Assembly: GCF_022489035.1 (NCBI RefSeq)
Contig: NZ_JAKVTV010000001.1
Span: 806,001 to 870,000 of the forward strand
DNA: 64,000 nucleotides
DNA from: Christiangramia lutea
GTDB lineage: Bacteria; Bacteroidota; Bacteroidia; Flavobacteriales; Flavobacteriaceae
Reading direction: 5' to 3'
The notes under the pieces are model-generated. The model worked only from the letters and a program-made list of their open reading frames with translations, did no database searches and had not been told where the DNA came from. Shown one piece after another: positions 1 through 64,000 of the stretch (positions are counted from its first letter, which is position 1; every line of letters begins with the position of its first letter). Both the position numbers and the translations under genes were made by a program.

Positions 1-987
1 AAAAGCTCTTTCGGGAAAAGCCTTCATCATGTATTTAAGAGAACTTCCGGTAGGCATGGCAGGTGTGATCCCAATGATCTTTTCATTTTTTTCAGCAAGC
101 TCCACCAGGCTAAGCCCAAAAACATCCTGATATTTCAGCGGAAGTCCTTCCGTATCATATTTTAATAGCTCTCCTGTATCTGGTTCAAATTTTCCCGGAG
201 CATGATATTTCACCTGGTCTTCTTCAGCTTTTTTAAGCCCTTTCCCCTTCCTGGTGATCACGTGCAGGAACTTTGGCCCCTTAATAGCTTTCATTTTGTC
301 CAGGATATCTAGAAGGCCTTGCAAATCATGCCCGTCCACGGGTCCGAAATATTTGAAATTAAGCGCCTCTATTATATTATCCCTAGCCGGTTTATAACCA
401 ACCCTGGCTTTGGTAAGATATTCTTTTAGAGCCCCAACACTTGGGTCTATTCCTATGGCATTATCATTTAGGATCACCAGCAGGTTTGCATTGGTGACCC
501 CGGCGTGGTTCAAACCTTCGAACGCCATTCCGCTGGCAATAGATGCGTCGCCAATCACGGCAATATGATGTTTGCCTTTTTCACCTTTCAAAGCTGAAGC
601 TATAGCCATACCCAGTGCCGCAGAAATAGAAGTAGATGAATGCCCTGTTCCAAATGTATCAAAGACACTTTCAGATCTTTTAGGAAATCCACTAATACCA
701 TCGAGTTGCCGGTTTGTTTCAAAAATTTCCCTTCTCCCGGTAAGAATCTTATGGCCATAGGCCTGGTGTCCCACATCCCAAACCAGAAGATCTTCCGGGG
801 TATTAAAAATATAGTGCAAAGCAATGGTAAGTTCTACCACCCCAAGGCTGGCACCCAGGTGACCCTCCTTTGTAGCAACAATATCTATAATAAATTTTCG
901 CAATTCCTGCGCGAGCTGCGTCAACTCCTGTTTCTCGAGTTTACGCAGATCTTCAGGAGTATCGATTTTTTTCAGTATCCCGGCCAT
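1..987 (-). CDS. dxs: 1-deoxy-D-xylulose-5-phosphate synthase (partial)
   Basis: Thiamine-diphosphate enzyme that condenses pyruvate and glyceraldehyde-3-phosphate in the first step of the cytoplasmic MEP isoprenoid pathway. The frame reads MAGILKKIDTPEDLRKLEKQ from the ATG at 985-987 and stays open for 329 codons to base 1, so roughly the C-terminal half is outside the window. Visible DXS hallmarks are the GHLGASLG segment, the VWDVGHQAYGHKILTGRR block and the GDASIASGMAFEGLNHAG cofactor-binding stretch, followed by the DGHD region. It is divergent from tadA, with a 90 bp gap between them. Identification is secure; only the missing C-terminus cannot be assessed. Confidence 0.97.
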   Translation of the reverse strand, partial: MAGILKKIDTPEDLRKLEKQELTQLAQELRKFIIDIVATKEGHLGASLGVVELTIALHYIFNTPEDLLVWDVGHQAYGHKILTGRREIFETNRQLDGISGFPKRSESVFDTFGTGHSSTSISAALGMAIASALKGEKGKHHIAVIGDASIASGMAFEGLNHAGVTNANLLVILNDNAIGIDPSVGALKEYLTKARVGYKPARDNIIEALNFKYFGPVDGHDLQGLLDILDKMKAIKGPKFLHVITRKGKGLKKAEEDQVKYHAPGKFEPDTGELLKYDTEGLPLKYQDVFGLSLVELAEKNEKIIGITPAMPTGSSLKYMMKAFPERAF

Positions 988-1077
988 ACCACACAAAGTT
1001 ACATTAAGCAAACTGAATTGCGAACAGCTGGCCGTTTTGAATCTTCAAAATTTATATCTTTCCAGAAAATTCAGGAG

Positions 1078-1527
1078 ATGCTATCACCTTTCAATGATGA
1101 ATATTTTATGAAAAAGGCCCTGGAAGAGGCTGAATCGGCCTATGAAAAAGGGGAGATACCTGTAGGAGTCGTGGTAGTGGTCAACGACAAGATCATTGCC
1201 CGTGGGCATAACCTGACCGAAACTTTGAACGATGTCACTGCCCACGCTGAAATGCAGGCCATCACTGCCGCTGCAAACTTTCTTGGCGGCAAATATCTAC
1301 AGAACTGCACTATGTACATTACTCTGGAACCCTGCCAGATGTGCGCAGGAGCTTTGTACTGGAGCCAGATCTCGAAAATAGTCTACGGAGCTTCAGACCC
1401 CCAAAGAGGTTATAGAAAAAACGGTGTGAAACTTCACCCAAAGACAGAGGTGAAAACTGGGATTTTAAGCGAGGAAGCCGGGGCACTTCTTAAAAGATTC
1501 TTTATAGAAAAAAGAAATCTGAATTAA
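1078..1527 (+). CDS. tadA: tRNA-specific adenosine deaminase (TadA family)
   Basis: Zinc-dependent deaminase of the cytidine deaminase fold, expected to convert A34 of tRNA-Arg(ACG) to inosine. The 149-residue product has the HAE motif (H56, E58, proton donor) and the PCxxC motif (C86, C89) that bind zinc. The frame is open back to 640, but that extension runs over dxs and has no deaminase similarity. The ATG at 1078 gives the family-typical N-terminus PFNDEYFMKKAL; an AGGAG sits directly against it, so spacing is poor and the ATG at 1108 is a fallback. Its stop overlaps the stop of the convergent lipoprotein gene by a few bases. A guanine deaminase of the same fold is a less likely alternative. 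Confidence 0.93.
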   Translation: MLSPFNDEYFMKKALEEAESAYEKGEIPVGVVVVVNDKIIARGHNLTETLNDVTAHAEMQAITAAANFLGGKYLQNCTMYITLEPCQMCAGALYWSQISKIVYGASDPQRGYRKNGVKLHPKTEVKTGILSEEAGALLKRFFIEKRNLN

Positions 1528-2213
1528 TTATACGCAGTCACTTCATCATGAAGATCTGGATCTATTCCCGATGGCATTCCATTTAATTTTTTACCATTCA
1601 CGAACATTTCACCGTTAATGACCTCGAAATCGAACTTATTCTTTGAACCATGCTCAGGAAGCGCAGGTCTCGCGGTCCTTGGAAAAAACTCAACACTTAC
1701 CGCTTTCCCGGTTTCAAGATTGATCTTAAGACCTACATCCTGAGGCGTTAGATCTGATGTGGTCCACGGCTGAATGTGGGCGATGAGAATCTTATTATTT
1801 TCATACCCCAGGTTAAAGGGATGAAAAGCATATACCGCAGATGGATAGGTTAGATCTGCCTGTGATTCGATCATACTTTTTAGATCAGAATCCTTGAAAG
1901 TATACTTCAGGGTTCTCCCAAAATTGCTGTAGATTTCCAGTTTTCCATTACTATTGCTGGTTGGACTGTTTATTTCTGCCATTCCTAAAGCCAGGTAATC
2001 GGCCTTTGGAGAAGCAGATAAAGCATCCAGTCTCCAGTTTCCGAGATCTATATTTATATTCGTAAGCTGAACACTTTCTGGAGGGTTTCCTTTATCGGAA
2101 ATAGCAGATTTTACCCTGTTATCTTTTTTGAAGTAGATAAATGTAGAACCGCAGGAAGTAAAAATTACGGAGAGAATTAAAATAACGAAGATTTTCACAG
2201 ATTGAAGTCTCAT
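1524..2213 (-). CDS. hypothetical lipoprotein
   Basis: Unknown 229-residue protein. The N-terminus MRLQSVKIFVILILSVIFTSC is a lipoprotein signal with the lipobox cysteine at residue 21, so it is probably anchored in the outer or inner membrane facing the periplasm. The rest is soluble, rich in beta-forming residues, with no motif I recognise. A segment around residues 65-110 (ASPKADYLALGMAEIN) reads like a repeat of a beta-propeller or strand-rich domain, but this is weak. It converges on tadA and is followed by the laminarin locus in the same direction across 166 bp. No function is proposed. Confidence 0.8.
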   Translation of the reverse strand: MRLQSVKIFVILILSVIFTSCGSTFIYFKKDNRVKSAISDKGNPPESVQLTNINIDLGNWRLDALSASPKADYLALGMAEINSPTSNSNGKLEIYSNFGRTLKYTFKDSDLKSMIESQADLTYPSAVYAFHPFNLGYENNKILIAHIQPWTTSDLTPQDVGLKINLETGKAVSVEFFPRTARPALPEHGSKNKFDFEVINGEMFVNGKKLNGMPSGIDPDLHDEVTAYN

Positions 2214-2379
2214 ATCAGATTATTTTAATCTTAATATACACATTTTCAGTGTTTTAAACTTAAAAAGTTTGATTTACAAGTACATACAAGTAATCTTCGG
2301 AGCTAAAAAAAGCGAAACCTCAGCTAATCATTCACAAAAAGGTAAGCAAACCCAATAAATTCGAGATTCCGCTTGTATT

Positions 2380-3168
2380 TTAATTTAGATCTTCAGGAAG
2401 TTCGGTTACTTTAATATGGTCTACATAGAATTTGTCTGGTAAATCTGAATCATTGATCTCAGCGCCTCCAAGATTTCCTCCTACGGCCATATTGATAAGA
2501 AAATAGAAGTCTTTTTTAAAAGGATAATGATCTTCATCGTAAGTTTTTGGAGTGAACCTGTAAAGTTGTTCTCCATCAACGAAGAATTCGATAAAATCCT
2601 TGGTCCAAACCGCTTTATAGGTATGGTATCCTTCTTCTATATTTTCAATTTTTGTCTTATTGGTATTGATGGTATTCCCATGACTAGCTGGTGTATGAAG
2701 GGAGGTAAAAACCATTCCCGGCTCACGACCGATATACTCCAGGATATCGATCTCTCCACTACCCGGCCAGCCGGCTTCATCGATATCGGCTCCCAGCATC
2801 CAGATTGCAGGCCAAAGTCCTTTTGCTGTGGCCACCTTAGCCTTCACCTCGATCACACCATAAGTAAATTCAACTTTATCTTTAGAGTTGATCTTTCCGG
2901 AATAATATTGTCCATCCTTCTTTAAAGCGGTAATAACCAGCTTTCCATCCTTTACTTCTACATACTTTCGATCGTAGATCTGTTCTTCATTATTACCCCA
3001 TCCGCAAAGATTGGGGCAACCATCGCCCTCTTCATAATTCCAGACGTTCATATCGAGGCTATCGCCATTGAAGTCCTCCTCAAAGATTATTTTCTCCTGA
3101 GCATTACCAGTGAATATCGAACCGATAAGTAAACTTCCGGCAATGAGTTTATGCGCGTAGTTTCTCAT
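2380..3168 (-). CDS. GH16 endo-beta-1,3-glucanase (laminarinase-like), secreted
   Basis: Predicted family 16 glycoside hydrolase that cuts internal beta-1,3-glucan bonds with retention. The 262-residue protein has a signal peptide (cleavage near AQEK, residues 23-26) and one GH16 domain over the rest. The catalytic signature E-I-D-I-L-E lies at residues 139-144, with E139 as nucleophile, D141 as helper and E144 as acid/base. The WPAIWMLG strand just before it is typical of laminarinases. There is no lipobox, so it is probably periplasmic or released. It is the last gene of the locus and its ATG shares one base with the GH3 stop (TAATG), indicating translational coupling. Confidence 0.93.
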   Translation of the reverse strand: MRNYAHKLIAGSLLIGSIFTGNAQEKIIFEEDFNGDSLDMNVWNYEEGDGCPNLCGWGNNEEQIYDRKYVEVKDGKLVITALKKDGQYYSGKINSKDKVEFTYGVIEVKAKVATAKGLWPAIWMLGADIDEAGWPGSGEIDILEYIGREPGMVFTSLHTPASHGNTINTNKTKIENIEEGYHTYKAVWTKDFIEFFVDGEQLYRFTPKTYDEDHYPFKKDFYFLINMAVGGNLGGAEINDSDLPDKFYVDHIKVTELPEDLN

Positions 3169-5444
3169 TATTTTACGTAATTAAATTTTATGGTTTTTAG
3201 GTCTTCTGAATTTCCACCTACCATAAGTTCGAATTCACCTTCCTCGGCTTCCCATTTATCTGAGGCGTTGAAAAACTCTAACATTTTTTCATCAATTGTG
3301 AATTCCACATTTTTAGTTTCTCCCGGAGCAAGTTCAACAAGTTCAAATCCTTTTAATTCCTTTATAGGTCTGGCCACACTAGCCACTAAATCATGGATAT
3401 AGAGCTGAACTACCTCCTTCCCTTTTATATCTCCCGAGTTGGTTAAAGGAACGCTTAAAGTGATCCCTTCACCCGCTTGAAGTTCTTTTGAAGAAAGTTC
3501 AACATCTCCATAATCAAAAGTGGTATAGCTGAGTCCGAATCCAAAAGGAAATAAAGGACCATTTTCAATATCGGTATAATGTGAATAGGTTACGTGAAGG
3601 TCGTTAGAAGGTCTCCCGGTATTCATCCTGTTATAATACAAAGGTTCCTGCCCTACAGCTCTCGGAAATGATACCGGCAGCTTACCTGATGGATTGTATT
3701 TTCCTGTAAGTACATCTGCTATGGCATTCCCGCTTTCAGAACCCAGTTGCCAGGCTTCTACGATGGCAGGAATATTTTCTGAAGACCAGGTGATCTCAAG
3801 AGGCCTACCATTGATAAGAACAAGTACGATATTCTTATTTACTTCTCGTATTTCCTTTAATAACTCTAACTGAAGTCCGGCAAGCCCAATATTGGCCTGG
3901 CTACGTCCTTCTCCAGATTGAAAAGCATCTTCCCCAAGTGCCATAACTACCAGGTCTGCTTCTTTAGCCTTGGCCACAGCATCTGGAATACCCGAACGAT
4001 CGGTTTCGTTGATCTTTAATGGCATTAGGAAACTGCGTTCACCTTCTCCTAAGGTCACACCTTTAGAATAAGTTATCTCAGCGTCTAGATCAGCATTTTT
4101 CAAGCCTTCAAGTACAGAAACAGCAGAATTAGTTTCTCCCTGGGCTCTCCAGTTACCAATAGGTGTATCCTTATCATCTGCCAAGGGCCCAATAACTGCT
4201 ATTTTTTTAACCGAAGACTTTATGGGTAAAAGGTCATTCTCATTTTTCAGAAGTACGATGGATTTTTTTGCAATATCTCTAGCAGTATTTTTGTGATCCT
4301 CAAAAGGAACACTTGCTGCAAGCTCTGCATCCATGTACCTGTAAGGATCATCGAAAAGGCCCATTTTGAATTTTACGCGAAGAATCCTTCTAACCGCCTC
4401 ATCGATAATAGATTCATCTATCTTTCCTTCTTCTACCAGTTGCTCTAAACCGGCTTCATAGGCACCACCTTCCATATCCATATCGCTTCCTGCTTTTGCC
4501 GCGATCTCGGCAGCATGAACTTTATCCCGGGCAAAACCATGCGGGATCATTTCTGAAATGGATCCCCAGTCTGACACTACAAATCCCTGCCAGTCCCAGG
4601 CTCCTTTCAAAATTTCTCTTTGCAATCTTTCACTTCCAGTCGCGGGAATCCCGTCGATAGTATTGAAGGAGTTCATAAATGTAGCTACACCGGCATCTGC
4701 AGCAGCTTTAAATGGTGGTAACACAGCATTATGAAGCTCATTCTTGCCAATGTGTACGGCGTTATAGTCACGTCCTGCTTCAGCAAGACCGTATCCAGCA
4801 AAATGCTTTGCCGTAGCAGCGATAGTTTTGGCATCTGAAAGATCTTCCCCCTGGTAACCCTTGATCTTAGCCACAGCAATTTTTGAAGTTAGATACGTGT
4901 CTTCTCCAGAACCTTCCATGATCCTCCCCCAACGAGCATCCCTGGAAATATCTATCATAGGAGAGAAAGTCCAGTTCACACCTTCAGCAACAGATTCAAG
5001 AGCAGCTATTCGAGCAGACTCTTTTGCTGCTTCCAGGTCCCAGCTGGCAGTTTCGCCAAGTGGAACAGGAAAGATAGTCTTGTAGCCGTGGATAACATCA
5101 TAGCCAAACATCAATGGAATCTTCATTCTGGAATTTTCCATATTCAGGCGCTGGGCTTTTTCAGTAGCTTCAATTGAAAGAACATTCAGCATAGAGCCTA
5201 CCAGCCCCTTTTTTAGCCGATCTTCTTTTTCTTTGTTACCAACTTCCGAGGCAGGTCCCGTGAGGTCCCAGCTTCCATTGTATTGTACCATTTGCCCAAC
5301 TTTCTCTTCCAGGGTCATCAGGTTCAATACTGAATCAACTTTGGTTTCTACATTCTGAACTGAGCTTTTTATTCCTGAATTTTGAGAAATAGCGCCCATA
5401 GTCCCGAGTAAAAAGGATGAGACAATTATAAAATTTTTCCTCAT
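3168..5444 (-). CDS. GH3 beta-glucosidase, periplasmic
   Basis: Predicted family 3 exo-acting beta-glucosidase that would trim imported beta-glucan oligosaccharides to glucose in the periplasm. The 758-residue length is normal for three-domain GH3 enzymes: a TIM barrel (about 35-370), an alpha/beta sandwich (about 390-610) and a C-terminal fibronectin-III-like domain (about 660-755). The nucleophile is D292 in the FVVSDWGS motif. KHFAGYG at 213-219 is the conserved substrate-binding loop. The first 20 residues form a signal peptide ending at AISQ. It lies between the two GH16 genes, as in known laminarin loci. A GC-rich hairpin sits in the 59 bp gap upstream. Confidence 0.94.
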   Translation of the reverse strand: MRKNFIIVSSFLLGTMGAISQNSGIKSSVQNVETKVDSVLNLMTLEEKVGQMVQYNGSWDLTGPASEVGNKEKEDRLKKGLVGSMLNVLSIEATEKAQRLNMENSRMKIPLMFGYDVIHGYKTIFPVPLGETASWDLEAAKESARIAALESVAEGVNWTFSPMIDISRDARWGRIMEGSGEDTYLTSKIAVAKIKGYQGEDLSDAKTIAATAKHFAGYGLAEAGRDYNAVHIGKNELHNAVLPPFKAAADAGVATFMNSFNTIDGIPATGSERLQREILKGAWDWQGFVVSDWGSISEMIPHGFARDKVHAAEIAAKAGSDMDMEGGAYEAGLEQLVEEGKIDESIIDEAVRRILRVKFKMGLFDDPYRYMDAELAASVPFEDHKNTARDIAKKSIVLLKNENDLLPIKSSVKKIAVIGPLADDKDTPIGNWRAQGETNSAVSVLEGLKNADLDAEITYSKGVTLGEGERSFLMPLKINETDRSGIPDAVAKAKEADLVVMALGEDAFQSGEGRSQANIGLAGLQLELLKEIREVNKNIVLVLINGRPLEITWSSENIPAIVEAWQLGSESGNAIADVLTGKYNPSGKLPVSFPRAVGQEPLYYNRMNTGRPSNDLHVTYSHYTDIENGPLFPFGFGLSYTTFDYGDVELSSKELQAGEGITLSVPLTNSGDIKGKEVVQLYIHDLVASVARPIKELKGFELVELAPGETKNVEFTIDEKMLEFFNASDKWEAEEGEFELMVGGNSEDLKTIKFNYVK

Positions 5445-5457
5445 GATAATTTAAAAG

Positions 5458-5481
5458 AACCCGGAGCCGGAGCCCCGGGAA
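5458..5481 (-). promoter_or_regulatory. GC-rich intercistronic hairpin between GH16 lipoprotein and GH3 genes
   Basis: CCCGG (5460-5464) pairs with CCGGG (5475-5479), with an inner GC/GC pair and a short loop. It is strikingly GC-rich for this AT-rich gap. On the transcript it is followed by UUCUUUUAAAUUAU, so it could act as a partial terminator or as an mRNA-stabilising structure that sets different levels of the flanking glycosidases. Function is inferred. Confidence 0.45.
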
Positions 5482-5503
5482 ATTAAGACCTAAACAGGAT
5501 TTT

Positions 5504-7144
5504 TTATTGATATACTTTTACGTAATCAATTTCCATCGATGATTCCTGGAAATCATCGGCTATAGTTCCTCCAAGGGTTCCACCCATGGCAATATTTAAC
5601 AGTAGATAGAAATCGCTTTGGAAAGGTGTAGATTCATCATTGTCGAATTCAAGATGTGGTACCCCATCCATAAGGAAGGTAATTTTTTCTGCTGTCCATT
5701 CAACTTCATAAATATGGAATTCAGTTGATGCATCGGTTATCCCGGTAACATCTCCAACTATGGCATTACCTCCGGAATTTCCTGGCAAATGCAGTGCAGA
5801 GGAAACACGGTCTGGTTGATTACCAACCCATTCCATAATATCCATCTCACCTACTCCTGGCCAGGCTTCTTCAGGCCATTCAGCTCCAAGCATCCAAATT
5901 GCCGGCCAGGTTCCTCCTCCTTCCGGAAGTTTTGCCCGAACCTCAACGCGTCCATAAGTAAACTCGAATTTATCCTTGGTAGTAATTCTGGCAGAAGTAA
6001 AATCGAAACCGCTTTCAGCCTCTCTCCTGGCGGTGATCACCAGGTTACCATCTTCTACTCTTACGTTGTCTTCAGAATCTGTATAATACTGGGCTTCGTT
6101 ATTTCCCCAGCCATTGGTTCCATTACCAATTTCATAGTTCCAATTGTCCGTATCCAGAGCATCTCCTTCAAATTCATCAGACCAGATCTCATTGGTGAAT
6201 TGAGACTCAAAGTCTGGTTCTCCACCTCCATCTCCAATAGTTCCATCTGGCGAAGTGGTTAAAATAAGATACCAGGCCAGGAAGTCATCATTTCCAGGAA
6301 TTGCTCTTAAATACATAGAGTTTTCGGTGATTTCAAGAACTTCATACTGACTTGTTCCAATGTAGTAAGCCACAAAGGCATCTCCACTAAGATCGATCAC
6401 GGTTTGTGTTGATTGATCTTCCGGAATCCCAGATGTTGCCGGAGCTAAAGTTGCAGTTACAGTTCCCGGTTCCGGGACTTCCAGACATTCATCGTTATTT
6501 TCCTGTCCTGCTCCACCAAACTCTGTAGTATAGGTCCAGTTTACAAAAGTTGCACCGGCACTGGAATAGTCATAAGTCAATTGATCATTGGCTCCTAAAG
6601 AGAAAGTCATTGTATCATCATAAAAACAATCAGGTCCAAATCCTGCCGCACCGGCAAAGAATCCTCCTCCGTCAACAATAGGACCTTCGTCATTCGTGTT
6701 TTGACCTACCCCAAGGTGACCAGGTACCGCTGAAGCGATATACCATGTTTTTGAACTACCTCCGGTAAGGAATTGCTTAGTTTCTGGATCATCGAAGTCA
6801 CTTTGCACTGCTACCTCAATAGATTTTGAACTGCTAACCCCTCCTTTACCATAAGCAACAACAGTTACCAGGTAGGTATTCAATCCCACACGGGTAAAAC
6901 GCTTGGTATAGGTTCCTCCGGCAGCAACCGCCGAAGTCCCGTCACTAAAGTTATATTCATAAGTGATCGCATCATCTGCCGTGGCAGTAAAATCAACCAG
7001 TCCGGAGCCATCATCACTAATATTAGCAGTAATATTAAGATTAGAAGGCACCACTATGGTATCCAGCGTAAGGTCATCTTCCTGGCAACTGGATAACATA
7101 AGGCTTATCGCAAATAAGCTAAATATTAATTTAAAGTATTTCAT
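5504..7144 (-). CDS. surface GH16 beta-glucanase lipoprotein with PKD and unknown domain
   Basis: Predicted cell-surface endo-beta-1,3-glucanase of 546 residues. It begins with a lipoprotein signal ending in LSSC (C20) followed by QEDD, an acidic stretch typical of surface-exported Bacteroidota lipoproteins. Domains in order are a PKD-like domain (about 30-113), a region of about 180 residues that I cannot assign (about 122-305, starting QFLTGGSSKTWYIA), and a GH16 domain (about 316-546). The catalytic motif E-M-D-I-M-E is at 433-438 and WPAIWMLG at 413-420. It probably makes the first cut in polymeric laminarin at the surface, ahead of SusC/SusD import. It is 12 bp downstream of the glycan-binding protein gene. 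Confidence 0.92.
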   Translation of the reverse strand: MKYFKLIFSLFAISLMLSSCQEDDLTLDTIVVPSNLNITANISDDGSGLVDFTATADDAITYEYNFSDGTSAVAAGGTYTKRFTRVGLNTYLVTVVAYGKGGVSSSKSIEVAVQSDFDDPETKQFLTGGSSKTWYIASAVPGHLGVGQNTNDEGPIVDGGGFFAGAAGFGPDCFYDDTMTFSLGANDQLTYDYSSAGATFVNWTYTTEFGGAGQENNDECLEVPEPGTVTATLAPATSGIPEDQSTQTVIDLSGDAFVAYYIGTSQYEVLEITENSMYLRAIPGNDDFLAWYLILTTSPDGTIGDGGGEPDFESQFTNEIWSDEFEGDALDTDNWNYEIGNGTNGWGNNEAQYYTDSEDNVRVEDGNLVITARREAESGFDFTSARITTKDKFEFTYGRVEVRAKLPEGGGTWPAIWMLGAEWPEEAWPGVGEMDIMEWVGNQPDRVSSALHLPGNSGGNAIVGDVTGITDASTEFHIYEVEWTAEKITFLMDGVPHLEFDNDESTPFQSDFYLLLNIAMGGTLGGTIADDFQESSMEIDYVKVYQ

Positions 7145-7156
7145 AGTTTATTTTTT

Positions 7157-9820
7157 CTAGTTCTGTTCGATATCGTCGATATAATAAATTGACCCATCTG
7201 CCGGAGCTTGAGCAACGTCATCATAATCTGGGAAAATCACGAATTTATCGTACACATTATTGGTATCTACGATTCCTGAAAAATCGAAGGTTAAAGTAGT
7301 CCAGGTATTAGCCTGAGAAACTGTTTGGTCTACAGAAATATTTGGACTAGCATCAGAGCCTTCTAATTCCAACTGGAACCTAACATTTACATTAGCCTTA
7401 GGTGACCAAACTTTCACTGTGAACGTAGTACCTTCGGAAAAATCGATATTATCAGGAAAAATATGGAAGATCCCAGAGTACCATGCAGCACCATTAACTT
7501 TATTGAATTCATAAACAGTAGCAGAAGCATTCCCAGTCATATCAGGATTGGCAACCGGCATTCCAGTTACACCATCACCTTCTTCAAATACTCCAGAAAA
7601 AGTTTGATTAGACTCAAAATCTATTGGGAAACCTGTAGCTACCTCAGGATCTCCTCCCCCGGTATCTTCGCCATCTCTAGAGAAATACAGGTTATCTATG
7701 TAGAAACTTCCTCCTGTATCTGGCTGAACATCAAACTTGAACTGGAATACATCAGAAATATCAAGGCCCTGGTCTGTATATTCAGATAGTGGGATTTGGA
7801 TAGTGTTCCATTGGTTTGGTGCAACATTAAGATTTACCGAGTTCTCTCCTGTAGAACTGATAAGGAAAAATGGAATAGAAGTATAATCTCCAGACCACAC
7901 GTCTATATTGATATAATCGTAAGCAGTTGCATCGATATTTTCACCAATATCAATTCCCTGATAATTAGCGTTGTCATACTTAATAGCATTATTCCCACCA
8001 ATAGAAACCATTTCGTAAGTGGTAGATTGACCCCAATCTGGGTAATAGTTCACTCCTGCAGGATCTGAATAAGCATCACTAAAGATAGACTGAACATTTG
8101 CTGCATCTGCCATTGGAGTTGGAGCGGCCATTGTTGGATCTACGGCAACTCCACCGCCAGTTCCAGTTCCATCTGTCTGGATAAGATCATCGAAGTAATA
8201 AACATCTCCATCACATTCTGCATCTCTCTCAAAGTAAAGGATTATACTTCTGAAAGTCTTATCATCAACGTCAGAAAAGTCGAATGTTAACTCTTGCCAA
8301 ACACCAACTTCAGTAATCTGGGCAACTCTATCTTCTGAAGGCTCTGTGTCTGGGAAAGGCTCTTTTTCCAATCTAAGTGTAACTTCAGCGGTTTGAGTTT
8401 CAGCAAGTACTTTTAATTTGAAGATTTTCTTGTCGGTACTTGTAAAATCTATAGCCGTTGGAATTGCTTTCCCTACTCCAGACCAGGTTGCACAACCCGT
8501 TGATTTATCTACTATCTGTACATTACAACTTGGGTTTATTCCATCTGTCTTTGGATTAGAAACGATGCTTGAAGCAATATCTCCAAAAGGTTCAAAAGCA
8601 AATGCGTCATCATTGGTCATAAAGGTCCAGTTGATCGGGCCATTAGCAGCATCAATATTTTCTTCAGTTTCTTCAGTACAATCTGGTGCAGCTTCTACTA
8701 ACATAAGATCATCTACATAAAAAGTACCTGCGGCACTCCCTGCAAGGTCAAGGAATAATGAAATGGCATCATAATGTCCGGCTGGAACTATTGCATCCCC
8801 ACCTGGATCGCTATCACTCTGGTAACTTGTAGTTGCATCAGTTGCGAAGTTAAAAGTTATGGTTTCCCATCCCGTACCTCCGTGATCTGCTGAAACTTCG
8901 TTTGCTCTTTCGTCGTTCACACCTGTTTCCAGTTTTAATAGTACAGGGAACGCAGTTTCAGAATAAATTTTAACACTAAAGGTCTTGCTATCACCAGAAA
9001 GGTCTACTGCCTCACTAAGGTTGAAAGTTACACCTTCGAATGCTGCACCTGCTTTTGTAATTGCTCCAACCATAGATTCGGTTGAGTTATCACCTGAAAG
9101 TTCAGGATTTGTAACAATTTCAAACATAGTGTCTTCAGATCCAAAAGAAACTACATTATATCCTACCAATGGATCGTCGAAAGTAACAGGTAATTTAAGA
9201 GGATCCTGAGCTTCCGGAACAATGATAATCTCATCTTCTTCTGCGGTAGCAGCTCCGGCACCTATTGCGATAACCGTTAATTCGTAAACCCCGGCTTCGG
9301 TATAACTGTGAGTGATACTTTCTCCCGGCATTAACTGGGTAGGCTCTTCATCTTCTACATCTCCAAAATATACCTGGAAAAGTGTCGCGTTATCTGCAGT
9401 AGCACTAACGGTGATATTTCTTGGATTAGTTTCTGGCTGATCTACATTTATAGCCAGATTCTCTGGTGCTTTAAATGAAATATTAAGCATTTGGTTATAC
9501 TCACTGGTTAATCCTGTAGATCCAACAGCAACTATACTTACCTCATATTCTCCTTCAGGATAGACGGTAGTGACAGATTCTCCTGCAGCGATCTCGGCAG
9601 TCTCACCATTCCCAAGGTCAATCTGAAATACAGAAGCTCCGTCGCCGCTTGGGGTAATAGTAACTGTTCCGGTATCATCCTGTGATATATCAAAGGCGGC
9701 AGTCACATTCTCAGGAGCAGAAATATCCTGGAACGCGTAGTTGGTGATCTCTTCATTTTCGCATCCGGTAAAGACTAGGAGCGAAATGGTTAGCATTGCT
9801 AAAATTTTGAATATTTTCAT
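7157..9820 (-). CDS. surface glycan-binding lipoprotein with PKD and tandem jelly-roll modules
   Basis: An 887-residue lipoprotein (LVFTGC lipobox, C20) in the SusE/F position directly after SusD. It starts with two PKD-like domains (about 35-118 and 120-203). Four modules of about 150-170 residues follow (about 205-380, 385-550, 558-708 and 715-887). Each closes with a version of the same strand: FYVDDL, YYFDDL, FYIDNL or YYIDDI. This is typical of CBM4/CBM11-like jelly rolls. No glycosidase motif is visible, so a non-catalytic role in capturing beta-glucan is inferred. Acidic linkers rich in Gly and Thr (for example GTGTGGG and EDTGGG) separate the modules. Ligand specificity cannot be read from sequence. 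Confidence 0.85.
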   Translation of the reverse strand: MKIFKILAMLTISLLVFTGCENEEITNYAFQDISAPENVTAAFDISQDDTGTVTITPSGDGASVFQIDLGNGETAEIAAGESVTTVYPEGEYEVSIVAVGSTGLTSEYNQMLNISFKAPENLAINVDQPETNPRNITVSATADNATLFQVYFGDVEDEEPTQLMPGESITHSYTEAGVYELTVIAIGAGAATAEEDEIIIVPEAQDPLKLPVTFDDPLVGYNVVSFGSEDTMFEIVTNPELSGDNSTESMVGAITKAGAAFEGVTFNLSEAVDLSGDSKTFSVKIYSETAFPVLLKLETGVNDERANEVSADHGGTGWETITFNFATDATTSYQSDSDPGGDAIVPAGHYDAISLFLDLAGSAAGTFYVDDLMLVEAAPDCTEETEENIDAANGPINWTFMTNDDAFAFEPFGDIASSIVSNPKTDGINPSCNVQIVDKSTGCATWSGVGKAIPTAIDFTSTDKKIFKLKVLAETQTAEVTLRLEKEPFPDTEPSEDRVAQITEVGVWQELTFDFSDVDDKTFRSIILYFERDAECDGDVYYFDDLIQTDGTGTGGGVAVDPTMAAPTPMADAANVQSIFSDAYSDPAGVNYYPDWGQSTTYEMVSIGGNNAIKYDNANYQGIDIGENIDATAYDYINIDVWSGDYTSIPFFLISSTGENSVNLNVAPNQWNTIQIPLSEYTDQGLDISDVFQFKFDVQPDTGGSFYIDNLYFSRDGEDTGGGDPEVATGFPIDFESNQTFSGVFEEGDGVTGMPVANPDMTGNASATVYEFNKVNGAAWYSGIFHIFPDNIDFSEGTTFTVKVWSPKANVNVRFQLELEGSDASPNISVDQTVSQANTWTTLTFDFSGIVDTNNVYDKFVIFPDYDDVAQAPADGSIYYIDDIEQN

Positions 9821-9839
9821 CTTAATTCAGTTTAGTATT

Positions 9840-11303
9840 TTAATAGCCTGGGTTTTGTTCCCAGATGTTACCTGTTAATTCTATTTCGATAGCTGGAATA
9901 GGGAATAATTCATGCTTTCCGGTCTGGAAACCATCAATTTCCTCAGCTGCTCTTCCGGTTCTAACCAGGTCGAAGAAACGATGTCCCTCTCCTACCAGTT
10001 CCAGTCTGCGATCTTCATAGATCTGCTCAAGCAGTTCATTTCCAGAAAAGGCCACCTCTTCAAGCCCGGCTCTTTCTCTAACCATATTTAAATATTCCCT
10101 GGCCAATTCTTCGTTGGGGGAGGCTTTTTTATAATTTGCTTCAGCAGCCATTAACAGAACATCGGCAAGCCTGATAGCCCTGTAATTGTTCGGGTTGGTA
10201 AGGTTCGCATCACCAGTGTTAAGATCACCCTGCCTGGCGATATACTTTCGGTTGTAGTAACCAGTATGCTCATAACCTTCCACATAAGTAGCTCCGGTTT
10301 CTGCTGCCCAGGCTTCGATATCCAGAATGGCAACATCCTTTCTTATATCATCTGCCCCAAATTCATCTACCACTTCCTGAACCGGAAGATTGAAACTAAA
10401 TCCAGATTCGAAAACCGGTCCGGCGTAATTCCTGATACCGTTGAATCCAACCGCTACATTTCCTTCACTACATTGCAAACATCCAAATCCAGCTCCTTCC
10501 TGATCTGTATACTGAACTTCGAATACAGATTCTGAATTGTTCTCTCCTTCAGGCTCGAATATACTTTCATAATCCTCTACTAAAGAATAAGGCCCGTTAA
10601 TTACAGGTTCGAAAGCTGTACCAGCTTCTGCAAATTTTTCCTGGTATAAATAAGCTTTCCCTAAAAGTGCCTGAGCTGCCCCGGAGGTAATTCTCCCTTC
10701 CTGTTCCTGGGTTACCGGAAGATTGGAAGCGGCGAAAATCAGATCATCTTCGATCAACGTATAAACCTCCTCTTTAGGTGTTCTTGGAATATCGAATTGT
10801 TCTCCAAAATTGATCCTCTTATCTACAGCTAATGGCACATCTCCAAACCATTTTACCAGTTCGAAATAGTAATAAGCCCTTAAAAATCTTGCCTGTGCAA
10901 TGATCTCGTTCTTTCCTTCAAAATCTATTTTATCCTGAAATTCAAGCACGTAATTGGCACGATTCACCCCTGCGAACATCCAGCTCCATATATCTCTTAA
11001 TTGCTGGTTCACGGGAGTATGCCTCATATCGTCTATTTCCTGGATCCCAGGTACGTCGGTAGCACTCTCTCCACCGGCAAGCGTATTATCTGAAGCGATC
11101 TCTCCCAACATCACATTAAGATAGGTAGATTGCAAAAGGTCATACGCTCCAACTAACGCGAGATCGTATTCTTCTGGTGTATTAAAATAGGTCTCAGAAT
11201 TCTCATCTGGGCTATCTACATACACGAAGTCATCACTACATCCAGATACTGCCAGCATAGAGAGGGCAAGTATCCAATTGATTGTATATAATTTCGTTCT
11301 CAT
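9840..11303 (-). CDS. SusD/RagB family outer-membrane glycan-binding lipoprotein
   Basis: A 487-residue SusD-like lipoprotein, the lid of the SusC transporter. The signal ends in LAVSGC (C22). Family features are the N-terminal YFNTPEEYDLALVGAYDLLQ region, TPR-like helices around RFLRAYYYFELVKWFGDVPL (about 133-152), and the C-terminal block RLELVGEGHRFFDLVRTG, which is the standard SusD ending. It is 4 bp downstream of the SusC gene and 19 bp upstream of the glycan-binding protein gene, as expected for a polysaccharide utilisation locus. Confidence 0.97.
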   Translation of the reverse strand: MRTKLYTINWILALSMLAVSGCSDDFVYVDSPDENSETYFNTPEEYDLALVGAYDLLQSTYLNVMLGEIASDNTLAGGESATDVPGIQEIDDMRHTPVNQQLRDIWSWMFAGVNRANYVLEFQDKIDFEGKNEIIAQARFLRAYYYFELVKWFGDVPLAVDKRINFGEQFDIPRTPKEEVYTLIEDDLIFAASNLPVTQEQEGRITSGAAQALLGKAYLYQEKFAEAGTAFEPVINGPYSLVEDYESIFEPEGENNSESVFEVQYTDQEGAGFGCLQCSEGNVAVGFNGIRNYAGPVFESGFSFNLPVQEVVDEFGADDIRKDVAILDIEAWAAETGATYVEGYEHTGYYNRKYIARQGDLNTGDANLTNPNNYRAIRLADVLLMAAEANYKKASPNEELAREYLNMVRERAGLEEVAFSGNELLEQIYEDRRLELVGEGHRFFDLVRTGRAAEEIDGFQTGKHELFPIPAIEIELTGNIWEQNPGY

Positions 11304-11307
11304 CTAA

Positions 11308-14300
11308 TTAAAATTTCAAATTAATTCCTAACATATAAACTCTAGGTACAGGGTAGAATCCCTGATCTATACCACCCCCAATTGGATCTCCGCTAGAAGC
11401 AGAAGGATCATATCCCTGGTATTCAGTAAGGGTAAACGCATTGTTTACCGAAGCGTAAATCCTGAATTTCTCTACACCTGTATTGTTAACCAGGTCTGAA
11501 TCCAGGGTATAACCCAGTTGTATATTTTGCATTCTTAGGTATGAACCATCCTCTACATAGAAATCTGAAAACAGATTATTTGTGTTCGCACCAATGGTCA
11601 CTCTTGGGAAACTATCGGTAGATCCGGCTCCTGTCCATCTTCCCAGATATGAATTCGTTCTATTGGTATTTGGCTGATTACGCTCATAATTTCTCACAAT
11701 GTCATTGCCTATAGACGCGAAAGCGTAGGCGTTAAAATCGAAATTCTTATAAGTAAATCCAAGGTTAAGACCCATAGTAAAATCTGGGATAGGGTCTCCA
11801 ATATTCACCCTGTCATCTGTATCTATCATTCCATCACCATTCTGATCTACGAAGCGAAGATCTCCAGGAAAGGCATCAGGTTGAGAACTAGCATTTATTT
11901 CTTCCTGTGTCTGGAAAAGTCCATCTGTTTGAAGACCGTAGAAATAACCAAGAGGCTCTCCTGCCTCCATTCTTGAAGGTGGCTCCTGTCCAATTCCGAA
12001 AGATCCACCGGTTAAGAAAGCATTATCGCTATCAACAAAAATAACTTCGTTATCCAGAGCCGTCATATTATAGTTAATATTGAACTGAAAATCATCGTTA
12101 ACCGCCTGGTTATAACCAATAGAGAATTCAAGTCCTTTATTCTCTACAATACCGCCATTAATCACGGGTGGTGCAGCTCCGGGAGCTCCTACTCCAAGGA
12201 TTCCAGACACCTGTGAAACCACCAAAAGATCTTCAGTTCTTCTTTTGAAGTAATCCATGGTAATATCAAGCTTATTATCAAAGAACCTGGCATCCAAACC
12301 TATATCCAGAGTTTTTTGCTTTTCCCATTTTATTTCAGGGTTACCTAAAGCTCCTCCTGCTTTACCAAAAACAAGTTCATTATCGAAAACATAAGTTCCT
12401 TCACCGTTAAGTAGGGATACAAATCTGAAAGCAGGAATCCTGTCGTTCCCTATGATCCCGTAACTCCCACGTAATTTCAGGAAGCTTAGAATTTCTGAAT
12501 CAGCAAGAAATTCCTCGTCTGAAATCACCCATCCTACAGATCCTGAAGGGAACCATCCAAATTTGTTCTCAGGTCCAAAGGCTGTAGAACCATCCCTTCT
12601 AATGAGGGCTGAGAATAGGTATTTTCCACGATAGTTATATTGTAACCTGCTGAAGTATGATAGTAACCTGGAATCAAAGAAGTCACCTCCATTCTGGTAG
12701 GCATCCTGAACTTCCACCGCGTCTTCAATACTAGCACTTTCATAATCGTTGGTTGGCAGTTCAAACCCGGTAAGTGAAGATAGCTCCCCCTGGGTCTTGA
12801 ATACAGACATACCCAGTAAAACCTTCAAATTATGATCGCCGAAGCTGTCATCATAAGTAAGGAAATTATCCCAGGTGTAATCCCTGTAGATATCGAAGTT
12901 TTCAGTTACGTTATTTCGATCTACGTTAAATACTTTTCCTGAACCATAGAATACTTCAGGAGCAAAAGACTTTCCATCTACTTCAGAATAGTTGAATTGA
13001 AATTGAGTTTTTGCGGTTAGTTTGTCCCACAAAGTATATTCAAGTCCACCTACACCACTAATTTTATTTATCTCAGTGTCATTATAGGTGTTCGCAATTT
13101 GAGCTAAAGGATTAATTACCTCGTTCCCTAAACCTTCTGCAAGTGTATATTCTCCATTTTCATCGAAAACACTAAGATTCGGGTTCATGTTTACGGCGTT
13201 GAAAAGAACAGAACCAAGAGCATTTTCAGCAAGAGTACTCCTGTTGCTGTTAGTATAGATTCCTGATACATTAATTTTCAGATTCTCAATAATCTCAAGA
13301 TTATAGTTCATTCTGGCAGTTAGTCGGTCATATTCAGACTTTCCGCTTCCAACGATACCGTCCTGATTGAAGTAGGATGCGCCAAAAGAATATTTGGACT
13401 TTTCACCACCGCCAGAGACGTTCAGGTTAATGTCTGAAATTGGGGCAGTGGTAAATACCTCGTCCTGCCAGTTGGTTCCCTGACCCAGATTTCTGAAATT
13501 AGGATAAGGAGGATTTTCTCCTGCTGCAGCATAAGCTTCATTTACTATAACCGCATACTCTGTAGCATCGAGTAAAGGTAATTTTCTGGTAGTTTCCTGA
13601 ATTCCGGTATATGCATCCAGTTCAACCGTCAAATCTGCATTATACGCACCAGATTTTGTGGTTATAAGGATTACACCGTTAGCTGCACGTACTCCATAGA
13701 TACCAGCCGTGGCATCTTTTAATACGTTAATGCTTTCAATATCTTTTGGGTTAATTACACTAAGATCCTCTATTACGTTACCATCCACCAGGATAAGCGG
13801 ATTATTATTCCCGTTGGTACTAATACCTCTAATAGAGATTGTAGAAGCACTACCTGGTGAACCGGAAGTAGAAGTGATATTCACCCCGGGTACTGTTCCC
13901 TGTAAGGCCTGTTCAACACGAACCGGGTTAAGGTCTTCAATGGTTTGTGAACCAACCACGCTTACGGCTCCGGTAACTTCCTTTTTACTTTGTGTTCCGT
14001 AACCAATTACCACTACTTCATCCAGAGCTTCAGAATCTGTAAGTAAGGTCACATCAATAGTTCGCTGATCAACAACTGTGATCTCCTGGGTTTGAAAACC
14101 GAGATAGCTAAACTGGAGTACATCCCCCTGGGAGATATCATCAACTGTATAATTTCCGTCAAAATCGGTAGTAGTACCTCTTGACTCATTTTTTACAATT
14201 ACATTAACCCCCAGTAAAGGCATTCCGTTCTCATCGGTAACATTTCCACTCACCGAAAACGATTGAGCGTATGCACCGAAAAACCCGCTTAGAAATACAA

Positions 14301-14325
14301 TCAAAAGACAGGTAAATTTCCTCAT
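11308..14325 (-). CDS. SusC/RagA family TonB-linked outer-membrane transporter
   Basis: A 1005-residue TonB-dependent importer for oligosaccharides, here presumably beta-1,3-glucans. It has a signal peptide (MRKFTCLLIVFLSGFFGAYA), a carboxypeptidase-D-like domain (about 22-100, including GNVTDENGMPLLGVNVIV) and a plug domain (about 108-230). The plug starts with the SusC-specific stretch DEVVVIGYGTQSKKEVTGAV, and a 22-strand barrel ending in MLGINLKF follows. It is the first gene of the catabolic operon, and the 240 bp upstream contains several inverted repeats. Confidence 0.97.
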   Translation of the reverse strand: MRKFTCLLIVFLSGFFGAYAQSFSVSGNVTDENGMPLLGVNVIVKNESRGTTTDFDGNYTVDDISQGDVLQFSYLGFQTQEITVVDQRTIDVTLLTDSEALDEVVVIGYGTQSKKEVTGAVSVVGSQTIEDLNPVRVEQALQGTVPGVNITSTSGSPGSASTISIRGISTNGNNNPLILVDGNVIEDLSVINPKDIESINVLKDATAGIYGVRAANGVILITTKSGAYNADLTVELDAYTGIQETTRKLPLLDATEYAVIVNEAYAAAGENPPYPNFRNLGQGTNWQDEVFTTAPISDINLNVSGGGEKSKYSFGASYFNQDGIVGSGKSEYDRLTARMNYNLEIIENLKINVSGIYTNSNRSTLAENALGSVLFNAVNMNPNLSVFDENGEYTLAEGLGNEVINPLAQIANTYNDTEINKISGVGGLEYTLWDKLTAKTQFQFNYSEVDGKSFAPEVFYGSGKVFNVDRNNVTENFDIYRDYTWDNFLTYDDSFGDHNLKVLLGMSVFKTQGELSSLTGFELPTNDYESASIEDAVEVQDAYQNGGDFFDSRLLSYFSRLQYNYRGKYLFSALIRRDGSTAFGPENKFGWFPSGSVGWVISDEEFLADSEILSFLKLRGSYGIIGNDRIPAFRFVSLLNGEGTYVFDNELVFGKAGGALGNPEIKWEKQKTLDIGLDARFFDNKLDITMDYFKRRTEDLLVVSQVSGILGVGAPGAAPPVINGGIVENKGLEFSIGYNQAVNDDFQFNINYNMTALDNEVIFVDSDNAFLTGGSFGIGQEPPSRMEAGEPLGYFYGLQTDGLFQTQEEINASSQPDAFPGDLRFVDQNGDGMIDTDDRVNIGDPIPDFTMGLNLGFTYKNFDFNAYAFASIGNDIVRNYERNQPNTNRTNSYLGRWTGAGSTDSFPRVTIGANTNNLFSDFYVEDGSYLRMQNIQLGYTLDSDLVNNTGVEKFRIYASVNNAFTLTEYQGYDPSASSGDPIGGGIDQGFYPVPRVYMLGINLKF

Positions 14326-14482
14326 GTGAATAATTATTAAATTTGAATTCTCAATATATTAACATAGTCTTAGGAGAAAATGAAAAAGACCTTTACAAAA
14401 AATCTACAAATGAGGATTTTTAAAATAAATTCACCTCATTTTACACAATTCACAATAATTACAGGGGTTTCCGGGGATAAAT

Positions 14483-14567
14483 GAAAACGCAAAGGTTTTC
14501 GTTGATTTTCAGCATAATAACTCAATGTAGTGGTAATGTAGAGTTATTTTGAAACCTTGTTAAGGTT
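14483..14567 (-). promoter_or_regulatory. cluster of inverted and direct repeats upstream of the SusC gene
   Basis: Three dyads lie between the regulator stop and the SusC start: GAAAAC/GTTTTC (14483-14488 and 14495-14500), AATAACTC/GAGTTATT (14516-14523 and 14541-14548) and AACCTT/AAGGTT (14553-14558 and 14562-14567). The middle dyad encloses a direct repeat, AATGTAG TGGT AATGTAG, with an 11-base period, about one helical turn. This is a plausible operator for the neighbouring HTH regulator. None is followed by a clear T-run, so terminator function is less likely. Binding is inference. Confidence 0.4.
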
Positions 14568-17352
14568 ATAAAGCAAGAATATATTCTGTTAGATTCGTTT
14601 CACGGTCTAAATCCATCTTTTTACGCAAACGATATCGTTTTATTTCCACGCTTTTAACTGAAATATTAAGTAAAGGAGCGATTTCTTTTGAAGAAAGGTT
14701 CAATCTTAAATAAGCACATAATTTCAGGTCGTTGGAAGTTAACTCTGGATGCCTTGCTTTTATCTTCTTGAAAAAATCCTTATCGGCACTATTAAAAGCC
14801 TTTTTAAAGAACTTCCAGTTATCCTCTTCGCTAATATCTTTATCTATGGTCTTTATAACTGAACTCACTTTAGATGAATCTCCCGAATTCTGAAGTTTCT
14901 CCTTTATGCTAGTGAGAAATTCGTTTTTCTTGATAAGGCTCATCGTAGAAACGGCCAGCTCCCGGTTCTTATTTGCCATATCCTGTTCCAGTTTTTCATT
15001 CTGAAGTTTAATGATCTCCTTTTCAGCTTCCAGATTCTTTAACTGCAAGGTCTGTTCACGCTTTGCGATCATTTTCTTATGATGCCTTTTATTGAATAAA
15101 TGCACCATTACCAGGATCAAAACAAAGCTTAAGAAATAACCCACCAATGCCAGGTTACTCAAATAATAAGGCCGATTTATGGTAAAATTATAACTAACTG
15201 CAGGGGTTTCAAATTTGCCAACCCTGGCCCTTACCTCGAATCTATATTCCCCAAAATTAAGATTCTTAAAATTCGCTTGATTCGAATCTGTCCATTCACT
15301 CCAATTCGAACTTAATCCTACCAGGCGATAACTGTAAACAGCATTCAGATATTTATCATGAACCGGGGCACTAAAGCTGAAGTTGATATTATTATGGTCG
15401 AAATTAAAATTTCCTTCTTCACCAAATACTACTTTTTCAGGCTCGGCATCCAGCGCACTTATTTCAATGAGATCGAGGTTTATTGTAAGTTTTGGATCTT
15501 CCTCTTCGGTGTCGCGAATTCTTAGATATCCATTCGCAATTCCAAGAAGGTAATCGTTTTCTTCCAAATTTGAGATATTCTCATAACCAACGGCAATATT
15601 CCTGAAATCCTGATCTATATATATAGACCTTAGATCATAATCCCTGCTAAGAGTCCCGGGTTTAATGTAAAAAATCCCTTCATTACCAAAACCCCATAAT
15701 TTGGCTTTATTTTCTTCACTCACCATTTTTCCGGAAACCCTTTCGAAACCATCCAGGGTAAAATTCAATTCATTTTGCTTAGAAAACAAATCTTTTACAG
15801 GATCATATTTATAAATATTCTCCTTAGAACTATAATAAAGTGTGTCATTAAATTCGAAAATGCTGGAGGTAATACCAGACTCCTCAGTGAATTCATAATT
15901 TTTGATATTTTCAATTTCTGCCAGGGAATCCCCTACTCGAATTTGAAATACCCCTTTATGTTCATTACCTATCCAAATCTCTCCGGTATCCTTGACTTCA
16001 ATAAATTTGGAAGAATGCGGAAAATCCTTAAGCATGGGGATTACCTCAAGATCTTCGCCAGATATTCTTATAAAACTTATCCCATTATAATGCCCCTGAA
16101 TAAAAACATCATCAGCATACTTTTTTACAAGCCAGGTACCTAATCTATCACATACCTTTACCGCCTTATCACCAAGGATTCGAAAAGTTCCGCTATTATG
16201 ACCACACCATAGAATACCCCCCAACTTATCTATGAACCATACCTGACCTTCGGTACCATCAATGATCTGGAATTTTTCTTCATTCTCTTTCCTTAGATAT
16301 AATCCCTGGTTTGTACCCAGATAAAGGTTTCCATTTTGCTGAAATGAGGCATAAACAGATCCTATTTCACCACGAATATCCTGAAATGAACGAAATGAAG
16401 ATTCTAAATCTATCTGACTGATTCCATAATCAAGACCGGCCCAGATATTTCCGGAATCATCTTTGAATAGATCCAACACCGTATTATTAAGTAAAATGTT
16501 TTCCTGGTTAAAAACATTAACAGGTTTCCCTTTAGAGTCAACCCTAATAACACCCTTGCCTACTGTTCCCAGTACGAGTCCTCCTTCATCCAGGTCTATG
16601 GCATCTAGAATATTCGGAAAACCAAACTGTTCATTAAAAGAGGTATTTTGCCTGGTTAGTTTTTGCCCGTCCCAGCGAAGGAATTCAGATTTACCGGAAA
16701 TAATCCTCAGTTCTGCATTATTGTAATATAGATGCATTACAGCGATCTCTCCCAATTCATCTGGTGGGATTATAATTTCCGGATCTCCATTGGTCATCTT
16801 GAAAAGTCCTTCTCCAACCAACTGAAAGTATAGTTCTTCTCCTAGTTTAAAAATGCCAGAGAATGGTTTGCTCCATATGTTTTCCATCTGGCTTAGATCA
16901 TCCCTCCCGGCATCGTAGAAATAGATGCCGTTAAAACTTCGGAAAATAATTAGGTCGTCCAAATACTCGATATCCCAGAATTGTTCCCCATCCACTATTC
17001 CATTCGGAAATTTTGGAACCAGGCTTTCATATTTTAATCTGCCGAATTCATCTTTCTCCCAGTAACCAGCTTCCATGTAGGCACCCGTGTAAACACGTTC
17101 TCCTACAACTTTTAGAGACCTTACAATGGTATTATTCGGTACAGGATATAGTTCCCAGTTTTCTCCGTTGTATTCCAGTAGACCCGTACTATTTGCGAAA
17201 TAAAGGTTTTTATTTTCAGCCTGGTCAATCATCCAGTTCTGGTTACCTGCCGAATATTGGTTAGGTCCAAAATTGACTACCGGAGGCAATTCCTGCCCCA
17301 CTAAACTGCAAAAGGAGAAAAGAAATATTAATAAGCTGAAATATCTGATCAA
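14566..17352 (-). CDS. membrane regulator: beta-propeller, Y_Y_Y domain, TM helix, LuxR-type HTH
   Basis: A 928-residue one-component sensor-regulator that probably controls the laminarin locus. The first 18 residues are a signal peptide. A periplasmic two-component-regulator-type propeller follows (to about 620), with short repeats such as GNIWAGLDYGIS and GEIWIGNEHKGVF. Then come a triple-tyrosine domain (about 640-720), one transmembrane helix (about 728-749), a charged coiled coil (about 755-800) and a C-terminal LuxR-like helix-turn-helix (about 869-914, core LSSKEIAPLLNISVKSVEIK). It has no histidine-kinase or receiver domain, unlike hybrid two-component regulators of many Bacteroides loci. 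It sits directly upstream of SusC in the same direction. Confidence 0.88.
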   Translation of the reverse strand: MIRYFSLLIFLFSFCSLVGQELPPVVNFGPNQYSAGNQNWMIDQAENKNLYFANSTGLLEYNGENWELYPVPNNTIVRSLKVVGERVYTGAYMEAGYWEKDEFGRLKYESLVPKFPNGIVDGEQFWDIEYLDDLIIFRSFNGIYFYDAGRDDLSQMENIWSKPFSGIFKLGEELYFQLVGEGLFKMTNGDPEIIIPPDELGEIAVMHLYYNNAELRIISGKSEFLRWDGQKLTRQNTSFNEQFGFPNILDAIDLDEGGLVLGTVGKGVIRVDSKGKPVNVFNQENILLNNTVLDLFKDDSGNIWAGLDYGISQIDLESSFRSFQDIRGEIGSVYASFQQNGNLYLGTNQGLYLRKENEEKFQIIDGTEGQVWFIDKLGGILWCGHNSGTFRILGDKAVKVCDRLGTWLVKKYADDVFIQGHYNGISFIRISGEDLEVIPMLKDFPHSSKFIEVKDTGEIWIGNEHKGVFQIRVGDSLAEIENIKNYEFTEESGITSSIFEFNDTLYYSSKENIYKYDPVKDLFSKQNELNFTLDGFERVSGKMVSEENKAKLWGFGNEGIFYIKPGTLSRDYDLRSIYIDQDFRNIAVGYENISNLEENDYLLGIANGYLRIRDTEEEDPKLTINLDLIEISALDAEPEKVVFGEEGNFNFDHNNINFSFSAPVHDKYLNAVYSYRLVGLSSNWSEWTDSNQANFKNLNFGEYRFEVRARVGKFETPAVSYNFTINRPYYLSNLALVGYFLSFVLILVMVHLFNKRHHKKMIAKREQTLQLKNLEAEKEIIKLQNEKLEQDMANKNRELAVSTMSLIKKNEFLTSIKEKLQNSGDSSKVSSVIKTIDKDISEEDNWKFFKKAFNSADKDFFKKIKARHPELTSNDLKLCAYLRLNLSSKEIAPLLNISVKSVEIKRYRLRKKMDLDRETNLTEYILAL

Positions 17353-17565
17353 AGGGCTATGAAATTATAGCCGAAAGTTAACCATCAGTGCCAAAACACG
17401 AAAATTTTAAGCCTATTTAAAGTCCAATATTATTAGTAAAATTTTTAGGCTACATTGTTAAAGTATTATAAATGCCTATGAGAATGCCTCAAAATTAAAT
17501 TTTTTTGAAGGTTAAGCGAAACTAAGCCCAAGTTATCTTTAACAACCAAACAACCTAATCTTAAT
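17353..17565. promoter_or_regulatory. divergent intergenic region
   Basis: AT-rich 213 bp gap between two divergent genes. TATCTTTA at 17534-17541 resembles the Bacteroidota -7 consensus TAnnTTTG and is a candidate promoter for the plus-strand gene. The TTTG at 17504-17507 is somewhat too far away for an ideal -33 box. Confidence 0.3.
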
Positions 17566-20500
17566 ATGACCAATATTATAGAAACCCTACCTTTCAAATC
17601 AACCGGCTTACCATTATCACTTTTTCTTTTATTCCTAATTCCCTTTTTAGGTTCTGCTCAGCAGAATGAGATATCTCATTCGGTATATATTACTTCCAAT
17701 ACCGCATTAAGAACCAATGAGGAGAATAAGGCAATACTAAGCAGAATTGTAGAAGATTCTAAAGGAGGAGATTCAGCAAGCCTGGTTATTATAGGAAACA
17801 TAGTACCAAAATCAGGCTATCCAGATAAGGATGGCGGAAGGGATCTGGTACAGGAAGATCTAAAAAAGAATCTTCTTGAACAGATAAAAGGTTTTAAGGG
17901 AAAAGTATTCTTCACTCCTGGATATAACGAGTGGCAAAAGGATGCCCCAGATAATATAGATGATCTAGAATCCTTTCTCCAGGATAATTCTAATGCCGAT
18001 TTCAATCCAGATGATGGTTGTCCTATAGAAAGCGAAAGCCTTAATGATGATGTTCAGCTTATCATGATAGATTCCCAGTGGTATGTTGAAGACTGGGATG
18101 AACACCCATATATCAATAATAAATGTGAAATAAAAACCAGGGCTCAGTTCCTAGAAGAATTTAATGATGAACTAGAGGATAGCCAGAAAAAGACCATCCT
18201 GGTAGCTGTTCATCATCCGATAATGTCACAAACCAAACTGGGTTTTTTCCAAAAAATGATCGGTTATGGCACCCAGACACGACGGAATCCCAAGATGAAA
18301 AAGCTTTTGAATTCGCTCGAAGCCCTGGCTAAACAATATAACGATGTTATCTTTCTTTCAGGAAAGGATCAAAATTTACAGTTTGTAAGGGACGACCGGG
18401 TGGAACAGGTTATTGCCGGTGTAACTTCTAAACCGGAAAAAGCCAGGCCAGATGAAGACAATGGTGATTTCGCAGCATATGACCTTGGTTATGCAAAATT
18501 AAAGGTGAACAGGAATGGAAGCTCTAACCTGGAAATCTTCAAACTTACAGATTCCGGATCTGAGGAAATATTCAATGAAAAGATCGTGCTGGAACGCCCC
18601 ACCCTGGAGGAAGTAAACTGGCCAGAAAACAAACTTGGAGCCACTACCAGCGCCTCTGTTTATACCCAGGAAGAAACTGATAAAGATGGATTGTATAGGG
18701 CTATCTGGGGAGAGCATTACCGCCCGCTTTATAGCAGAAAATTTGATTTTCCTGTGCTGTACCTAGATACCATTCCTGGAAATCTGAAGGTACTTGGTGC
18801 CGGAGGAGGGCATCAATCCAGATCACTAGGATTTATAGATGATGAGGAACACGAATTTACTCTCAGGGCCATCAAAAAAAGCGCACTGCAGTTCCTTCAA
18901 ACTACAGTTGTAACTACTCATTACGTTGAAGATTACCTGGAGAACACAGTCGCTGAAAGATATGTACAGGATTTCTATACCACCGCTTTTCCGTACGGAA
19001 CTTTCCCCGCTAGCAGATTTATGGACGAACTGGATATTTACCACCCTAATTCCAGTTTGTATTATGTTCCGAAACAGGAAGCTTTGGGAATTCACAATAA
19101 GGATTATGGAGATGAACTGTATATGTTCGAATGGCACGTGGGAGGCGAAAATAAAGACCTGGACATTTTCGGAAATGCAGATGATATCCTGAATACCTCA
19201 GACCTTTATCTTGAAGTAAGAGAGACTAAAGATGCCTATGTAGACGAAGATATGTTCATTAGGGCTCGCTTACTGGACATGCTTATGGGAGACTGGGACA
19301 GACATTCCGGACAATATGAATGGGCTGAGTTTGAAGATGAAGATGGCAAAAAAAGGTATTTACCCATCGCCAAAGACCGGGACCAGGTTTTCCCGAAAAC
19401 TGACGGATTTGCCCTGGCCATGCTTAGGGTTGCCTTTCCACAATTCAGGGCCATGGAAGAATACAGCCCAATGGTAAAAAGGCCAAAATGGTTTAATATC
19501 GCAGGATATCCCATAGATAAGGCTTTCATAAGAAATGCCGACTGGGAAGAATGGAAAAAACAGGCAAATTATATCCAGGAAAATATTACTGACGAAGTAA
19601 TTATGGAAGCTTTCAATGTGCTGCCAGAAGGAATCGCAAATGACGAATACGTGGCCGAAATCAAGGAAATCATGAAAGCCAGAAGAGGAAATCTTGAGCA
19701 AATAGCCAGGGATTACTACGAACACCTTTCAGAATTTGATGTTTTTATAGGTACAGATGATGATGACGAATTTCTTATCACCCGAAAACCAGATGGAGTT
19801 ACCACTATAGAAATGACCAATGAAGATGGTGAAATTGCCGCTCAGAAATCATATAATTCAGATATGACCAGGGAGATCTGGGTTTATGGCCTGGATGGAG
19901 ATGATAAATTCAAGATAGAGGGTAAAGGATCAAATCTGGTAAGACTGAAAGTTATTGGTGGAGAGGAAAATGATACTTATGATTTCCAGAATAAACGCAG
20001 AGCGAAATTATATGACTATAAGAGCAAGGATAACACCATAAAAACTCCGGGAGCTCGAAAAATGCTGGTAGATTCTTATGATATCAATAATTATGATCCC
20101 AAGAAGAAAAAGATTAGACAGTTTACACTGTTCCCGAGCGCCGATTTTAATTCAGACCAGGGTTTTAGCCTTGGGGTAAGCAACACCTATACTCTTTATG
20201 GATTGGCAAGAAACCCATTTACTGCCAAGCATAATGTAACGGCCAATTATTATTTCGCTACCAAAGGTTATGATATTGGCTATACAGGTGAATTCGCTCA
20301 TTTTTTTCATAACTGGAACCTGGGTATAGATGCATATTATTCCAGTCCTAATTTTGTAATTAATTATTTTGGGTCTGGAAATGACACAGAATACGACCAG
20401 GATGATGTATCCAGAGACTTTAACAGGGTAAGAATTCAGAAATGGAGATTTTCACCTTCTCTTATTTATCGCAAGAGTGAAAACGTGCATTTCGACATTA

Positions 20501-21165
20501 GGCCTATGATAGAATCTTTCGAGGTTTCGTATGATGAAGGCAGATTTATCGCTGATGCCTTCGATCCCGGAAATGCAGTATTTAACAGCCAGTTGTATGC
20601 TGGGGCCGAATTAAATTATAATTACTGGAATAAAGACCGGGTTGCTTTTCCTTCCAGAGGAGTGGAACTAGACCTAACCGCGGGATACAAAAGCAATATA
20701 GATGAAAACAATAATAAATTTGGTTACGTAAGACCAATGCTGGCACTAAACTACCCACTTCATGAGAGCGGTTTTGCCACGATCGCAACCAAAATTGGAG
20801 GTGAGGCTATCATAGGTGATAATTATGAATTCTACCACGCTGCAACTTTAGGTGGCGGGAATGATAACAGCCTTAGAGGTTATAGAAATGAACGCTTCAA
20901 TGGTAAATATGCCTTTTACCAGAATATTGATGTGCGAAGCGGAATCACCCAGTTTAGAACCGATTTTATTCCTATCAGGATTGGAGCCAGTGCAGGGTTC
21001 GATTATGGACGTGTATGGCTGGATGAAGATAACAGCAACGAATGGCATACGAATTATGGAGGTTCAATCTTCATTAATGCCTTTAAAGCCTTTACGGGTA
21101 ATATAGGTTACTATGTTGGTGATGAAGGAGGACGATTGAATTTCACCTTTAACTTCGACTTTTAA
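17566..21165 (+). CDS. outer-membrane protein: phosphoesterase-like domain fused to Omp85/BamA-type barrel
   Basis: A 1199-residue protein with a signal peptide (about 1-31). Residues 35-330 resemble a calcineurin-like metallophosphoesterase, but most metal-ligand motifs are changed: IIGNIV at 75-80 where GD is expected, PGYNEW at 118-123 for GNHD, and GKDQNLQ at 266-272 for GHxH. Only VHHP at 215-218 is kept. The middle (about 350-800) holds GDWDRH (575-580) and KDRDQ (603-607), which recall kinase-like catalytic motifs, but this is only suggestive. From about 851 to the final Phe is a surface-antigen/BamA-type barrel with a NSLRGYRN loop motif. No POTRA domains are recognisable. A terminator follows. 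Function is unknown. Confidence 0.85.
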   Translation: MTNIIETLPFKSTGLPLSLFLLFLIPFLGSAQQNEISHSVYITSNTALRTNEENKAILSRIVEDSKGGDSASLVIIGNIVPKSGYPDKDGGRDLVQEDLKKNLLEQIKGFKGKVFFTPGYNEWQKDAPDNIDDLESFLQDNSNADFNPDDGCPIESESLNDDVQLIMIDSQWYVEDWDEHPYINNKCEIKTRAQFLEEFNDELEDSQKKTILVAVHHPIMSQTKLGFFQKMIGYGTQTRRNPKMKKLLNSLEALAKQYNDVIFLSGKDQNLQFVRDDRVEQVIAGVTSKPEKARPDEDNGDFAAYDLGYAKLKVNRNGSSNLEIFKLTDSGSEEIFNEKIVLERPTLEEVNWPENKLGATTSASVYTQEETDKDGLYRAIWGEHYRPLYSRKFDFPVLYLDTIPGNLKVLGAGGGHQSRSLGFIDDEEHEFTLRAIKKSALQFLQTTVVTTHYVEDYLENTVAERYVQDFYTTAFPYGTFPASRFMDELDIYHPNSSLYYVPKQEALGIHNKDYGDELYMFEWHVGGENKDLDIFGNADDILNTSDLYLEVRETKDAYVDEDMFIRARLLDMLMGDWDRHSGQYEWAEFEDEDGKKRYLPIAKDRDQVFPKTDGFALAMLRVAFPQFRAMEEYSPMVKRPKWFNIAGYPIDKAFIRNADWEEWKKQANYIQENITDEVIMEAFNVLPEGIANDEYVAEIKEIMKARRGNLEQIARDYYEHLSEFDVFIGTDDDDEFLITRKPDGVTTIEMTNEDGEIAAQKSYNSDMTREIWVYGLDGDDKFKIEGKGSNLVRLKVIGGEENDTYDFQNKRRAKLYDYKSKDNTIKTPGARKMLVDSYDINNYDPKKKKIRQFTLFPSADFNSDQGFSLGVSNTYTLYGLARNPFTAKHNVTANYYFATKGYDIGYTGEFAHFFHNWNLGIDAYYSSPNFVINYFGSGNDTEYDQDDVSRDFNRVRIQKWRFSPSLIYRKSENVHFDIRPMIESFEVSYDEGRFIADAFDPGNAVFNSQLYAGAELNYNYWNKDRVAFPSRGVELDLTAGYKSNIDENNNKFGYVRPMLALNYPLHESGFATIATKIGGEAIIGDNYEFYHAATLGGGNDNSLRGYRNERFNGKYAFYQNIDVRSGITQFRTDFIPIRIGASAGFDYGRVWLDEDNSNEWHTNYGGSIFINAFKAFTGNIGYYVGDEGGRLNFTFNFDF

Positions 21166-21187
21166 AAATTGTAAGAGATTAAAATTG

Positions 21188-21222
21188 AAACCGCGTAAGT
21201 ACAAACTTCACGCGGTTTTTAT
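21188..21222 (+). terminator. rho-independent terminator
   Basis: AAACCGCGT (21188-21196) pairs with ACGCGGTTT (21210-21218) across a 13-base loop, followed by a T-run. It lies between the converging 1199-residue outer-membrane protein gene and the HAD hydrolase gene; the A-rich left flank means it may work in both directions. Confidence 0.85.
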
Positions 21223-21232
21223 TTCAAGTACT

Positions 21233-21904
21233 TTAAACGGTTAACTCTTTCACCAGATTCAGGATATTAGAAGTTCGAATGGTAGGTTTTTCTGCCAGCG
21301 GGAATAAATATTTTCCGCTTCTTTGAATAAACGCAGTTCTCAAACCGTATCTCTGGGCACCGCTTATATCCCATGCATGGGCTGCAACCATCATCGTATG
21401 TTGCTTTTCCAATTCACCGGTCTTTAAAGCATAAGCGTAGGCATCTGGATGTGGCTTATACCTCTTTCCTCCTTCCACGCTGAGAATATGGTCAAAGAAA
21501 TGCTTAATTCCGGCAAATTCAAGCTGATCATTCAGCACATCTGGTTTGCCGTTGCTGAAGGCTATTAGGTTAAATCTGGCATCTTTAAGAATACCTAAAG
21601 CTTCGGCAACCTCGGGATAAGCCTGAAGTTCTTTTATTGGACTCAAGATCTCAGTGACCTTTTCATCTGAAAAGTCTTTATCATATTTCCTGGCCTGCAT
21701 TTTAAAAACAGCTGCGGCAATACTGCTAAAATCGTGATAACTTCCGGTTATGGTTTCCACCAGAGAATAATAAAGTAATTGTGAGAACCATAATTCAGAA
21801 GCACGTTGGTCTCCTAAAGCATTATTGATGCTTAAACTTAGGGGTTCAAGATCTAATAGAGTCTCATTAACGTCAAATATTAGGTTTTTGATTTGATTCT
21901 TCAT
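21233..21904 (-). CDS. HAD-superfamily hydrolase, haloacid dehalogenase type II-like
   Basis: A 223-residue cytoplasmic hydrolase of the L-2-haloacid dehalogenase subgroup. It begins MKNQIKNLIFDVNETLLDLE, with the nucleophile Asp in FDVNETL. SNGKP (motif II) and KPHPDAYAYA (motif III Lys region) follow, then MVAAHAWDISGAQRYGLRTAFI, the region just after motif IV in this subgroup. The open frame extends upstream to 21991, but the extra residues cross the SYLF gene's terminator and lack family similarity, so the ATG at 21904 is preferred. The true substrate may not be a haloacid, since many members are general phosphatases. Confidence 0.9.
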   Translation of the reverse strand: MKNQIKNLIFDVNETLLDLEPLSLSINNALGDQRASELWFSQLLYYSLVETITGSYHDFSSIAAAVFKMQARKYDKDFSDEKVTEILSPIKELQAYPEVAEALGILKDARFNLIAFSNGKPDVLNDQLEFAGIKHFFDHILSVEGGKRYKPHPDAYAYALKTGELEKQHTMMVAAHAWDISGAQRYGLRTAFIQRSGKYLFPLAEKPTIRTSNILNLVKELTV

Positions 21905-21909
21905 GCATA

Positions 21910-21938
21910 TAAAATAAAAAAGCCGGTCATAAACCGGC
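21910..21938 (-). terminator. rho-independent terminator after SYLF-domain gene
   Basis: On the minus strand GCCGGT-loop-ACCGGC (21922-21927 and 21933-21938, five-base loop) is followed by a T-rich tract formed by the A-run at 21911-21921. It ends the SYLF transcript immediately before the HAD gene start. Confidence 0.85.
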
Positions 21939-21959
21939 CCATATTCATTTTTAAAAGGA

Positions 21960-22523
21960 TTACATATCCTGGTATTTAAATTTCTGCCCACCTACTGAAA
22001 TCTCGATCATGGCACCACCTTTTGGCATGGTAACCACAGCCATTCCATCCTCGAAATTCACAGTTTTCGAAGCTCCCTCGGTTATGGCTACGGCAGAAAC
22101 ACCTCCGGTGAATTCCAGTTCACTAGACTTGAATTCGTCAAGGTCCTGTTCAGTCTGAAAGAAAATAGCTTCTCTAAAAGCCTCTCCTCCAATTTGAAGA
22201 CCAACATCTACCTGCCTTAGTTTAGCCCAGCCAATTTGTTTGCCTCCCTGGTAAACTACACCATTTCCGGCTGCGCCACCTGCGATGAAAGCTCCTTTTC
22301 CCACGTTAGGAAAAATTACGTAGCCGTAGGCATCATCGGCTAGCTTAGCTACATCTGCGTTGTTTTCCTTTAGTTCCTCAAGTGCGTATTTCGCATCCAC
22401 TACCAGGTTTTCCTTGTCCTTATCCTTAATAAAATCCTTTTCTTTCGTTTGTGCGTTAGCATCAAAATTCAATACTAAGGAAAAGATAAATATCAGAAGT
22501 CCGTAGTTTTTCAACTTTTTCAT
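21960..22523 (-). CDS. SYLF-domain (YSC84-related) secreted protein
   Basis: A 187-residue protein with a signal peptide (cleavage after ANAQ, residue 25) and a SYLF/Ysc84 domain covering most of the rest. Family features are the YGYVIFPNVGKGAFIAGGAAGNGVVY block (about 66-92), the WAKLRQVDVGLQIGGEA block (about 99-115) and the closing GGAMIEISVGGQKFKY. The domain binds phosphoinositides in eukaryotes. In bacteria its role is largely unknown, though envelope localisation is typical. It is a single-gene unit with its own terminator. Confidence 0.9.
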   Translation of the reverse strand: MKKLKNYGLLIFIFSLVLNFDANAQTKEKDFIKDKDKENLVVDAKYALEELKENNADVAKLADDAYGYVIFPNVGKGAFIAGGAAGNGVVYQGGKQIGWAKLRQVDVGLQIGGEAFREAIFFQTEQDLDEFKSSELEFTGGVSAVAITEGASKTVNFEDGMAVVTMPKGGAMIEISVGGQKFKYQDM

Positions 22524-22680
22524 AATCCTATTTTTATAAATTAGAGGTAAAAGTTAGCAAAGTATCAATTAACTTACTGTTAACCAGATGTTATAAGAAT
22601 CTATTTTAACATCCGAGGCATCCAGCAAATTATTAGCTGGTTCAAAAACCCGAACTATCTGTAACAATTCTGGTCTTAAT

Positions 22681-24387
22681 TCAAAGCTTATCAGAAACCT
22701 GGAATTCTTTGCTTATGGAAACGGGTTTTCCTCCCTGAAGAAAACCTTCTACTCTTATTTCGAAAACACCACTGATATCTGAGGTATAAAATTCAATGTT
22801 ACTAGATTCTATTTTTGGATTCCAGAGCAACTGATACCTGTAATCTGGGATCCTGCTTAGTTTTTCTCCCGCTGAAGTATATTCAGGTGAATAGAATTGC
22901 TTTTCATTTTCCACAGGATGCAATTCTAATTCATATCCCTCGTCTGATGGATAAAAACTCTGATTCTTGGTTCTAATGCCCAGCACACCCTGGTAGAAAG
23001 CCGGGCCATAATAATATTTATCAATTAAAACACTGATGGATTCAACCGTGTTCGGATTTAAATTATAAACATCCATATGATCTGAAATAGCTATTCCGTC
23101 AACCAGGATTAATGGAATTCCTCCTGTGGCATTCGGATTTTGAAAATCTGAGATCTTTACGACCTTTTTCCCGGCTTCATTTCTAAAGGAAACGTAATTT
23201 ACGATTTCCACGAAAGTTTCGTTCATAGTGCTGAACCTGGTATATTCATCCAGAACATATTCAGTAGCTTTATTTCCATAAAACACTTTATCTATTGGGT
23301 AATTATAGACGGAATCTGCTTTTACGGATGCATAATATTGTTCGATCTGGTGATGTACTATCCTTTCACTTAACTCCTCCTCATTTAGCTGATGTAGGGG
23401 TATTTTTGGAAAATCCATATTGGTGAGATCCATGTCCAAGGAATCCCTGCTTATCCTGTAAGTTTGACCATCTTCAGCCACGACCTTAAGCCTGGCTGTT
23501 GAATAATCAATCAGGTCTGAAATTTGAAAATTGAACTTCCCGTTATCATCTGTACTATAGACCCTGAATTTATCTGGCCTGTTTGGAACCGAAAAGGTGA
23601 GATTCATCTTCTTATTCACCAGTTCGTCATTAATATTTAGAACCCTCCCGCTGATACTCTGACCACGATATTCCGGCAAATTTCTAAAGCTGAAATTCCC
23701 TGAACCCCCTTTTGATAATTCAACAGCTCGCATAGGACGGGCCATGACCGTGGAATCAATTTTTCGAACCGAAATTGACAAATTAGACCTTTTCAATTCA
23801 CTCTCTGAAAGATCCAGGTTCAAACTCAGTTTTTCCCGTGTTCCAGCAGACTCACTGTTCAAATTGATATCAAAAGTTGCCGGGTTTTTATCGGTCGCTG
23901 CAGTGACGGGTCTTGTATTTTCGTCTTTTTCGGCAAAAATCCTATCCTTTTCTATTTCCAGATATGGATTTATAATGAAGATATCACCCATAAATACTCC
24001 GGGATCCTCATAATTGCTCATCCACCTTGTAAAACCAACGAGTTTATAACTTCCAGACGCAAGGGAGGACGGGATTAAAAAATCTGAATAGGCTGCTCCC
24101 GATTCCAGATCCAGTGTATGCTTAAATACCACGTTTTTATCTGAGTCAAATAAAACTACATAGGCAACCTTACTGATGTTGCTTGTTTCCAGGTTATTTC
24201 CCTGTAAGTTGTATAGGGCATATTCCAGAGTTTCCCCGGGTAGAAAAAATGAGGAATTATAATGTAAATAGATCCTTTCTGCCTTTTCCCCGGGTGCATC
24301 GATCAATTGAGACGATAATTGCTGTGCCTGGTTCAATTGTGAAAGCAAAAGGGCAAAAACGATTAGATATTTAGATATTTTTTTCAT
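22681..24387 (-). CDS. secreted protein with MG2-like, carboxypeptidase-D-like and TonB-plug-like domains
   Basis: A 568-residue protein, last in a five-gene operon. It starts at the ATG at 24387, one base beyond the stop of the preceding DUF4249 gene; the frame is open further upstream but that would overlap. After the signal peptide (ending LNQAQQ) comes a macroglobulin MG2-like region (about 25-130; AERIYLHYNSSFFLPGETLEYALY). A carboxypeptidase-D-like segment (about 235-300; SISGRVLNINDELVNKK) follows, then a plug-like motif (about 415-470; IPLILVDGIAISDHM). There is no barrel, so it is not a transporter by itself. It probably assists the TonB receptor of the same operon. Confidence 0.8.
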   Translation of the reverse strand: MKKISKYLIVFALLLSQLNQAQQLSSQLIDAPGEKAERIYLHYNSSFFLPGETLEYALYNLQGNNLETSNISKVAYVVLFDSDKNVVFKHTLDLESGAAYSDFLIPSSLASGSYKLVGFTRWMSNYEDPGVFMGDIFIINPYLEIEKDRIFAEKDENTRPVTAATDKNPATFDINLNSESAGTREKLSLNLDLSESELKRSNLSISVRKIDSTVMARPMRAVELSKGGSGNFSFRNLPEYRGQSISGRVLNINDELVNKKMNLTFSVPNRPDKFRVYSTDDNGKFNFQISDLIDYSTARLKVVAEDGQTYRISRDSLDMDLTNMDFPKIPLHQLNEEELSERIVHHQIEQYYASVKADSVYNYPIDKVFYGNKATEYVLDEYTRFSTMNETFVEIVNYVSFRNEAGKKVVKISDFQNPNATGGIPLILVDGIAISDHMDVYNLNPNTVESISVLIDKYYYGPAFYQGVLGIRTKNQSFYPSDEGYELELHPVENEKQFYSPEYTSAGEKLSRIPDYRYQLLWNPKIESSNIEFYTSDISGVFEIRVEGFLQGGKPVSISKEFQVSDKL

Positions 24388-24388
24388 C

Positions 24389-25585
24389 TTATTCTGTCCA
24401 GAATTCGGGTTGTACATTGGTTCCAAAATAATTACAGTTCACACACCTGGCTGCTATAACGCTGTAAACTCCAGGTGGATCTTCTCCAAATAATTCTACC
24501 TGGTTAGATTCCACAAGTTCCCTTAGATAATTCCTGTCCTCAGGAGTAAACGGTTCACATGGCCCATAATGCTGAGGCCTCGGCTCTTCTATAGGATCAA
24601 AATAATCTGTATAGCTAAAGAATAGCCTTTGTTCATCTACGGCGGCAGTGGTAAAGAATCCAATTACTCTTTCACCAGAATTGGTTACAGACTGTATGTT
24701 CCCATCTAAAAATCCAGGCTGATATTGAGAGAAAATATTCTCTGACTCAGACAGGTTCTTTAAAGTGGTATAAAAGGCATGGGCTTCAGCAGATATCTTT
24801 AATTGTTTTACCAGGATACTATATCGGTGGGCCAGTTTAGAATCTTCCTTGGAAAGGAATCTCACCAGGTAATTATTAATATTGCTTCCTGTTAGATCTG
24901 CCGTGTTCGATAGAACTAACTCCTGGGAAGGCAGCGTGTTATAACAGATATATTCCTCATTCGCTTTGGGAACTACCTCAAATTCATCTTCCTCATTAAT
25001 GATAAGATCGTTAAGGATCCTGTACCTGGAAACGATTTTATAGGTTTCTTCAAATTCATACTTGTAATAACTTCCCTGGTTTTCATCTGAGGAGCTTACC
25101 AGAATGGCCACGCCGGTTTCTTCTCTTATTTCAGTCAATGTACTGCTAATATTATCGATAAGAGTAGGCTCCTGGCCAATTGCAGCTGAGGACTCATAAG
25201 TGCCTTCCGGAGTGGTGATCTCAAGTACATATTCTATTCCCGGCTGCGCACTGAATGGAGTTTCCGAAATATATACTCCATCTGAATTTCTCTCAAAACG
25301 GAAAGTCGCGCCATTTGAAGAATTAACTTCTACACTGGCGTTCCCTACAACCGAAGGTTCATTGTCTTCAAGGTCATAACTACGGGTTAATTTAATTTCC
25401 TGGAATTCTTCCTGGTCGGTAATTATACCTTCAATTACCAGGTAGCTTTCGAAATTTTGTGAATCCAGTTCAATTTCATCAACGCATGAATTTAAAAACA
25501 ACATTGAGATCAAGCCGATCATGACCTTTACAGGCATATACCTTAAAGATTTACTGGAGTTTATAAAAGCTTCAATACTTTTCAT
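24389..25585 (-). CDS. DUF4249 family lipoprotein (second copy)
   Basis: A 398-residue lipoprotein with the lipobox LFLNSC at about residue 34, followed by VDEIELDSQNFESYLVIEG, typical of DUF4249. The long N-terminus suggests the true start may be the ATG at 25537 (MPVKVMIGLIS), which gives a normal signal length. It is clearly a paralogue of the preceding gene: both share RTGVAILVSSSDENQG-like, EEYICYNT and FSQYQPG motifs and a Cys-containing end, CVNCNYFGTNVQPEFW. DUF4249 proteins usually accompany TonB receptors as surface lipoproteins; the substrate is unknown. Confidence 0.9.
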   Translation of the reverse strand: MKSIEAFINSSKSLRYMPVKVMIGLISMLFLNSCVDEIELDSQNFESYLVIEGIITDQEEFQEIKLTRSYDLEDNEPSVVGNASVEVNSSNGATFRFERNSDGVYISETPFSAQPGIEYVLEITTPEGTYESSAAIGQEPTLIDNISSTLTEIREETGVAILVSSSDENQGSYYKYEFEETYKIVSRYRILNDLIINEEDEFEVVPKANEEYICYNTLPSQELVLSNTADLTGSNINNYLVRFLSKEDSKLAHRYSILVKQLKISAEAHAFYTTLKNLSESENIFSQYQPGFLDGNIQSVTNSGERVIGFFTTAAVDEQRLFFSYTDYFDPIEEPRPQHYGPCEPFTPEDRNYLRELVESNQVELFGEDPPGVYSVIAARCVNCNYFGTNVQPEFWTE

Positions 25586-25601
25586 TAATTAGGTCTTCAT
25601 T

Positions 25602-26777
25602 TTATTCAATCCAGAAATCTGGCTGCACATTAGTACCGAAATAATTACAATCTACACAGGGTGCAGAAATCACAAAATAGGTCGTGGCTGGAAAATCTGG
25701 TGGTTCCTCGGCGAAAAACTTCACTTCTCCCTCACTTATTAGTTCCTTTAGAATATCATGCGTATCGGTAAATTCTTCACAATCGTTGAGATGGGATGCT
25801 CTTTGCTCTACGATTGGATCAAAATAATCTGTATAACTAAAGAATACCCTTGCTTCATCTACTGCAGCGGCACTAAAGACACCTATCACTTTTTCTGCGT
25901 TACCCTCAACAGCCTGAACATTCCCGTTCAGTAAACCAGGCTGATACTGAGAAAAGATATTATCTGCTTCAGAAAGTTTTTTCAAAGTAGCGTAAAAGGC
26001 GTGAGCATCTGCCGAGATCTTCATTTGCTTAACCAGCATGCTATAGCGCCAAGACATTTTATAATTGTCCCTGGCGATAAACTTCACCAGATAATCGTTA
26101 ATGTTGTTTTCTGAAAGTTCATTCGTGCCTGAAATAATCAGTTCTTCAGATGGCTGAGTATTATAACAAATATATTCTTCCCTGGTTTTTTCTATTACCT
26201 CCAGGTCGCCTTCTTCATTTATTATGAGGTCCCAGAGTTTTTCATAAGGTGAAACGATCTTGTAGGTTTCTTCATATAGATATTTATAAAAACTTCCCTG
26301 ATTCTCATCTGAAGAACTAACCAGAATGGCTACCCCGGTCCTACCTCTAAGGTTAGTTTTCGTGGTTCTTACCTCATCGATCCCTGTTGATTCCTGGCCA
26401 GAAATAGTTGAAGAGCGATATATTGAATTTTCAGTGGCTACCTCAAGGGTATATTCTGTACCCGGAACCGCACTGAATTCCACTTCAGAAAGATATATGC
26501 CCGGGGAGGCTTCATAGAAGAGGATATCTTCACCATTAGACGATTCTATACTCACCACAGCATCGCTAACTTCGGATGGTCCGTTTTCTTCTAGCCGGTA
26601 ACTACGGTTAATTTTAATCTCCTGGATTTTAACCTCATCTGTGATCACCGCTTCTACGATAAGAATACTTTCAAAATTCTCTGTATCCAGCTCAAGCTCT
26701 TCGACACACGAAGTCAATAACAACAAAATACCAGCGAAAAAACTCAGCTTTAGTGATATGTCTTTAAAAACCTTCAA
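25602..26777 (-). CDS. DUF4249 family lipoprotein (first copy)
   Basis: A 391-residue lipoprotein (LLLTSC lipobox, C24). An early immunoglobulin-like strand domain (about 25-130) precedes the DUF4249 body. It is a tandem paralogue of the downstream gene with long matching stretches, including AHAFYATLKKLSEADNIFSQ and FFSYTDYFDP, and it ends CVDCNYFGTNVQPDFW. It lies 6 bp after the TonB receptor gene. By analogy with SusD it may be the receptor's partner, but no ligand-binding residues can be identified. Confidence 0.92.
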   Translation of the reverse strand: MKVFKDISLKLSFFAGILLLLTSCVEELELDTENFESILIVEAVITDEVKIQEIKINRSYRLEENGPSEVSDAVVSIESSNGEDILFYEASPGIYLSEVEFSAVPGTEYTLEVATENSIYRSSTISGQESTGIDEVRTTKTNLRGRTGVAILVSSSDENQGSFYKYLYEETYKIVSPYEKLWDLIINEEGDLEVIEKTREEYICYNTQPSEELIISGTNELSENNINDYLVKFIARDNYKMSWRYSMLVKQMKISADAHAFYATLKKLSEADNIFSQYQPGLLNGNVQAVEGNAEKVIGVFSAAAVDEARVFFSYTDYFDPIVEQRASHLNDCEEFTDTHDILKELISEGEVKFFAEEPPDFPATTYFVISAPCVDCNYFGTNVQPDFWIE

Positions 26778-26783
26778 AAAGAA

Positions 26784-29537
26784 TTAAAATTTAAAGTTAT
26801 AAGTAATCGTAGGAATAGGCATGGCGAAAATTGAACTTTGATAAGCTTTAACCTCCCCGTTATCGGTTACAAAGAACACCGAATATGGGTTGTTTCTTCC
26901 CAGGACATTATAAATAGAGATACTCCAGAAGCTGTGCGCCAGTTTTTCAATTTTATGATTTCCCTCGGCATTAAAGCTCAGGTCCAGACGATAATAGTCA
27001 GGAATTCTATATTGATTTCGGTCACTATAAGCCACAAACTGTGAATTATTGAAATCATATTTTCCAATAGGGTAAGTAACCGGTCTGCCTGTCTGGTAAA
27101 TAAAATTGGCTGAAAAACTAAATCTTTGGGTAAGTTTATAGTTCATTACTACACTAACATCATGCGGCTTATCAAAATTGGAAGGAAAGAATTCTCCGTT
27201 ATTCACTCTCTGAGTCGGGTATTCGCTGTCCAGCTTTATAAGCGACCTGGAATAGGTGTAACTCAGCCAACCGTTAAGATCTCCGAAATTCTTTCTCAGT
27301 AAAAACTCAGCTCCATAGGATTTTCCTTCACCCTGGATGATCTCGGTCTCAATATTCTCGTTCATGAATAGAGCTGCCCCAGTTTCAAAATCTATAATAT
27401 CATCACTAAGCTTGTAATAGCCTTCAACGCTAAGCTCATACATATTGTCATTGAAATTCTTGAAGAATCCAAGAGAGAACTGTTGAGCCCGTTGTGGTTT
27501 GATATGGGTATCTGAAAGTTTATAAATATCGGTAGGAGAAACCAGCGTATTATTAGACAGGGTATGGATATACTGCATGGTAGAATTATACCCGCCCTTC
27601 ACCGAAAAATCATCGAATATTGAATAACGTGCACCAAATCTGTATTCAAGGCCCGAATACGTTTTTACTATTTCATTGTTGCCGAATTCTTCGGTACCGG
27701 TAATACTATTCTCGCTTTTTGGAGCGTCATCGGCGTAGGAATTTACCGTTGAAGGACCCAAAGCCGAAAATGCTGAAAAACGCAAACCAGCATTTAAAAG
27801 GAACTTATCAGAAATTTCGAATTCGTCTGAAATAAATAGAGCCGATTCCAGCCCTTTTTCACGGTTCAAACTATTATTCTCTACGATAGATTCATTTCCC
27901 AGTGGACTCACGCTTCCAGGCTGGATGTTGTATAGCTTAGTGGCAAGTCCGTAATTTAATTCATGGTCCCTGCCCAGTCTATGATCCAGGTCTATTCTAA
28001 GCTTGGATTCATTGATCTCGAAACTGGAAATAAAGCTGTTATCGAACTGGCTGTCGTATTCAATATCAAATCCATAATTACTATTTGAGACATTGATAGA
28101 CCCTTCCAGGTCATTGTTGAACCTGTGATTAAAAGTACCCGAAAACATCATGTTATTATAGGCATACAGGGAATCTGAAGTTATACTAAACTTATCCCGG
28201 CTATAATAACCCGTAATATTATAATCGTTATTCTCATCTATCTGGTGGCTGTAATTCGCAATAGCATCGTAGAAGGAAGCCTCGCTATTATTCAGCGCCT
28301 CTTCATCAAGCGTATTAAGTATCCAGTCTGAATAGGTTGCCCTTCCTCCTAGTATGAGTGAAGATTTATCTTTTACTATAGGAACCTCTAGCTCCAGGTT
28401 TCCGGTTACTGGGCCTACAGATCCCTCACCGGCTATTTGTTGGGTATTTCCTTTTTTAGTCCTTATATCGAAAACCGAGGATAATCTTCCTCCATATTTT
28501 GCTGGAATATTTCCTTTATAGATCTCTACACTTCCCGTGGTAAACGGATTTATAGCTGAAAAGATCCCAAAGAAATGGTTAGGATTATAAATAACCCCAT
28601 CGTCAAGAAGAATTAAGTTCTGATCTTCTCTACCCCCACGGATATTGAAGCCCAGGGCTCCTTCTCCTGCCTTGGATATTCCGGGCAGAGTCGTGGCGGC
28701 TTTAAGGAGGTCTCTTTCCCCAAGTACCAGCGGCATGGTTTTGATCCTTTGAACATCTATCACCGATACCCCGGTGAAGGCTTCCTTTACATTTCGGTCA
28801 GATTTTGAATCAATTATCACTTCGCTCAACTGCTCCAGGCTTTCCGAAAGTGAAAAGTCCAGGGTCCCGTCGTTATAGATAACTGCTCTTTTTCTTACAA
28901 TATCATTCCCCAAAGTCCTGGCAATTAAAATATGTGGCCCGGCTTTTAAACGCAGACTATAATTTCCATCAATATCGGTTTGAGTACCTTTGTTTTCTCC
29001 TTCCACCAGAATGGCCACATTAGATAACGGACTTTGATCCTTGTTGTTCAGCACTCTTCCGGTAAGGGTGTAATATTCATTTCCGCGGGAATCAGATTCC
29101 TTCCCGATTTTGTGGGTAGTAATTGCTCCGGCCTTATCATTTTCGTCAAGAAAATAAGGTATATTCTCTTCATTTACCCTTTCAGGAGTTTGTTCTGCGA
29201 TCTCTTTTTCTTCGGTCTGGAATGAAAAGTCTTTATGAACAATGTTGTTTTCGGTAATAATAATGCGATCATCCAGGATATAGTAGTTAAGTACAGTTTC
29301 CTCTAAAATTTCTGACAATATATCTTCTAGCGGTACATCCTGAAAACTTTTAGTAATACGAGTATCTGTAATCCAGTCCTTCAGAAAGAAGAATTTATAG
29401 TCTGAATTTTCTTCAATTAGACTAAAAACTTCATCCAGCCTGGCATTTTCAAACTCCAGATCTAAACTTTCCGTTTCCTGGGATGATGAAAAAAAGAATG
29501 AAAAAACACAGATAATAAGGGTAATTATTCTTTTCAT
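26784..29537 (-). CDS. TonB-dependent receptor with STN domain
   Basis: A 917-residue outer-membrane receptor. In order: signal peptide (about 1-20), secretin/TonB short N-terminal domain (about 25-100), carboxypeptidase-D-like domain (about 150-235, TGRVLNNKDQSPLSNVAILV), plug (about 250-370, including GFNIRGGREDQNLILLDDGVIYN) and a barrel ending ITYNFKF. The STN domain is usually the interaction site for FecR-type anti-sigma factors, but no sigma/anti-sigma pair is nearby. It abuts the upstream 244-residue gene (stop and start adjacent) and leads the two DUF4249 genes. Substrate unknown. Confidence 0.93.
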   Translation of the reverse strand: MKRIITLIICVFSFFFSSSQETESLDLEFENARLDEVFSLIEENSDYKFFFLKDWITDTRITKSFQDVPLEDILSEILEETVLNYYILDDRIIITENNIVHKDFSFQTEEKEIAEQTPERVNEENIPYFLDENDKAGAITTHKIGKESDSRGNEYYTLTGRVLNNKDQSPLSNVAILVEGENKGTQTDIDGNYSLRLKAGPHILIARTLGNDIVRKRAVIYNDGTLDFSLSESLEQLSEVIIDSKSDRNVKEAFTGVSVIDVQRIKTMPLVLGERDLLKAATTLPGISKAGEGALGFNIRGGREDQNLILLDDGVIYNPNHFFGIFSAINPFTTGSVEIYKGNIPAKYGGRLSSVFDIRTKKGNTQQIAGEGSVGPVTGNLELEVPIVKDKSSLILGGRATYSDWILNTLDEEALNNSEASFYDAIANYSHQIDENNDYNITGYYSRDKFSITSDSLYAYNNMMFSGTFNHRFNNDLEGSINVSNSNYGFDIEYDSQFDNSFISSFEINESKLRIDLDHRLGRDHELNYGLATKLYNIQPGSVSPLGNESIVENNSLNREKGLESALFISDEFEISDKFLLNAGLRFSAFSALGPSTVNSYADDAPKSENSITGTEEFGNNEIVKTYSGLEYRFGARYSIFDDFSVKGGYNSTMQYIHTLSNNTLVSPTDIYKLSDTHIKPQRAQQFSLGFFKNFNDNMYELSVEGYYKLSDDIIDFETGAALFMNENIETEIIQGEGKSYGAEFLLRKNFGDLNGWLSYTYSRSLIKLDSEYPTQRVNNGEFFPSNFDKPHDVSVVMNYKLTQRFSFSANFIYQTGRPVTYPIGKYDFNNSQFVAYSDRNQYRIPDYYRLDLSFNAEGNHKIEKLAHSFWSISIYNVLGRNNPYSVFFVTDNGEVKAYQSSIFAMPIPTITYNFKF

Positions 29538-30272
29538 TTAGCTCTGGTTCTTTTTTGTTTTGCAATCGAACTCCTCAATGAGATTGCCCAAATCTCTAAG
29601 AAAAACCTCATAATTAGACCTTCTCTGAGACCGGTTAGACCTAAAGAAATCGTTTAAGCGATCTTTTTGATCTGGATATCTATACTTAAGATCCGAAAGA
29701 TCTGGCTCAAGGAGACTGTTCGAATCAGAGATAAAATATTCGGTAGATAATTTTTCGAATTCATAGTAGACTACGCTCCTATCTCTTTTATCAAGTGGCT
29801 TCGTGCGTTCTTTTTTATAAATTTTCATGCAATCGTAGGAATACAGAACTTCATAAAAGCCCGGATCTCCGCCATCCTCCACAGATCTTAAATTTTCAAA
29901 TTCATGTTTTCCAATACTGAATGAATCTACGAGGTCTGTAATTAACTCAATGATAAACACCTCCTCGCCAGATCTTTTTATGGTAGCAATTAAAATGTCC
30001 TGGTAAATATCATATCTAAGCAGAATATTAGAAAACTCTTCATCATCATAAACCAGGCTACCCAGTTGAAATTCCCTACCGTTAAAATAAGGGTGTTTTT
30101 CATTGATAGTCCTGAAATTCTCCCGGTAGGAAATACCGTTTAGAATAGCAAGGTTTTTATACCCCTGAATGGAGTCAAGTTTCGAAAAAAAGGCCTGGTT
30201 ATTTGCTGAGGACTGGGAATAAAATATATTCAGGGAAAAGAAAAAGCACAGGCAAAGGTAAAATTGCTTCAT
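29538..30272 (-). CDS. hypothetical secreted protein at head of TonB/DUF4249 operon
   Basis: A 244-residue protein with a signal peptide (MKQFYLCLCFFFSLNIFYSQ) and no domain I recognise. It is rich in charged and aromatic residues and ends in a Lys/Arg-rich helix (RSNRSQRRSNYEVFLRDLGNL). Being first in the operon and fused end-to-end with the receptor gene suggests a dedicated accessory role in the same envelope system. No cysteine lipobox is present, so it is likely periplasmic. Confidence 0.82.
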   Translation of the reverse strand: MKQFYLCLCFFFSLNIFYSQSSANNQAFFSKLDSIQGYKNLAILNGISYRENFRTINEKHPYFNGREFQLGSLVYDDEEFSNILLRYDIYQDILIATIKRSGEEVFIIELITDLVDSFSIGKHEFENLRSVEDGGDPGFYEVLYSYDCMKIYKKERTKPLDKRDRSVVYYEFEKLSTEYFISDSNSLLEPDLSDLKYRYPDQKDRLNDFFRSNRSQRRSNYEVFLRDLGNLIEEFDCKTKKNQS

Positions 30273-30611
30273 ATTAAGATTAACGGCTAGCCGAAAAAGG
30301 CAGGAATTTAGAATTTTAGGTCACCGAATGTAATGATAACCAGAAAACCTACAAATTAATAATTCTTAAAAATTAATCGAATTGATTTGAAAACCCATTT
30401 GGATATGCATATTTTGATGAAAAATATGAGGCCTTATTCCCAAAAAAGAACAAAAAAACGAAAAGACCCCTCCAATATTTATTCGAACAAATCATCTTCA
30501 GACTCGAACCTGTTATATCTTCCAAACCTGGTAGATAATATTGAAATTTAGAGCTACATACTTCCTGATTTGGAATTAATTAGCTATTTTTTGACCTGAA
30601 AAGTTTTCCCT
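30273..30611. other. 339 bp divergent intergenic region
   Basis: AT-rich region between the TonB/DUF4249 operon (minus) and the formylglycine-generating enzyme gene (plus). It must hold both promoters. I found no convincing TAnnTTTG box, no terminator hairpin and no RNA gene in it. Confidence 0.4.
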
Positions 30612-31712
30612 ATGAAAAAGTTACTTCTAATATTCTGCCTTATTGCCTTAGGATGCAAATCTGATAAGAACAAGGAGATCAAGGATCTATCTTCAGCCCA
30701 GGAAAGTACTCCTGAGATCGGTGATATTTTAGTTGAGAAACCAGCCGATGTAGATGTTCCTCCTGGCATGAAATGGGTTTCCGGTGTGCATTTCACCATG
30801 GGTGCAGACGAGTCAGATCCGTTGGCACTTCCAAGGGAAAGACCTGCACATCCGGTTGCCGTGGATGGCTTTTTTATAGATATAACCGAAGTCACCAATA
30901 AAGATTTTAAAGAATTTGTGGAAGAAACCGGTTATGTTACAGTGGCCGAAAGACCTATAGACTGGGAAGAATTAAAAAAGCAGCTCCCACCCGGAACCCC
31001 AAAACCCCACGACAGTTTATTGAGGCCGGGATCCCTGGTTTTCAAAAAAGACCTGGAAGAATTAAAGATCTTTAATTTTTCCCAATGGTGGGAATGGAAA
31101 ACAGGTGCTAACTGGAAGCAACCTGAAGGCCCGGGAAGTTCAATTGAAGGTAAGGACAACTTTCCGGTAGTCCATATTTCCTTTGAAGATGCCCAGGCCT
31201 ATTGCAGATGGGCCGGAAGAAGGCTTCCTACCGAAGCTGAATGGGAGGCCGCAGCACATGGAAAGAGACCCGGTGGAGTTTATACATGGGGAAATGATAA
31301 AAAAGAATTGAATTTTCTAGCCAATACCTGGCAGGGAGAATTTCCCTTGAAAAACATTCCTGAAGACGGTTTTAAATATGCAGCCCCGGTTAAATCCTTT
31401 CCAGCTAACAGCCTTGGATTATTCGATATGGCAGGAAACGTTTGGGAATGGACCAAAGACTGGTATGACGAGCAATACTATCAAAAACTTTTGGAACAGG
31501 GAGAAGTTATTAATCCACTGGGTCCCGAGAAACCCTATAATCCGGCAAATCCTTATGAGAAGGAAAAAGTGATTAAAGGCGGCTCGTTTCTGTGCAATGA
31601 ATCTTATTGTGCCAGTTATCGTATCACAGCGAAAATGCCTCAGGCCCTTGATTCAGGTTCAGATCATCTAGGCTTTAGAACCGTGGCTACGGTAGAAATG
31701 CTCCGGAAATAG
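30612..31712 (+). CDS. formylglycine-generating enzyme (sulfatase-modifying factor), lipoprotein
   Basis: Predicted enzyme that oxidises the active-site Cys of sulfatases to formylglycine. The 366-residue protein starts with a lipoprotein signal (LIALGC, C15). The FGE-sulfatase domain spans about 50-362, with MKWVSGVHFTMGADESD, the FFIDITEVTN strand, CRWAGRRLPTEAEWEAAA and NVWEWTKDW. Both catalytic cysteines are present in GGSFLCNESYC (C328 and C333), which separates a true FGE from the gliding proteins GldJ/GldK and other inactive relatives. Lipoprotein anchoring implies it works in the periplasm. The only intact sulfatase in this window lies about 20 kb away. Confidence 0.92.
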   Translation: MKKLLLIFCLIALGCKSDKNKEIKDLSSAQESTPEIGDILVEKPADVDVPPGMKWVSGVHFTMGADESDPLALPRERPAHPVAVDGFFIDITEVTNKDFKEFVEETGYVTVAERPIDWEELKKQLPPGTPKPHDSLLRPGSLVFKKDLEELKIFNFSQWWEWKTGANWKQPEGPGSSIEGKDNFPVVHISFEDAQAYCRWAGRRLPTEAEWEAAAHGKRPGGVYTWGNDKKELNFLANTWQGEFPLKNIPEDGFKYAAPVKSFPANSLGLFDMAGNVWEWTKDWYDEQYYQKLLEQGEVINPLGPEKPYNPANPYEKEKVIKGGSFLCNESYCASYRITAKMPQALDSGSDHLGFRTVATVEMLRK

Positions 31713-31997
31713 TTAAATCCAGAGGCTAGAGAAAGACTCTGCACATTTTAAAATGCAGTATTCTGATATTTAACATTTTAAGTGATAAACCCCTTCAATA
31801 GGCTTCGATCTTAGCAGAAATGAGGGATGAGATCTATAATTTTCATTTAATAAACACAAAAAACCACTCAAACACCTATTAAACAAACACTTATAAGGTT
31901 TAAATTACTATATTTAATAGCCGGCAGCTCTGAATTCTACATTCCTGAAGGCACCGACCTGTAACTACTATTAAATATCGATAAAAATTTTACACCT

Positions 31998-32639
31998 ATG
32001 AAAACCAGAATTTTAAGTGTGCTATTCGTCCTGTTTTTAATTTCATGTGGAACTAATACACAAATCGTTGGAGCATGGACCAGTGAAAACATTCCCGCTG
32101 ACAAATCCTATAAAAAAGTATTTATCGCTGCGCTTACACCAAATACCAATGTGCAGAATGCTGTTGAGAACAACCTTGCATCTGCAGCGCGAGAAAGAGG
32201 TATTGAGGTTAGCACCAGCGGGCAGACTTTCAGCAAAAGTTTCACTTTAGATAATCAGCCAACTAAAACAGAGATTCTGGATAAAGTAAAGGCTCAAAAT
32301 GCTGATGCTATTTTTACGGTAACGCTTTTAGATAAGGAATCTGAGACCAGGTATGTGCCTGGAAGTACCACGTATTACAGACCAATGACCTATGGAGGGT
32401 ATTACGGCAACTTCTACAGTTATTATAACACCATGTATCCTATGACCTATGATCCGGGCTATTACAAAACCGATAAGGTCTATTTCCTGGAAAGTAATTT
32501 GTACGACGCCAGTTCAGAGGAACTTATCTGGTCTGCCCAATCCAAAACCACCAATCCGTCCAATATTGACTCTTTTGCCAGAGATTATACTGAAGCTATG
32601 ATAAAAGAACTGGTAAAAGACGGTGTTTTAAAAGAATAA
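31998..32639 (+). CDS. hypothetical lipoprotein
   Basis: A 213-residue lipoprotein (lipobox LFLISC, C17). The core has a alternating strand/helix pattern (KKVFIAALTPNTNVQNAVENNL, about 38-60; KAQNADAIFTVTLLDKE, about 98-114) that resembles a DUF4136-type or LPP20-like fold, but I cannot assign a family with confidence. Residues about 118-155 are rich in Tyr, Gly and Met (TYYRPMTYGGYYGNFYSYYN), a low-complexity insertion. A FadL-like barrel gene follows 40 bp later and may be co-transcribed. Confidence 0.85.
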   Translation: MKTRILSVLFVLFLISCGTNTQIVGAWTSENIPADKSYKKVFIAALTPNTNVQNAVENNLASAARERGIEVSTSGQTFSKSFTLDNQPTKTEILDKVKAQNADAIFTVTLLDKESETRYVPGSTTYYRPMTYGGYYGNFYSYYNTMYPMTYDPGYYKTDKVYFLESNLYDASSEELIWSAQSKTTNPSNIDSFARDYTEAMIKELVKDGVLKE

Positions 32640-32679
32640 ACTTTTCTACCCCCAATACGAAAAACTAAATTAATGGGAT

Positions 32680-34134
32680 ATGAAAAGATCAATTATTCTA
32701 TTTTTCATCAGTTTCTATTTCTCAGGAATAATCAATGCGCAGGACTCTCACTACTGGTCCCAGCAATTTGGAACAAGGTCTGCCCTACTTTCCGGTGCAG
32801 TCCTGGGAGGAACCAATGACAATACGATGATCTATTACAATCCAGGCGCTCTGGGATTACTGGATAATTCGTCCATATCTATAAATGCGAATGCATATAG
32901 ATTAGGAAATATACGGGTAGAGAACGCCTTGGGGCAGCAGGCCGATTTTGAAAGCGCACAAGTTGGTTCTGTTCCATTGCTCGCTGGAGGAATGATAAAT
33001 ACTAAAGAACAGAAATGGAAAATAGGTTATGCCTTTATCACCCCGGTAGATTTTAGTTTTAAGGGTATAGCCAGGCTTGAAGGAAACGAAGACCTTATTC
33101 CGGCTGATGAAAGTACTGGCCTGGAAGAATTCGTTGCCGAGGCCGGAGTAACTACCAAAACATCGGAATTAATTTTCGCTATAGGCCTGGGCCGGAAATT
33201 AAATGAAAACTGGTCTATAGGGTTCAGCAACCTTTTTACTGTTCGTTCACATTCTTATCAACGAAACTTTTCTACCTATGTTTTTATGAATGATGAGGAG
33301 CGGACTCTCGTTGGTGCCAACCAGAATCAGAATGTGGAATACTATAATGTTAGGTATGCGGCTAAACTTGGAGCAGTTTATCGCAAAGGAAACTGGAGCT
33401 CCGGCCTCACTGTAACTACTCCTTCCCTTAACCTTTTTGGTAATGGCACCCTCGCCTCGAACATTGCCCTAAGGAATATATACCTTAACGATGATAATGA
33501 ACGTGTTAGCGGTGTGGCAACAGCCCGGCAGGCAGAATTAAAATCTAAATTTAAATCTCCTTTCTCAGTTGCTCTGGGAACGAATTATGAAAAAGGCAGG
33601 TCCAGCGCTGGAATAGCTGTGCAGTATTTTTCCGGAATAGACATTTACAATATCATGGAACCTACACCGGGTTCTTTTGTACGGCCTGCTGAACTTGCTC
33701 CGCAGCTACAAAGTGACGCTTTCCTGAGAAACAGGGCTGCCGCAAAATCTGTTTTGAATATTGCGGTTGGGTATGAACATAAATTGAATGAGACCATTTC
33801 CCTGCTTTTCAGCGGTAGAAATGATATGTCTTATTTTGATGACCAGCTGAATGAAGGAACAGGAATAAAGACCACGATCAGCAGCTGGGATATTTACCAC
33901 TTCTCTGGAGGTGTTACCATAGACCATAAGAATAGCAGTCTTAGCCTGGGATTATTGTACAGTACAGGAAATACGGGTAATTATGAACAAACTGGAAACT
34001 TTGACCCAAACAACGTAGATCTGGTAGAAGGCACCACTACTATCACAAATGCCAGGTATAGTAATATTGGGCTTTTAATAGGCTATACGTTCTACCTGAA
34101 GATGTTCAGCTTTAAAAATGAACCTGAAAACTAA
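32680..34134 (+). CDS. FadL/OmpP1-like outer-membrane protein
   Basis: A 484-residue beta-barrel protein with a signal peptide (cleavage near INAQ). The first mature segment (HYWSQQFGTRSALLSGA, then NDNTMIYYNPGALGLL) matches the FadL family pattern, in which a TIYYNPAGLA-like motif follows the N-terminal hatch. The C-terminus IGYTFYLKMFSFKNEPEN carries a short tail after the last strand. It probably carries hydrophobic compounds across the outer membrane; family assignment is by recall and moderately sure. Confidence 0.8.
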   Translation: MKRSIILFFISFYFSGIINAQDSHYWSQQFGTRSALLSGAVLGGTNDNTMIYYNPGALGLLDNSSISINANAYRLGNIRVENALGQQADFESAQVGSVPLLAGGMINTKEQKWKIGYAFITPVDFSFKGIARLEGNEDLIPADESTGLEEFVAEAGVTTKTSELIFAIGLGRKLNENWSIGFSNLFTVRSHSYQRNFSTYVFMNDEERTLVGANQNQNVEYYNVRYAAKLGAVYRKGNWSSGLTVTTPSLNLFGNGTLASNIALRNIYLNDDNERVSGVATARQAELKSKFKSPFSVALGTNYEKGRSSAGIAVQYFSGIDIYNIMEPTPGSFVRPAELAPQLQSDAFLRNRAAAKSVLNIAVGYEHKLNETISLLFSGRNDMSYFDDQLNEGTGIKTTISSWDIYHFSGGVTIDHKNSSLSLGLLYSTGNTGNYEQTGNFDPNNVDLVEGTTTITNARYSNIGLLIGYTFYLKMFSFKNEPEN

Positions 34135-34422
34135 TCCCTGTGATTGGATCTAAAACAAGCCAAATCACTTTTTAATCCCAAAATTTTAATTGGCCTTTTC
34201 TTACGGAAAATTAGGATTTGGAAAATTGAAGCTCGTTCCATTGAACAATTTATAAAATCTGATTAAAACATTTTTATTTAACTGCTATTCAGTGTTTTAT
34301 ATTGTTTTTATTTTTAAATTTATAATCATAATAAAATTCCTACCCCTTTACTTATGTGAAAGTTCTGTGAGAAACTTCTTTAATGATTTTGATCTGTAAT
34401 CGAGTTCAATAATGTTACAGTT

Positions 34423-35247
34423 ATGAGAATACGTGAAATAATTTTATGCTTTAGTTTTTTTTGTCTTCAAAATGTCCATGCACAAACCTTCACCATGGGA
34501 AAGAAATGCCAGGAAATTTACCAGAAAACCCAGGCTTCTCTGGACCAGGAAGCTTATAATGATGCACTTAGCCTTCTTGATGAATTTTCTAATGATTGTA
34601 AGACCAAAGACGCACGTGAATTAAGAAGTGTTGCCAAAGCCGAAGCTTTTAATGGCCTCGGACAATATGACAAGGCAATAAACGAGGCAGATCTTGCCCT
34701 GGACGTCACCAAAGGAAAAAGTTTGAATGCATGGTTTCAAAAAGCTGTTGCTCAAAATAAAAAGGGAGATATTCAGGCTTCAAAAGAATCTTTGGGAGAG
34801 GTCATTTCTCTAACGGAGATGAATCAGAATACTCAGCAAAGAGCATCTAATTATGCTCTTATGGGAGCCTTGTACAGCCGGCAACTAAATCAACCAGACT
34901 CTGCCTTCTTTTATCTGGATAAAGCCAAGGAACTGGATCCCGGTAACCCGGATATTATGATCCAGGAAGGAGACATCTACGTGAATTTTGAAGATTATGA
35001 CAATGCATTCATGGCTTACGATGAAGCCCAGGCTGCTGGAAAGAACGATATGGAGATGTATAAGATAAGAAGTGAAGCCTGGCTAAAGAAAATGGATAAT
35101 AAATATGGAACCAATAATGCCCAGGAATTAAAAGCGAAAATGACTGCTCAGGAGAAAGAAGACCTGTGTACAGATCTCAATAAGGCTCTGGAAATGGGCT
35201 GGCGGGATATGAATAAGGATATGTTCGCCGCCTTGGTATGCAATTAA
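34423..35247 (+). CDS. TPR-repeat secreted protein
   Basis: A 274-residue protein with a signal peptide ending NVHAQ and tetratricopeptide repeats across residues about 40-215. Examples are the helices around FNGLGQYDKAINEADLALDV and PDSAFFYLDKAKELDPGNP. TPR arrays mediate protein-protein contact. It is 12 bp upstream of the OmpA-family lipoprotein gene, so the two are probably made together and act in the periplasm. Specific partner unknown. Confidence 0.87.
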   Translation: MRIREIILCFSFFCLQNVHAQTFTMGKKCQEIYQKTQASLDQEAYNDALSLLDEFSNDCKTKDARELRSVAKAEAFNGLGQYDKAINEADLALDVTKGKSLNAWFQKAVAQNKKGDIQASKESLGEVISLTEMNQNTQQRASNYALMGALYSRQLNQPDSAFFYLDKAKELDPGNPDIMIQEGDIYVNFEDYDNAFMAYDEAQAAGKNDMEMYKIRSEAWLKKMDNKYGTNNAQELKAKMTAQEKEDLCTDLNKALEMGWRDMNKDMFAALVCN

Positions 35248-35259
35248 AACTTAGATATT

Positions 35260-35907
35260 ATGAAAAAGACGATCACATTATTATTAGTTGTAAGCCTTTG
35301 CCTTGGCTGTGGCTCCTGGAATAAACAACAAAAAGGAACCGCTGCCGGAGCAGCCGGTGGAGCCCTTTTAGGAGCAGCCGTTTCCAAAGGTAGCGTGTGG
35401 GGTGTTCTGGCAGGAGCTGCTATTGGAGGTGCCGCAGGTAACCTTATAGGAAAACACATGGACGATCAGGCCAAAGAACTGGAGCAGGCCGTCCCTACTG
35501 CCGATGTTACCCGAGTTGGGGAAGGTATAAATATGACCTTCGATTCCAGCCTGGCCTTCCAGATCAATTCCGCAGAAATTAGTCAGTCTTATAAAGATGA
35601 GCTAAAAAGTGTTGCTGGCGTATTCCAGAAATATGATGATACGAACATCCTAATTGAAGGCCATACTGATGATACCGGGGAAGAAGCTTACAATATGGAA
35701 CTTTCCAAAAAGCGAGCCCAGGCCGTTGCCGATTATTTAGTAAGCCAGGGAGTGAGCTCGTCAAGATTAACCACCAAATGGTATGGTGAGACTCAGCCTA
35801 AATATGAAAATACGGAAGCAGACCGCGCCAAGAATCGCAGAGTGGAGTTAGGTATTTACGCCAATGATGACATGGTAGCGGCAGCCAAAGAAGGAGAATT
35901 GGATTAA
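35260..35907 (+). CDS. OmpA-family lipoprotein with glycine zipper
   Basis: A 215-residue lipoprotein (LCLGC lipobox, C14). Residues about 23-65 form a glycine-zipper segment rich in GAAGGALLGAA-type repeats. Residues about 95-205 form an OmpA C-terminal peptidoglycan-binding domain, shown by ILIEGHTDDTGEEAYN, LSKKRAQAVADYL and the closing DRAKNRRVEL. It likely tethers the outer membrane to the cell wall. It is translationally close to the TPR gene and followed by a probable terminator. Confidence 0.95.
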   Translation: MKKTITLLLVVSLCLGCGSWNKQQKGTAAGAAGGALLGAAVSKGSVWGVLAGAAIGGAAGNLIGKHMDDQAKELEQAVPTADVTRVGEGINMTFDSSLAFQINSAEISQSYKDELKSVAGVFQKYDDTNILIEGHTDDTGEEAYNMELSKKRAQAVADYLVSQGVSSSRLTTKWYGETQPKYENTEADRAKNRRVELGIYANDDMVAAAKEGELD

Positions 35908-35931
35908 GTTTATTTATTAACCATTCTGGAA

Positions 35932-35968
35932 AAACACCGTTTCTGTTGAGCAGGCGGTTTTTTTTTTG
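35932..35968 (+). terminator. probable rho-independent terminator
   Basis: A short GC-containing stem (ACCG at about 35935-35938 with CGGT at about 35953-35956, loop of 14 bases) is followed by a run of about ten T residues. The stem is weak but the T-run and position after the OmpA-family gene fit a terminator. Confidence 0.5.
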
Positions 35969-36083
35969 CTCCATTTTCATTTTATTCGCTATGGGTATAA
36001 TCAAAAAAAGTGTATCTTTTTTTGAATTTCGCTTCACTGCTGTTGGAATACAAATCCTTGAATCGTTAATATAAAGCTATTAT

Positions 36084-36935
36084 ATGTCTGCCCTTCTAAA
36101 AAAGCCCTGGTTTCAGATCCTGCTTATGGGTATTTCCCTGGCCGCAATTCTGTTAATCGTTTTCGGGCCTAAAACCCCCGGTGCAGAGGACAAAAAGGTG
36201 TTGATTGGTAACGCCGAGGTGGCCCAGCTTATTGCCAGCTGGAATCGTACCTGGAACCGTATGCCTACCGAAGAGGAATTAAATGGTTTGCTTGCCAATC
36301 ACGTTCGCGAAGAGATCCTGTATCGCGAAGCCCTCAATCAGAATCTGGATAAGAACAATGCCATGGTTCGAAGAGGATTGATCATGCAAATGAATATGAT
36401 GGCTGAATCTCAGGCTCAGGAAAAATCGGTTTCTGAAGAGGCCATCAAAGCCTATTATGATCTTAGAAAAGATAAGTTCTTCAGTTCACCAGAATATACG
36501 TTCACCCAGATTAATTTTGACGGCAGCAGGGAAGAGGAAGAAATTAAAAAGATCGCCGAAAGACTGAACTCTCAAAATATTCCGCCCAATTCCGAAAACC
36601 TTCCAGGAAAAAAGGGTATGCTTCAAAAGGATTTTAAAGAGGCCGATGATTACACTATAGTAAGGGCCCTTGGAACAAATTTTGAAAGTTCGCTCGAAGG
36701 CATGAGATTGCAGACCTGGGAAGGCCCGGTAAAGTCAGGTTTTGGCTGGCACCTGGTTTATATAACTAAAATAACAACCTCGGAAACTTTGCCTTTGGAG
36801 GTGGTACGTGAAAATATCATTACCGAACTTCAGTACGAAGAGGCGCAGGCTGCCAAGGAGCAGTTTTATACAGAATTAAGGCAGCAATATGATGTTGTCT
36901 ACGAGGGTATGGCTAAAGACCTGATGAATGAATAA
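36084..36935 (+). CDS. membrane-anchored parvulin-type peptidyl-prolyl isomerase
   Basis: A 283-residue periplasmic PPIase anchored by an N-terminal transmembrane segment (about 11-31). A SurA/PrsA-like helical part (about 45-130, with EELNGLLANHVREEILYREAL) precedes a parvulin domain (about 135-245). The closing strand SGFGWHLVYITK matches the family. It is first in a five-gene run in which every junction overlaps. It may fold the envelope components encoded downstream. A candidate -7 box (TATCTTTT, 36013-36020) lies about 65 bp ahead of the start. Confidence 0.88.
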   Translation: MSALLKKPWFQILLMGISLAAILLIVFGPKTPGAEDKKVLIGNAEVAQLIASWNRTWNRMPTEEELNGLLANHVREEILYREALNQNLDKNNAMVRRGLIMQMNMMAESQAQEKSVSEEAIKAYYDLRKDKFFSSPEYTFTQINFDGSREEEEIKKIAERLNSQNIPPNSENLPGKKGMLQKDFKEADDYTIVRALGTNFESSLEGMRLQTWEGPVKSGFGWHLVYITKITTSETLPLEVVRENIITELQYEEAQAAKEQFYTELRQQYDVVYEGMAKDLMNE

Positions 36936-39054
36936 TTCTTTCAAAAAGTTCATTTTTCTTGTTCTACTGGGGATCTGCCTGCTAAAACCAGCAGATTTCA
37001 GAGCTGATATCGTTTATCCGGCCAGGCTGGAACTCACCGAAACCGAACCCGGGGTTTTTAACGTTTTCTTTACCCTACCGGTAATAAATGGAAAGGTGAT
37101 CAAAGCCAGTCCCATTTTGCCTGGGACCTGTAATAATCTAAGTGAACCGAAAATTACCGGTACGGCTTATTCCAAAAATCTTAGCTGGAAAATTTCCTGT
37201 AATGAAGAACCGTTCTATGGAAAGCAAATTGGTATCGAAGGCCTGCAGGGAAGCCAGGTAGAAATTTTACTGGTGATCAATTTATTGGATGGCAGAAGTT
37301 TTAATAAGAAATTGAGTCCCTCCATGGCCTATTTTGAAGTGCCATATCCACCAGGTTTCTTAGAATTATTAAAAACCGGAACTTTCAAGGGTGCAAGAAC
37401 CATGCTTTTACAGCACTATTTTTATTTGCTGGTATTCGGACTCATTTTTTTACTGAAGGTTAAAAACAGGAAAAAATACTACCTGTTCTTATTTCTATCC
37501 ATTTTAACCGGCTATTTCCTGGGAAACTTCGAGCTGATAAAAATCCCCGGCTGGATGTTCCCCGTAAGCGTTCTTATTGCACTCTTGCTGTTAGGCTTAA
37601 AAACTTCTGGATTACAAAATATCCAATTTTCATCACTTTTGATCCTGGTGCCCGGGCTATTCCTGGGGAATCTGTTGAGTATTGAAAAAATCGATTTGGT
37701 ACTTACTCCAGGTGAAGAGTTAGTTTTTGCCATATTTTTTAGCCTTGGTATCGCGCTAGGGCTTTTACTGGTAGTCATACTTTTTTCGCAACTAAAAAAT
37801 ATCCTGAAATATTTTAAGGTTTATAAAAAGTTTTTGCCTGCGCTTTCTATCATTATAGGCTCACTGAGCTTAGGTCTTTTAATTTTTGAGCTCAGTCTGT
37901 TCTGGCGAACAACTTCCATGTTGCCGCAAATACCGGGCATAAGTCTTTTATTTATCTTGCTTATTCCCCTTCTCATTTCGAGGCGAAACTTATTGGCTTC
38001 CGGATTTAGTTTCGCTATTTTTTCAGTCTTCGGTCTGATCCTTTTAATGAATGGATTTTCCATTCCGTATGCTGAGATTATGTTACTTGGCCTGATCTTG
38101 TTAAGCCTTGTTTTCAATTTATTGAAACCGGTAACACCCCGAATATTTTTTCTGGTAAATATCACTATTGGAGCCGTATTGGCCGGAAATATCCTTGGAA
38201 GTTATGCAAACGATAATTTGTCTTTTCCACTGGCCAGATCTATTGGCTATCTCGCCATGGCAATATTTCTGATTGGGATGATAGCAGGAATTCTGCCTAA
38301 AAGGTCAACTAGTAAAATGTATCATAGAGTTTGGGGACTCTTGCTTCTGAGTTTCGGATTGATGTTTTTCGGAAACCTATTTTTGGAGGAATATTTCGAT
38401 AGTTTGGCTTCAGAATATGTGAATGGAATTCTTCCAGTGCCTATTCTAAGCCTTATATTATTGATATTTACCATTATTGCCTGGCCTAGAAACCGAAGAA
38501 TTCACAAGCAAATGAATCTGGAAACCCGGAAACCATTGCTTAGCATAAGTCTACTGGTACTGGCCCTAATTCTTCTGCCATTTCATTTTGGCATAAAAAA
38601 TCCCTGGTATGAAGCACAAAAGCTTGATAAGCAAGGGATGAAGCTCGTTATGGAAAATGTATTATCCAATACCTATACCGCCTTTAATGAAGAAGATGAG
38701 GAGAAACTTTTCGAAGCGCTTAGCCAAAATGTAGATGCTGAACTGCTGGACAATGTTTACCTCGATAGCCGACGCAGGCTGAGCATGGGATTGAGAGAAG
38801 GTGCAGAAGTTAGCGTTGAAGAGGTAAAATTAAATGAGCTCGGAGACCCGGCACAAAAAACCGACTCTGATATTTTTGAATATCCCGTAAAATGGACCGT
38901 TACAGCTCGGGTAAGACATCTAAAACATATACATTACCGCAAGAATTCATATACCGGCACCGTTGCCTTAAAATCTATAGATAATCAATGGAAGATCTCA
39001 AAAATAAGTCTCTCCTCCGAAGATCGGAAAGTGATGGCGGCTTCGAACCTGTGA
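36928..39054 (+). CDS. polytopic membrane protein with HupE/UreJ-like N-terminal domain
   Basis: A 708-residue protein with three parts. Residues 27-145 form an extracytoplasmic domain (ADIVYPARLELTETEPGVFN) that resembles the N-terminus of HupE/UreJ-type proteins, which are linked to nickel or cobalt handling. About 14 hydrophobic helices follow (about 160-545). The last 120 residues are a soluble domain ending VTARVRHLKHIHYRKNSYTG and NQWKISKI, like an NTF2-type fold with a His-rich edge. The conserved DHxLF motif of true HupE is not clear; only QHYFYLLVF is seen near 164-172. The start overlaps the PPIase gene by 8 bp. A role in metal movement is inferred. Confidence 0.8.
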   Translation: MNNSFKKFIFLVLLGICLLKPADFRADIVYPARLELTETEPGVFNVFFTLPVINGKVIKASPILPGTCNNLSEPKITGTAYSKNLSWKISCNEEPFYGKQIGIEGLQGSQVEILLVINLLDGRSFNKKLSPSMAYFEVPYPPGFLELLKTGTFKGARTMLLQHYFYLLVFGLIFLLKVKNRKKYYLFLFLSILTGYFLGNFELIKIPGWMFPVSVLIALLLLGLKTSGLQNIQFSSLLILVPGLFLGNLLSIEKIDLVLTPGEELVFAIFFSLGIALGLLLVVILFSQLKNILKYFKVYKKFLPALSIIIGSLSLGLLIFELSLFWRTTSMLPQIPGISLLFILLIPLLISRRNLLASGFSFAIFSVFGLILLMNGFSIPYAEIMLLGLILLSLVFNLLKPVTPRIFFLVNITIGAVLAGNILGSYANDNLSFPLARSIGYLAMAIFLIGMIAGILPKRSTSKMYHRVWGLLLLSFGLMFFGNLFLEEYFDSLASEYVNGILPVPILSLILLIFTIIAWPRNRRIHKQMNLETRKPLLSISLLVLALILLPFHFGIKNPWYEAQKLDKQGMKLVMENVLSNTYTAFNEEDEEKLFEALSQNVDAELLDNVYLDSRRRLSMGLREGAEVSVEEVKLNELGDPAQKTDSDIFEYPVKWTVTARVRHLKHIHYRKNSYTGTVALKSIDNQWKISKISLSSEDRKVMAASNL

Positions 39055-39731
39055 TCAGGATGGACCAGGTGGGCTTTGCCTATTCCAGGGATTCTTTTAA
39101 ATTAAATATCCCTAAACTTAGTGTTGGCAAATCTGAAAAACTGGGTATTACCGGGCCCAGCGGCTGTGGAAAAACGACTTTGCTGAATCTAATTTCAGGA
39201 ATCATTAAGCAAGATTCAGGGAGTATCCGGATGGGAGATATAGAATTGAACAAACTAAGTTCACAGGACATGAAAGACCTCAGGCTAGTGAAGATGGGAC
39301 TTATCTTTCAGCAGTTCGAGTTACTGGAATATTTGAATGTGGTGGATAACATCCTGCTTCCATTCAGGATCAATCCAATTTTAAGCCTGGAAGCCGAAAC
39401 CAGAGAAAGGGCAAGAACCCTGGCTACTTCTATGGGACTTGGAGATAAGCTGAAACGATTTCCGGCCAATCTTTCGCAAGGGGAACGTCAGCGGGTTTCT
39501 GTTGCCAGGGCTTTGATCACTCAACCGGAGCTACTTATCTGTGACGAACCAACCGCCAACCTGGACCCGGTGAACCGGGATCATATTCTGGACATTATAG
39601 CTTCCTACTGCGGTGAGAACAAAACTGCTTTGGTAATGGTCACGCACGATCAAGAAATTTTGAACAGGTTCGACCGGGTACAGGACATCCTGGAATTTTC
39701 AAATTATAAAGATCCTCGCAGGCATGAATAA
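39051..39731 (+). CDS. ABC transporter ATP-binding protein (LolD/MacB type)
   Basis: An ATPase of 226 residues that powers the FtsX-type permease encoded next. Walker A is GPSGCGKT (about 35-42), the signature is LSQGERQRVS, and Walker B is LLICDEPTANLD followed by the H-loop VMVTHDQE. The frame is open from 38988, but that start would overlap the upstream gene by 67 bp. The GTG at 39051 gives a four-base GTGA overlap and the family-like N-terminus MIRMDQVGFAY; an ATG at 39060 is also possible. Its stop overlaps the permease start by 8 bp. Confidence 0.93.
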   Translation: MIRMDQVGFAYSRDSFKLNIPKLSVGKSEKLGITGPSGCGKTTLLNLISGIIKQDSGSIRMGDIELNKLSSQDMKDLRLVKMGLIFQQFELLEYLNVVDNILLPFRINPILSLEAETRERARTLATSMGLGDKLKRFPANLSQGERQRVSVARALITQPELLICDEPTANLDPVNRDHILDIIASYCGENKTALVMVTHDQEILNRFDRVQDILEFSNYKDPRRHE

Positions 39732-40902
39732 CAGTTTTTACATAGCCTGGCGATACCTTCAATTTCATTGGGGTAAAACCCTGCTACTCATACTTTCCAT
39801 CGCTTTGGTCGTTTTTATCCCGCTGGGATTGAATTACCTGGTGAATAAAGGTTCGGAAGATTTGATGGACAGGGCAGAAAAAACACCATTAATTGTTGGT
39901 GCAAAAGGCAGCGAAACCGAATTAAGCCTGAGCGCGCTCTATTTCAATAAACCGAAGAATGATGCCGTTGAATTCCGTGAAGTTGAAAGTATTAAAGAAC
40001 AGGATTTGGGCATTCCTATCCCGCTGAATATCGAATACCAGGTAAAGGAACAACCTATTGTAGGTACTACTTCAGCATATTTTGAATTCAGAAATCTGGA
40101 ATTAAAAGAAGGCAGAAAAATGGCCATTTTAGGCGAATGCGTCCTGGGTGTAAATACCGCAAAAAAGCTGAACGCTGAAGTTGGAGGTTCGGTGATCTCA
40201 TCGCCTTCAGGAGCTTTTGATGTGGCTGGCAGTTTTCCTCTTAAAATGACCGTGGTTGGTATTTTAGAAGAGACCGGTACCCCCGATGATGAAGCTGTGT
40301 TTACCGATATCAAGACCACTTGGGTTATTTCAGGAAAAGCTCACGGTCACCAGGATCTGCAACAGGTAGTAAATGACACCTTACTGCTCAATAAAAATGA
40401 AAACCGAGCTGTAGCCAGTCCCGCAGTACTATCTTATACAGAAATCACTCCGGAAAATATCAATTCTTTTCATTTTCACGACGATCCGGGAGATTATCCT
40501 GTGAACGCCATTATCGTGGTACCCAACGATCGTAAATCGGCTTTGATGCTGCGTGGACGTTACGAAAATAACCAGAATTCAGTGCAGATGCTGGTCCCGG
40601 AGGAAGTGATCTCAGAGCTGGTAGACACCATGATCTCTATCAGGGATCTTCTAATTCTGGCCGGAGTGATTATTGGCATTGCCTGCCTGGCGATCCTGGC
40701 CTTTGTGTTTGCACTTTCCATCAAACTTAGAAAAGCTGAGATCACTACCATGAAACATATTGGCGCTTCCCGTAATTTTGTAAGCAGCGTGCTGGGAATT
40801 GAAATTGGAATTGTGCTAATTTTAGCCATCATTTTATCAGGAATCTTAACTTTAACCATGGGGAACTACGGAATCCCACTAATAGAAAAACTAATCTCAT
40901 GA
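39724..40902 (+). CDS. ABC transporter permease, FtsX/MacB (type VII) family
   Basis: A 392-residue permease with an N-terminal transmembrane helix (about 17-38), a large periplasmic domain (about 40-295) and two or three C-terminal helices (about 305-390). The FtsX core is SIKLRKAEITTMKHIGASRNFV, the coupling region typical of the family. Type VII permeases normally transmit mechanical force to periplasmic partners and do not form a metal channel. Periplasmic AHGHQD (about 206-211) adds a small His cluster. It is translationally coupled to both neighbours, so it works with the ATPase and the ZnuA-like lipoprotein. Confidence 0.9.
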   Translation: MNNSFYIAWRYLQFHWGKTLLLILSIALVVFIPLGLNYLVNKGSEDLMDRAEKTPLIVGAKGSETELSLSALYFNKPKNDAVEFREVESIKEQDLGIPIPLNIEYQVKEQPIVGTTSAYFEFRNLELKEGRKMAILGECVLGVNTAKKLNAEVGGSVISSPSGAFDVAGSFPLKMTVVGILEETGTPDDEAVFTDIKTTWVISGKAHGHQDLQQVVNDTLLLNKNENRAVASPAVLSYTEITPENINSFHFHDDPGDYPVNAIIVVPNDRKSALMLRGRYENNQNSVQMLVPEEVISELVDTMISIRDLLILAGVIIGIACLAILAFVFALSIKLRKAEITTMKHIGASRNFVSSVLGIEIGIVLILAIILSGILTLTMGNYGIPLIEKLIS

Positions 40903-41819
40903 AAAAGACCAGTCTAATTTTAGCATTTTTGATCTGCCTTGTTTCCTGTAAGGATAAAGAAAAGGAAAGTCCGCAGGAAGAATCTAAACAGCCGGAAGAA
41001 CAACCTGTAGTTTATGTAAGCAACTACCCGCTTTATTATTTTGCTGATAAAATTGGCGGGGAAGCCATAGATCTTAAATTTCCTGCTTCAGAAGAAACCG
41101 ATCCTTCCGGTTGGGTTCCAGGGGCAGAACAGATCGTGGAAATGCAGGAAGCCGATCTAATCCTGTTGAATGGTGCCACTTTCGAAAAATGGCTGACCAA
41201 TGTTTCGCTTAATGATGAGGATATGGTAAATTCCACGGCAGGCCTGGAAGATAAAATGCTTCCGCTGGGCGAAAAATTTACCCATAGTCACGGGGAAGGT
41301 GGCGAACATACCCATGAAGGCACGGCCAGCATTACCTGGCTGGATCTTGAGCTGGCCATCGCCCAGGCTGAGAAAGTGAACGAAGCGCTTAAAAACACGG
41401 CACCGGAAAAAAGTGAGGAATTCCAGGCTAATTTCGAACAGCTAAAGAACAATCTTACGGAATTGCACCAAAATTATCAGGACCTGGAGATAGACCCTGA
41501 AAAAGTTCAGTTGATCTATTCCCACCCGGTTTATCAATATTTACAGGATGCTTACAGATTAAAAGGTGAGAGCCTGCACTGGGAGCCTTCAGATGAATGG
41601 AACCACGATAAAAAGCATGAAATAGAACACCTGGCTAAAAAAGGCCAGAAAACCTACCTGATCTGGGAAGACGAGCCTTCCAAAGCTATGAAAGATGGCT
41701 TGGAGGAAATGGGCGTGACCTCGATTGTGGTAAACCCGCTTTTCGGACAGCCGGAAAACCTGGATTTTCAGGAGGTGGTATTTAAGAATTTACAGAGTCT
41801 GCAAAAGATTTCTGAATAA
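40899..41819 (+). CDS. ZnuA-like metal-binding lipoprotein (cluster A-I substrate-binding family)
   Basis: A 306-residue lipoprotein (CLVSC lipobox, C17). It resembles zinc/manganese substrate-binding proteins: VVYVSNYPLYYFADKIGG (about 37-54), ADLILLNGATFEKW and SHPVYQYLQDAY (H209). It carries the His-rich loop HSHGEGGEHTH (129-139) seen in zinc binders. Two usual His ligands appear replaced: DPSGW (68-72) stands where DPHxxEP is expected, and ITWLD (145-149) where PHxWLD is. It begins in a four-base ATGA overlap with the permease gene. It may deliver or sense metal for the type VII transporter. Confidence 0.88.
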   Translation: MKKTSLILAFLICLVSCKDKEKESPQEESKQPEEQPVVYVSNYPLYYFADKIGGEAIDLKFPASEETDPSGWVPGAEQIVEMQEADLILLNGATFEKWLTNVSLNDEDMVNSTAGLEDKMLPLGEKFTHSHGEGGEHTHEGTASITWLDLELAIAQAEKVNEALKNTAPEKSEEFQANFEQLKNNLTELHQNYQDLEIDPEKVQLIYSHPVYQYLQDAYRLKGESLHWEPSDEWNHDKKHEIEHLAKKGQKTYLIWEDEPSKAMKDGLEEMGVTSIVVNPLFGQPENLDFQEVVFKNLQSLQKISE

Positions 41820-41846
41820 AATATTTGCTGTCTGAAAATTAGAAAA

Positions 41847-42152
41847 TCGTCATTCTGAATTTATTTCAGAATCTCTACAACTTGATTACGGTAAAAAAAA
41901 GAGAACCTGAAACTCCCGAAGTATCGGGACAGGTTGACGTGAAACCTGAAAAGCACAAGAACCTGAAACTCTCTAAGTATGTGGACAGGTTGACGCGGCA
42001 CCCTATGATTTGAATTTCGTCATTCTGAATTTATTTCAGAATCTCCACGGAACACCCGAATGGAGAGAACCTGAAAGTCCTGTAGTATCGGGCAGGTTGA
42101 CGTGGCTTTAATTGATTTGAATTTCGTCATTCTGAATTTATTTCAGAATCTC
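41847..42152. repeat. three direct copies of a 29-bp palindromic intergenic repeat (family A)
   Basis: The same 29-base unit occurs at 41847-41875, 42017-42045 and 42124-42152. It starts TCGTCATTCTGAATTTATTT. Each unit contains the inverted repeat ATTCTGAA/TTCAGAAT with a five-base loop, so it can fold as a hairpin. Copies two and three also share about ten bases upstream (GATTTGAATT). A partial inverted copy lies at 42185-42200 (TTCAGAATGACGAAAT). The units sit between the ZnuA-like gene and a broken sulfatase gene. Confidence 0.9.
41903..42105. repeat. three copies of a hairpin repeat (family B) interleaved with family A
   Basis: Units of about 38 bases start GAACCTGAAA and end CAGGTTGACG at 41903-41940, 41959-41996 and 42067-42105. 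The first is a two-tier hairpin in which ACCTG pairs with CAGGT and CCCGA pairs with TCGGG around an AGTA loop. The second has lost the inner stem, and the third keeps only part of it. The outer ACCTG/CAGGT stem is kept in all three, which suggests the structure matters or that the unit spread by a hairpin-dependent process. Confidence 0.85.
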
Positions 42153-42225
42153 AACTAATTATAAATGAGAAGAACCCGAAAAAGTTCAGAATGACGAAAT
42201 ATGGCTTTTTAGGCAGCCTGCATAT

Positions 42226-42651
42226 TTAATTAGAGCCAGCCTTTTGGATCATAGAATTAAAATCACCCAGCTGAGCCGAAAAGCTTTCCTGGCTCGGGGG
42301 AAATTCTTCAAAACTCTCCAGGAATGCGGCAAGGTGTCCGCCTACCTGTCCCAGAACCCAGCTTCGGTTTTCAGCCCATTCATCATAACCACGGGATTCA
42401 ATGAATCTTTCAAAGGGATCCAGTTTAAGGTTGATGACATACGGAGTCGATAATTCCGGTTGCGGAGACCTGAACCATTTTTCCTGGTCTCTGAAAAGTA
42501 CTTTCCAATCGCCATAGCGCATACCGTGCAAAGTGGTTTCAGTAAAATAAAAGAACTCTTTACGTTCGGTTTTGCCATTGTTCAATAAGATCTCGCTTTG
42601 ATCGTAACCATCAAGATGTACCTTATAATTTTTACCATTCTGGGTACTGAA
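42226..42651 (-). pseudogene. remnant of a sulfatase gene (C-terminal part only)
   Basis: An open frame encoding the last 140 or so residues of a sulfatase. It can be read from about 42651 (STQNGKNYKVHLDGYDQSEI) to the stop at 42226 without an ATG; a stop lies a few codons upstream. HGMRYGDWKVLFRDQ and NLKLDPFERFIESRGYDEW align by eye with [15 protein letters not shown] and [19 protein letters not shown] of the intact sulfatase at 50.3 kb. The catalytic Cys and metal-binding half are gone, so no activity is expected. Truncation beside the repeat cluster suggests a deletion or rearrangement. Confidence 0.8.
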
Positions 42652-42690
42652 AAAAATATATAAAACTGAAATTCAACTTTTTAGACCAAA

Positions 42691-42706
42691 TATTTTGTAT
42701 CTTAAT
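42691..42706 (+). promoter_or_regulatory. promoter-like box upstream of amidohydrolase-porin unit
   Basis: TATTTTGTATCTTAAT lies 53 bp before the amidohydrolase start. Its TATCTTAA core resembles the Bacteroidota -7 element TAnnTTTG and recurs ahead of both DUF3604 genes. Confidence 0.45.
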
Positions 42707-42758
42707 TTCCATTTTAAAATATTCTAACCAAGTCAGGATTTCTTCTAATCAAAATTTA

Positions 42759-44492
42759 ATGGCTATGAAAAATTTTTTTAGGCTATTGTGGGTGTTCTGC
42801 ATGCTTCATTTTAATACAGCCCAGACCCAGGTTCAACCAACAGAAAATACATCTACTTCAATATATCTTAATGGTGACATTATCACCATGGAAGGTGACG
42901 CGCCTATCTATGCCGAAGCGGTGGTTGAACAGAATGGTAGGATCCTATTTGTTGGCAACAAAGCTGATGCTGTTTCTGCTTACGCCAAAGCTAACCAGAT
43001 CGATCTTCAAGGCAAGACTATGGTTCCCGGATTTATCGATGGCCATGGCCATTTTTATAATACCGGGTTCGCTTCTGTTGTCGCAAATTTATTACCGCCA
43101 CCCGATGGGCCGGCTGCCAGCGTTCAGGGTGTTTTAGACGCTACTAATGAATGGATGAATTCTGAAGATGGAAAGTTCATAGTCAGCAAGTTTGGCTGGA
43201 TTATCGGGCATGGTTATGATGATTCACAACTAACAGAAAAAGACCATCCTAAGGCTACCGATCTGGATAAGATAAGCAGCGAACTTCCAGTAATATTAAT
43301 TCATCAGTCCGAACATCTGGGAGTCATCAACACCAAAGCCATGGAACTTGTGGGCTATACCAAAGACACCAAGGATCCTGAAGGTGGTCATTTAAGAAGA
43401 AATCCCGATGGTACTCCCAACGGTGTCCTAGAAGAAAAAGCGCTTTATGCAGTATTGTTTCCTTTACTGGGCAAGGGTGATAAAGAATTCAATATGAAAT
43501 GTATTGAAAAATCACAGCATGAATATGCAAGTAATGGGTATTTAACCGTGCAGGACGGACGTACTACTCCAGACCAGATGAAGATCTTTAATGAAGCTGC
43601 CAGCCAGGGTAAATTTTACCTGGATATCATCTCATTTCCGGATATAGATGATCCTGGTTTTTCTATGGATAGCAACTATTATTCTAAAGATCGCAGCTAT
43701 AAAAATCATTATCGTGTGGGTGGTGTGAAACTTACCTTAGATGGTTCCCCACAAGGTAAGACGGCCTGGTTAACAGAATGCTATCATGTTAACCCGGCAG
43801 GAAAGGAAGGTTGCTATAAGGGTTTCCCCATCATGGATGATGAGAAAGCAACGAAATACCTGGAGCAGGCCTTTAAAAATCAATGGCAAATTATCTGTCA
43901 TACTAATGGCGATGCCGCTATAGACCAATATTTAAAGGCTGTTGAAAATGCTGAAGCAAAGTATGGTTATTCAGACCATCGATCTACCATTATTCATGGT
44001 CAAACCTTGCGCAAAGATCAAATTCCTAAAGTCAAGGAACTAGGTATGTATTGTTCCTTGTTTCCCACACATACCTTTTATTGGGGTGATTGGCACAGGG
44101 AATCGGTCTTAGGAGAACCACGGGCCAGCTACATTTCACCTTGCAGAGATGTGATAGATGCTGGAATAAATTTAACCTCGCACCATGATGCACCCGTAAT
44201 TTTTCCAAAATCGATGCGGGTATATGATGCTACGGTAAATCGCGTAACCCGCACTGGGGAAATTTTAGGTCCCGATCAAAGAATAACGCCTTATGAAGCC
44301 CTTCAATCTTTGACGATTTGGGGAGCACAGCAAAACTTTGAAGAGAACACCAAAGGTAGTTTTAAAGAAGGTAAAATAGCCGATTTTGTAATCCTGGATA
44401 AAAATCCATTGAAGATCGATCCTATGCAAATTCATACAATTGAGGTGCTAGAAAGCATAAAAGGAGGAAAAAGCGTTTATCGAAAAGAATGA
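42759..44492 (+). CDS. YtcJ-like amidohydrolase, secreted
   Basis: A 577-residue metal-dependent hydrolase of the amidohydrolase family 3 (YtcJ-like) group. A signal peptide (ending NTAQTQ) indicates periplasmic action, which is unusual against the mostly cytoplasmic family. The metal HxH motif is GFIDGHGHFYNTG (about 91-103). Further features are the CHTNGDAAIDQYL block and LTSHHDAPV near the C-terminal metal site, and IADFVILDKNPLKID at the end. It overlaps the porin gene by four bases (ATGA), so a porin-fed periplasmic hydrolysis is likely. Substrate unknown. The ATG at 42765 is an alternative start. Confidence 0.9.
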   Translation: MAMKNFFRLLWVFCMLHFNTAQTQVQPTENTSTSIYLNGDIITMEGDAPIYAEAVVEQNGRILFVGNKADAVSAYAKANQIDLQGKTMVPGFIDGHGHFYNTGFASVVANLLPPPDGPAASVQGVLDATNEWMNSEDGKFIVSKFGWIIGHGYDDSQLTEKDHPKATDLDKISSELPVILIHQSEHLGVINTKAMELVGYTKDTKDPEGGHLRRNPDGTPNGVLEEKALYAVLFPLLGKGDKEFNMKCIEKSQHEYASNGYLTVQDGRTTPDQMKIFNEAASQGKFYLDIISFPDIDDPGFSMDSNYYSKDRSYKNHYRVGGVKLTLDGSPQGKTAWLTECYHVNPAGKEGCYKGFPIMDDEKATKYLEQAFKNQWQIICHTNGDAAIDQYLKAVENAEAKYGYSDHRSTIIHGQTLRKDQIPKVKELGMYCSLFPTHTFYWGDWHRESVLGEPRASYISPCRDVIDAGINLTSHHDAPVIFPKSMRVYDATVNRVTRTGEILGPDQRITPYEALQSLTIWGAQQNFEENTKGSFKEGKIADFVILDKNPLKIDPMQIHTIEVLESIKGGKSVYRKE

Positions 44493-45730
44493 AGTTTAAT
44501 GTACCACATATAAGAATTCCTTTCTTGATTTGTGTCTTCATCATGGGACTCAATCTTCAGGCTCAAGATAAAGCAGACAGAAAATACCTGCTGGGAAACT
44601 GGAATGGAACCAGAGATAGCCTGGAATCAAACGGATTATACATCAATCCCCGGCTTACTGTCTTCAATCAGAACTTTGTGGCAGGCACTGGGGATAAAAA
44701 ATCAGTTTTTAATGGTAAAGCCCAGATAGATTTAAAATTTAATGCTAAAAGCCTAGGACTAAGTCGCTGGACTCTGGTCACAAAAGCTGAATATAATTTT
44801 GGAAATACTCTTTTTGGAACAGGACAGGTGTTAATACCTAAGAATACCGCCATTACCTTTCCGGGATATGAGGATGGCGAACGTTTTGATATAAGTAGTG
44901 TATACTTGGTATACAGCTGGAAACCTGGAAATCAAATCCTAGCTGGAAAGATAAATATGATAGATCTGGCTTCGGGTACAACCTACAGTGGTGGGGCAGG
45001 ATTAGATGCATTCTGGAGTTTGGGATTTGCTGCTCCTGTTTCAGGAATTACTCCACCTTATATTTTTGGGACCATCGCCAATATTAGTGGTGAAAAACTA
45101 AAGTGGACTTTTATGGTCTATGATCCTGTTAGCGTGGTTGGGGTATCTGGTTTAGACAATCCTTTTAATGAAGGTGTGGTACTGTCGGTTTCACCCGGAT
45201 GGAAAGTAAAAATAGGTAATTCAGAGGGAAATCATGCCCTTGGTTTGGCCTATAGCTCCCAGGATGGTGACAATTTATATTCGTTGGGAGATATTAATCC
45301 CCCAACTGGTATTCCGGTTACCGACAAAAAGAATCGCTATTACGCTAGTTATAGTTTTAATCACCCACTGCAAATGCTGGATGAAAACAAATCCTGGGGT
45401 ATATTTGGGCAGGTTGCTTTATCCGATGGGAATCCCAATCCTGTAGATTTTAGTCTTCTTTTAGGACTTGGAGGTAACAGTTTTATCAGTAACCGATCCC
45501 AGGATACCTGGGGATTGGCTTTTTATGATTATTCACTCAGCGGCATCATAGATGATAGAGCCGAAGCCGTGGGTATACCGCTTCGAAATGAAATAGGTAT
45601 TGAGACCTTTTATCAATATTGGGCGACCCCTTGGTTTTCCATAGGTGCTGATGTCCAAATAATTAAACCGATTATCGAAGACAGTGATACAGCAGTTTTT
45701 CTGGGCCTGAGATCCTCGGTTAAATTTTAA
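44489..45730 (+). CDS. OprB-like carbohydrate porin
   Basis: A 413-residue outer-membrane porin with a signal peptide (ending NLQAQ). The mature N-terminus LLGNWNGTRDSLESNGLYIN matches the OprB pattern of GxWxGxRxxLxxxG. Alternating hydrophobic strands continue to the terminal SSVKF, an outer-membrane barrel signature with a final Phe. Starting inside the stop of the amidohydrolase gene, it likely admits that enzyme's substrate by diffusion. Sugars are the usual cargo but not proven here. Confidence 0.85.
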   Translation: MKFNVPHIRIPFLICVFIMGLNLQAQDKADRKYLLGNWNGTRDSLESNGLYINPRLTVFNQNFVAGTGDKKSVFNGKAQIDLKFNAKSLGLSRWTLVTKAEYNFGNTLFGTGQVLIPKNTAITFPGYEDGERFDISSVYLVYSWKPGNQILAGKINMIDLASGTTYSGGAGLDAFWSLGFAAPVSGITPPYIFGTIANISGEKLKWTFMVYDPVSVVGVSGLDNPFNEGVVLSVSPGWKVKIGNSEGNHALGLAYSSQDGDNLYSLGDINPPTGIPVTDKKNRYYASYSFNHPLQMLDENKSWGIFGQVALSDGNPNPVDFSLLLGLGGNSFISNRSQDTWGLAFYDYSLSGIIDDRAEAVGIPLRNEIGIETFYQYWATPWFSIGADVQIIKPIIEDSDTAVFLGLRSSVKF

Positions 45731-45840
45731 AGGATTTTGTCATCTGCTGGCCGCTAATTTCCATGACTAATATTCACTATTGGATATAATTATGAATGCT
45801 AAACAAATGAAATACAGTTTTTTAAGAGAGTAAAATATGA

Positions 45841-45860
45841 GTTTTTTCGTATTTTAATGT
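45841..45860 (+). promoter_or_regulatory. promoter-like box upstream of first DUF3604 gene
   Basis: GTTTTTTCGTATTTTAATGT lies about 50 bp upstream of the start and matches the box before the second DUF3604 gene and, less fully, that before the amidohydrolase gene. Confidence 0.45.
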
Positions 45861-45908
45861 TCACTTTTTTCAAATGATAATTTCTGTGAAAATAAAAAAC
45901 TACCAACT

Positions 45909-47804
45909 ATGAAAAATGTTTTAAAATCAACTGGGATACTATTAAGCCTTTGTCTCTTCTGGAGCTGCGGAGATGAAAAAAAAGAAGATCAGGAGGACAT
46001 TGCGGAAATTAATGTAGCTGAAACAGAGGAAATCAAGTCTAATCCTTTAAAAGATGTATACTGGGGGGATACCCACCAGCATACGGGAAATTCTTTTGAT
46101 GTTTATTTATTCGGAACACCCAATTCCACTCCAGAGACCGCGTTTCGTTTTGCCAGGGGTGAAGCGGTAGAAAGCCCTACCACCGGTGAAACCATGAAAT
46201 TAACCAAACCATTGGATTTTATGGTAATCGCAGACCATGCCGAATTATTAGGCTCTATTGCTCTCATGTATGATGGGGTTCCTGGTTTCGCCGATACCAA
46301 AACTGCAGAAAAATTCCTGGAAATTGCTCCGGAACCCAAGGAAGAAGGAATGCAGAAGATCTATGACATTCTTAATTATGCTGCCTTTGACCAGCCAAAT
46401 GAGGCAAATTTAACTTCAAAAGATCTTATTAGTGATTTTGGAGGTGATAAAAGAAAAACAGCCTGGAACAATTATCTTGAAACCACCCAGAAATTTAACG
46501 ATCCAGGAACATTTACTACTCTTATAGGATGGGAATGGTCCTCGAATAACAGTGGTGCCAATCTTCACCGGGTAATATTTATGCCTGAAGATGAAAATGT
46601 AGCTAAGCAGTTCATTCCATACAGTGCATTAAGCAGTGATGATCCGGAAGATCTTTGGGACTGGCTGGACCAGACTAGTAACAAAACTGGAGCAAGTTTC
46701 GTTGCAATTCCACATAATCCAAATATTAGTATCGGGCTTATGTTTCCTGAAGTTCGCCTGAACGGGCAACCGGTAGATGAGGCCTATGCCAAACAACGAA
46801 TGAAATGGGAAAAGAACATAGAGGTCACCCAGATAAAAGGAGATTCTGAAACCCACCCCGCACTTTCGCCGAATGATGAATTTGCCGATTTTGAAACCTA
46901 TGATTTTGCATTAACTCCCGACGGAACCAGACCAGACCCTACTGTTGCAGATTACGTTAGAACCGGTTTAATGAGAGGTCTGGAACTCGAAAAAAAAATA
47001 GGAACGAACCCTTATAAAGTAGGACTGATTGGGAGTAGTGATTCTCATACCGGGATGAGTGCCATAGAGGAGACCAATTTTGCCGGTAAAGGTCAGCATG
47101 ACGCCAAACCAGAACAACGATCACATCCAACCGGGATAGGTTCTTCAAAAGGATGGGACATGGGTGCTGCTGGTTGGGTTGGTGTTTGGGCCGAATCGAA
47201 TACCCGCAAAAGTCTGGTAGACGCTTTTAAAAGAAGAGAGGTCTATGCAACTACCGGCCCAAGGATCACCTTGCGATTCTTTGGAGGATTTGATTATTCT
47301 AAAAATGATCTCGAGGATGAAAATATGGTTCAAACAGGCTATGACAAAGGCGTGCCCATGGGTGGAGATCTTCGGAATACCAATGGCAAGGCTCCGAGTT
47401 TTATGATCGCCGCGATGAAAGATCCAGATGGCGCAAACCTTGACCGAATTCAGGTGATCAAAGGCTGGCTGGGTACCGATGGAAAAGCTAAAGAAAAGGT
47501 ATTTGATGTAGCCCTTTCCGGAGACCGAACCGATGGCAGCGAAAAAGTTGGAAATACCGTAGATCTGAAAACCGGGAAATATACTAACAGCATTGGAGCC
47601 TCAGAACTCTCAACCTTGTGGACCGATCCTGAATTTGATGCCAGCCAGAGCGCATTTTACTACGTTAGGGTATTGGAAATTCCAACGCCAAGGTATTCAT
47701 TATTGGACGCTATAGAATTGGGAATCGATGTGAAGGAAACCAATCATCCTGCCACTATTCAGGAGCGGGTATATAGTTCACCAATCTGGTATAACCTGGA
47801 ATAA
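45909..47804 (+). CDS. DUF3604 lipoprotein (first of tandem pair)
   Basis: A 631-residue lipoprotein (LFWSC lipobox, C20). The DUF3604 domain covers almost the whole protein. It opens with YWGDTHQHTGNSFD (about 53-66), an HxH pattern like the metal site of PHP-type phosphoesterases, and continues with FMVIADHAELLG, GWEWSSN, IPHNPN and GSSDSHTGMS. These His/Asp clusters suggest a multinuclear metal hydrolase in the periplasm or at the surface. The reaction is unknown to me. It is a paralogue of the next gene and has the same length. Confidence 0.9.
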   Translation: MKNVLKSTGILLSLCLFWSCGDEKKEDQEDIAEINVAETEEIKSNPLKDVYWGDTHQHTGNSFDVYLFGTPNSTPETAFRFARGEAVESPTTGETMKLTKPLDFMVIADHAELLGSIALMYDGVPGFADTKTAEKFLEIAPEPKEEGMQKIYDILNYAAFDQPNEANLTSKDLISDFGGDKRKTAWNNYLETTQKFNDPGTFTTLIGWEWSSNNSGANLHRVIFMPEDENVAKQFIPYSALSSDDPEDLWDWLDQTSNKTGASFVAIPHNPNISIGLMFPEVRLNGQPVDEAYAKQRMKWEKNIEVTQIKGDSETHPALSPNDEFADFETYDFALTPDGTRPDPTVADYVRTGLMRGLELEKKIGTNPYKVGLIGSSDSHTGMSAIEETNFAGKGQHDAKPEQRSHPTGIGSSKGWDMGAAGWVGVWAESNTRKSLVDAFKRREVYATTGPRITLRFFGGFDYSKNDLEDENMVQTGYDKGVPMGGDLRNTNGKAPSFMIAAMKDPDGANLDRIQVIKGWLGTDGKAKEKVFDVALSGDRTDGSEKVGNTVDLKTGKYTNSIGASELSTLWTDPEFDASQSAFYYVRVLEIPTPRYSLLDAIELGIDVKETNHPATIQERVYSSPIWYNLE

Positions 47805-47880
47805 GACATGAAATTTTATAAAATAAGCCTGTTATATAACCAACTACAGGCTAATTATTTTTCTATTTTACTCATATACA

Positions 47881-47900
47881 GTTTTTTAGTATCTTAACGC
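47881..47900 (+). promoter_or_regulatory. promoter-like box upstream of second DUF3604 gene
   Basis: GTTTTTTAGTATCTTAACGC lies about 55 bp upstream of the start. TATCTTAA matches the amidohydrolase box exactly. Confidence 0.45.
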
Positions 47901-47955
47901 TCGCCATTGGAAAAATTTTTAACCAAAAGGTTTTGTGTATTAAAAACTACCAATT

Positions 47956-49851
47956 ATGAAAAATGCTATAAAATTACTTGGGATACTGTTATGCATTTGT
48001 CTCTTCTGGAGCTGCGGAGATGAAAAAAAGGAAAAAACCGAAAATGAATCTTCTTCAACCCGTGCAGATCGTGAGCAGATAGAAAGAAATGAGCTTAAGG
48101 AAGCCTATTTTGGAGACACTCATGTACACACCGGCTGGTCATTTGATGCCGGCCTTGATGGAGCTACGCTTACTCCAACCGATGCTTATAGATATGCCAC
48201 AGGTGAAGAAGTCACTTCAAATTCTGGAATAAAAACACAAATATCAAGACCCTATGACTGGTTTATGATCACTGATCATTCCGACGGAATGGGAACCATC
48301 AATGAAGTGATTGATGGAAATGCTGAAATGATGGAAAGTGAGGTCCTGCAAAGGTGGAACAAGGCTTTCGCCTCAGGTAGCGAACAAGCCGCTGCCGATG
48401 CCAAAAGTGAAGTGATCAATCTCCAATCAACTGGAAAATTGCCAAAACAGGTAATGGACCCCAAATGGATGAAAACGGCCTGGAACAAGACGATCGATGC
48501 GGCTGAAGAATTCTACAAACCCGGTAATTTCACCACTTTTACTGCTTACGAATGGACGGTTAATGCCGGTGGTGGCGATAATCTTCACAGGAATATCATC
48601 TATAAGGAAGGTGGCGACCAGGCCCGTGATATCTTACCACTTACAACCTTTGAGACTGAAGATCCAAAGAAACTTTGGGAATGGATGGCAAATTATGAAG
48701 CGCAGACAGGCGACAAACTGCTGGCCATTCCGCATAATGGGAATATGTCTAATGGCCGGATGTATGAAGAGCAGCAATTTGATGGTTCACCTATGACCAG
48801 TGAATGGGCCGAAATGAGGCAGAAATACGAAAGACTCATGGAATTATTTCAATATAAAGGCCAGAGCGAAGCGCATCCTTTTCTTTCTCCGGAAGACGAA
48901 TTCGCCGATTATGAACTCTGGGATCGTGGCAACCTGGTGCTGAAGCCAAAAAAATCAAAGGAAGCCTGGAAATACGAATACTGGCGTGAAGGGCTTAAAT
49001 CTGGAATGAGGATCCAACAGGAGCTGGGAGTTAATCCATTTATGTATGGCTCTAATAGCGCTACAGATGCACATACGGGAATATCCTCCCTAGAGGAAGA
49101 TGAATTCTATGGAAAGTTCAAAACCGTGGAACCCAGCAATAAAGAGAGATGGAATTTCCCACTTATTGACGGGAACAACGACCAGTATAAGGGATGGGAA
49201 ATGGCGGCTTCTGGTGTTATGGGAGTCTGGGCAGAATCTAATACTCGCGAAGATATCTGGGAAGCTATGTATAGAAGGGAAACTTTTTCCACTACCGGTC
49301 CGCGTATGAAGATCAGGTTTTTTGGAGGGTTTGACTATACCGAAGAAGATAAAAATGATCTGGCGAAAAATGGATATGAGAAAGGTGTAGCCATGGGCGC
49401 CATGCTTGGCGCTGCTATGAATGATAAAGCACCAACTTTCCTGATCCAGGCGATGAAAGATCCGGAAGGAGCAAACCTGGATAGGTTACAGGTGATTAAA
49501 GGTTGGGTAGATGCCAGTGGTGAGACCCAGGAAAAGATCTATCAGGTGGCCTGGTCTGGGGATCGTAAACTTGATAATAATGGTAAGCTACCCGCAGTGG
49601 GGAATACAGTAAATTTAGAAACGGCAGAATATACTAACGATATTGGGGATACTGAATTCACAACCTATTGGACCGATCCTGACTTCGATCCTTCATTACC
49701 AGCCTTTTATTACGTAAGAGTACTGGAGATCCCAACACCTCGATGGACATTATTCGATAAGGTAAGACATGATCTGACCCTTCCGGATGAAGTTCCACTC
49801 GTACATCAGGAACGAGGAGTGAGTTCTCCAATCTGGTATAACCCAAAATAG
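47956..49851 (+). CDS. DUF3604 lipoprotein (second of tandem pair)
   Basis: A 631-residue paralogue of the preceding gene with the same lipobox region (LFWSCGDEKKE). Metal-site motifs are FGDTHVHTGWSFDAG (about 52-66), MITDHSDGMG, YEWTVN, IPHNGN and SATDAHTGIS. The two copies differ across the regions between motifs, for example in the residues after the first HxH, so they may act on related but different substrates. It has its own promoter-like box and is followed by a strong terminator, so it need not be co-transcribed with the sulfatase. Confidence 0.9.
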   Translation: MKNAIKLLGILLCICLFWSCGDEKKEKTENESSSTRADREQIERNELKEAYFGDTHVHTGWSFDAGLDGATLTPTDAYRYATGEEVTSNSGIKTQISRPYDWFMITDHSDGMGTINEVIDGNAEMMESEVLQRWNKAFASGSEQAAADAKSEVINLQSTGKLPKQVMDPKWMKTAWNKTIDAAEEFYKPGNFTTFTAYEWTVNAGGGDNLHRNIIYKEGGDQARDILPLTTFETEDPKKLWEWMANYEAQTGDKLLAIPHNGNMSNGRMYEEQQFDGSPMTSEWAEMRQKYERLMELFQYKGQSEAHPFLSPEDEFADYELWDRGNLVLKPKKSKEAWKYEYWREGLKSGMRIQQELGVNPFMYGSNSATDAHTGISSLEEDEFYGKFKTVEPSNKERWNFPLIDGNNDQYKGWEMAASGVMGVWAESNTREDIWEAMYRRETFSTTGPRMKIRFFGGFDYTEEDKNDLAKNGYEKGVAMGAMLGAAMNDKAPTFLIQAMKDPEGANLDRLQVIKGWVDASGETQEKIYQVAWSGDRKLDNNGKLPAVGNTVNLETAEYTNDIGDTEFTTYWTDPDFDPSLPAFYYVRVLEIPTPRWTLFDKVRHDLTLPDEVPLVHQERGVSSPIWYNPK

Positions 49852-49872
49852 GATAAAACGAATTTTAAATTT

Positions 49873-49905
49873 AAAACCTGTAGTGAAATCACTGCAGGTT
49901 TTTTG
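49873..49905 (+). terminator. rho-independent terminator
   Basis: AACCTGTAGTG (49875-49885) pairs with CACTGCAGGTT (49890-49900), with one G-U pair, around an AAAT loop and followed by TTTT. It ends the DUF3604 transcript. Confidence 0.92.
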
Positions 49906-50319
49906 TTAGTAATCAAAAAATAGCTCTTTTTTCTATTCAATTCAAGGTTTCTGTTGGCTAATAATTAGATAAATCATTGTTAAAAGCATGTTTTAATGTG
50001 TGGAAATTACTGTATCGATCTGTATTACAGTAGCTTGTAATGTTTGTTTGTGGTTTTTTTACTAAATTAATGCTTGTTTTATAGCCTAACCAATCTGAAT
50101 ATCACAGCCATTAACAATCCCCATTTAAAGATGGTAATATCCCTAATGTTGTCGGGCCATTTTAAGCTTTTTTTGAATTGGCCTTTTACATCTATGAATT
50201 TAAACTGTTACGCCTTTGATCCTATGAACCTGATCTTATGTAGCTATAGGAAGCAACCATATCAGGAAAAAAAGAGCAGTATCATTAAGAATTGTATTAA
50301 CCTTTAAAATTGAAAGACC
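49906..50319. other. long AT-rich leader region of the sulfatase gene
   Basis: This gap of about 410 bp after the terminator has no gene I can support. It holds T-rich runs and a GGTTTTTTTACTAAATTAAT stretch near 50052-50071 that loosely recalls the boxes ahead of the DUF3604 genes. A 77-codon open frame inside it (50074-50307) has no signal, motif or good context. Confidence 0.4.
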
Positions 50320-51888
50320 ATGAAGAAATCATTTTTAAGCCTTATCCTTTGCTGTTGGTGGGTATTGGGTTTTGCCCAGGAAAAACCAAATATCCTGGTG
50401 ATATGGGGGGATGATATAGGCTGGACAAACCTTAGTGCCTATGAACATGGTACAATGGCCTATACCACACCTAACATAGACCGCATAGGAGAAGAAGGAA
50501 TTATTTTTACCGATCATTATGCACAGCCGTCCTGTACGGCGGGACGGGCTGCGTTTATAACCGGGCAGTACCCAATTCGATCGGGGATGACCACCGTGGG
50601 ACAACCCGGAGATGCTTTAGGCCTGCAGAAAGAATCGCCCAGCCTTGCAGCGGTATTGAAGGCAGCCGGATATCGTACCGGGCATTTTGGAAAGAATCAC
50701 CTTGGAGATCGAAACGAGCATTTGCCAACTGTACATGGTTTTGATGAGTTCTTCGGAAACCTGTACCACCTGAATACACAGGAAGAGGCCGAGCAAAGGG
50801 ATTATCAGAATTTTGGGAAAGCTTATTCCGGTTCCCTGGAAGAATATGAAAAGAAATTTGGTACCCGTGGAGTGATACATTCGTTTGCCACCGATAAAGT
50901 TGATAATACGTCCGATCCTCGTTTTGGACCGGTAGGAAAACAGCGTTTAGAGGATACCGGGCCACTTACCCAGGAGCGAATGAAGAATTTTGACCGCGAG
51001 GAAGTGATCCCGAAAGCACTTGATTTTATTGAAGGCTCTAAAGATGCGGATGAACCTTTCTTCGTATGGCTAAATACCAGCCGTATGCACCTGTACACCA
51101 GGATCGAAGACGAATGGCTAAATAAAGTAGAAAAATATACCAGTGAAGCAGATTATTATGGAGCAGGAATGCTTCAGCATGACTCAGATATAGGTTATGT
51201 TTTGGATCAACTGGAAGAAATGGGACTTTTGGAGAATACCATCGTGTTATATTCAACAGATAACGGTCCCGAACATGCTTCCTGGCCGCATGGAGGAACT
51301 ACTCCTTTCCGTGGAGAAAAAATGACCACTTACGAAGGTGGGGTTCGTGTACCATGTATGGTGAGATGGCCCGACAAGATCCCGGCTGGCCAGCAATTGA
51401 ATGGTATCCAGAGCCATATGGACCTGTTCACTACACTGGCAGCTGCAGCGGGAGTAGATAATGTAGCCGATAAGATGATGAACGAAAAAAAACAGTATAT
51501 CGATGGAGTAAATAACCTGGATTACTGGTTGGGTAATTCAGATAAATCGGAACGAAACCATATTTTCTATTATTATGAAAGTAAGCTTACCGCGGTGCGT
51601 ATGGGGCCGTGGAAATTCCATTTCTCCACCAAGGAAGATTATTATGCAAACGTAGTTCCACGTACGGTGCCGCTGGTTTTCAATATTCGGATGGATCCTT
51701 ACGAGAGTTACGATAGTACCGATGCTTACGGACATTTGATGCAAAAGGTTTCCTGGCTCATTCAGCCAATGGGCGAATTGATGGGTCAGCACCTTCAAAC
51801 TTTGGCAGAATATCCGCCGGTACAGGGAGGAAAATCCTTTGATATGTCGAATGTGGTTGATGAATTTATCAACAAGGCCCGGCAATAA
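50320..51888 (+). CDS. periplasmic sulfatase (formylglycine-dependent arylsulfatase family)
   Basis: A 522-residue sulfatase with a signal peptide ending GFAQ. Calcium ligands are in [10 protein letters not shown] (D31, D32). The modification site is [13 protein letters not shown], with C72 expected to become formylglycine; it has Ala in place of the more common Pro in CxPxR. Further sulfatase blocks are [16 protein letters not shown] and [13 protein letters not shown], the latter carrying the metal-binding Asp/Asn. It would need the formylglycine-generating enzyme encoded at 30.6 kb. Substrate specificity cannot be read. It stands ahead of a four-gene outer-membrane operon after 132 bp. Confidence 0.94.
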
Positions 51889-52020
51889 GGATTAATCTTG
51901 TTTGTAGGTTAAAATTGGAGATTAATTAGTTGAAAATGCCGAAGGTGATTTGAATGCGTTCAGTTTGTCTTCGGCTATTATAGCTAAAATGATAGAATTT
52001 AATAACCAATCAACTGAAGT

Positions 52021-52596
52021 ATGAAAGCGCACAAAACAATTTTAGTGCTCCTGGCAATAAGCCTGATGGGCTTTTTGGGGAATGCCCAGGAAGAACATGA
52101 AATGGAAGGTGAAAACCATCAAGAACAACACGAGGAGCACCACAGGCACAAACATGTGATTTCACTAGGGATTGGTCATGCCCATATAAACACCGGGGTG
52201 GAAAATGGCGAAAAACAATGGCTGGTCTTACCTTCGTGGATGCTGGATTATAATTTCTGGTTTACCGAAAAATGGGCCATTGGACTGCACAGCGATATGA
52301 TCATCGAAACCTTCGAGGTAGAACATGAACATGGTTCAGAATCTGTGATCGAAAGAGAAAATCCTATCGCGCTTGTTGGTGCGCTGTCCTTTCAGCCAAT
52401 AGAATGGCTAAGCCTGGTGGCTGGGGGAGGAGTAGAATATGAAACCAGCGAAAGCTTTGGGCTGGTAAGGTTTGGAGTGGAGCCCCACTGGGAAATTCAC
52501 GAAAAATGGGAAATTTTCGTGAACATAGGCCATGATATAAAATTCGATGCCTATAACACCTGGAATCTTTCCCTGGGAATTGGCCGCGGATTTTAA
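52021..52596 (+). CDS. small outer-membrane barrel protein with His-rich N-terminus
   Basis: A 191-residue protein with a signal peptide ending GNAQ. The next 27 residues are packed with His and Glu (EEHEMEGENHQEQHEEHHRH), a likely metal-binding or flexible surface segment. The remainder (about 48-191) alternates like an eight-stranded barrel and ends NLSLGIGRGF with a terminal Phe. I do not recognise a family. It heads four tightly spaced outer-membrane protein genes (gaps of 26 and 15 bp, then an overlap). Confidence 0.85.
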   Translation: MKAHKTILVLLAISLMGFLGNAQEEHEMEGENHQEQHEEHHRHKHVISLGIGHAHINTGVENGEKQWLVLPSWMLDYNFWFTEKWAIGLHSDMIIETFEVEHEHGSESVIERENPIALVGALSFQPIEWLSLVAGGGVEYETSESFGLVRFGVEPHWEIHEKWEIFVNIGHDIKFDAYNTWNLSLGIGRGF

Positions 52597-52622
52597 ATTA
52601 GAACACCTACTAAAACCTAGCT

Positions 52623-53687
52623 ATGAAGACGCTTAGTATTCTTTTTTTGCTTGCCTTAATGGTTCCTGATCTAAGCGCTCAGCAGCAAGAGAGCGAAAAA
52701 GAAGATTCTAAGAAAATTAAGATCGCCGCTCTTCCATACATCAATTACAGCAGAACCATCGACTTTTCTTACGGTTTAATGGGAACTGCATTCTATAAAG
52801 TAAATGCTGAAGACAGTATTTCCCCTTCTTCCTCAACGATGCTCATAGGTATTTATTCCACTTCAAAAAGTTATGTAGGAATGCTCGTTCAGCAATTTTT
52901 TTTGGCTGAAGATACCTGGCGTACTAAAATATCGGTTGGCACCGGAACCGGAAACCTGCAATTCTATGAGGAATTCTATACAGGAGGCCAGTTTGTAGAT
53001 TATAGTAATAATATGCGATTTTTAGTGGGGCGTGTATCCAGAAGGCTGGTAAGTAACCTATTCGTTGGAGTTTCTGGAGGAATTTCTAACTCAAGAACCG
53101 AATTTGATCTGGAACCAGAGCAGGTGATTGATATCCCTTTAAATTTCCTTGGAGGCTTTGTGCAATCAGATTCCAGGAATAACGTCAATTATCCCTCTAA
53201 TGGACATAAAATTGAAGCCGATTATAAAAATTTTGGTGCATGGCTTGGCAACGATCAAAGTTTTCACAGGTTGGATCTTACTTACGATCATTACTCGAAT
53301 TTTGGTAATGAAGACCGTGTTTTTTTAGCCAGGTTTCATTCCAGGATATCCTTTGGGGATGTACCTTTTGTAGGTCAGCATACCGTTGGGGGCGAAAATA
53401 TTAGAGGTTATTCTGAAGGTCGGTACCGCGATAATGAACTATACAGCATTCAGGGAGAATATCGGCATAAATTTAAATCACGCTTCGGCTTTGTTGCCTT
53501 TGGTGGTTTTGCCATGGTAACCCCAGATATTTCCGAATTATTCGACCAGTTGGTTTTACCTGGTGTGGGAGCTGGAATAAGATATAGAATACTCCAAAAA
53601 GAAAAGATCAACCTGGGCCTGGATGTAGCGGTTGGAAGAAACGACTGGAGTTTGAGTTTTCTAATTTCAGATGCATTTTCCAGATAA
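52623..53687 (+). CDS. BamA/Omp85-like barrel protein without POTRA domains
   Basis: A 354-residue outer-membrane protein with a signal peptide ending DLSAQ. It consists of a surface-antigen (Bac_surface_Ag/Omp85) barrel only. The diagnostic loop-6 motif is GGENIRGYSEGRYRDNELYSI (the RGY/F signature, about 260-280). A protein of about 350 residues has no room for the periplasmic POTRA domains used in protein insertion, so transport or secretion through a partner is more likely than assembly activity. It ends LISDAFSR, not an ideal terminal aromatic residue. Confidence 0.85.
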   Translation: MKTLSILFLLALMVPDLSAQQQESEKEDSKKIKIAALPYINYSRTIDFSYGLMGTAFYKVNAEDSISPSSSTMLIGIYSTSKSYVGMLVQQFFLAEDTWRTKISVGTGTGNLQFYEEFYTGGQFVDYSNNMRFLVGRVSRRLVSNLFVGVSGGISNSRTEFDLEPEQVIDIPLNFLGGFVQSDSRNNVNYPSNGHKIEADYKNFGAWLGNDQSFHRLDLTYDHYSNFGNEDRVFLARFHSRISFGDVPFVGQHTVGGENIRGYSEGRYRDNELYSIQGEYRHKFKSRFGFVAFGGFAMVTPDISELFDQLVLPGVGAGIRYRILQKEKINLGLDVAVGRNDWSLSFLISDAFSR

Positions 53688-53702
53688 TTTATACTTGATA
53701 TC

Positions 53703-54758
53703 ATGAGAGGAAAGCAGTTAAATACCAGAAGAAGTCCGAAAAGGATATTTTTAATTTCCCTGATACTGGTACTGGGATGCTCCATTTTTAGGCCAGCCCA
53801 GGCACAGGTTACCAAATTGAACGAGAGTGAACGAGACAGCCTGGCGGCAATTCCTTACCCTTATGTTCTACCAATCTTTGGGGGTAAGATCAGGAAACGT
53901 GGTATTGACTTTCCGCTCCCCTTCGGAATAATGACAAATTATATTTATCAGGAATCGAAATATGCCCTGGAGAACCCTCAGATTGGTTTTGGAGATACTG
54001 GCCTTGTGGGGATAGATTTCGTGGATTTTAAAACTGTAAAAAACAGAACCAATATTTTAAATTTCAGGGCAGATGCCTGGTTGTTCCCGTTTTTGAATGT
54101 TTATGGAATCTACGCAAGGTCTGAATCCCGCAGCGATATACGAATAGGATTTCCACTGAATATCGAGGTAGAAGCGAATCCAACCGGTGAAACCTGGGGT
54201 TTTGGAGGGGTGGTGGCTTACGGAATTGGGAATTATTTTGCGGTGGGTAATGTTAACTATTCCTGGACCGATATTAGTTCCCTGGATGACAAAGTTCAGG
54301 GGACAGTAGCATCTTTGAGATTCGGTAGAAATTTTGAACTCGGCAAACCTAACCGTGGCATCATTCCCACCGTTGGTATTCAATTTCAAAAGATCACGCA
54401 GGATTCCGGTGGGGAATTACCCATTTCAACCATTTTTGCAAAACTTGATCCTAATGACCTTGAAGATCTTAAAGAACAGATTGCCGATTCGGCGATTAAT
54501 TGGTATGACGAGTTAAGCCTTCCACAGAAACTGGTGGTAGACCGGTTGGTTTCTGCCCTGGATAACTGGCTGGAAGGGAGAGATGTGGGTAGTACACCAC
54601 TAAGATACCAATTTGATAAGGTCCCCTTGGGAGAATGGTCTTTCCAGGTTGGCTTTCAGTATAACCATAATAAACACTGGTGGTACAGGCTGGAAACCGG
54701 TTTTGGCCCCGGCAGATTTCAGTTAATGACATCCATAAATTATCGTTTCGGAATATGA
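53703..54758 (+). CDS. hypothetical outer-membrane protein
   Basis: A 351-residue protein with an N-terminal signal (hydrophobic stretch about 15-35, ending PAQAQ). It is strand-rich throughout and ends NYRFGI, consistent with a beta barrel. A helical insertion at about 235-290 (KLDPNDLEDLKEQIADSAINWYDELSL) interrupts the barrel pattern. I do not recognise the family. It is bracketed by two Omp85-like barrels and shares a four-base overlap with the next gene. Confidence 0.82.
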   Translation: MRGKQLNTRRSPKRIFLISLILVLGCSIFRPAQAQVTKLNESERDSLAAIPYPYVLPIFGGKIRKRGIDFPLPFGIMTNYIYQESKYALENPQIGFGDTGLVGIDFVDFKTVKNRTNILNFRADAWLFPFLNVYGIYARSESRSDIRIGFPLNIEVEANPTGETWGFGGVVAYGIGNYFAVGNVNYSWTDISSLDDKVQGTVASLRFGRNFELGKPNRGIIPTVGIQFQKITQDSGGELPISTIFAKLDPNDLEDLKEQIADSAINWYDELSLPQKLVVDRLVSALDNWLEGRDVGSTPLRYQFDKVPLGEWSFQVGFQYNHNKHWWYRLETGFGPGRFQLMTSINYRFGI

Positions 54759-55915
54759 GAAAAATCGGTATTAACTATTTCTGTTTTTTAATGCTGTTTT
54801 TTTTCAGCATGGAAAATTATGCCCAGGAAAAAGGCATTAAGGGCTATATGAAGCGAAGGGCGGCCAAAAAAGAAGCGGCTATTGAGGAAGGCAGGCCTTT
54901 CCTCAGTATTTTAGCCGGACCCGGCTATACCCCGGAAAACGGACTTTTAATTGGGGGCGGAATCCTTTATACTTTTAAGACCAATCCGGAAGATTCCTTA
55001 ATCCAGCGCTCCTCAATTCCTATTAATACTTTTATTAGCACTAAAGGAAACTTCGGTTTTAGCTCTAAAATGGCCACTTTCTGGTTTCAGGATAAACTGC
55101 GATTCAATTTTTTGGGGAAATTTTCCAATGCTAACGACAATTATTTTGGAGTAGGTTTTTCAGAAATTAATCAGCTCTCCCAGAGTGACAGCACTACGGC
55201 CTACAAAAGAGAATCATACAAGATCGCTCCCACGATTCTCTTTAAAGTGATGAATAATATTTATACCGGTGGAGGGATCGATCTCAATCGAACTAAAGTG
55301 ACTGAATTAAATCCTTACATGGCGCAAAATGCCTATTATAATCAGTTTGGTCCAGAAAATTTTAATGCAGGATTAAAATTAACCGCAAATTACGATAGTC
55401 GTGATATTACGGTAAATGCCTGGAAAGGCTGGTTTGTGAATTTTAATGCTAGCTTTTATGGTGATTACCTGGGAAGCGATAACGATTATAATATTTACGA
55501 GCTGGATATCAGGACCTATCACCAGATTGCCCGGGAAGGAAATACTCTCGCCTTAAAATTATATGGCCGTGTGGGGACGGGAGACGTCCCTTATGAGGAA
55601 TTGAGCCGGATTGGTGGTACTAATGCCTTACGCGGATACATAGACGGCCAGTATCGCGATAGAACCGGCGTTTATCTAATTTCAGAATGGAGACATATGT
55701 TTCTAAAATCTAACCAGGAATTGAGTAAAAACGGAATCGCTGTGTGGCTTGGCTCCGGTAGCATCGCTAATGACCTAGGCAATATAAACGAATGGATTCC
55801 GAATATAGGTGTGGGATACAGATTAGAAATTCAGCCAAGAATGAATGTTCGAATAGATTTTGGAATAGGTCGTGAGTCCAGCGGACTCTATTTTAATTTT
55901 ACGGAAGCGTTCTAA
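54755..55915 (+). CDS. BamA/Omp85-like barrel protein without POTRA domains (second)
   Basis: A 386-residue outer-membrane protein. The ATG at 54755 overlaps the previous stop (ATGA) and gives a proper signal peptide (FCFLMLFFFSMENYAQ); the longer frame from 54680 adds residues unlike a signal. After a basic stretch (MKRRAAKKEAA) the barrel carries the loop motif IGGTNALRGYIDGQYRDRTG, parallel to GRYRD in its neighbour. It ends LYFNFTEAF with a terminal Phe. As with the neighbour, no POTRA region is present. Confidence 0.87.
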   Translation: MRKIGINYFCFLMLFFFSMENYAQEKGIKGYMKRRAAKKEAAIEEGRPFLSILAGPGYTPENGLLIGGGILYTFKTNPEDSLIQRSSIPINTFISTKGNFGFSSKMATFWFQDKLRFNFLGKFSNANDNYFGVGFSEINQLSQSDSTTAYKRESYKIAPTILFKVMNNIYTGGGIDLNRTKVTELNPYMAQNAYYNQFGPENFNAGLKLTANYDSRDITVNAWKGWFVNFNASFYGDYLGSDNDYNIYELDIRTYHQIAREGNTLALKLYGRVGTGDVPYEELSRIGGTNALRGYIDGQYRDRTGVYLISEWRHMFLKSNQELSKNGIAVWLGSGSIANDLGNINEWIPNIGVGYRLEIQPRMNVRIDFGIGRESSGLYFNFTEAF

Positions 55916-55957
55916 CCTGGGACAACTAAAATCTGTTATCCGAAGTGATGAATCGCT

Positions 55958-55999
55958 CCTCCGCAATATTAAGTGTTAGATTTAATATGGTTGCGGAGG
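55958..55999. promoter_or_regulatory. long hairpin without T-run
   Basis: CCTCCGCAA (55958-55966) pairs with TTGCGGAGG (55991-55999), with a further TATTAA/TTAATA inner stem. It follows the outer-membrane operon and also covers the stop codon of the small minus-strand frame below. Without a T-run it may be a processing or stabilising structure, or a terminator of weak type. Confidence 0.5.
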
Positions 56000-56191
56000 A
56001 TTGGTAGCCAACATCTTTGGTATAGTCCCGCTATTTTCACTAAATTTTTCCGGCGTGTAGGTCCTTGCCGTTAGGAAAAATACCAAAAAGGCGATTCCGG
56101 TGATCAAAAAGAATTTGAAGAGAACACTAATTAAATTAACCTCAGTACCTACTCTTTCGATCAATTTGAGTTGGGGCAAAAAAAGTCTCAT
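55982..56191 (-). CDS. possible small membrane protein
   Basis: A frame of 69 codons from the ATG at 56191, reading MRLFLPQLKLIERVGTEVNL, with one good transmembrane segment (about 19-38, VLFKFFLITGIAFLVFFLTA) and a polar tail ending NPPQPY. A longer frame from 56281 is open but has a less natural start. The amino-acid make-up looks protein-like, but there is no family match or clear ribosome site. It shares its 3' end with the hairpin at 55958-55999. Confidence 0.35.
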   Translation of the reverse strand: MRLFLPQLKLIERVGTEVNLISVLFKFFLITGIAFLVFFLTARTYTPEKFSENSGTIPKMLATNPPQPY

Positions 56192-56345
56192 ATAGTCGAT
56201 TTTACAGCATAACATATACTGCAGGTCAAATCCAGCTATTATAAGTAGGGTAATTTGGGGTACATGCAATTTATAAAACATTCACCCCCAATTTTTTAGG
56301 GGTTGTAAATACTTTTCAACCAAACTATTAACAATTTCAAAACAT

Positions 56346-56376
56346 AAAAAAAACCTTTCGTATCTCTACGAAAGGT
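56346..56376 (-). terminator. rho-independent terminator after tRNA-Arg
   Basis: On the minus strand a ten-base perfect stem (ACCTTTCGTA with TACGAAAGGT, 56353-56362 and 56367-56376) with a four-base loop is followed by a T-run made by the A-run at 56346-56352. It is placed eight bases downstream of the tRNA 3' end. Confidence 0.93.
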
Positions 56377-56383
56377 CTTCCAG

Positions 56384-56455
56384 TAGCCTCACCAGGAATC
56401 GAACCTGGATCTAAAGTTTAGGAAACTTCTATTCTATCCATTGAACTATGAGGCC
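56384..56455 (-). tRNA. tRNA-Arg (anticodon CCU)
   Basis: The minus strand folds as a 72-base cloverleaf. The acceptor stem GGCCTCA/TGAGGCT has one G-U pair at the end, the D stem is GTTC/GAAT, the anticodon stem GAAGT/ACTTT carries the loop TTCCTAA, and the T arm is CCAGG-TTCGATT-CCTGG. The loop places CCT at positions 34-36, decoding AGG. The CCA end is not encoded, as is usual in this phylum. A terminator follows. Confidence 0.95.
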
Positions 56456-56567
56456 AGCCGCTCACAAAAATAAGTGGTTTCAGCTGAAAATTAAAAATGC
56501 ATTATAAACTTTTTATTTTCTCCATTGTACCACAAACCTTAACTTCATCTGTGTAAAAAATCAGATC

Positions 56568-56879
56568 ATGAGAATAATTGCGGCTACAGGGATCCTTTTT
56601 ATCATGTTTTTCCTTACTTCCTGCGGTTCATCCAAAGACAATTCCGGAGTTAAAAATGAGAACCAGTATACAGGAATAATTGAACCTGCCGGAGTTACAA
56701 CCTATCAATATGGCACACATAGGCTACAAACCAAAAGTACATATTATGCGCTTAGAAGTGAGTCTATAGATCTTAGTGTCTATGAAGATCAGAAGGTAAC
56801 AGTCACAGCTACCGAGGTTGAAGGCTATCCGCTTGAGGGTGGACCTATCTACCTGGAGGTTGAAAGCATCGAAAAGTAG
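56568..56879 (+). CDS. small hypothetical lipoprotein
   Basis: A 103-residue lipoprotein (FFLTSC lipobox, C19, followed by GSSKDN). The mature part forms a small strand-rich domain with TGIIEPAGVTTYQYGTHRL and a closing IYLEVESIE, reminiscent of an OB-like fold, but this is only an impression. It is followed after 58 bp by the DUF2490 gene. No function assigned. Confidence 0.82.
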   Translation: MRIIAATGILFIMFFLTSCGSSKDNSGVKNENQYTGIIEPAGVTTYQYGTHRLQTKSTYYALRSESIDLSVYEDQKVTVTATEVEGYPLEGGPIYLEVESIEK

Positions 56880-56937
56880 GTGATAAAGTTGGAAGGCCTG
56901 TATCCTCCGCTTATATTTACGAGCAAAAACTAGGATC

Positions 56938-57627
56938 TTGAAAAAACTACTCCTCTTCGGCTTCATATCTCTTTCAATTAATTTCAATGCAATTTCACAG
57001 GTTGACGATGATGAACTGGGAGGATGGTATATGTATTTCTGGGATACCGAATTCGGGGATTCAAAATTTGGCTTGCAGGGAGATGTGCAATATAGAAACT
57101 GGAATGTAATAGGCGATCTGGAACAACTTTTACTTAGAGCCGGGGTCACTTATAGCCCTAACTCTAATGTAAAGCTCACCCTGGGGTATGGAAACATTAC
57201 CACCGGAGCCTTCGGCGATTCCAACGAAACTGTAAACGAAAGCCGAATCTATCAGGAAGCATTACTTCCTCACAAAATTTCAAACAGGATCTATCTTAAG
57301 CACCGCTTCAGGTACGAACAGCGCTGGGTGGAAAATCAGGATTTCAGAACCAGGTATCGCTATAATCTTTTCCTGAATATTCCATTGAACCAGCCTAACC
57401 TGAATAAGAATTCTATTTACCTGGCTTTTTATAACGAACTATTCATCAATGGTCAGAAAGATATAGGGAATGGCAGACAGGTAGAGTTATTCGACAGGAA
57501 CCGACTTTACGGTGCTCTTGGCTATGCCCTGAAGGATAACCTGAAAGTTCAATTTGGTTATATGGAACAATCCCTGAACAACCTTAGTAAAGGACAGCTT
57601 CAGTTAAGCCTGCATCATAGCTTCTAA
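56938..57627 (+). CDS. DUF2490 family outer-membrane protein
   Basis: A 229-residue protein with a signal peptide (ending NAISQ). DUF2490 features are GWYMYFWDTEFGDSKFGLQGDVQYRNW (about 30-56), the EQLLLRAGVTYSPNSNVKLTLGYG strands and the closing QLSLHHSF with terminal Phe. It appears to use a TTG start, since no ATG lies close by in frame and the sequence after TTG (KKLLLFGFISLSINF) is a good signal. Function of the family is unknown. Confidence 0.88.
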   Translation: MKKLLLFGFISLSINFNAISQVDDDELGGWYMYFWDTEFGDSKFGLQGDVQYRNWNVIGDLEQLLLRAGVTYSPNSNVKLTLGYGNITTGAFGDSNETVNESRIYQEALLPHKISNRIYLKHRFRYEQRWVENQDFRTRYRYNLFLNIPLNQPNLNKNSIYLAFYNELFINGQKDIGNGRQVELFDRNRLYGALGYALKDNLKVQFGYMEQSLNNLSKGQLQLSLHHSF

Positions 57628-57672
57628 TTTAATTGGGCTTTTACTACCTTTAGGCAAATAGATAAACTTACT

Positions 57673-58659
57673 ATGAAAAAAATTACCCTTCTGTTCTGCC
57701 TGTTTTGTACAATTCCTTTAATGTCTCAGAGTGTTGGCAGTGTTTCGAAAGATGCCTTTGCTCATACCTATTCCATTGTGGCAAGGGATACGATCACTGG
57801 TGAAATGGCGGTTGGTGTACAAAGCCACTGGTTCTCTGTAGGCTCTATAGTTTCCTGGGGGAAAGCAGGAGTTGGCGTTGTTGCCACCCAGTCTTTTGTG
57901 AATCCAGCTTATGGTCCTGAAGGGCTGGAGTTGATGTCTCAGGGAGTTTCTGCGGAAAGAGCTCTTACCCAACTTATCGAAAAGGACGAAGGAAGGGCGT
58001 TCAGGCAGGTCGCCTTTTTGGATGCCCAGGGAAATGTTTCCGGATACACCGGGGAGAATTGTGTCGAGGCTGCAGAAGACCTGCAAGGAAAGAATTTCTC
58101 GGTTCAGGCTAATATGATGCTAAATGACAAAGTGGTTCCGGCTATGGCGGAAGCTTTTGTAAGATTTTCAGATTATCCACTGGCCGAAAGAGTTGTAGAA
58201 GCTTTAAAGGCCGCCCAGGCAGCAGGTGGCGATATCCGCGGAAAACAGTCTGCCGCTTTAGTGGTGGTTGGATCCGAAAGAACAGAGAAAAGCTGGGAGA
58301 ATAAAAAGATAGATCTGCGAGTAGATGATCATGAAACACCAATAAAGGAACTTTCCAGGTTGCTGAAAGTTCACCGTGCTTATGAGCGCATGAATAAAGG
58401 AGACCTGGCCGTAGAAGCCGGAAATATGGAAAAGGCGCTGTTAGAATATGGTACGGCAGAAAAAATGTTCCCGGAAAACCTTGAAATGAAATTCTGGAAG
58501 GCAGTGGCGTTGGCCAACAGCGGAAGAATAGATGAAGCTAAGCCAATTTTCAAAAAGATTTTCAAAGAAGATAAGAACTGGAAGGAAATGATCACCAGGC
58601 TTCCCGCTTCCGGAATTCTAACTATTTCAGAGGAAGAACTCAAGGAAATTACCGAATAA
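57673..58659 (+). CDS. DUF1028 family protein with TPR-like C-terminus
   Basis: A 328-residue protein with a signal peptide ending PLMSQ. Residues about 28-225 are a DUF1028 domain, a family classed with Ntn-hydrolase-like folds: HTYSIVARDTITGEMAVGVQSHWFSVG, VVATQSFVNPAYGPEGLELM and RGKQSAALVVVG. Residues about 240-310 contain TPR-like helices (NKGDLAVEAGNMEKALLEYG). The usual partner or substrate of this family is not known to me. Secretion to the periplasm is likely from the signal. Confidence 0.9.
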   Translation: MKKITLLFCLFCTIPLMSQSVGSVSKDAFAHTYSIVARDTITGEMAVGVQSHWFSVGSIVSWGKAGVGVVATQSFVNPAYGPEGLELMSQGVSAERALTQLIEKDEGRAFRQVAFLDAQGNVSGYTGENCVEAAEDLQGKNFSVQANMMLNDKVVPAMAEAFVRFSDYPLAERVVEALKAAQAAGGDIRGKQSAALVVVGSERTEKSWENKKIDLRVDDHETPIKELSRLLKVHRAYERMNKGDLAVEAGNMEKALLEYGTAEKMFPENLEMKFWKAVALANSGRIDEAKPIFKKIFKEDKNWKEMITRLPASGILTISEEELKEITE

Positions 58660-58692
58660 TTTAGATATATTTATAGCTACAAATACCTGATT

Positions 58693-59055
58693 ATGAAAAT
58701 AAAAGAAAGAATACTGGTCATTTTAATCTGCCTGTTCTCCATAAGCATTTTCTCCTGCAAGGATGAAGAAAAAGCATCTGAAAAAGAAGAAGCTGTTATT
58801 GAAACTTCTTCAGCTGAAGAGATGAAAAACAACATGGCAAAAAGTTCAGAACTAAAATATAATCCTGAACATGGTAAGGAAGGCCATAGATGCGACCTTC
58901 CCGTCGGTGCTCCTTTAGAAAAGGCTAGCGCAGCAAATACACCAGATATGAAGACGTCCCCGGTAAGACTCCAAAGTGCCACCCCAAAACTGAATCCTCC
59001 TCACGGCGAACCCGGCCATGATTGCAGTGTTGCCGTAGGCGCTGAGCTAAATTAA
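58693..59055 (+). CDS. lipoprotein with two NPxHGxxGHxC repeats
   Basis: A 120-residue lipoprotein (lipobox SIFSC, C22). After an acidic low-complexity stretch (about 24-55) it carries two copies of a short motif: NPEHGKEGHRCDLPVGAPL (57-75) and NPPHGEPGHDCSVAVGAEL (101-119). Each copy keeps two His and one Cys in fixed spacing, so metal or haem binding is plausible. I recall similar motifs in other Bacteroidota proteins but know no function. It is between the DUF1028 and DUF3095 genes. Confidence 0.87.
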   Translation: MKIKERILVILICLFSISIFSCKDEEKASEKEEAVIETSSAEEMKNNMAKSSELKYNPEHGKEGHRCDLPVGAPLEKASAANTPDMKTSPVRLQSATPKLNPPHGEPGHDCSVAVGAELN

Positions 59056-59119
59056 ATCGGTTTCAGTAAGCTCTGAATTCCCCTGGAAATTATTCTGCTT
59101 TTAAAGCGACCTAAGCTAT

Positions 59120-60286
59120 ATGCAAAGTAAAAACGATAATTTCTATTCAAATTTAGAGGTACATGATATACCAATAAGTAAGCTTATAGGAGAAAAAGAA
59201 AGATTCTCCAGGCTTCCTGATGACTGGTATATACTGGTGGCAGATATTAGAAATTCCACGAAGGCGGTGCAAAATGGAAATCATAATCACGTGAACCTTG
59301 TGGCTACCGGCTGCGTGATCGCAGTATTGAATCTCGCCGAAGATTATAAGCTGAATATTCCCTTCTTTTTTGGAGGAGATGGTGCTACCTTCCTTATTCC
59401 GCCTGAAATTAAGGAACATGCCTTATCGGTTCTGGATAAACACGATAGGAATACACAGAAAAACTTTGGCTTCAACCTCGCCATTGGCAGCATCAGGATT
59501 TCCGAAATCTATGATTTAAACATCGATCTAAAGATCGCCCGGGCAAAAATAAATAATGCCCTGAGCATACCCGTGATCCTTGGTGGAGGCTTGAAATATG
59601 CCGAAGATCAGATAAAGGAAAATGCCAATCCTCATACTCTTACCATGGATGAAACACCACTCAACCTTAACGGAATGGAGTGTAAATGGGACCGGATTAA
59701 ACCTCCCAAAAAAGAACATGAGGTATTAAGCCTAATAATTTCCGGCTGCGGAAAAAATGATTACGCCAGGATTTATTCACGGATTTTACAAATTATAGAT
59801 GATATCTACGGATCGGTTGATTCACGAAAACCTATTTCGGTAGATAAATTAAGAACCAAATCTGGTTTCCAGAGAATTAAAGATGAGATGAACGCGAAAT
59901 TCGGCAGATGGAGCTGGCTTGCTTTTATGCAGAATTGGTTTATGGCCAGTTTTGGAAGCATATATCTGAATAGTTCGAATTCGGGAAAAAACTATCTTAA
60001 AAAGTTAGTGGAATTATCAGACAATCTTACCCTGGATGGTAGAATTAATACGGTAATTAGCGGCACCCAGGAACAACGTGAAAAACTCCTTGCGTATTTG
60101 GATGAACTTGAGGAACTAAACCTTATAAAATATGGGTATCACGTGAGTGAGGAAAGTATAATGTCCTGTTATGTTAAGGATATACATAAAGACCAGCACA
60201 TACATTTTGTAGATGGAGGAAACGGAGGTTATACAAAGGCAGCCAACCAGCTGAAAAAGAAATTTCAAGATCAGCTGCCTGCATAA
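59120..60286 (+). CDS. DUF3095 family protein (class III cyclase-like N-terminal half)
   Basis: A 388-residue cytoplasmic protein without signal or membrane segment. The N-terminal half resembles nucleotidyl cyclase catalytic domains: LVADIRNSTKAV (39-50) carries a metal-type Asp (D42), and FFFGGDGATFLIPP (82-95) sits where the second metal Asp region is found. The C-terminal half (about 200-388) is unassigned and holds FGRWSWLAFMQNWFMASFGS. Whether it makes a cyclic nucleotide is not known. It converges on the M28 peptidase gene across three bases. Confidence 0.87.
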   Translation: MQSKNDNFYSNLEVHDIPISKLIGEKERFSRLPDDWYILVADIRNSTKAVQNGNHNHVNLVATGCVIAVLNLAEDYKLNIPFFFGGDGATFLIPPEIKEHALSVLDKHDRNTQKNFGFNLAIGSIRISEIYDLNIDLKIARAKINNALSIPVILGGGLKYAEDQIKENANPHTLTMDETPLNLNGMECKWDRIKPPKKEHEVLSLIISGCGKNDYARIYSRILQIIDDIYGSVDSRKPISVDKLRTKSGFQRIKDEMNAKFGRWSWLAFMQNWFMASFGSIYLNSSNSGKNYLKKLVELSDNLTLDGRINTVISGTQEQREKLLAYLDELEELNLIKYGYHVSEESIMSCYVKDIHKDQHIHFVDGGNGGYTKAANQLKKKFQDQLPA

Positions 60287-60289
60287 ATT

Positions 60290-61846
60290 TTATTCTTCCA
60301 GCATTCCTGCTCTTTCGGCATCGCGAGCCTCAGGCCAGGTCATTTGCTCACCTGTTCTTTTACTCACTGGTAGTTTGATCTTTTCCCTGGATGTTCTTTC
60401 CGGATCTTCACTGGCCATATAAGCAAGAACAGCGGTTAAGATCACATTATTTCTAACATCATCAAATACGATCTTATCGTAGGTATCTCGGTTGGTATGC
60501 CAGGTATAATTCCAGTAATCCCAGCTCAAGGAACTTAAATTAAAGGCCGGAACACCAGCAGCCACAAAAGAGGCATAATCTGATCCTCCTCTTCCCGGAG
60601 TACCCGGAAAATTCGTATCTATATGGCTGGTTATTTCTTCGGGAACTTCATATAGCCAGTCTCCCAGGTAATCATAAGAATGTAAAAAACCGTTTCCGGA
60701 GATATTTACTACTCTACCTGTACCATTATCCTGGTTGAAAAGAGCCTGAACATTTTCCACAATTTCAGGATGATCTTTCACAAAAGCCCTTGAACCATTT
60801 AAACCTTGTTCCTCACTACCCCAGTGTCCTACCAGAATAGTCCTTTTAGGATTAGGATATATTCTTTTCAGGATACGCATGGCTTCCATCATGACCATAG
60901 TGCCCGTACCATTATCGGTGGCACCGGTAGCACCGTCCCAACTATCGAAATGGGCAGAAAGGATCACATATTCCTCTGGTTTTTCACTTCCTTTTATCTC
61001 GGCGATAGTATTGAAAGTGGGCATCTCTCCAAGATCAGATGATTGAGCAACGACCTTGATTTCAGGCTTATCGCCATATTCGGCAAGGCGGTATAACAAT
61101 CCATAATCTTCCAGCGAAATATCGATGGTTGGAACCTCTTCAGTATATGCCGAAAAGACTTTGTTCACACCAAAACCTCTAGACCAATTCGAAGTAATAA
61201 CTCCAACAGCTCCGGCATTTTCAAGAGCCTTGGGTAGCTCTCTTCTATCCAGACCGGTATTTCGAATTCTGGTGTTCCATAGGTCATTTAGGGAATCACG
61301 ATCCTTTTTCAATTTAGTGAAAGAATCTTCTGTAGCCCATTCCTGCCAGTTATCATCTGGCCGTCCGGTGGGTTGAGACATAGAGATCATTACGAACTTT
61401 CCCTTAACCGACTTTAATTTTTCAACAAAATCGAGAGAATCTTTTGCTTCAGGAAGGATCATTACCTCAGCAGTTACTCCTTCTTCTCCAGTGGAAGGAC
61501 TCCAGGCAAGCTGTCTCGCTTCCAGGCTTTGGATCCTGGGAGTTACCAGGTCTACGTGGGTGATACCTCTCTCCCAGCCTTTCCATTTTCCCCATTCTTC
61601 ATTCCTGGCAGAGATATCCCAGCTTTTATATTTTTCTACGGCCCAGTCGTGAGCGTTCTTCATTTGCGGAGTTCCTACCAGGCGAGGTCCTACCACATCT
61701 AATAGTTCATGAGCGATTTGTTCAAGTTGGGAATTTTCTTCGGCTTCTTCTACGATCTTCTTCACCATTTGCTGCTTGTCCTGGGCAGAAATCACTGAAG
61801 TCATTAAAAATAGAAATGCCAATAAAGAAAGCATTTTGATTCTCAT
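60290..61846 (-). CDS. M28 family metallopeptidase (carboxypeptidase Q-like), secreted
   Basis: A 518-residue zinc peptidase with a signal peptide ending ISAQ (about 21). A PA-type insertion lies in the middle (about 110-260). Zinc-site motifs are ILSAHFDSWDGATGATDNGTG (His and Asp), WGSEEQGLNGS (catalytic Glu pair) and GGSDYASFVAAGVPAFNL, with a late His in YTWHTNRDTYD. The set is that of co-catalytic di-zinc aminopeptidases or carboxypeptidases of the M28 family. It likely trims peptides in the periplasm or outside the cell. Confidence 0.93.
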   Translation of the reverse strand: MRIKMLSLLAFLFLMTSVISAQDKQQMVKKIVEEAEENSQLEQIAHELLDVVGPRLVGTPQMKNAHDWAVEKYKSWDISARNEEWGKWKGWERGITHVDLVTPRIQSLEARQLAWSPSTGEEGVTAEVMILPEAKDSLDFVEKLKSVKGKFVMISMSQPTGRPDDNWQEWATEDSFTKLKKDRDSLNDLWNTRIRNTGLDRRELPKALENAGAVGVITSNWSRGFGVNKVFSAYTEEVPTIDISLEDYGLLYRLAEYGDKPEIKVVAQSSDLGEMPTFNTIAEIKGSEKPEEYVILSAHFDSWDGATGATDNGTGTMVMMEAMRILKRIYPNPKRTILVGHWGSEEQGLNGSRAFVKDHPEIVENVQALFNQDNGTGRVVNISGNGFLHSYDYLGDWLYEVPEEITSHIDTNFPGTPGRGGSDYASFVAAGVPAFNLSSLSWDYWNYTWHTNRDTYDKIVFDDVRNNVILTAVLAYMASEDPERTSREKIKLPVSKRTGEQMTWPEARDAERAGMLEE

Positions 61847-61998
61847 AAAATAATAGGTTTAGTTGATAATTCAAGTTATTGCAATATCGGATTTTTTGCT
61901 AATACCTGATTTTAGACCAATGCGGGGCGATATGGTTTAAAAGACGGCTGAAATTTAGCTATATTGACATCCCAAAAATTTAGTTTAAAATTTAGATC

Positions 61999-64000
61999 AT
62001 GCCCAGATATTTATTCGCCTTCCTTTTCTTAAGCTCTGTCCTATCCCTTAATGCCCAAAAATCAGATCTTAGTGTAAAAAAGATCATGCAGGATACAGAC
62101 TGGATGGGAAATTTCCCAAGCTCGGTGAAATGGGGAATACATAGCGAAAATATCTATTTCGATTATAATCCTGAAGGAAATCCGGCAGATTCTCTTTACC
62201 GTGTAAGTATCAAAAACCCTGAAAAAATCGTTCAGGTTTCGGCAGAAGATCAAAGAAGTATGATTCCAACTTCTGGTGATTTCAACAGCTCTGGAAACAA
62301 AACAGTTTATTCCAGGAATGGCGATATTTTCATTTATGACCTCGATTCCAGGGAAGAAAAAGAACTCCTGGATTTATCATTTTCGATTGAAGACCCTCAG
62401 TTTCTTGCTGGAGACACAGCCCTTTCTTTTGAAGCAGAAATGAATGCCTTTAAATATGATCTTGAAACAGGAAGTATAACTCAGCTAACTCATTTTAAAT
62501 CTGGTTCAGAAAAAAAGGAGGAAGAGAAGAAACTTTCGGATAAGGAAGAATGGTTAAAATCTGAAAATCTGGAACTTCTAAAGGTGGTGAATCAGCGAAA
62601 ACTGGACAAAGAAAACTCTAAAGCATACCGTGAGTCCAATAAAGAAAAAGAAGACTTTATATTCTATCTTCAAGACAAAGAATTACGAAACCTGGAGGTT
62701 TCACCAAATGCAAAATATGCAGGTTTCAGTTTAATAAAAAGAAAAACCGGAAAAGAGACCATAGTACCAGATTATGTTGATGAGAGTGGATATACTGTAG
62801 ACCTGGATGCCCGCGAGAAGGTTGGAAACATGAACTATACTGCGGAACTGGCGCTTTACGATCTCGAAAGGGATACAGCATATGTAATAGATATCTCTGG
62901 TCTTCCCGGTTTAAAGGATCTTCCAGAATATACCAAAGATTATCCCGATAAGGAATGGGAGGAAAAGGAAAGAGAAGTGATTCCCTCAAAATTTTACTTT
63001 TCTAATAATGGGGAGAAAGCCATGGTTAATTTAAGGTCCTCTGACAATAAAGACAGATGGATCGCCATGGTCGACCTTGAAAAAGGGACCTTAAAAACCA
63101 TTGAAAGGCAGCATGACGAAGCCTGGCTAGCCGGCCCTGGGATTGGCTACACCTATTATGGCCTTGCCGAAATGGGTTGGTTACCAGATAATGAACATAT
63201 CTATTTCCAGAGTGAAGAATCTGGTTATTCACACCTGTACATCCTGAATGTAAAAACAGGAAAAAAGAAGGACCTTACCCCTGGAGATTATGAGGTATTC
63301 GATCCAATGATTTCCAAGGATGGAAAACACTGGTATTTTACTTCTTCAAAGGTACACGCGGGAGAAAGACATTTCTATAAAATGCCGCTTATGGGAGGCA
63401 AAATGGTGCAACTTACCAAAATGACCGGAAAGAATGAGGTAAGACTTTCTCCGGACGAGGAAAACATGGCAATTCTACATTCCTATATGAATCAGCCGGA
63501 AGAATTGTTCCTTAAGAAAACAGATGAAAAGGCTGAAGCCAGGCAGATTACCAGCGGTAAGTCGCAAGAGTTTTCTTCCTATCCCTGGAGAGAACCGGAA
63601 TTGATAAAATTTGAAGCTCGTGATGGAGCGATGGTTCCGGCCAGGCTTTATGTTCCAGAGGAAAGCGTGAAGAACGATGCTGCAGTAGTTTTCGTTCATG
63701 GTGCGGGATACCTTCAGAATGCACATAAATGGTGGTCCAGTTACTTCAGGGAATATATGTTTCATAACCTGCTTACCGATCTTGGCTACACCGTGATCGA
63801 TATAGATTACCGTGGAAGCGCGGGATACGGAAGAGACTGGAGAACCGGCATCTATCGCCATATGGGCGGCAAAGACCTTACCGACCAGGTGGATGGTGTG
63901 AAATATCTTCTCGAAAATCATGATATAGACCTTTCAAAAGTGGGAATTTATGGGGGTAGCTATGGTGGGTTTATTACCCTAATGGCCATGTTCACCGAAG
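61999..64000 (+). CDS. S9 family prolyl oligopeptidase / dipeptidyl peptidase (partial)
   Basis: A serine peptidase that runs off the right edge after 667 codons. It starts MPRYLFAFLFLSSVLSLNAQ, a signal peptide. A long beta-propeller follows (about 45-520, with blade-like repeats such as FNSSGNKTVYSRNGDIFIYD). The hydrolase domain starts near 540, with VVFVHGAGYL, IDIDYRGSAGYGRDW and the nucleophile motif IYGGSYGGFI near 655. The rest of the active site (Asp and His) is beyond the window. It probably cleaves peptides in the periplasm. Confidence 0.93.
   Translation, partial: MPRYLFAFLFLSSVLSLNAQKSDLSVKKIMQDTDWMGNFPSSVKWGIHSENIYFDYNPEGNPADSLYRVSIKNPEKIVQVSAEDQRSMIPTSGDFNSSGNKTVYSRNGDIFIYDLDSREEKELLDLSFSIEDPQFLAGDTALSFEAEMNAFKYDLETGSITQLTHFKSGSEKKEEEKKLSDKEEWLKSENLELLKVVNQRKLDKENSKAYRESNKEKEDFIFYLQDKELRNLEVSPNAKYAGFSLIKRKTGKETIVPDYVDESGYTVDLDAREKVGNMNYTAELALYDLERDTAYVIDISGLPGLKDLPEYTKDYPDKEWEEKEREVIPSKFYFSNNGEKAMVNLRSSDNKDRWIAMVDLEKGTLKTIERQHDEAWLAGPGIGYTYYGLAEMGWLPDNEHIYFQSEESGYSHLYILNVKTGKKKDLTPGDYEVFDPMISKDGKHWYFTSSKVHAGERHFYKMPLMGGKMVQLTKMTGKNEVRLSPDEENMAILHSYMNQPEELFLKKTDEKAEARQITSGKSQEFSSYPWREPELIKFEARDGAMVPARLYVPEESVKNDAAVVFVHGAGYLQNAHKWWSSYFREYMFHNLLTDLGYTVIDIDYRGSAGYGRDWRTGIYRHMGGKDLTDQVDGVKYLLENHDIDLSKVGIYGGSYGGFITLMAMFTE

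Follow-up and report, generated by a model that had tools for sequence, protein, structure and literature searches.

A set of genes in Christiangramia lutea that combines a binding protein of the ZnuA family with a MacB-fold ABC machine suggests an undescribed way of passing metal around at the cell envelope. Judged by sequence comparison, the conserved unit consists of four genes, encoding a HUPC-domain membrane protein, an ATPase, a MacB-fold permease and a ZnuA-like protein, and the set is rare yet widely scattered in bacteria. The reading that we put forward, with a probability of roughly 40%, is an ATP-driven envelope metal relay that is powered by the MacB-fold ABC proteins and resembles Zrg systems, with a ZnuA-derived binder and an extra acceptor. 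The metal is most likely zinc. No paper describing this gene combination was found among open-licence PMC papers searched by title and start of abstract.

Gene order and distribution

Five open reading frames on the + strand, with successive overlaps of 8, 4, 8 and 4 bases, make up the operon in the window (the whole 64,000-nucleotide stretch analysed). Gene 1 (36084-36935) encodes a membrane-anchored parvulin-type PPIase (PF13145 Rotamase_2, 6e-15), and gene 2 (36928-39054) a 708-aa polytopic membrane protein with a HupE-derived front, many TM helices and a putatively NTF2-like C-terminus. These are followed by an ABC ATPase of the FtsE/LolD/MacB type (gene 3, 39051-39731; PF00005 ABC_tran, 8e-32), a MacB-fold permease with three predicted TM helices (gene 4, 39724-40902; MacB_PCD PF12704, 1e-8; FtsX PF02687, 6e-6) and a ZnuA-like lipoprotein (gene 5, 40899-41819; PF01297 ZnuA, 2e-38). 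The coordinates agree with the earlier note, which had described an overlapping five-gene run with a GTG-started ATPase. An alternative in-frame ATG is present at 38988; related ATPases in loci L056-L059, L062 and L107 begin at the residue matching the GTG at 39051.

The permease was found in Flavobacteriaceae and Ignavibacterium, and in MAGs that carry the labels Zixibacteria, alphaproteobacterium and Verrucomicrobia. Because the order HUPC-domain protein, ATPase, permease and ZnuA recurs at 20-47% identity in L037/L058 (a genome of the same phylum and another class), in L062 (an alphaproteobacterial MAG) and in L107, the gene set is more than a chance arrangement. Moreover, the permease and this ZnuA subfamily occur together in 17 of 17 permease-bearing genomes (the host, G000; G255-G269; G504), a pairing counted only among genomes found via the permease, and in four Verrucomicrobia among them the two genes are unlinked. 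Thus the co-occurrence across phyla that the earlier note had proposed to look for is indeed present. Distance matrices for the permease correlate with those for ZnuA (Mantel r 0.93, 15 loci) and for the ATPase (Mantel r 0.86, 12 loci), although common ancestry alone gives such correlation too.

The PPIase does not share this distribution. The full set including it is found at six loci only, all flavobacterial (the window and L053-L057, where the copies are 42-69% identical), while PPIase-HupE pairs lacking the ABC genes are present in L049-L052 (the HupE Pfam match was run on L049 and L050). Seen only in flavobacteria, the PPIase appears to be an add-on outside the conserved core. The five-gene system envisaged in the earlier note therefore stands for its last four functions, which travel together, and not for the PPIase as a core part.

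Two DUF3604 lipoprotein genes (PF12228) lie downstream on the + strand at 45909..47804 and 47956..49851 and account for two of the three PF12228 genes in the host genome. A DUF3604 gene adjoins seven of eight flavobacterial-type loci, and both proteins are candidate clients. A gene without a Pfam match at 32680..34134 (+ strand), judged by eye to encode an outer-membrane barrel protein, is a possible accessory; homologues immediately precede the core in L058 (25%) and follow it at a distance of 2 kb in L057 (59%), and none was found in the other loci compared. A formylglycine-generating enzyme, considered as a possible conserved client, is encoded at 30612-31712 of the window and is also a divergent neighbour in L063.

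Histidines lost and retained

The lipoprotein matches the profile of the cluster A-I substrate-binding protein family (PF01297) with 133 bits against a cut-off of 29, and its best PDB profile matches are AdcA (3e-37) and YcdH. Proteins of this family bind metal in a cleft through three histidines and one acidic residue. With the canonical positions set by comparison with the PDB matches, the first two histidines are missing in all 15 subfamily members compared, while the third is kept in 14 and the acid in 13; six classical comparators retain all three histidines. A loop with four histidines (H129-x-H131...H137-x-H139; 41283..41315, + strand) is present in 12 of 12 rows of alignment A6, throughout a wider set (15/15) and in all five unlinked verrucomicrobial copies. 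Such a loop is absent from five of the six classical comparators. These alignments point to a remodelled metal site in which the cleft is partly dismantled and the loop retained. However, the site is poorly defined, since in the L107 lipoprotein the loop is present while even the remaining canonical cleft ligands are gone.

The permease carries two further histidine pairs in its periplasmic part. Both H207-G-H209 (40342..40350, + strand) and F249-H-F-H252 (40468..40479, + strand) are conserved as HxH and FHFH in 16 of 16 rows of alignment A3, and L107 has HSH and FHFH at these places. MacB_PCD and FtsX domains and a MacB fold place the protein in the MacB/FtsX (type VII ABC) superfamily. Its AF2 model (pLDDT 84) has helices at 16-52, 292-335 and 350-391, and its best fold match is MacB (5gko, E 9e-11, TM-score 0.49). 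By hydropathy, the third hydrophobic segment is the last in all 13 full-length permeases and in L107, whereas a fourth is present in all six Zrg-type permeases. We therefore predict a permease with three TM helices from which TM4 is missing.

Gene 2 had been described as HupE-like, which is right for the descent of its front part only. That extracytoplasmic part was seen in flavobacteria alone. About 330 residues there are homologous to HupE/UreJ permeases (25-28% identity), but the histidine motifs common to four of four short HupEs from related genomes are missing from the four window-type proteins aligned, and a C-terminal domain, HUPC, has been gained. PF13795 recognises the short HupEs of L049 and L050 (1.3e-46 or better), whereas no Pfam or NCBIfam model, PF13795 and PF04955 included, hits the 708-aa protein. 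With the motifs lost, the working HupE permease that the earlier note had implied for the complex is not supported, and we reject it.

The part of gene 2 that is kept across phyla is HUPC (residues 560-708; 38605..39051, + strand; alignments A4 and A5), a newly recognised domain with a metal-type motif that Pfam and NCBIfam models do not recognise in the window protein. The motif, H664-xx-H667-x-H669 (38917..38934, + strand), is followed by R671, N673 and Y675, and A5 shows all six residues in each of its 12 rows. L107 keeps the three histidines and the tyrosine but not the arginine and asparagine; in L108 an aspartate replaces the third histidine. At L103-L106 and L108, HUPC proteins are encoded further than about 5 kb from any ABC gene. 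In the AF2 model of gene 2 (mean pLDDT 64.5, pTM 0.39), DSSP indicates an alpha3-beta4 arrangement for the domain, which we take as NTF2-like. This assignment is weak, with Foldseek matches to NTF2-like folds reaching E 2.3e-3 at best and none at E<=0.001. PDB sequence searches gave weak Fis matches only, which we take as chance.

Known systems and zinc routes

ZnuABC and AdcABC systems share the binder family with the present gene set, which differs in having a MacB_PCD/FtsX neighbour instead of an ABC-3 permease (PF00950), and in a binder that keeps loop histidines and lacks the first two canonical ones. The host genome (100% complete) has no PF00950 match, and gene 5 encodes its sole PF01297 protein. 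Hence the earlier note was correct that the lipoprotein is partnered by an FtsX/MacB-type ABC transporter and not by ZnuBC, and the ZnuB elsewhere in the genome that would have spoken against this is not there. Likewise, ZnuB was not found in nine Bacteroidota and Ignavibacterium genomes behind L053-L061, several of which are MAGs of unstated completeness; weak PF00950 matches in G257 and G261 are actually FecCD. The alphaproteobacterial, zixibacterial and verrucomicrobial members do have ZnuB. Three ZIP-type proteins in the host genome mean that zinc could enter without the ABC system, and they rule out the gene set as its only zinc route. A crude look upstream of the six flavobacterial loci for a Zur-like operator found no common palindrome or long word.

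The nearest permease relatives found appear, from sequence, to be zinc-associated Zrg-type permeases, a name given to these comparators from their neighbour genes and applied without comparison to any named ZrgB sequence. They share 21-25% identity, a GxKGS region and invariant columns with the window permease, whose own clade is separate from theirs, the VVGAKGS clade (100/100), and in the Bacteroidota examples the position of its histidines is likewise occupied by a His-rich stretch. Among the comparator neighbours, CobW was recognised by Pfam in L041 and PF11736 only in L045, one of three small partners tested; a link between the small partner of the Bacteroidota permeases and a solved ZrgE did not emerge, as L041 gave no PDB hit.

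MacB-type permeases count as mechanotransmitters that lack a route for import, and the earlier note had written that they usually transmit force and are not metal importers. The second point was too strong, as Zrg systems with a MacB-like permease help zinc acquisition in Vibrio according to two reports (PMC9820375, PMC9817125), although the Pseudomonas relative PA4063-PA4066 is argued to be an exporter, proposed for pyochelin-cobalt, in another (PMC11481552). Both systems resemble ours in a separate ATPase and MacB-like permease with a metal-binding periplasmic partner, here a candidate. In contrast to Zrg, the binder here is of the ZnuA type (PF01297) and not DUF2796 (ZrgA), the permease forms its own clade with three predicted TM helices rather than four, and HUPC is added. 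Neither DUF2796 nor DUF3299, given as the zrgE product in PMC9817125, is matched in the five operon genes at E<=0.1. NosDFY-NosL, in which an ABC pair assists the assembly of a periplasmic copper centre, offers a conceptual parallel only, in its ABC pair, metal lipoprotein and exported-enzyme assembly (PMC7558416); its protein families are different.

A proposed metal relay and its alternatives

These comparisons also bear on an inner-membrane zinc importer, in which Zrg-like uptake would have recruited a ZnuA-type binder instead of ZrgA. Homology of the lipoprotein to ZnuA, the related Zrg-type clade, the missing ZnuB of the Bacteroidota and Ignavibacterium members, and a TonB receptor and His-rich small protein encoded directly downstream of the set in Ignavibacterium all favour it, as does the need of Vibrio cholerae lacking znuA for ZrgA to grow in zinc-poor medium (PMC9820375). 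Nevertheless, we consider an importer somewhat unlikely given the mechanotransmitter view of MacB-type permeases, the case for export by a relative, the permease with one TM helix fewer, the ZIPs of the host, and the ZnuB that other members have besides. A metal, or a complex of one, might instead be exported, on the model of the Pseudomonas proteins; this would suit the MacB fold and the data on that relative, but is improbable with a binder from an uptake family and because a Pfam scan of the five operon genes for a MacAB-TolC system found nothing resembling MacA or TolC. A non-metal force machine for lipoprotein or wall work, with the ZnuA-like protein as a scaffold that has lost metal binding, would fit the absence of two canonical ligands from all 15 proteins and an ATPase best matched by the NCBIfam models FtsE (1e-51) and LolD, both below cut-off, yet is very improbable because it gives no evident explanation for histidine pairs being kept in three components.

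For the metal relay, we infer metal binding itself, the identity of the metal, and the order, direction and clients of the hand-over. The conserved histidine clusters of the three components sit in parts expected to be periplasmic. With its four-histidine loop and the remnant of the cleft, the ZnuA-derived lipoprotein would capture a divalent metal of the borderline class, Zn2+ being the most likely one. The ATPase and the three-helix permease would form the motor, and ATP-driven motion of the periplasmic part of the permease, with its HxH and FHFH motifs, would strip the metal off the lipoprotein. The permease would then hand it to the membrane-anchored, putatively NTF2-like HxxHxH domain on the periplasmic side of the inner membrane. 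HUPC may in turn supply exported metalloenzymes, or the metal may enter the cytoplasm through a different route, and metalloprotein maturation is a possible role. In Flavobacteriaceae, the PPIase might serve as a folding helper and the neighbouring DUF3604 proteins as clients.

A bolder version, which we regard as doubtful, makes this an undescribed class of ATP-driven machine for periplasmic metal transfer, whose permease moves no metal across the membrane at all. It would mechanically pull metal from the ZnuA-derived loop protein and load HUPC, with a helix of the HUPC protein replacing permease TM4 in trans, and would metallate exported enzymes, for instance those of the DUF3604 family.

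For Zrg it is contested whether a MacB-fold ABC machine can work in metal uptake at all. A natural hybrid of a classical importer binder and a MacB machine allows the handling of a metal ion by a force-transmitting ABC protein to be studied directly. In the ZnuA-type binder of this hybrid, the usually variable histidine loop appears to be frozen while the cleft site is partly dismantled. Moreover, a Bacteroidota genome with a single ‘ZnuA’ does not necessarily encode ZnuABC.

Gene content and distribution of the operon

The five overlapping genes claimed in the earlier note are borne out, with open reading frames on the forward strand at 36084-36935, 36928-39054, 39051-39731 (GTG start), 39724-40902 and 40899-41819 that overlap by 8, 4, 8 and 4 bases. 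Pfam identifies a PpiC-type peptidyl-prolyl isomerase (PPIase; gene 1), an ABC ATPase (gene 3), a permease with MacB_PCD and FtsX domains (gene 4) and a ZnuA protein (gene 5), and assigns the 708-residue membrane protein of gene 2 to no family. None of the five exceeds its NCBIfam cut-off (for the ATPase, among the best 25 of 206 rows), and no description of the gene set was found in the open-licence PMC articles searched.

Co-occurrence of all but the PPIase across phyla was likewise upheld. The order HUPC > ATPase > permease > ZnuA, where HUPC denotes the C-terminal, putatively NTF2-like domain of gene 2, recurs beyond the window in several phyla. Some permease match was present in 40 of 198 genomes sampled from the phylum, including the window's own, and the only other high-identity match in this sample (42%) came from G198. 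Its locus (L037 and L058 are the same contig) encodes contiguously a barrel-like protein that appears to be an outer-membrane barrel, a 591-residue membrane protein sharing its C-terminal domain with gene 2 (27% identity), an ATPase (47%), a permease (43%) and a ZnuA-like lipoprotein (39%).

A single scan of genome contigs with the window and G198 permeases yielded 16 loci, whose named sources are Christiangramia, two Robertkochia, two Tamlana, other Bacteroidota metagenome-assembled genomes (MAGs) and an Ignavibacterium chromosome, with further MAGs labelled Pelagibius (an alphaproteobacterium), Zixibacteria and Verrucomicrobia. The complete order is found in the window, L053-L058 and L062, with a small open reading frame between ATPase and permease in L057. 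Permease > ZnuA is visible after a gap or contig end in L060, L061 and L068, and ATPase > permease in L067; ZnuA precedes the ATPase in L059, and L063-L066 carry HUPC > ATPase > permease without an adjoining ZnuA. A HUPC-domain search of 240 genomes from the phylum of genome G265 added the most divergent complete copy, L107. The gene set is real and conserved, and the system is rare, because the HUPC domain occurs in just 7 of these 240 genomes (G265 included) and 3 of 395 from the window's phylum (own included; one weak, E 7e-4).

Downstream of the ZnuA gene, the intergenic segment 41813-42217 holds a 66-nt repeat in three copies (reference, 86% and 65%) and a 29-nt repeat in three copies, with inverted partial copies at 42179-42217, and looks like an array of small palindromic elements. 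On the reverse strand, a 119-residue reading frame (42226-42585) matches nothing but the C-terminal part of aryl-sulfatases (PF14707, under the cut-off) and is a probable sulfatase remnant; the window also encodes a full-length sulfatase at 50320-51888. Proteins resembling formylglycine-generating enzyme are encoded near the system in two phyla (window 30612-31712; L063 6433-8019, divergent and adjoining ApbE), possibly by coincidence.

A shortened permease and a rebuilt ZnuA

The AF2 permease model (pLDDT 84) has helices at residues 16-52, 292-335 and 350-391. In the permease alignment, all 13 full-length proteins measure 387-395 residues and show no hydrophobic segment past the third; the 375-residue L107 protein likewise ends without one. 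Six Zrg-type permeases (MacB-like and zinc-associated, here so called from neighbouring genes) from other genomes span 428-491 residues and have one further segment. HGH (207-209) and FHFH (249-252) are invariant in all 16 alignment rows, with HSH and FHFH in L107. This is the stretch in which a variable, His-rich loop is found in Zrg-type permeases. Foldseek ranks MacB highest (5gko; E 9e-11, though the TM-score is only 0.49); next come LolCDE, YbbAP, a pneumococcal MacB-like transporter and HrtBA. A tree separates 15 operon permeases from eight Zrg-type permeases with 100/100 support, L107 forming a long branch.

The ZnuA-like proteins were aligned with AdcA, YcdH and six classical ZnuAs, one of them from Ignavibacterium and the other five from genomes of the alphaproteobacterium and the Verrucomicrobia. 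None of the 15 members has the first or the second canonical histidine; 14 retain the third and 13 the acidic ligand. All 15 have a loop of the form HxH...HxH, which is missing from five of the six classical comparators. L107 has one histidine two residues ahead of the first canonical site and has lost the remaining cleft ligands too, with the loop retained. At the start of the window lipoprotein (40899-41000), the lipobox cysteine and following residues read C-K-D-K-E, which we take to resemble the surface-export signal of Bacteroidota lipoproteins. The copies in L062 and L068 lack this cysteine.

A ZnuB-like partner elsewhere, which the earlier note had named as evidence against its proposal, was sought in the window's genome (3.47 Mb, 100% complete): PF00950 (ZnuB) has no match there, and the one PF01297 protein is the operon lipoprotein. 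PF01297 is present in all 15 genomes counted behind the 16 loci (L064's genome outside the count). The four Verrucomicrobia without ZnuA at the locus carry operon-type copies elsewhere (five in four genomes), which all reach 305-327 bits against the subfamily profile, versus 38-57 for the six classical ZnuAs. Among permease-bearing genomes, the only ones counted, permease and operon-type ZnuA occur together in 17 of 17, including the window's genome and G504. PF00950 matched in eight of the 15 genomes; the strong matches belong to the genomes of the alphaproteobacterium, the Zixibacteria member and the four Verrucomicrobia, and these genomes have additional classical-type PF01297 proteins as well. 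Seven of nine Bacteroidota and Ignavibacterium genomes have none, and weak matches in the other two are FecCD.

Two of the unlinked operon-type ZnuA genes, each from a different verrucomicrobial genome, directly adjoin a bacterial-like globin gene (L083 8349-8720, called by eye, with a 4-base overlap; L086 4345-4788, PF01152). The ZnuA gene of Ignavibacterium is directly followed by genes for a small His-rich protein and a TonB-dependent receptor (L060 11959-14783), which suggests an outer-membrane step there.

The HUPC domain and its flavobacterial neighbourhood

HUPC spans roughly the final 150 residues of the gene 2 protein, with a predicted alpha3-beta4 structure (block pLDDT mostly 76-88, falling to 61-63 in a few). 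H664, H667, H669, R671, N673 and Y675 occur in 12 of 12 rows, and L107 keeps the three histidines and the tyrosine. Foldseek gave weak NTF2-like matches, some membrane-anchored (the best at E 2.3e-3, with no match reaching 0.001), and the domain has no credible PDB sequence relative. In L062 it sits, by the look of the sequence, on one transmembrane helix. In five further genomes (L103-L106 and L108), a HUPC-domain gene follows a GFO/IDH/MocA-type oxidoreductase (assigned by Pfam for L103 only) with an export signal judged by eye, and no ABC gene lies within about 5 kb. Four of these loci retain the full motif; Asp replaces the third His in L108.

The description of gene 2 as HupE-like stands for its front part, which is homologous to short HupE proteins, but the HupE histidine motifs are absent. 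Four related genomes (L049-L052) encode a PPIase and a short HupE (Pfam match run for two) without the operon-type ABC genes, in each case adjoining DUF3604 genes. By blastp against called reading frames, DUF3604 genes lie in the fetched flanks of seven of eight flavobacterial-type core loci, the exception being the short contig L059, and of none of nine other core loci, where calling was rough in GC-rich sequence. The window's genome has three, two inside the window. In our reading, the flavobacterial arrangement is a PPIase-HupE-DUF3604 neighbourhood whose HupE was altered, merged with HUPC and linked to a more widespread ABC-ZnuA core, and DUF3604 proteins may be clients of the system.

Relation to known systems

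ZrgABCDE of Vibrio, which has a MacB-like permease, contributes to zinc acquisition (PMC9820375, PMC9817125), zrgE being DUF3299 and zrgA DUF2796 (PMC9817125); the Pseudomonas relative is argued by its authors to export a complex of pyochelin and cobalt (PMC11481552). In the Bacteroidota Zrg-type clusters encountered in this analysis, an ATPase and a permease are accompanied by a small partner, which matches PF11736 only in L045. Pfam identifies a CobW GTPase beside the L041 cluster, and similar genes were recognised by eye at L038 and L043. The window's genome has no second full-length Zrg-type permease, but the operon-bearing G259 and G504 do. By membership the operon is not a Zrg system, ZnuABC or a HupE complex, but as a putative metal-handling system it most plausibly works like Zrg.
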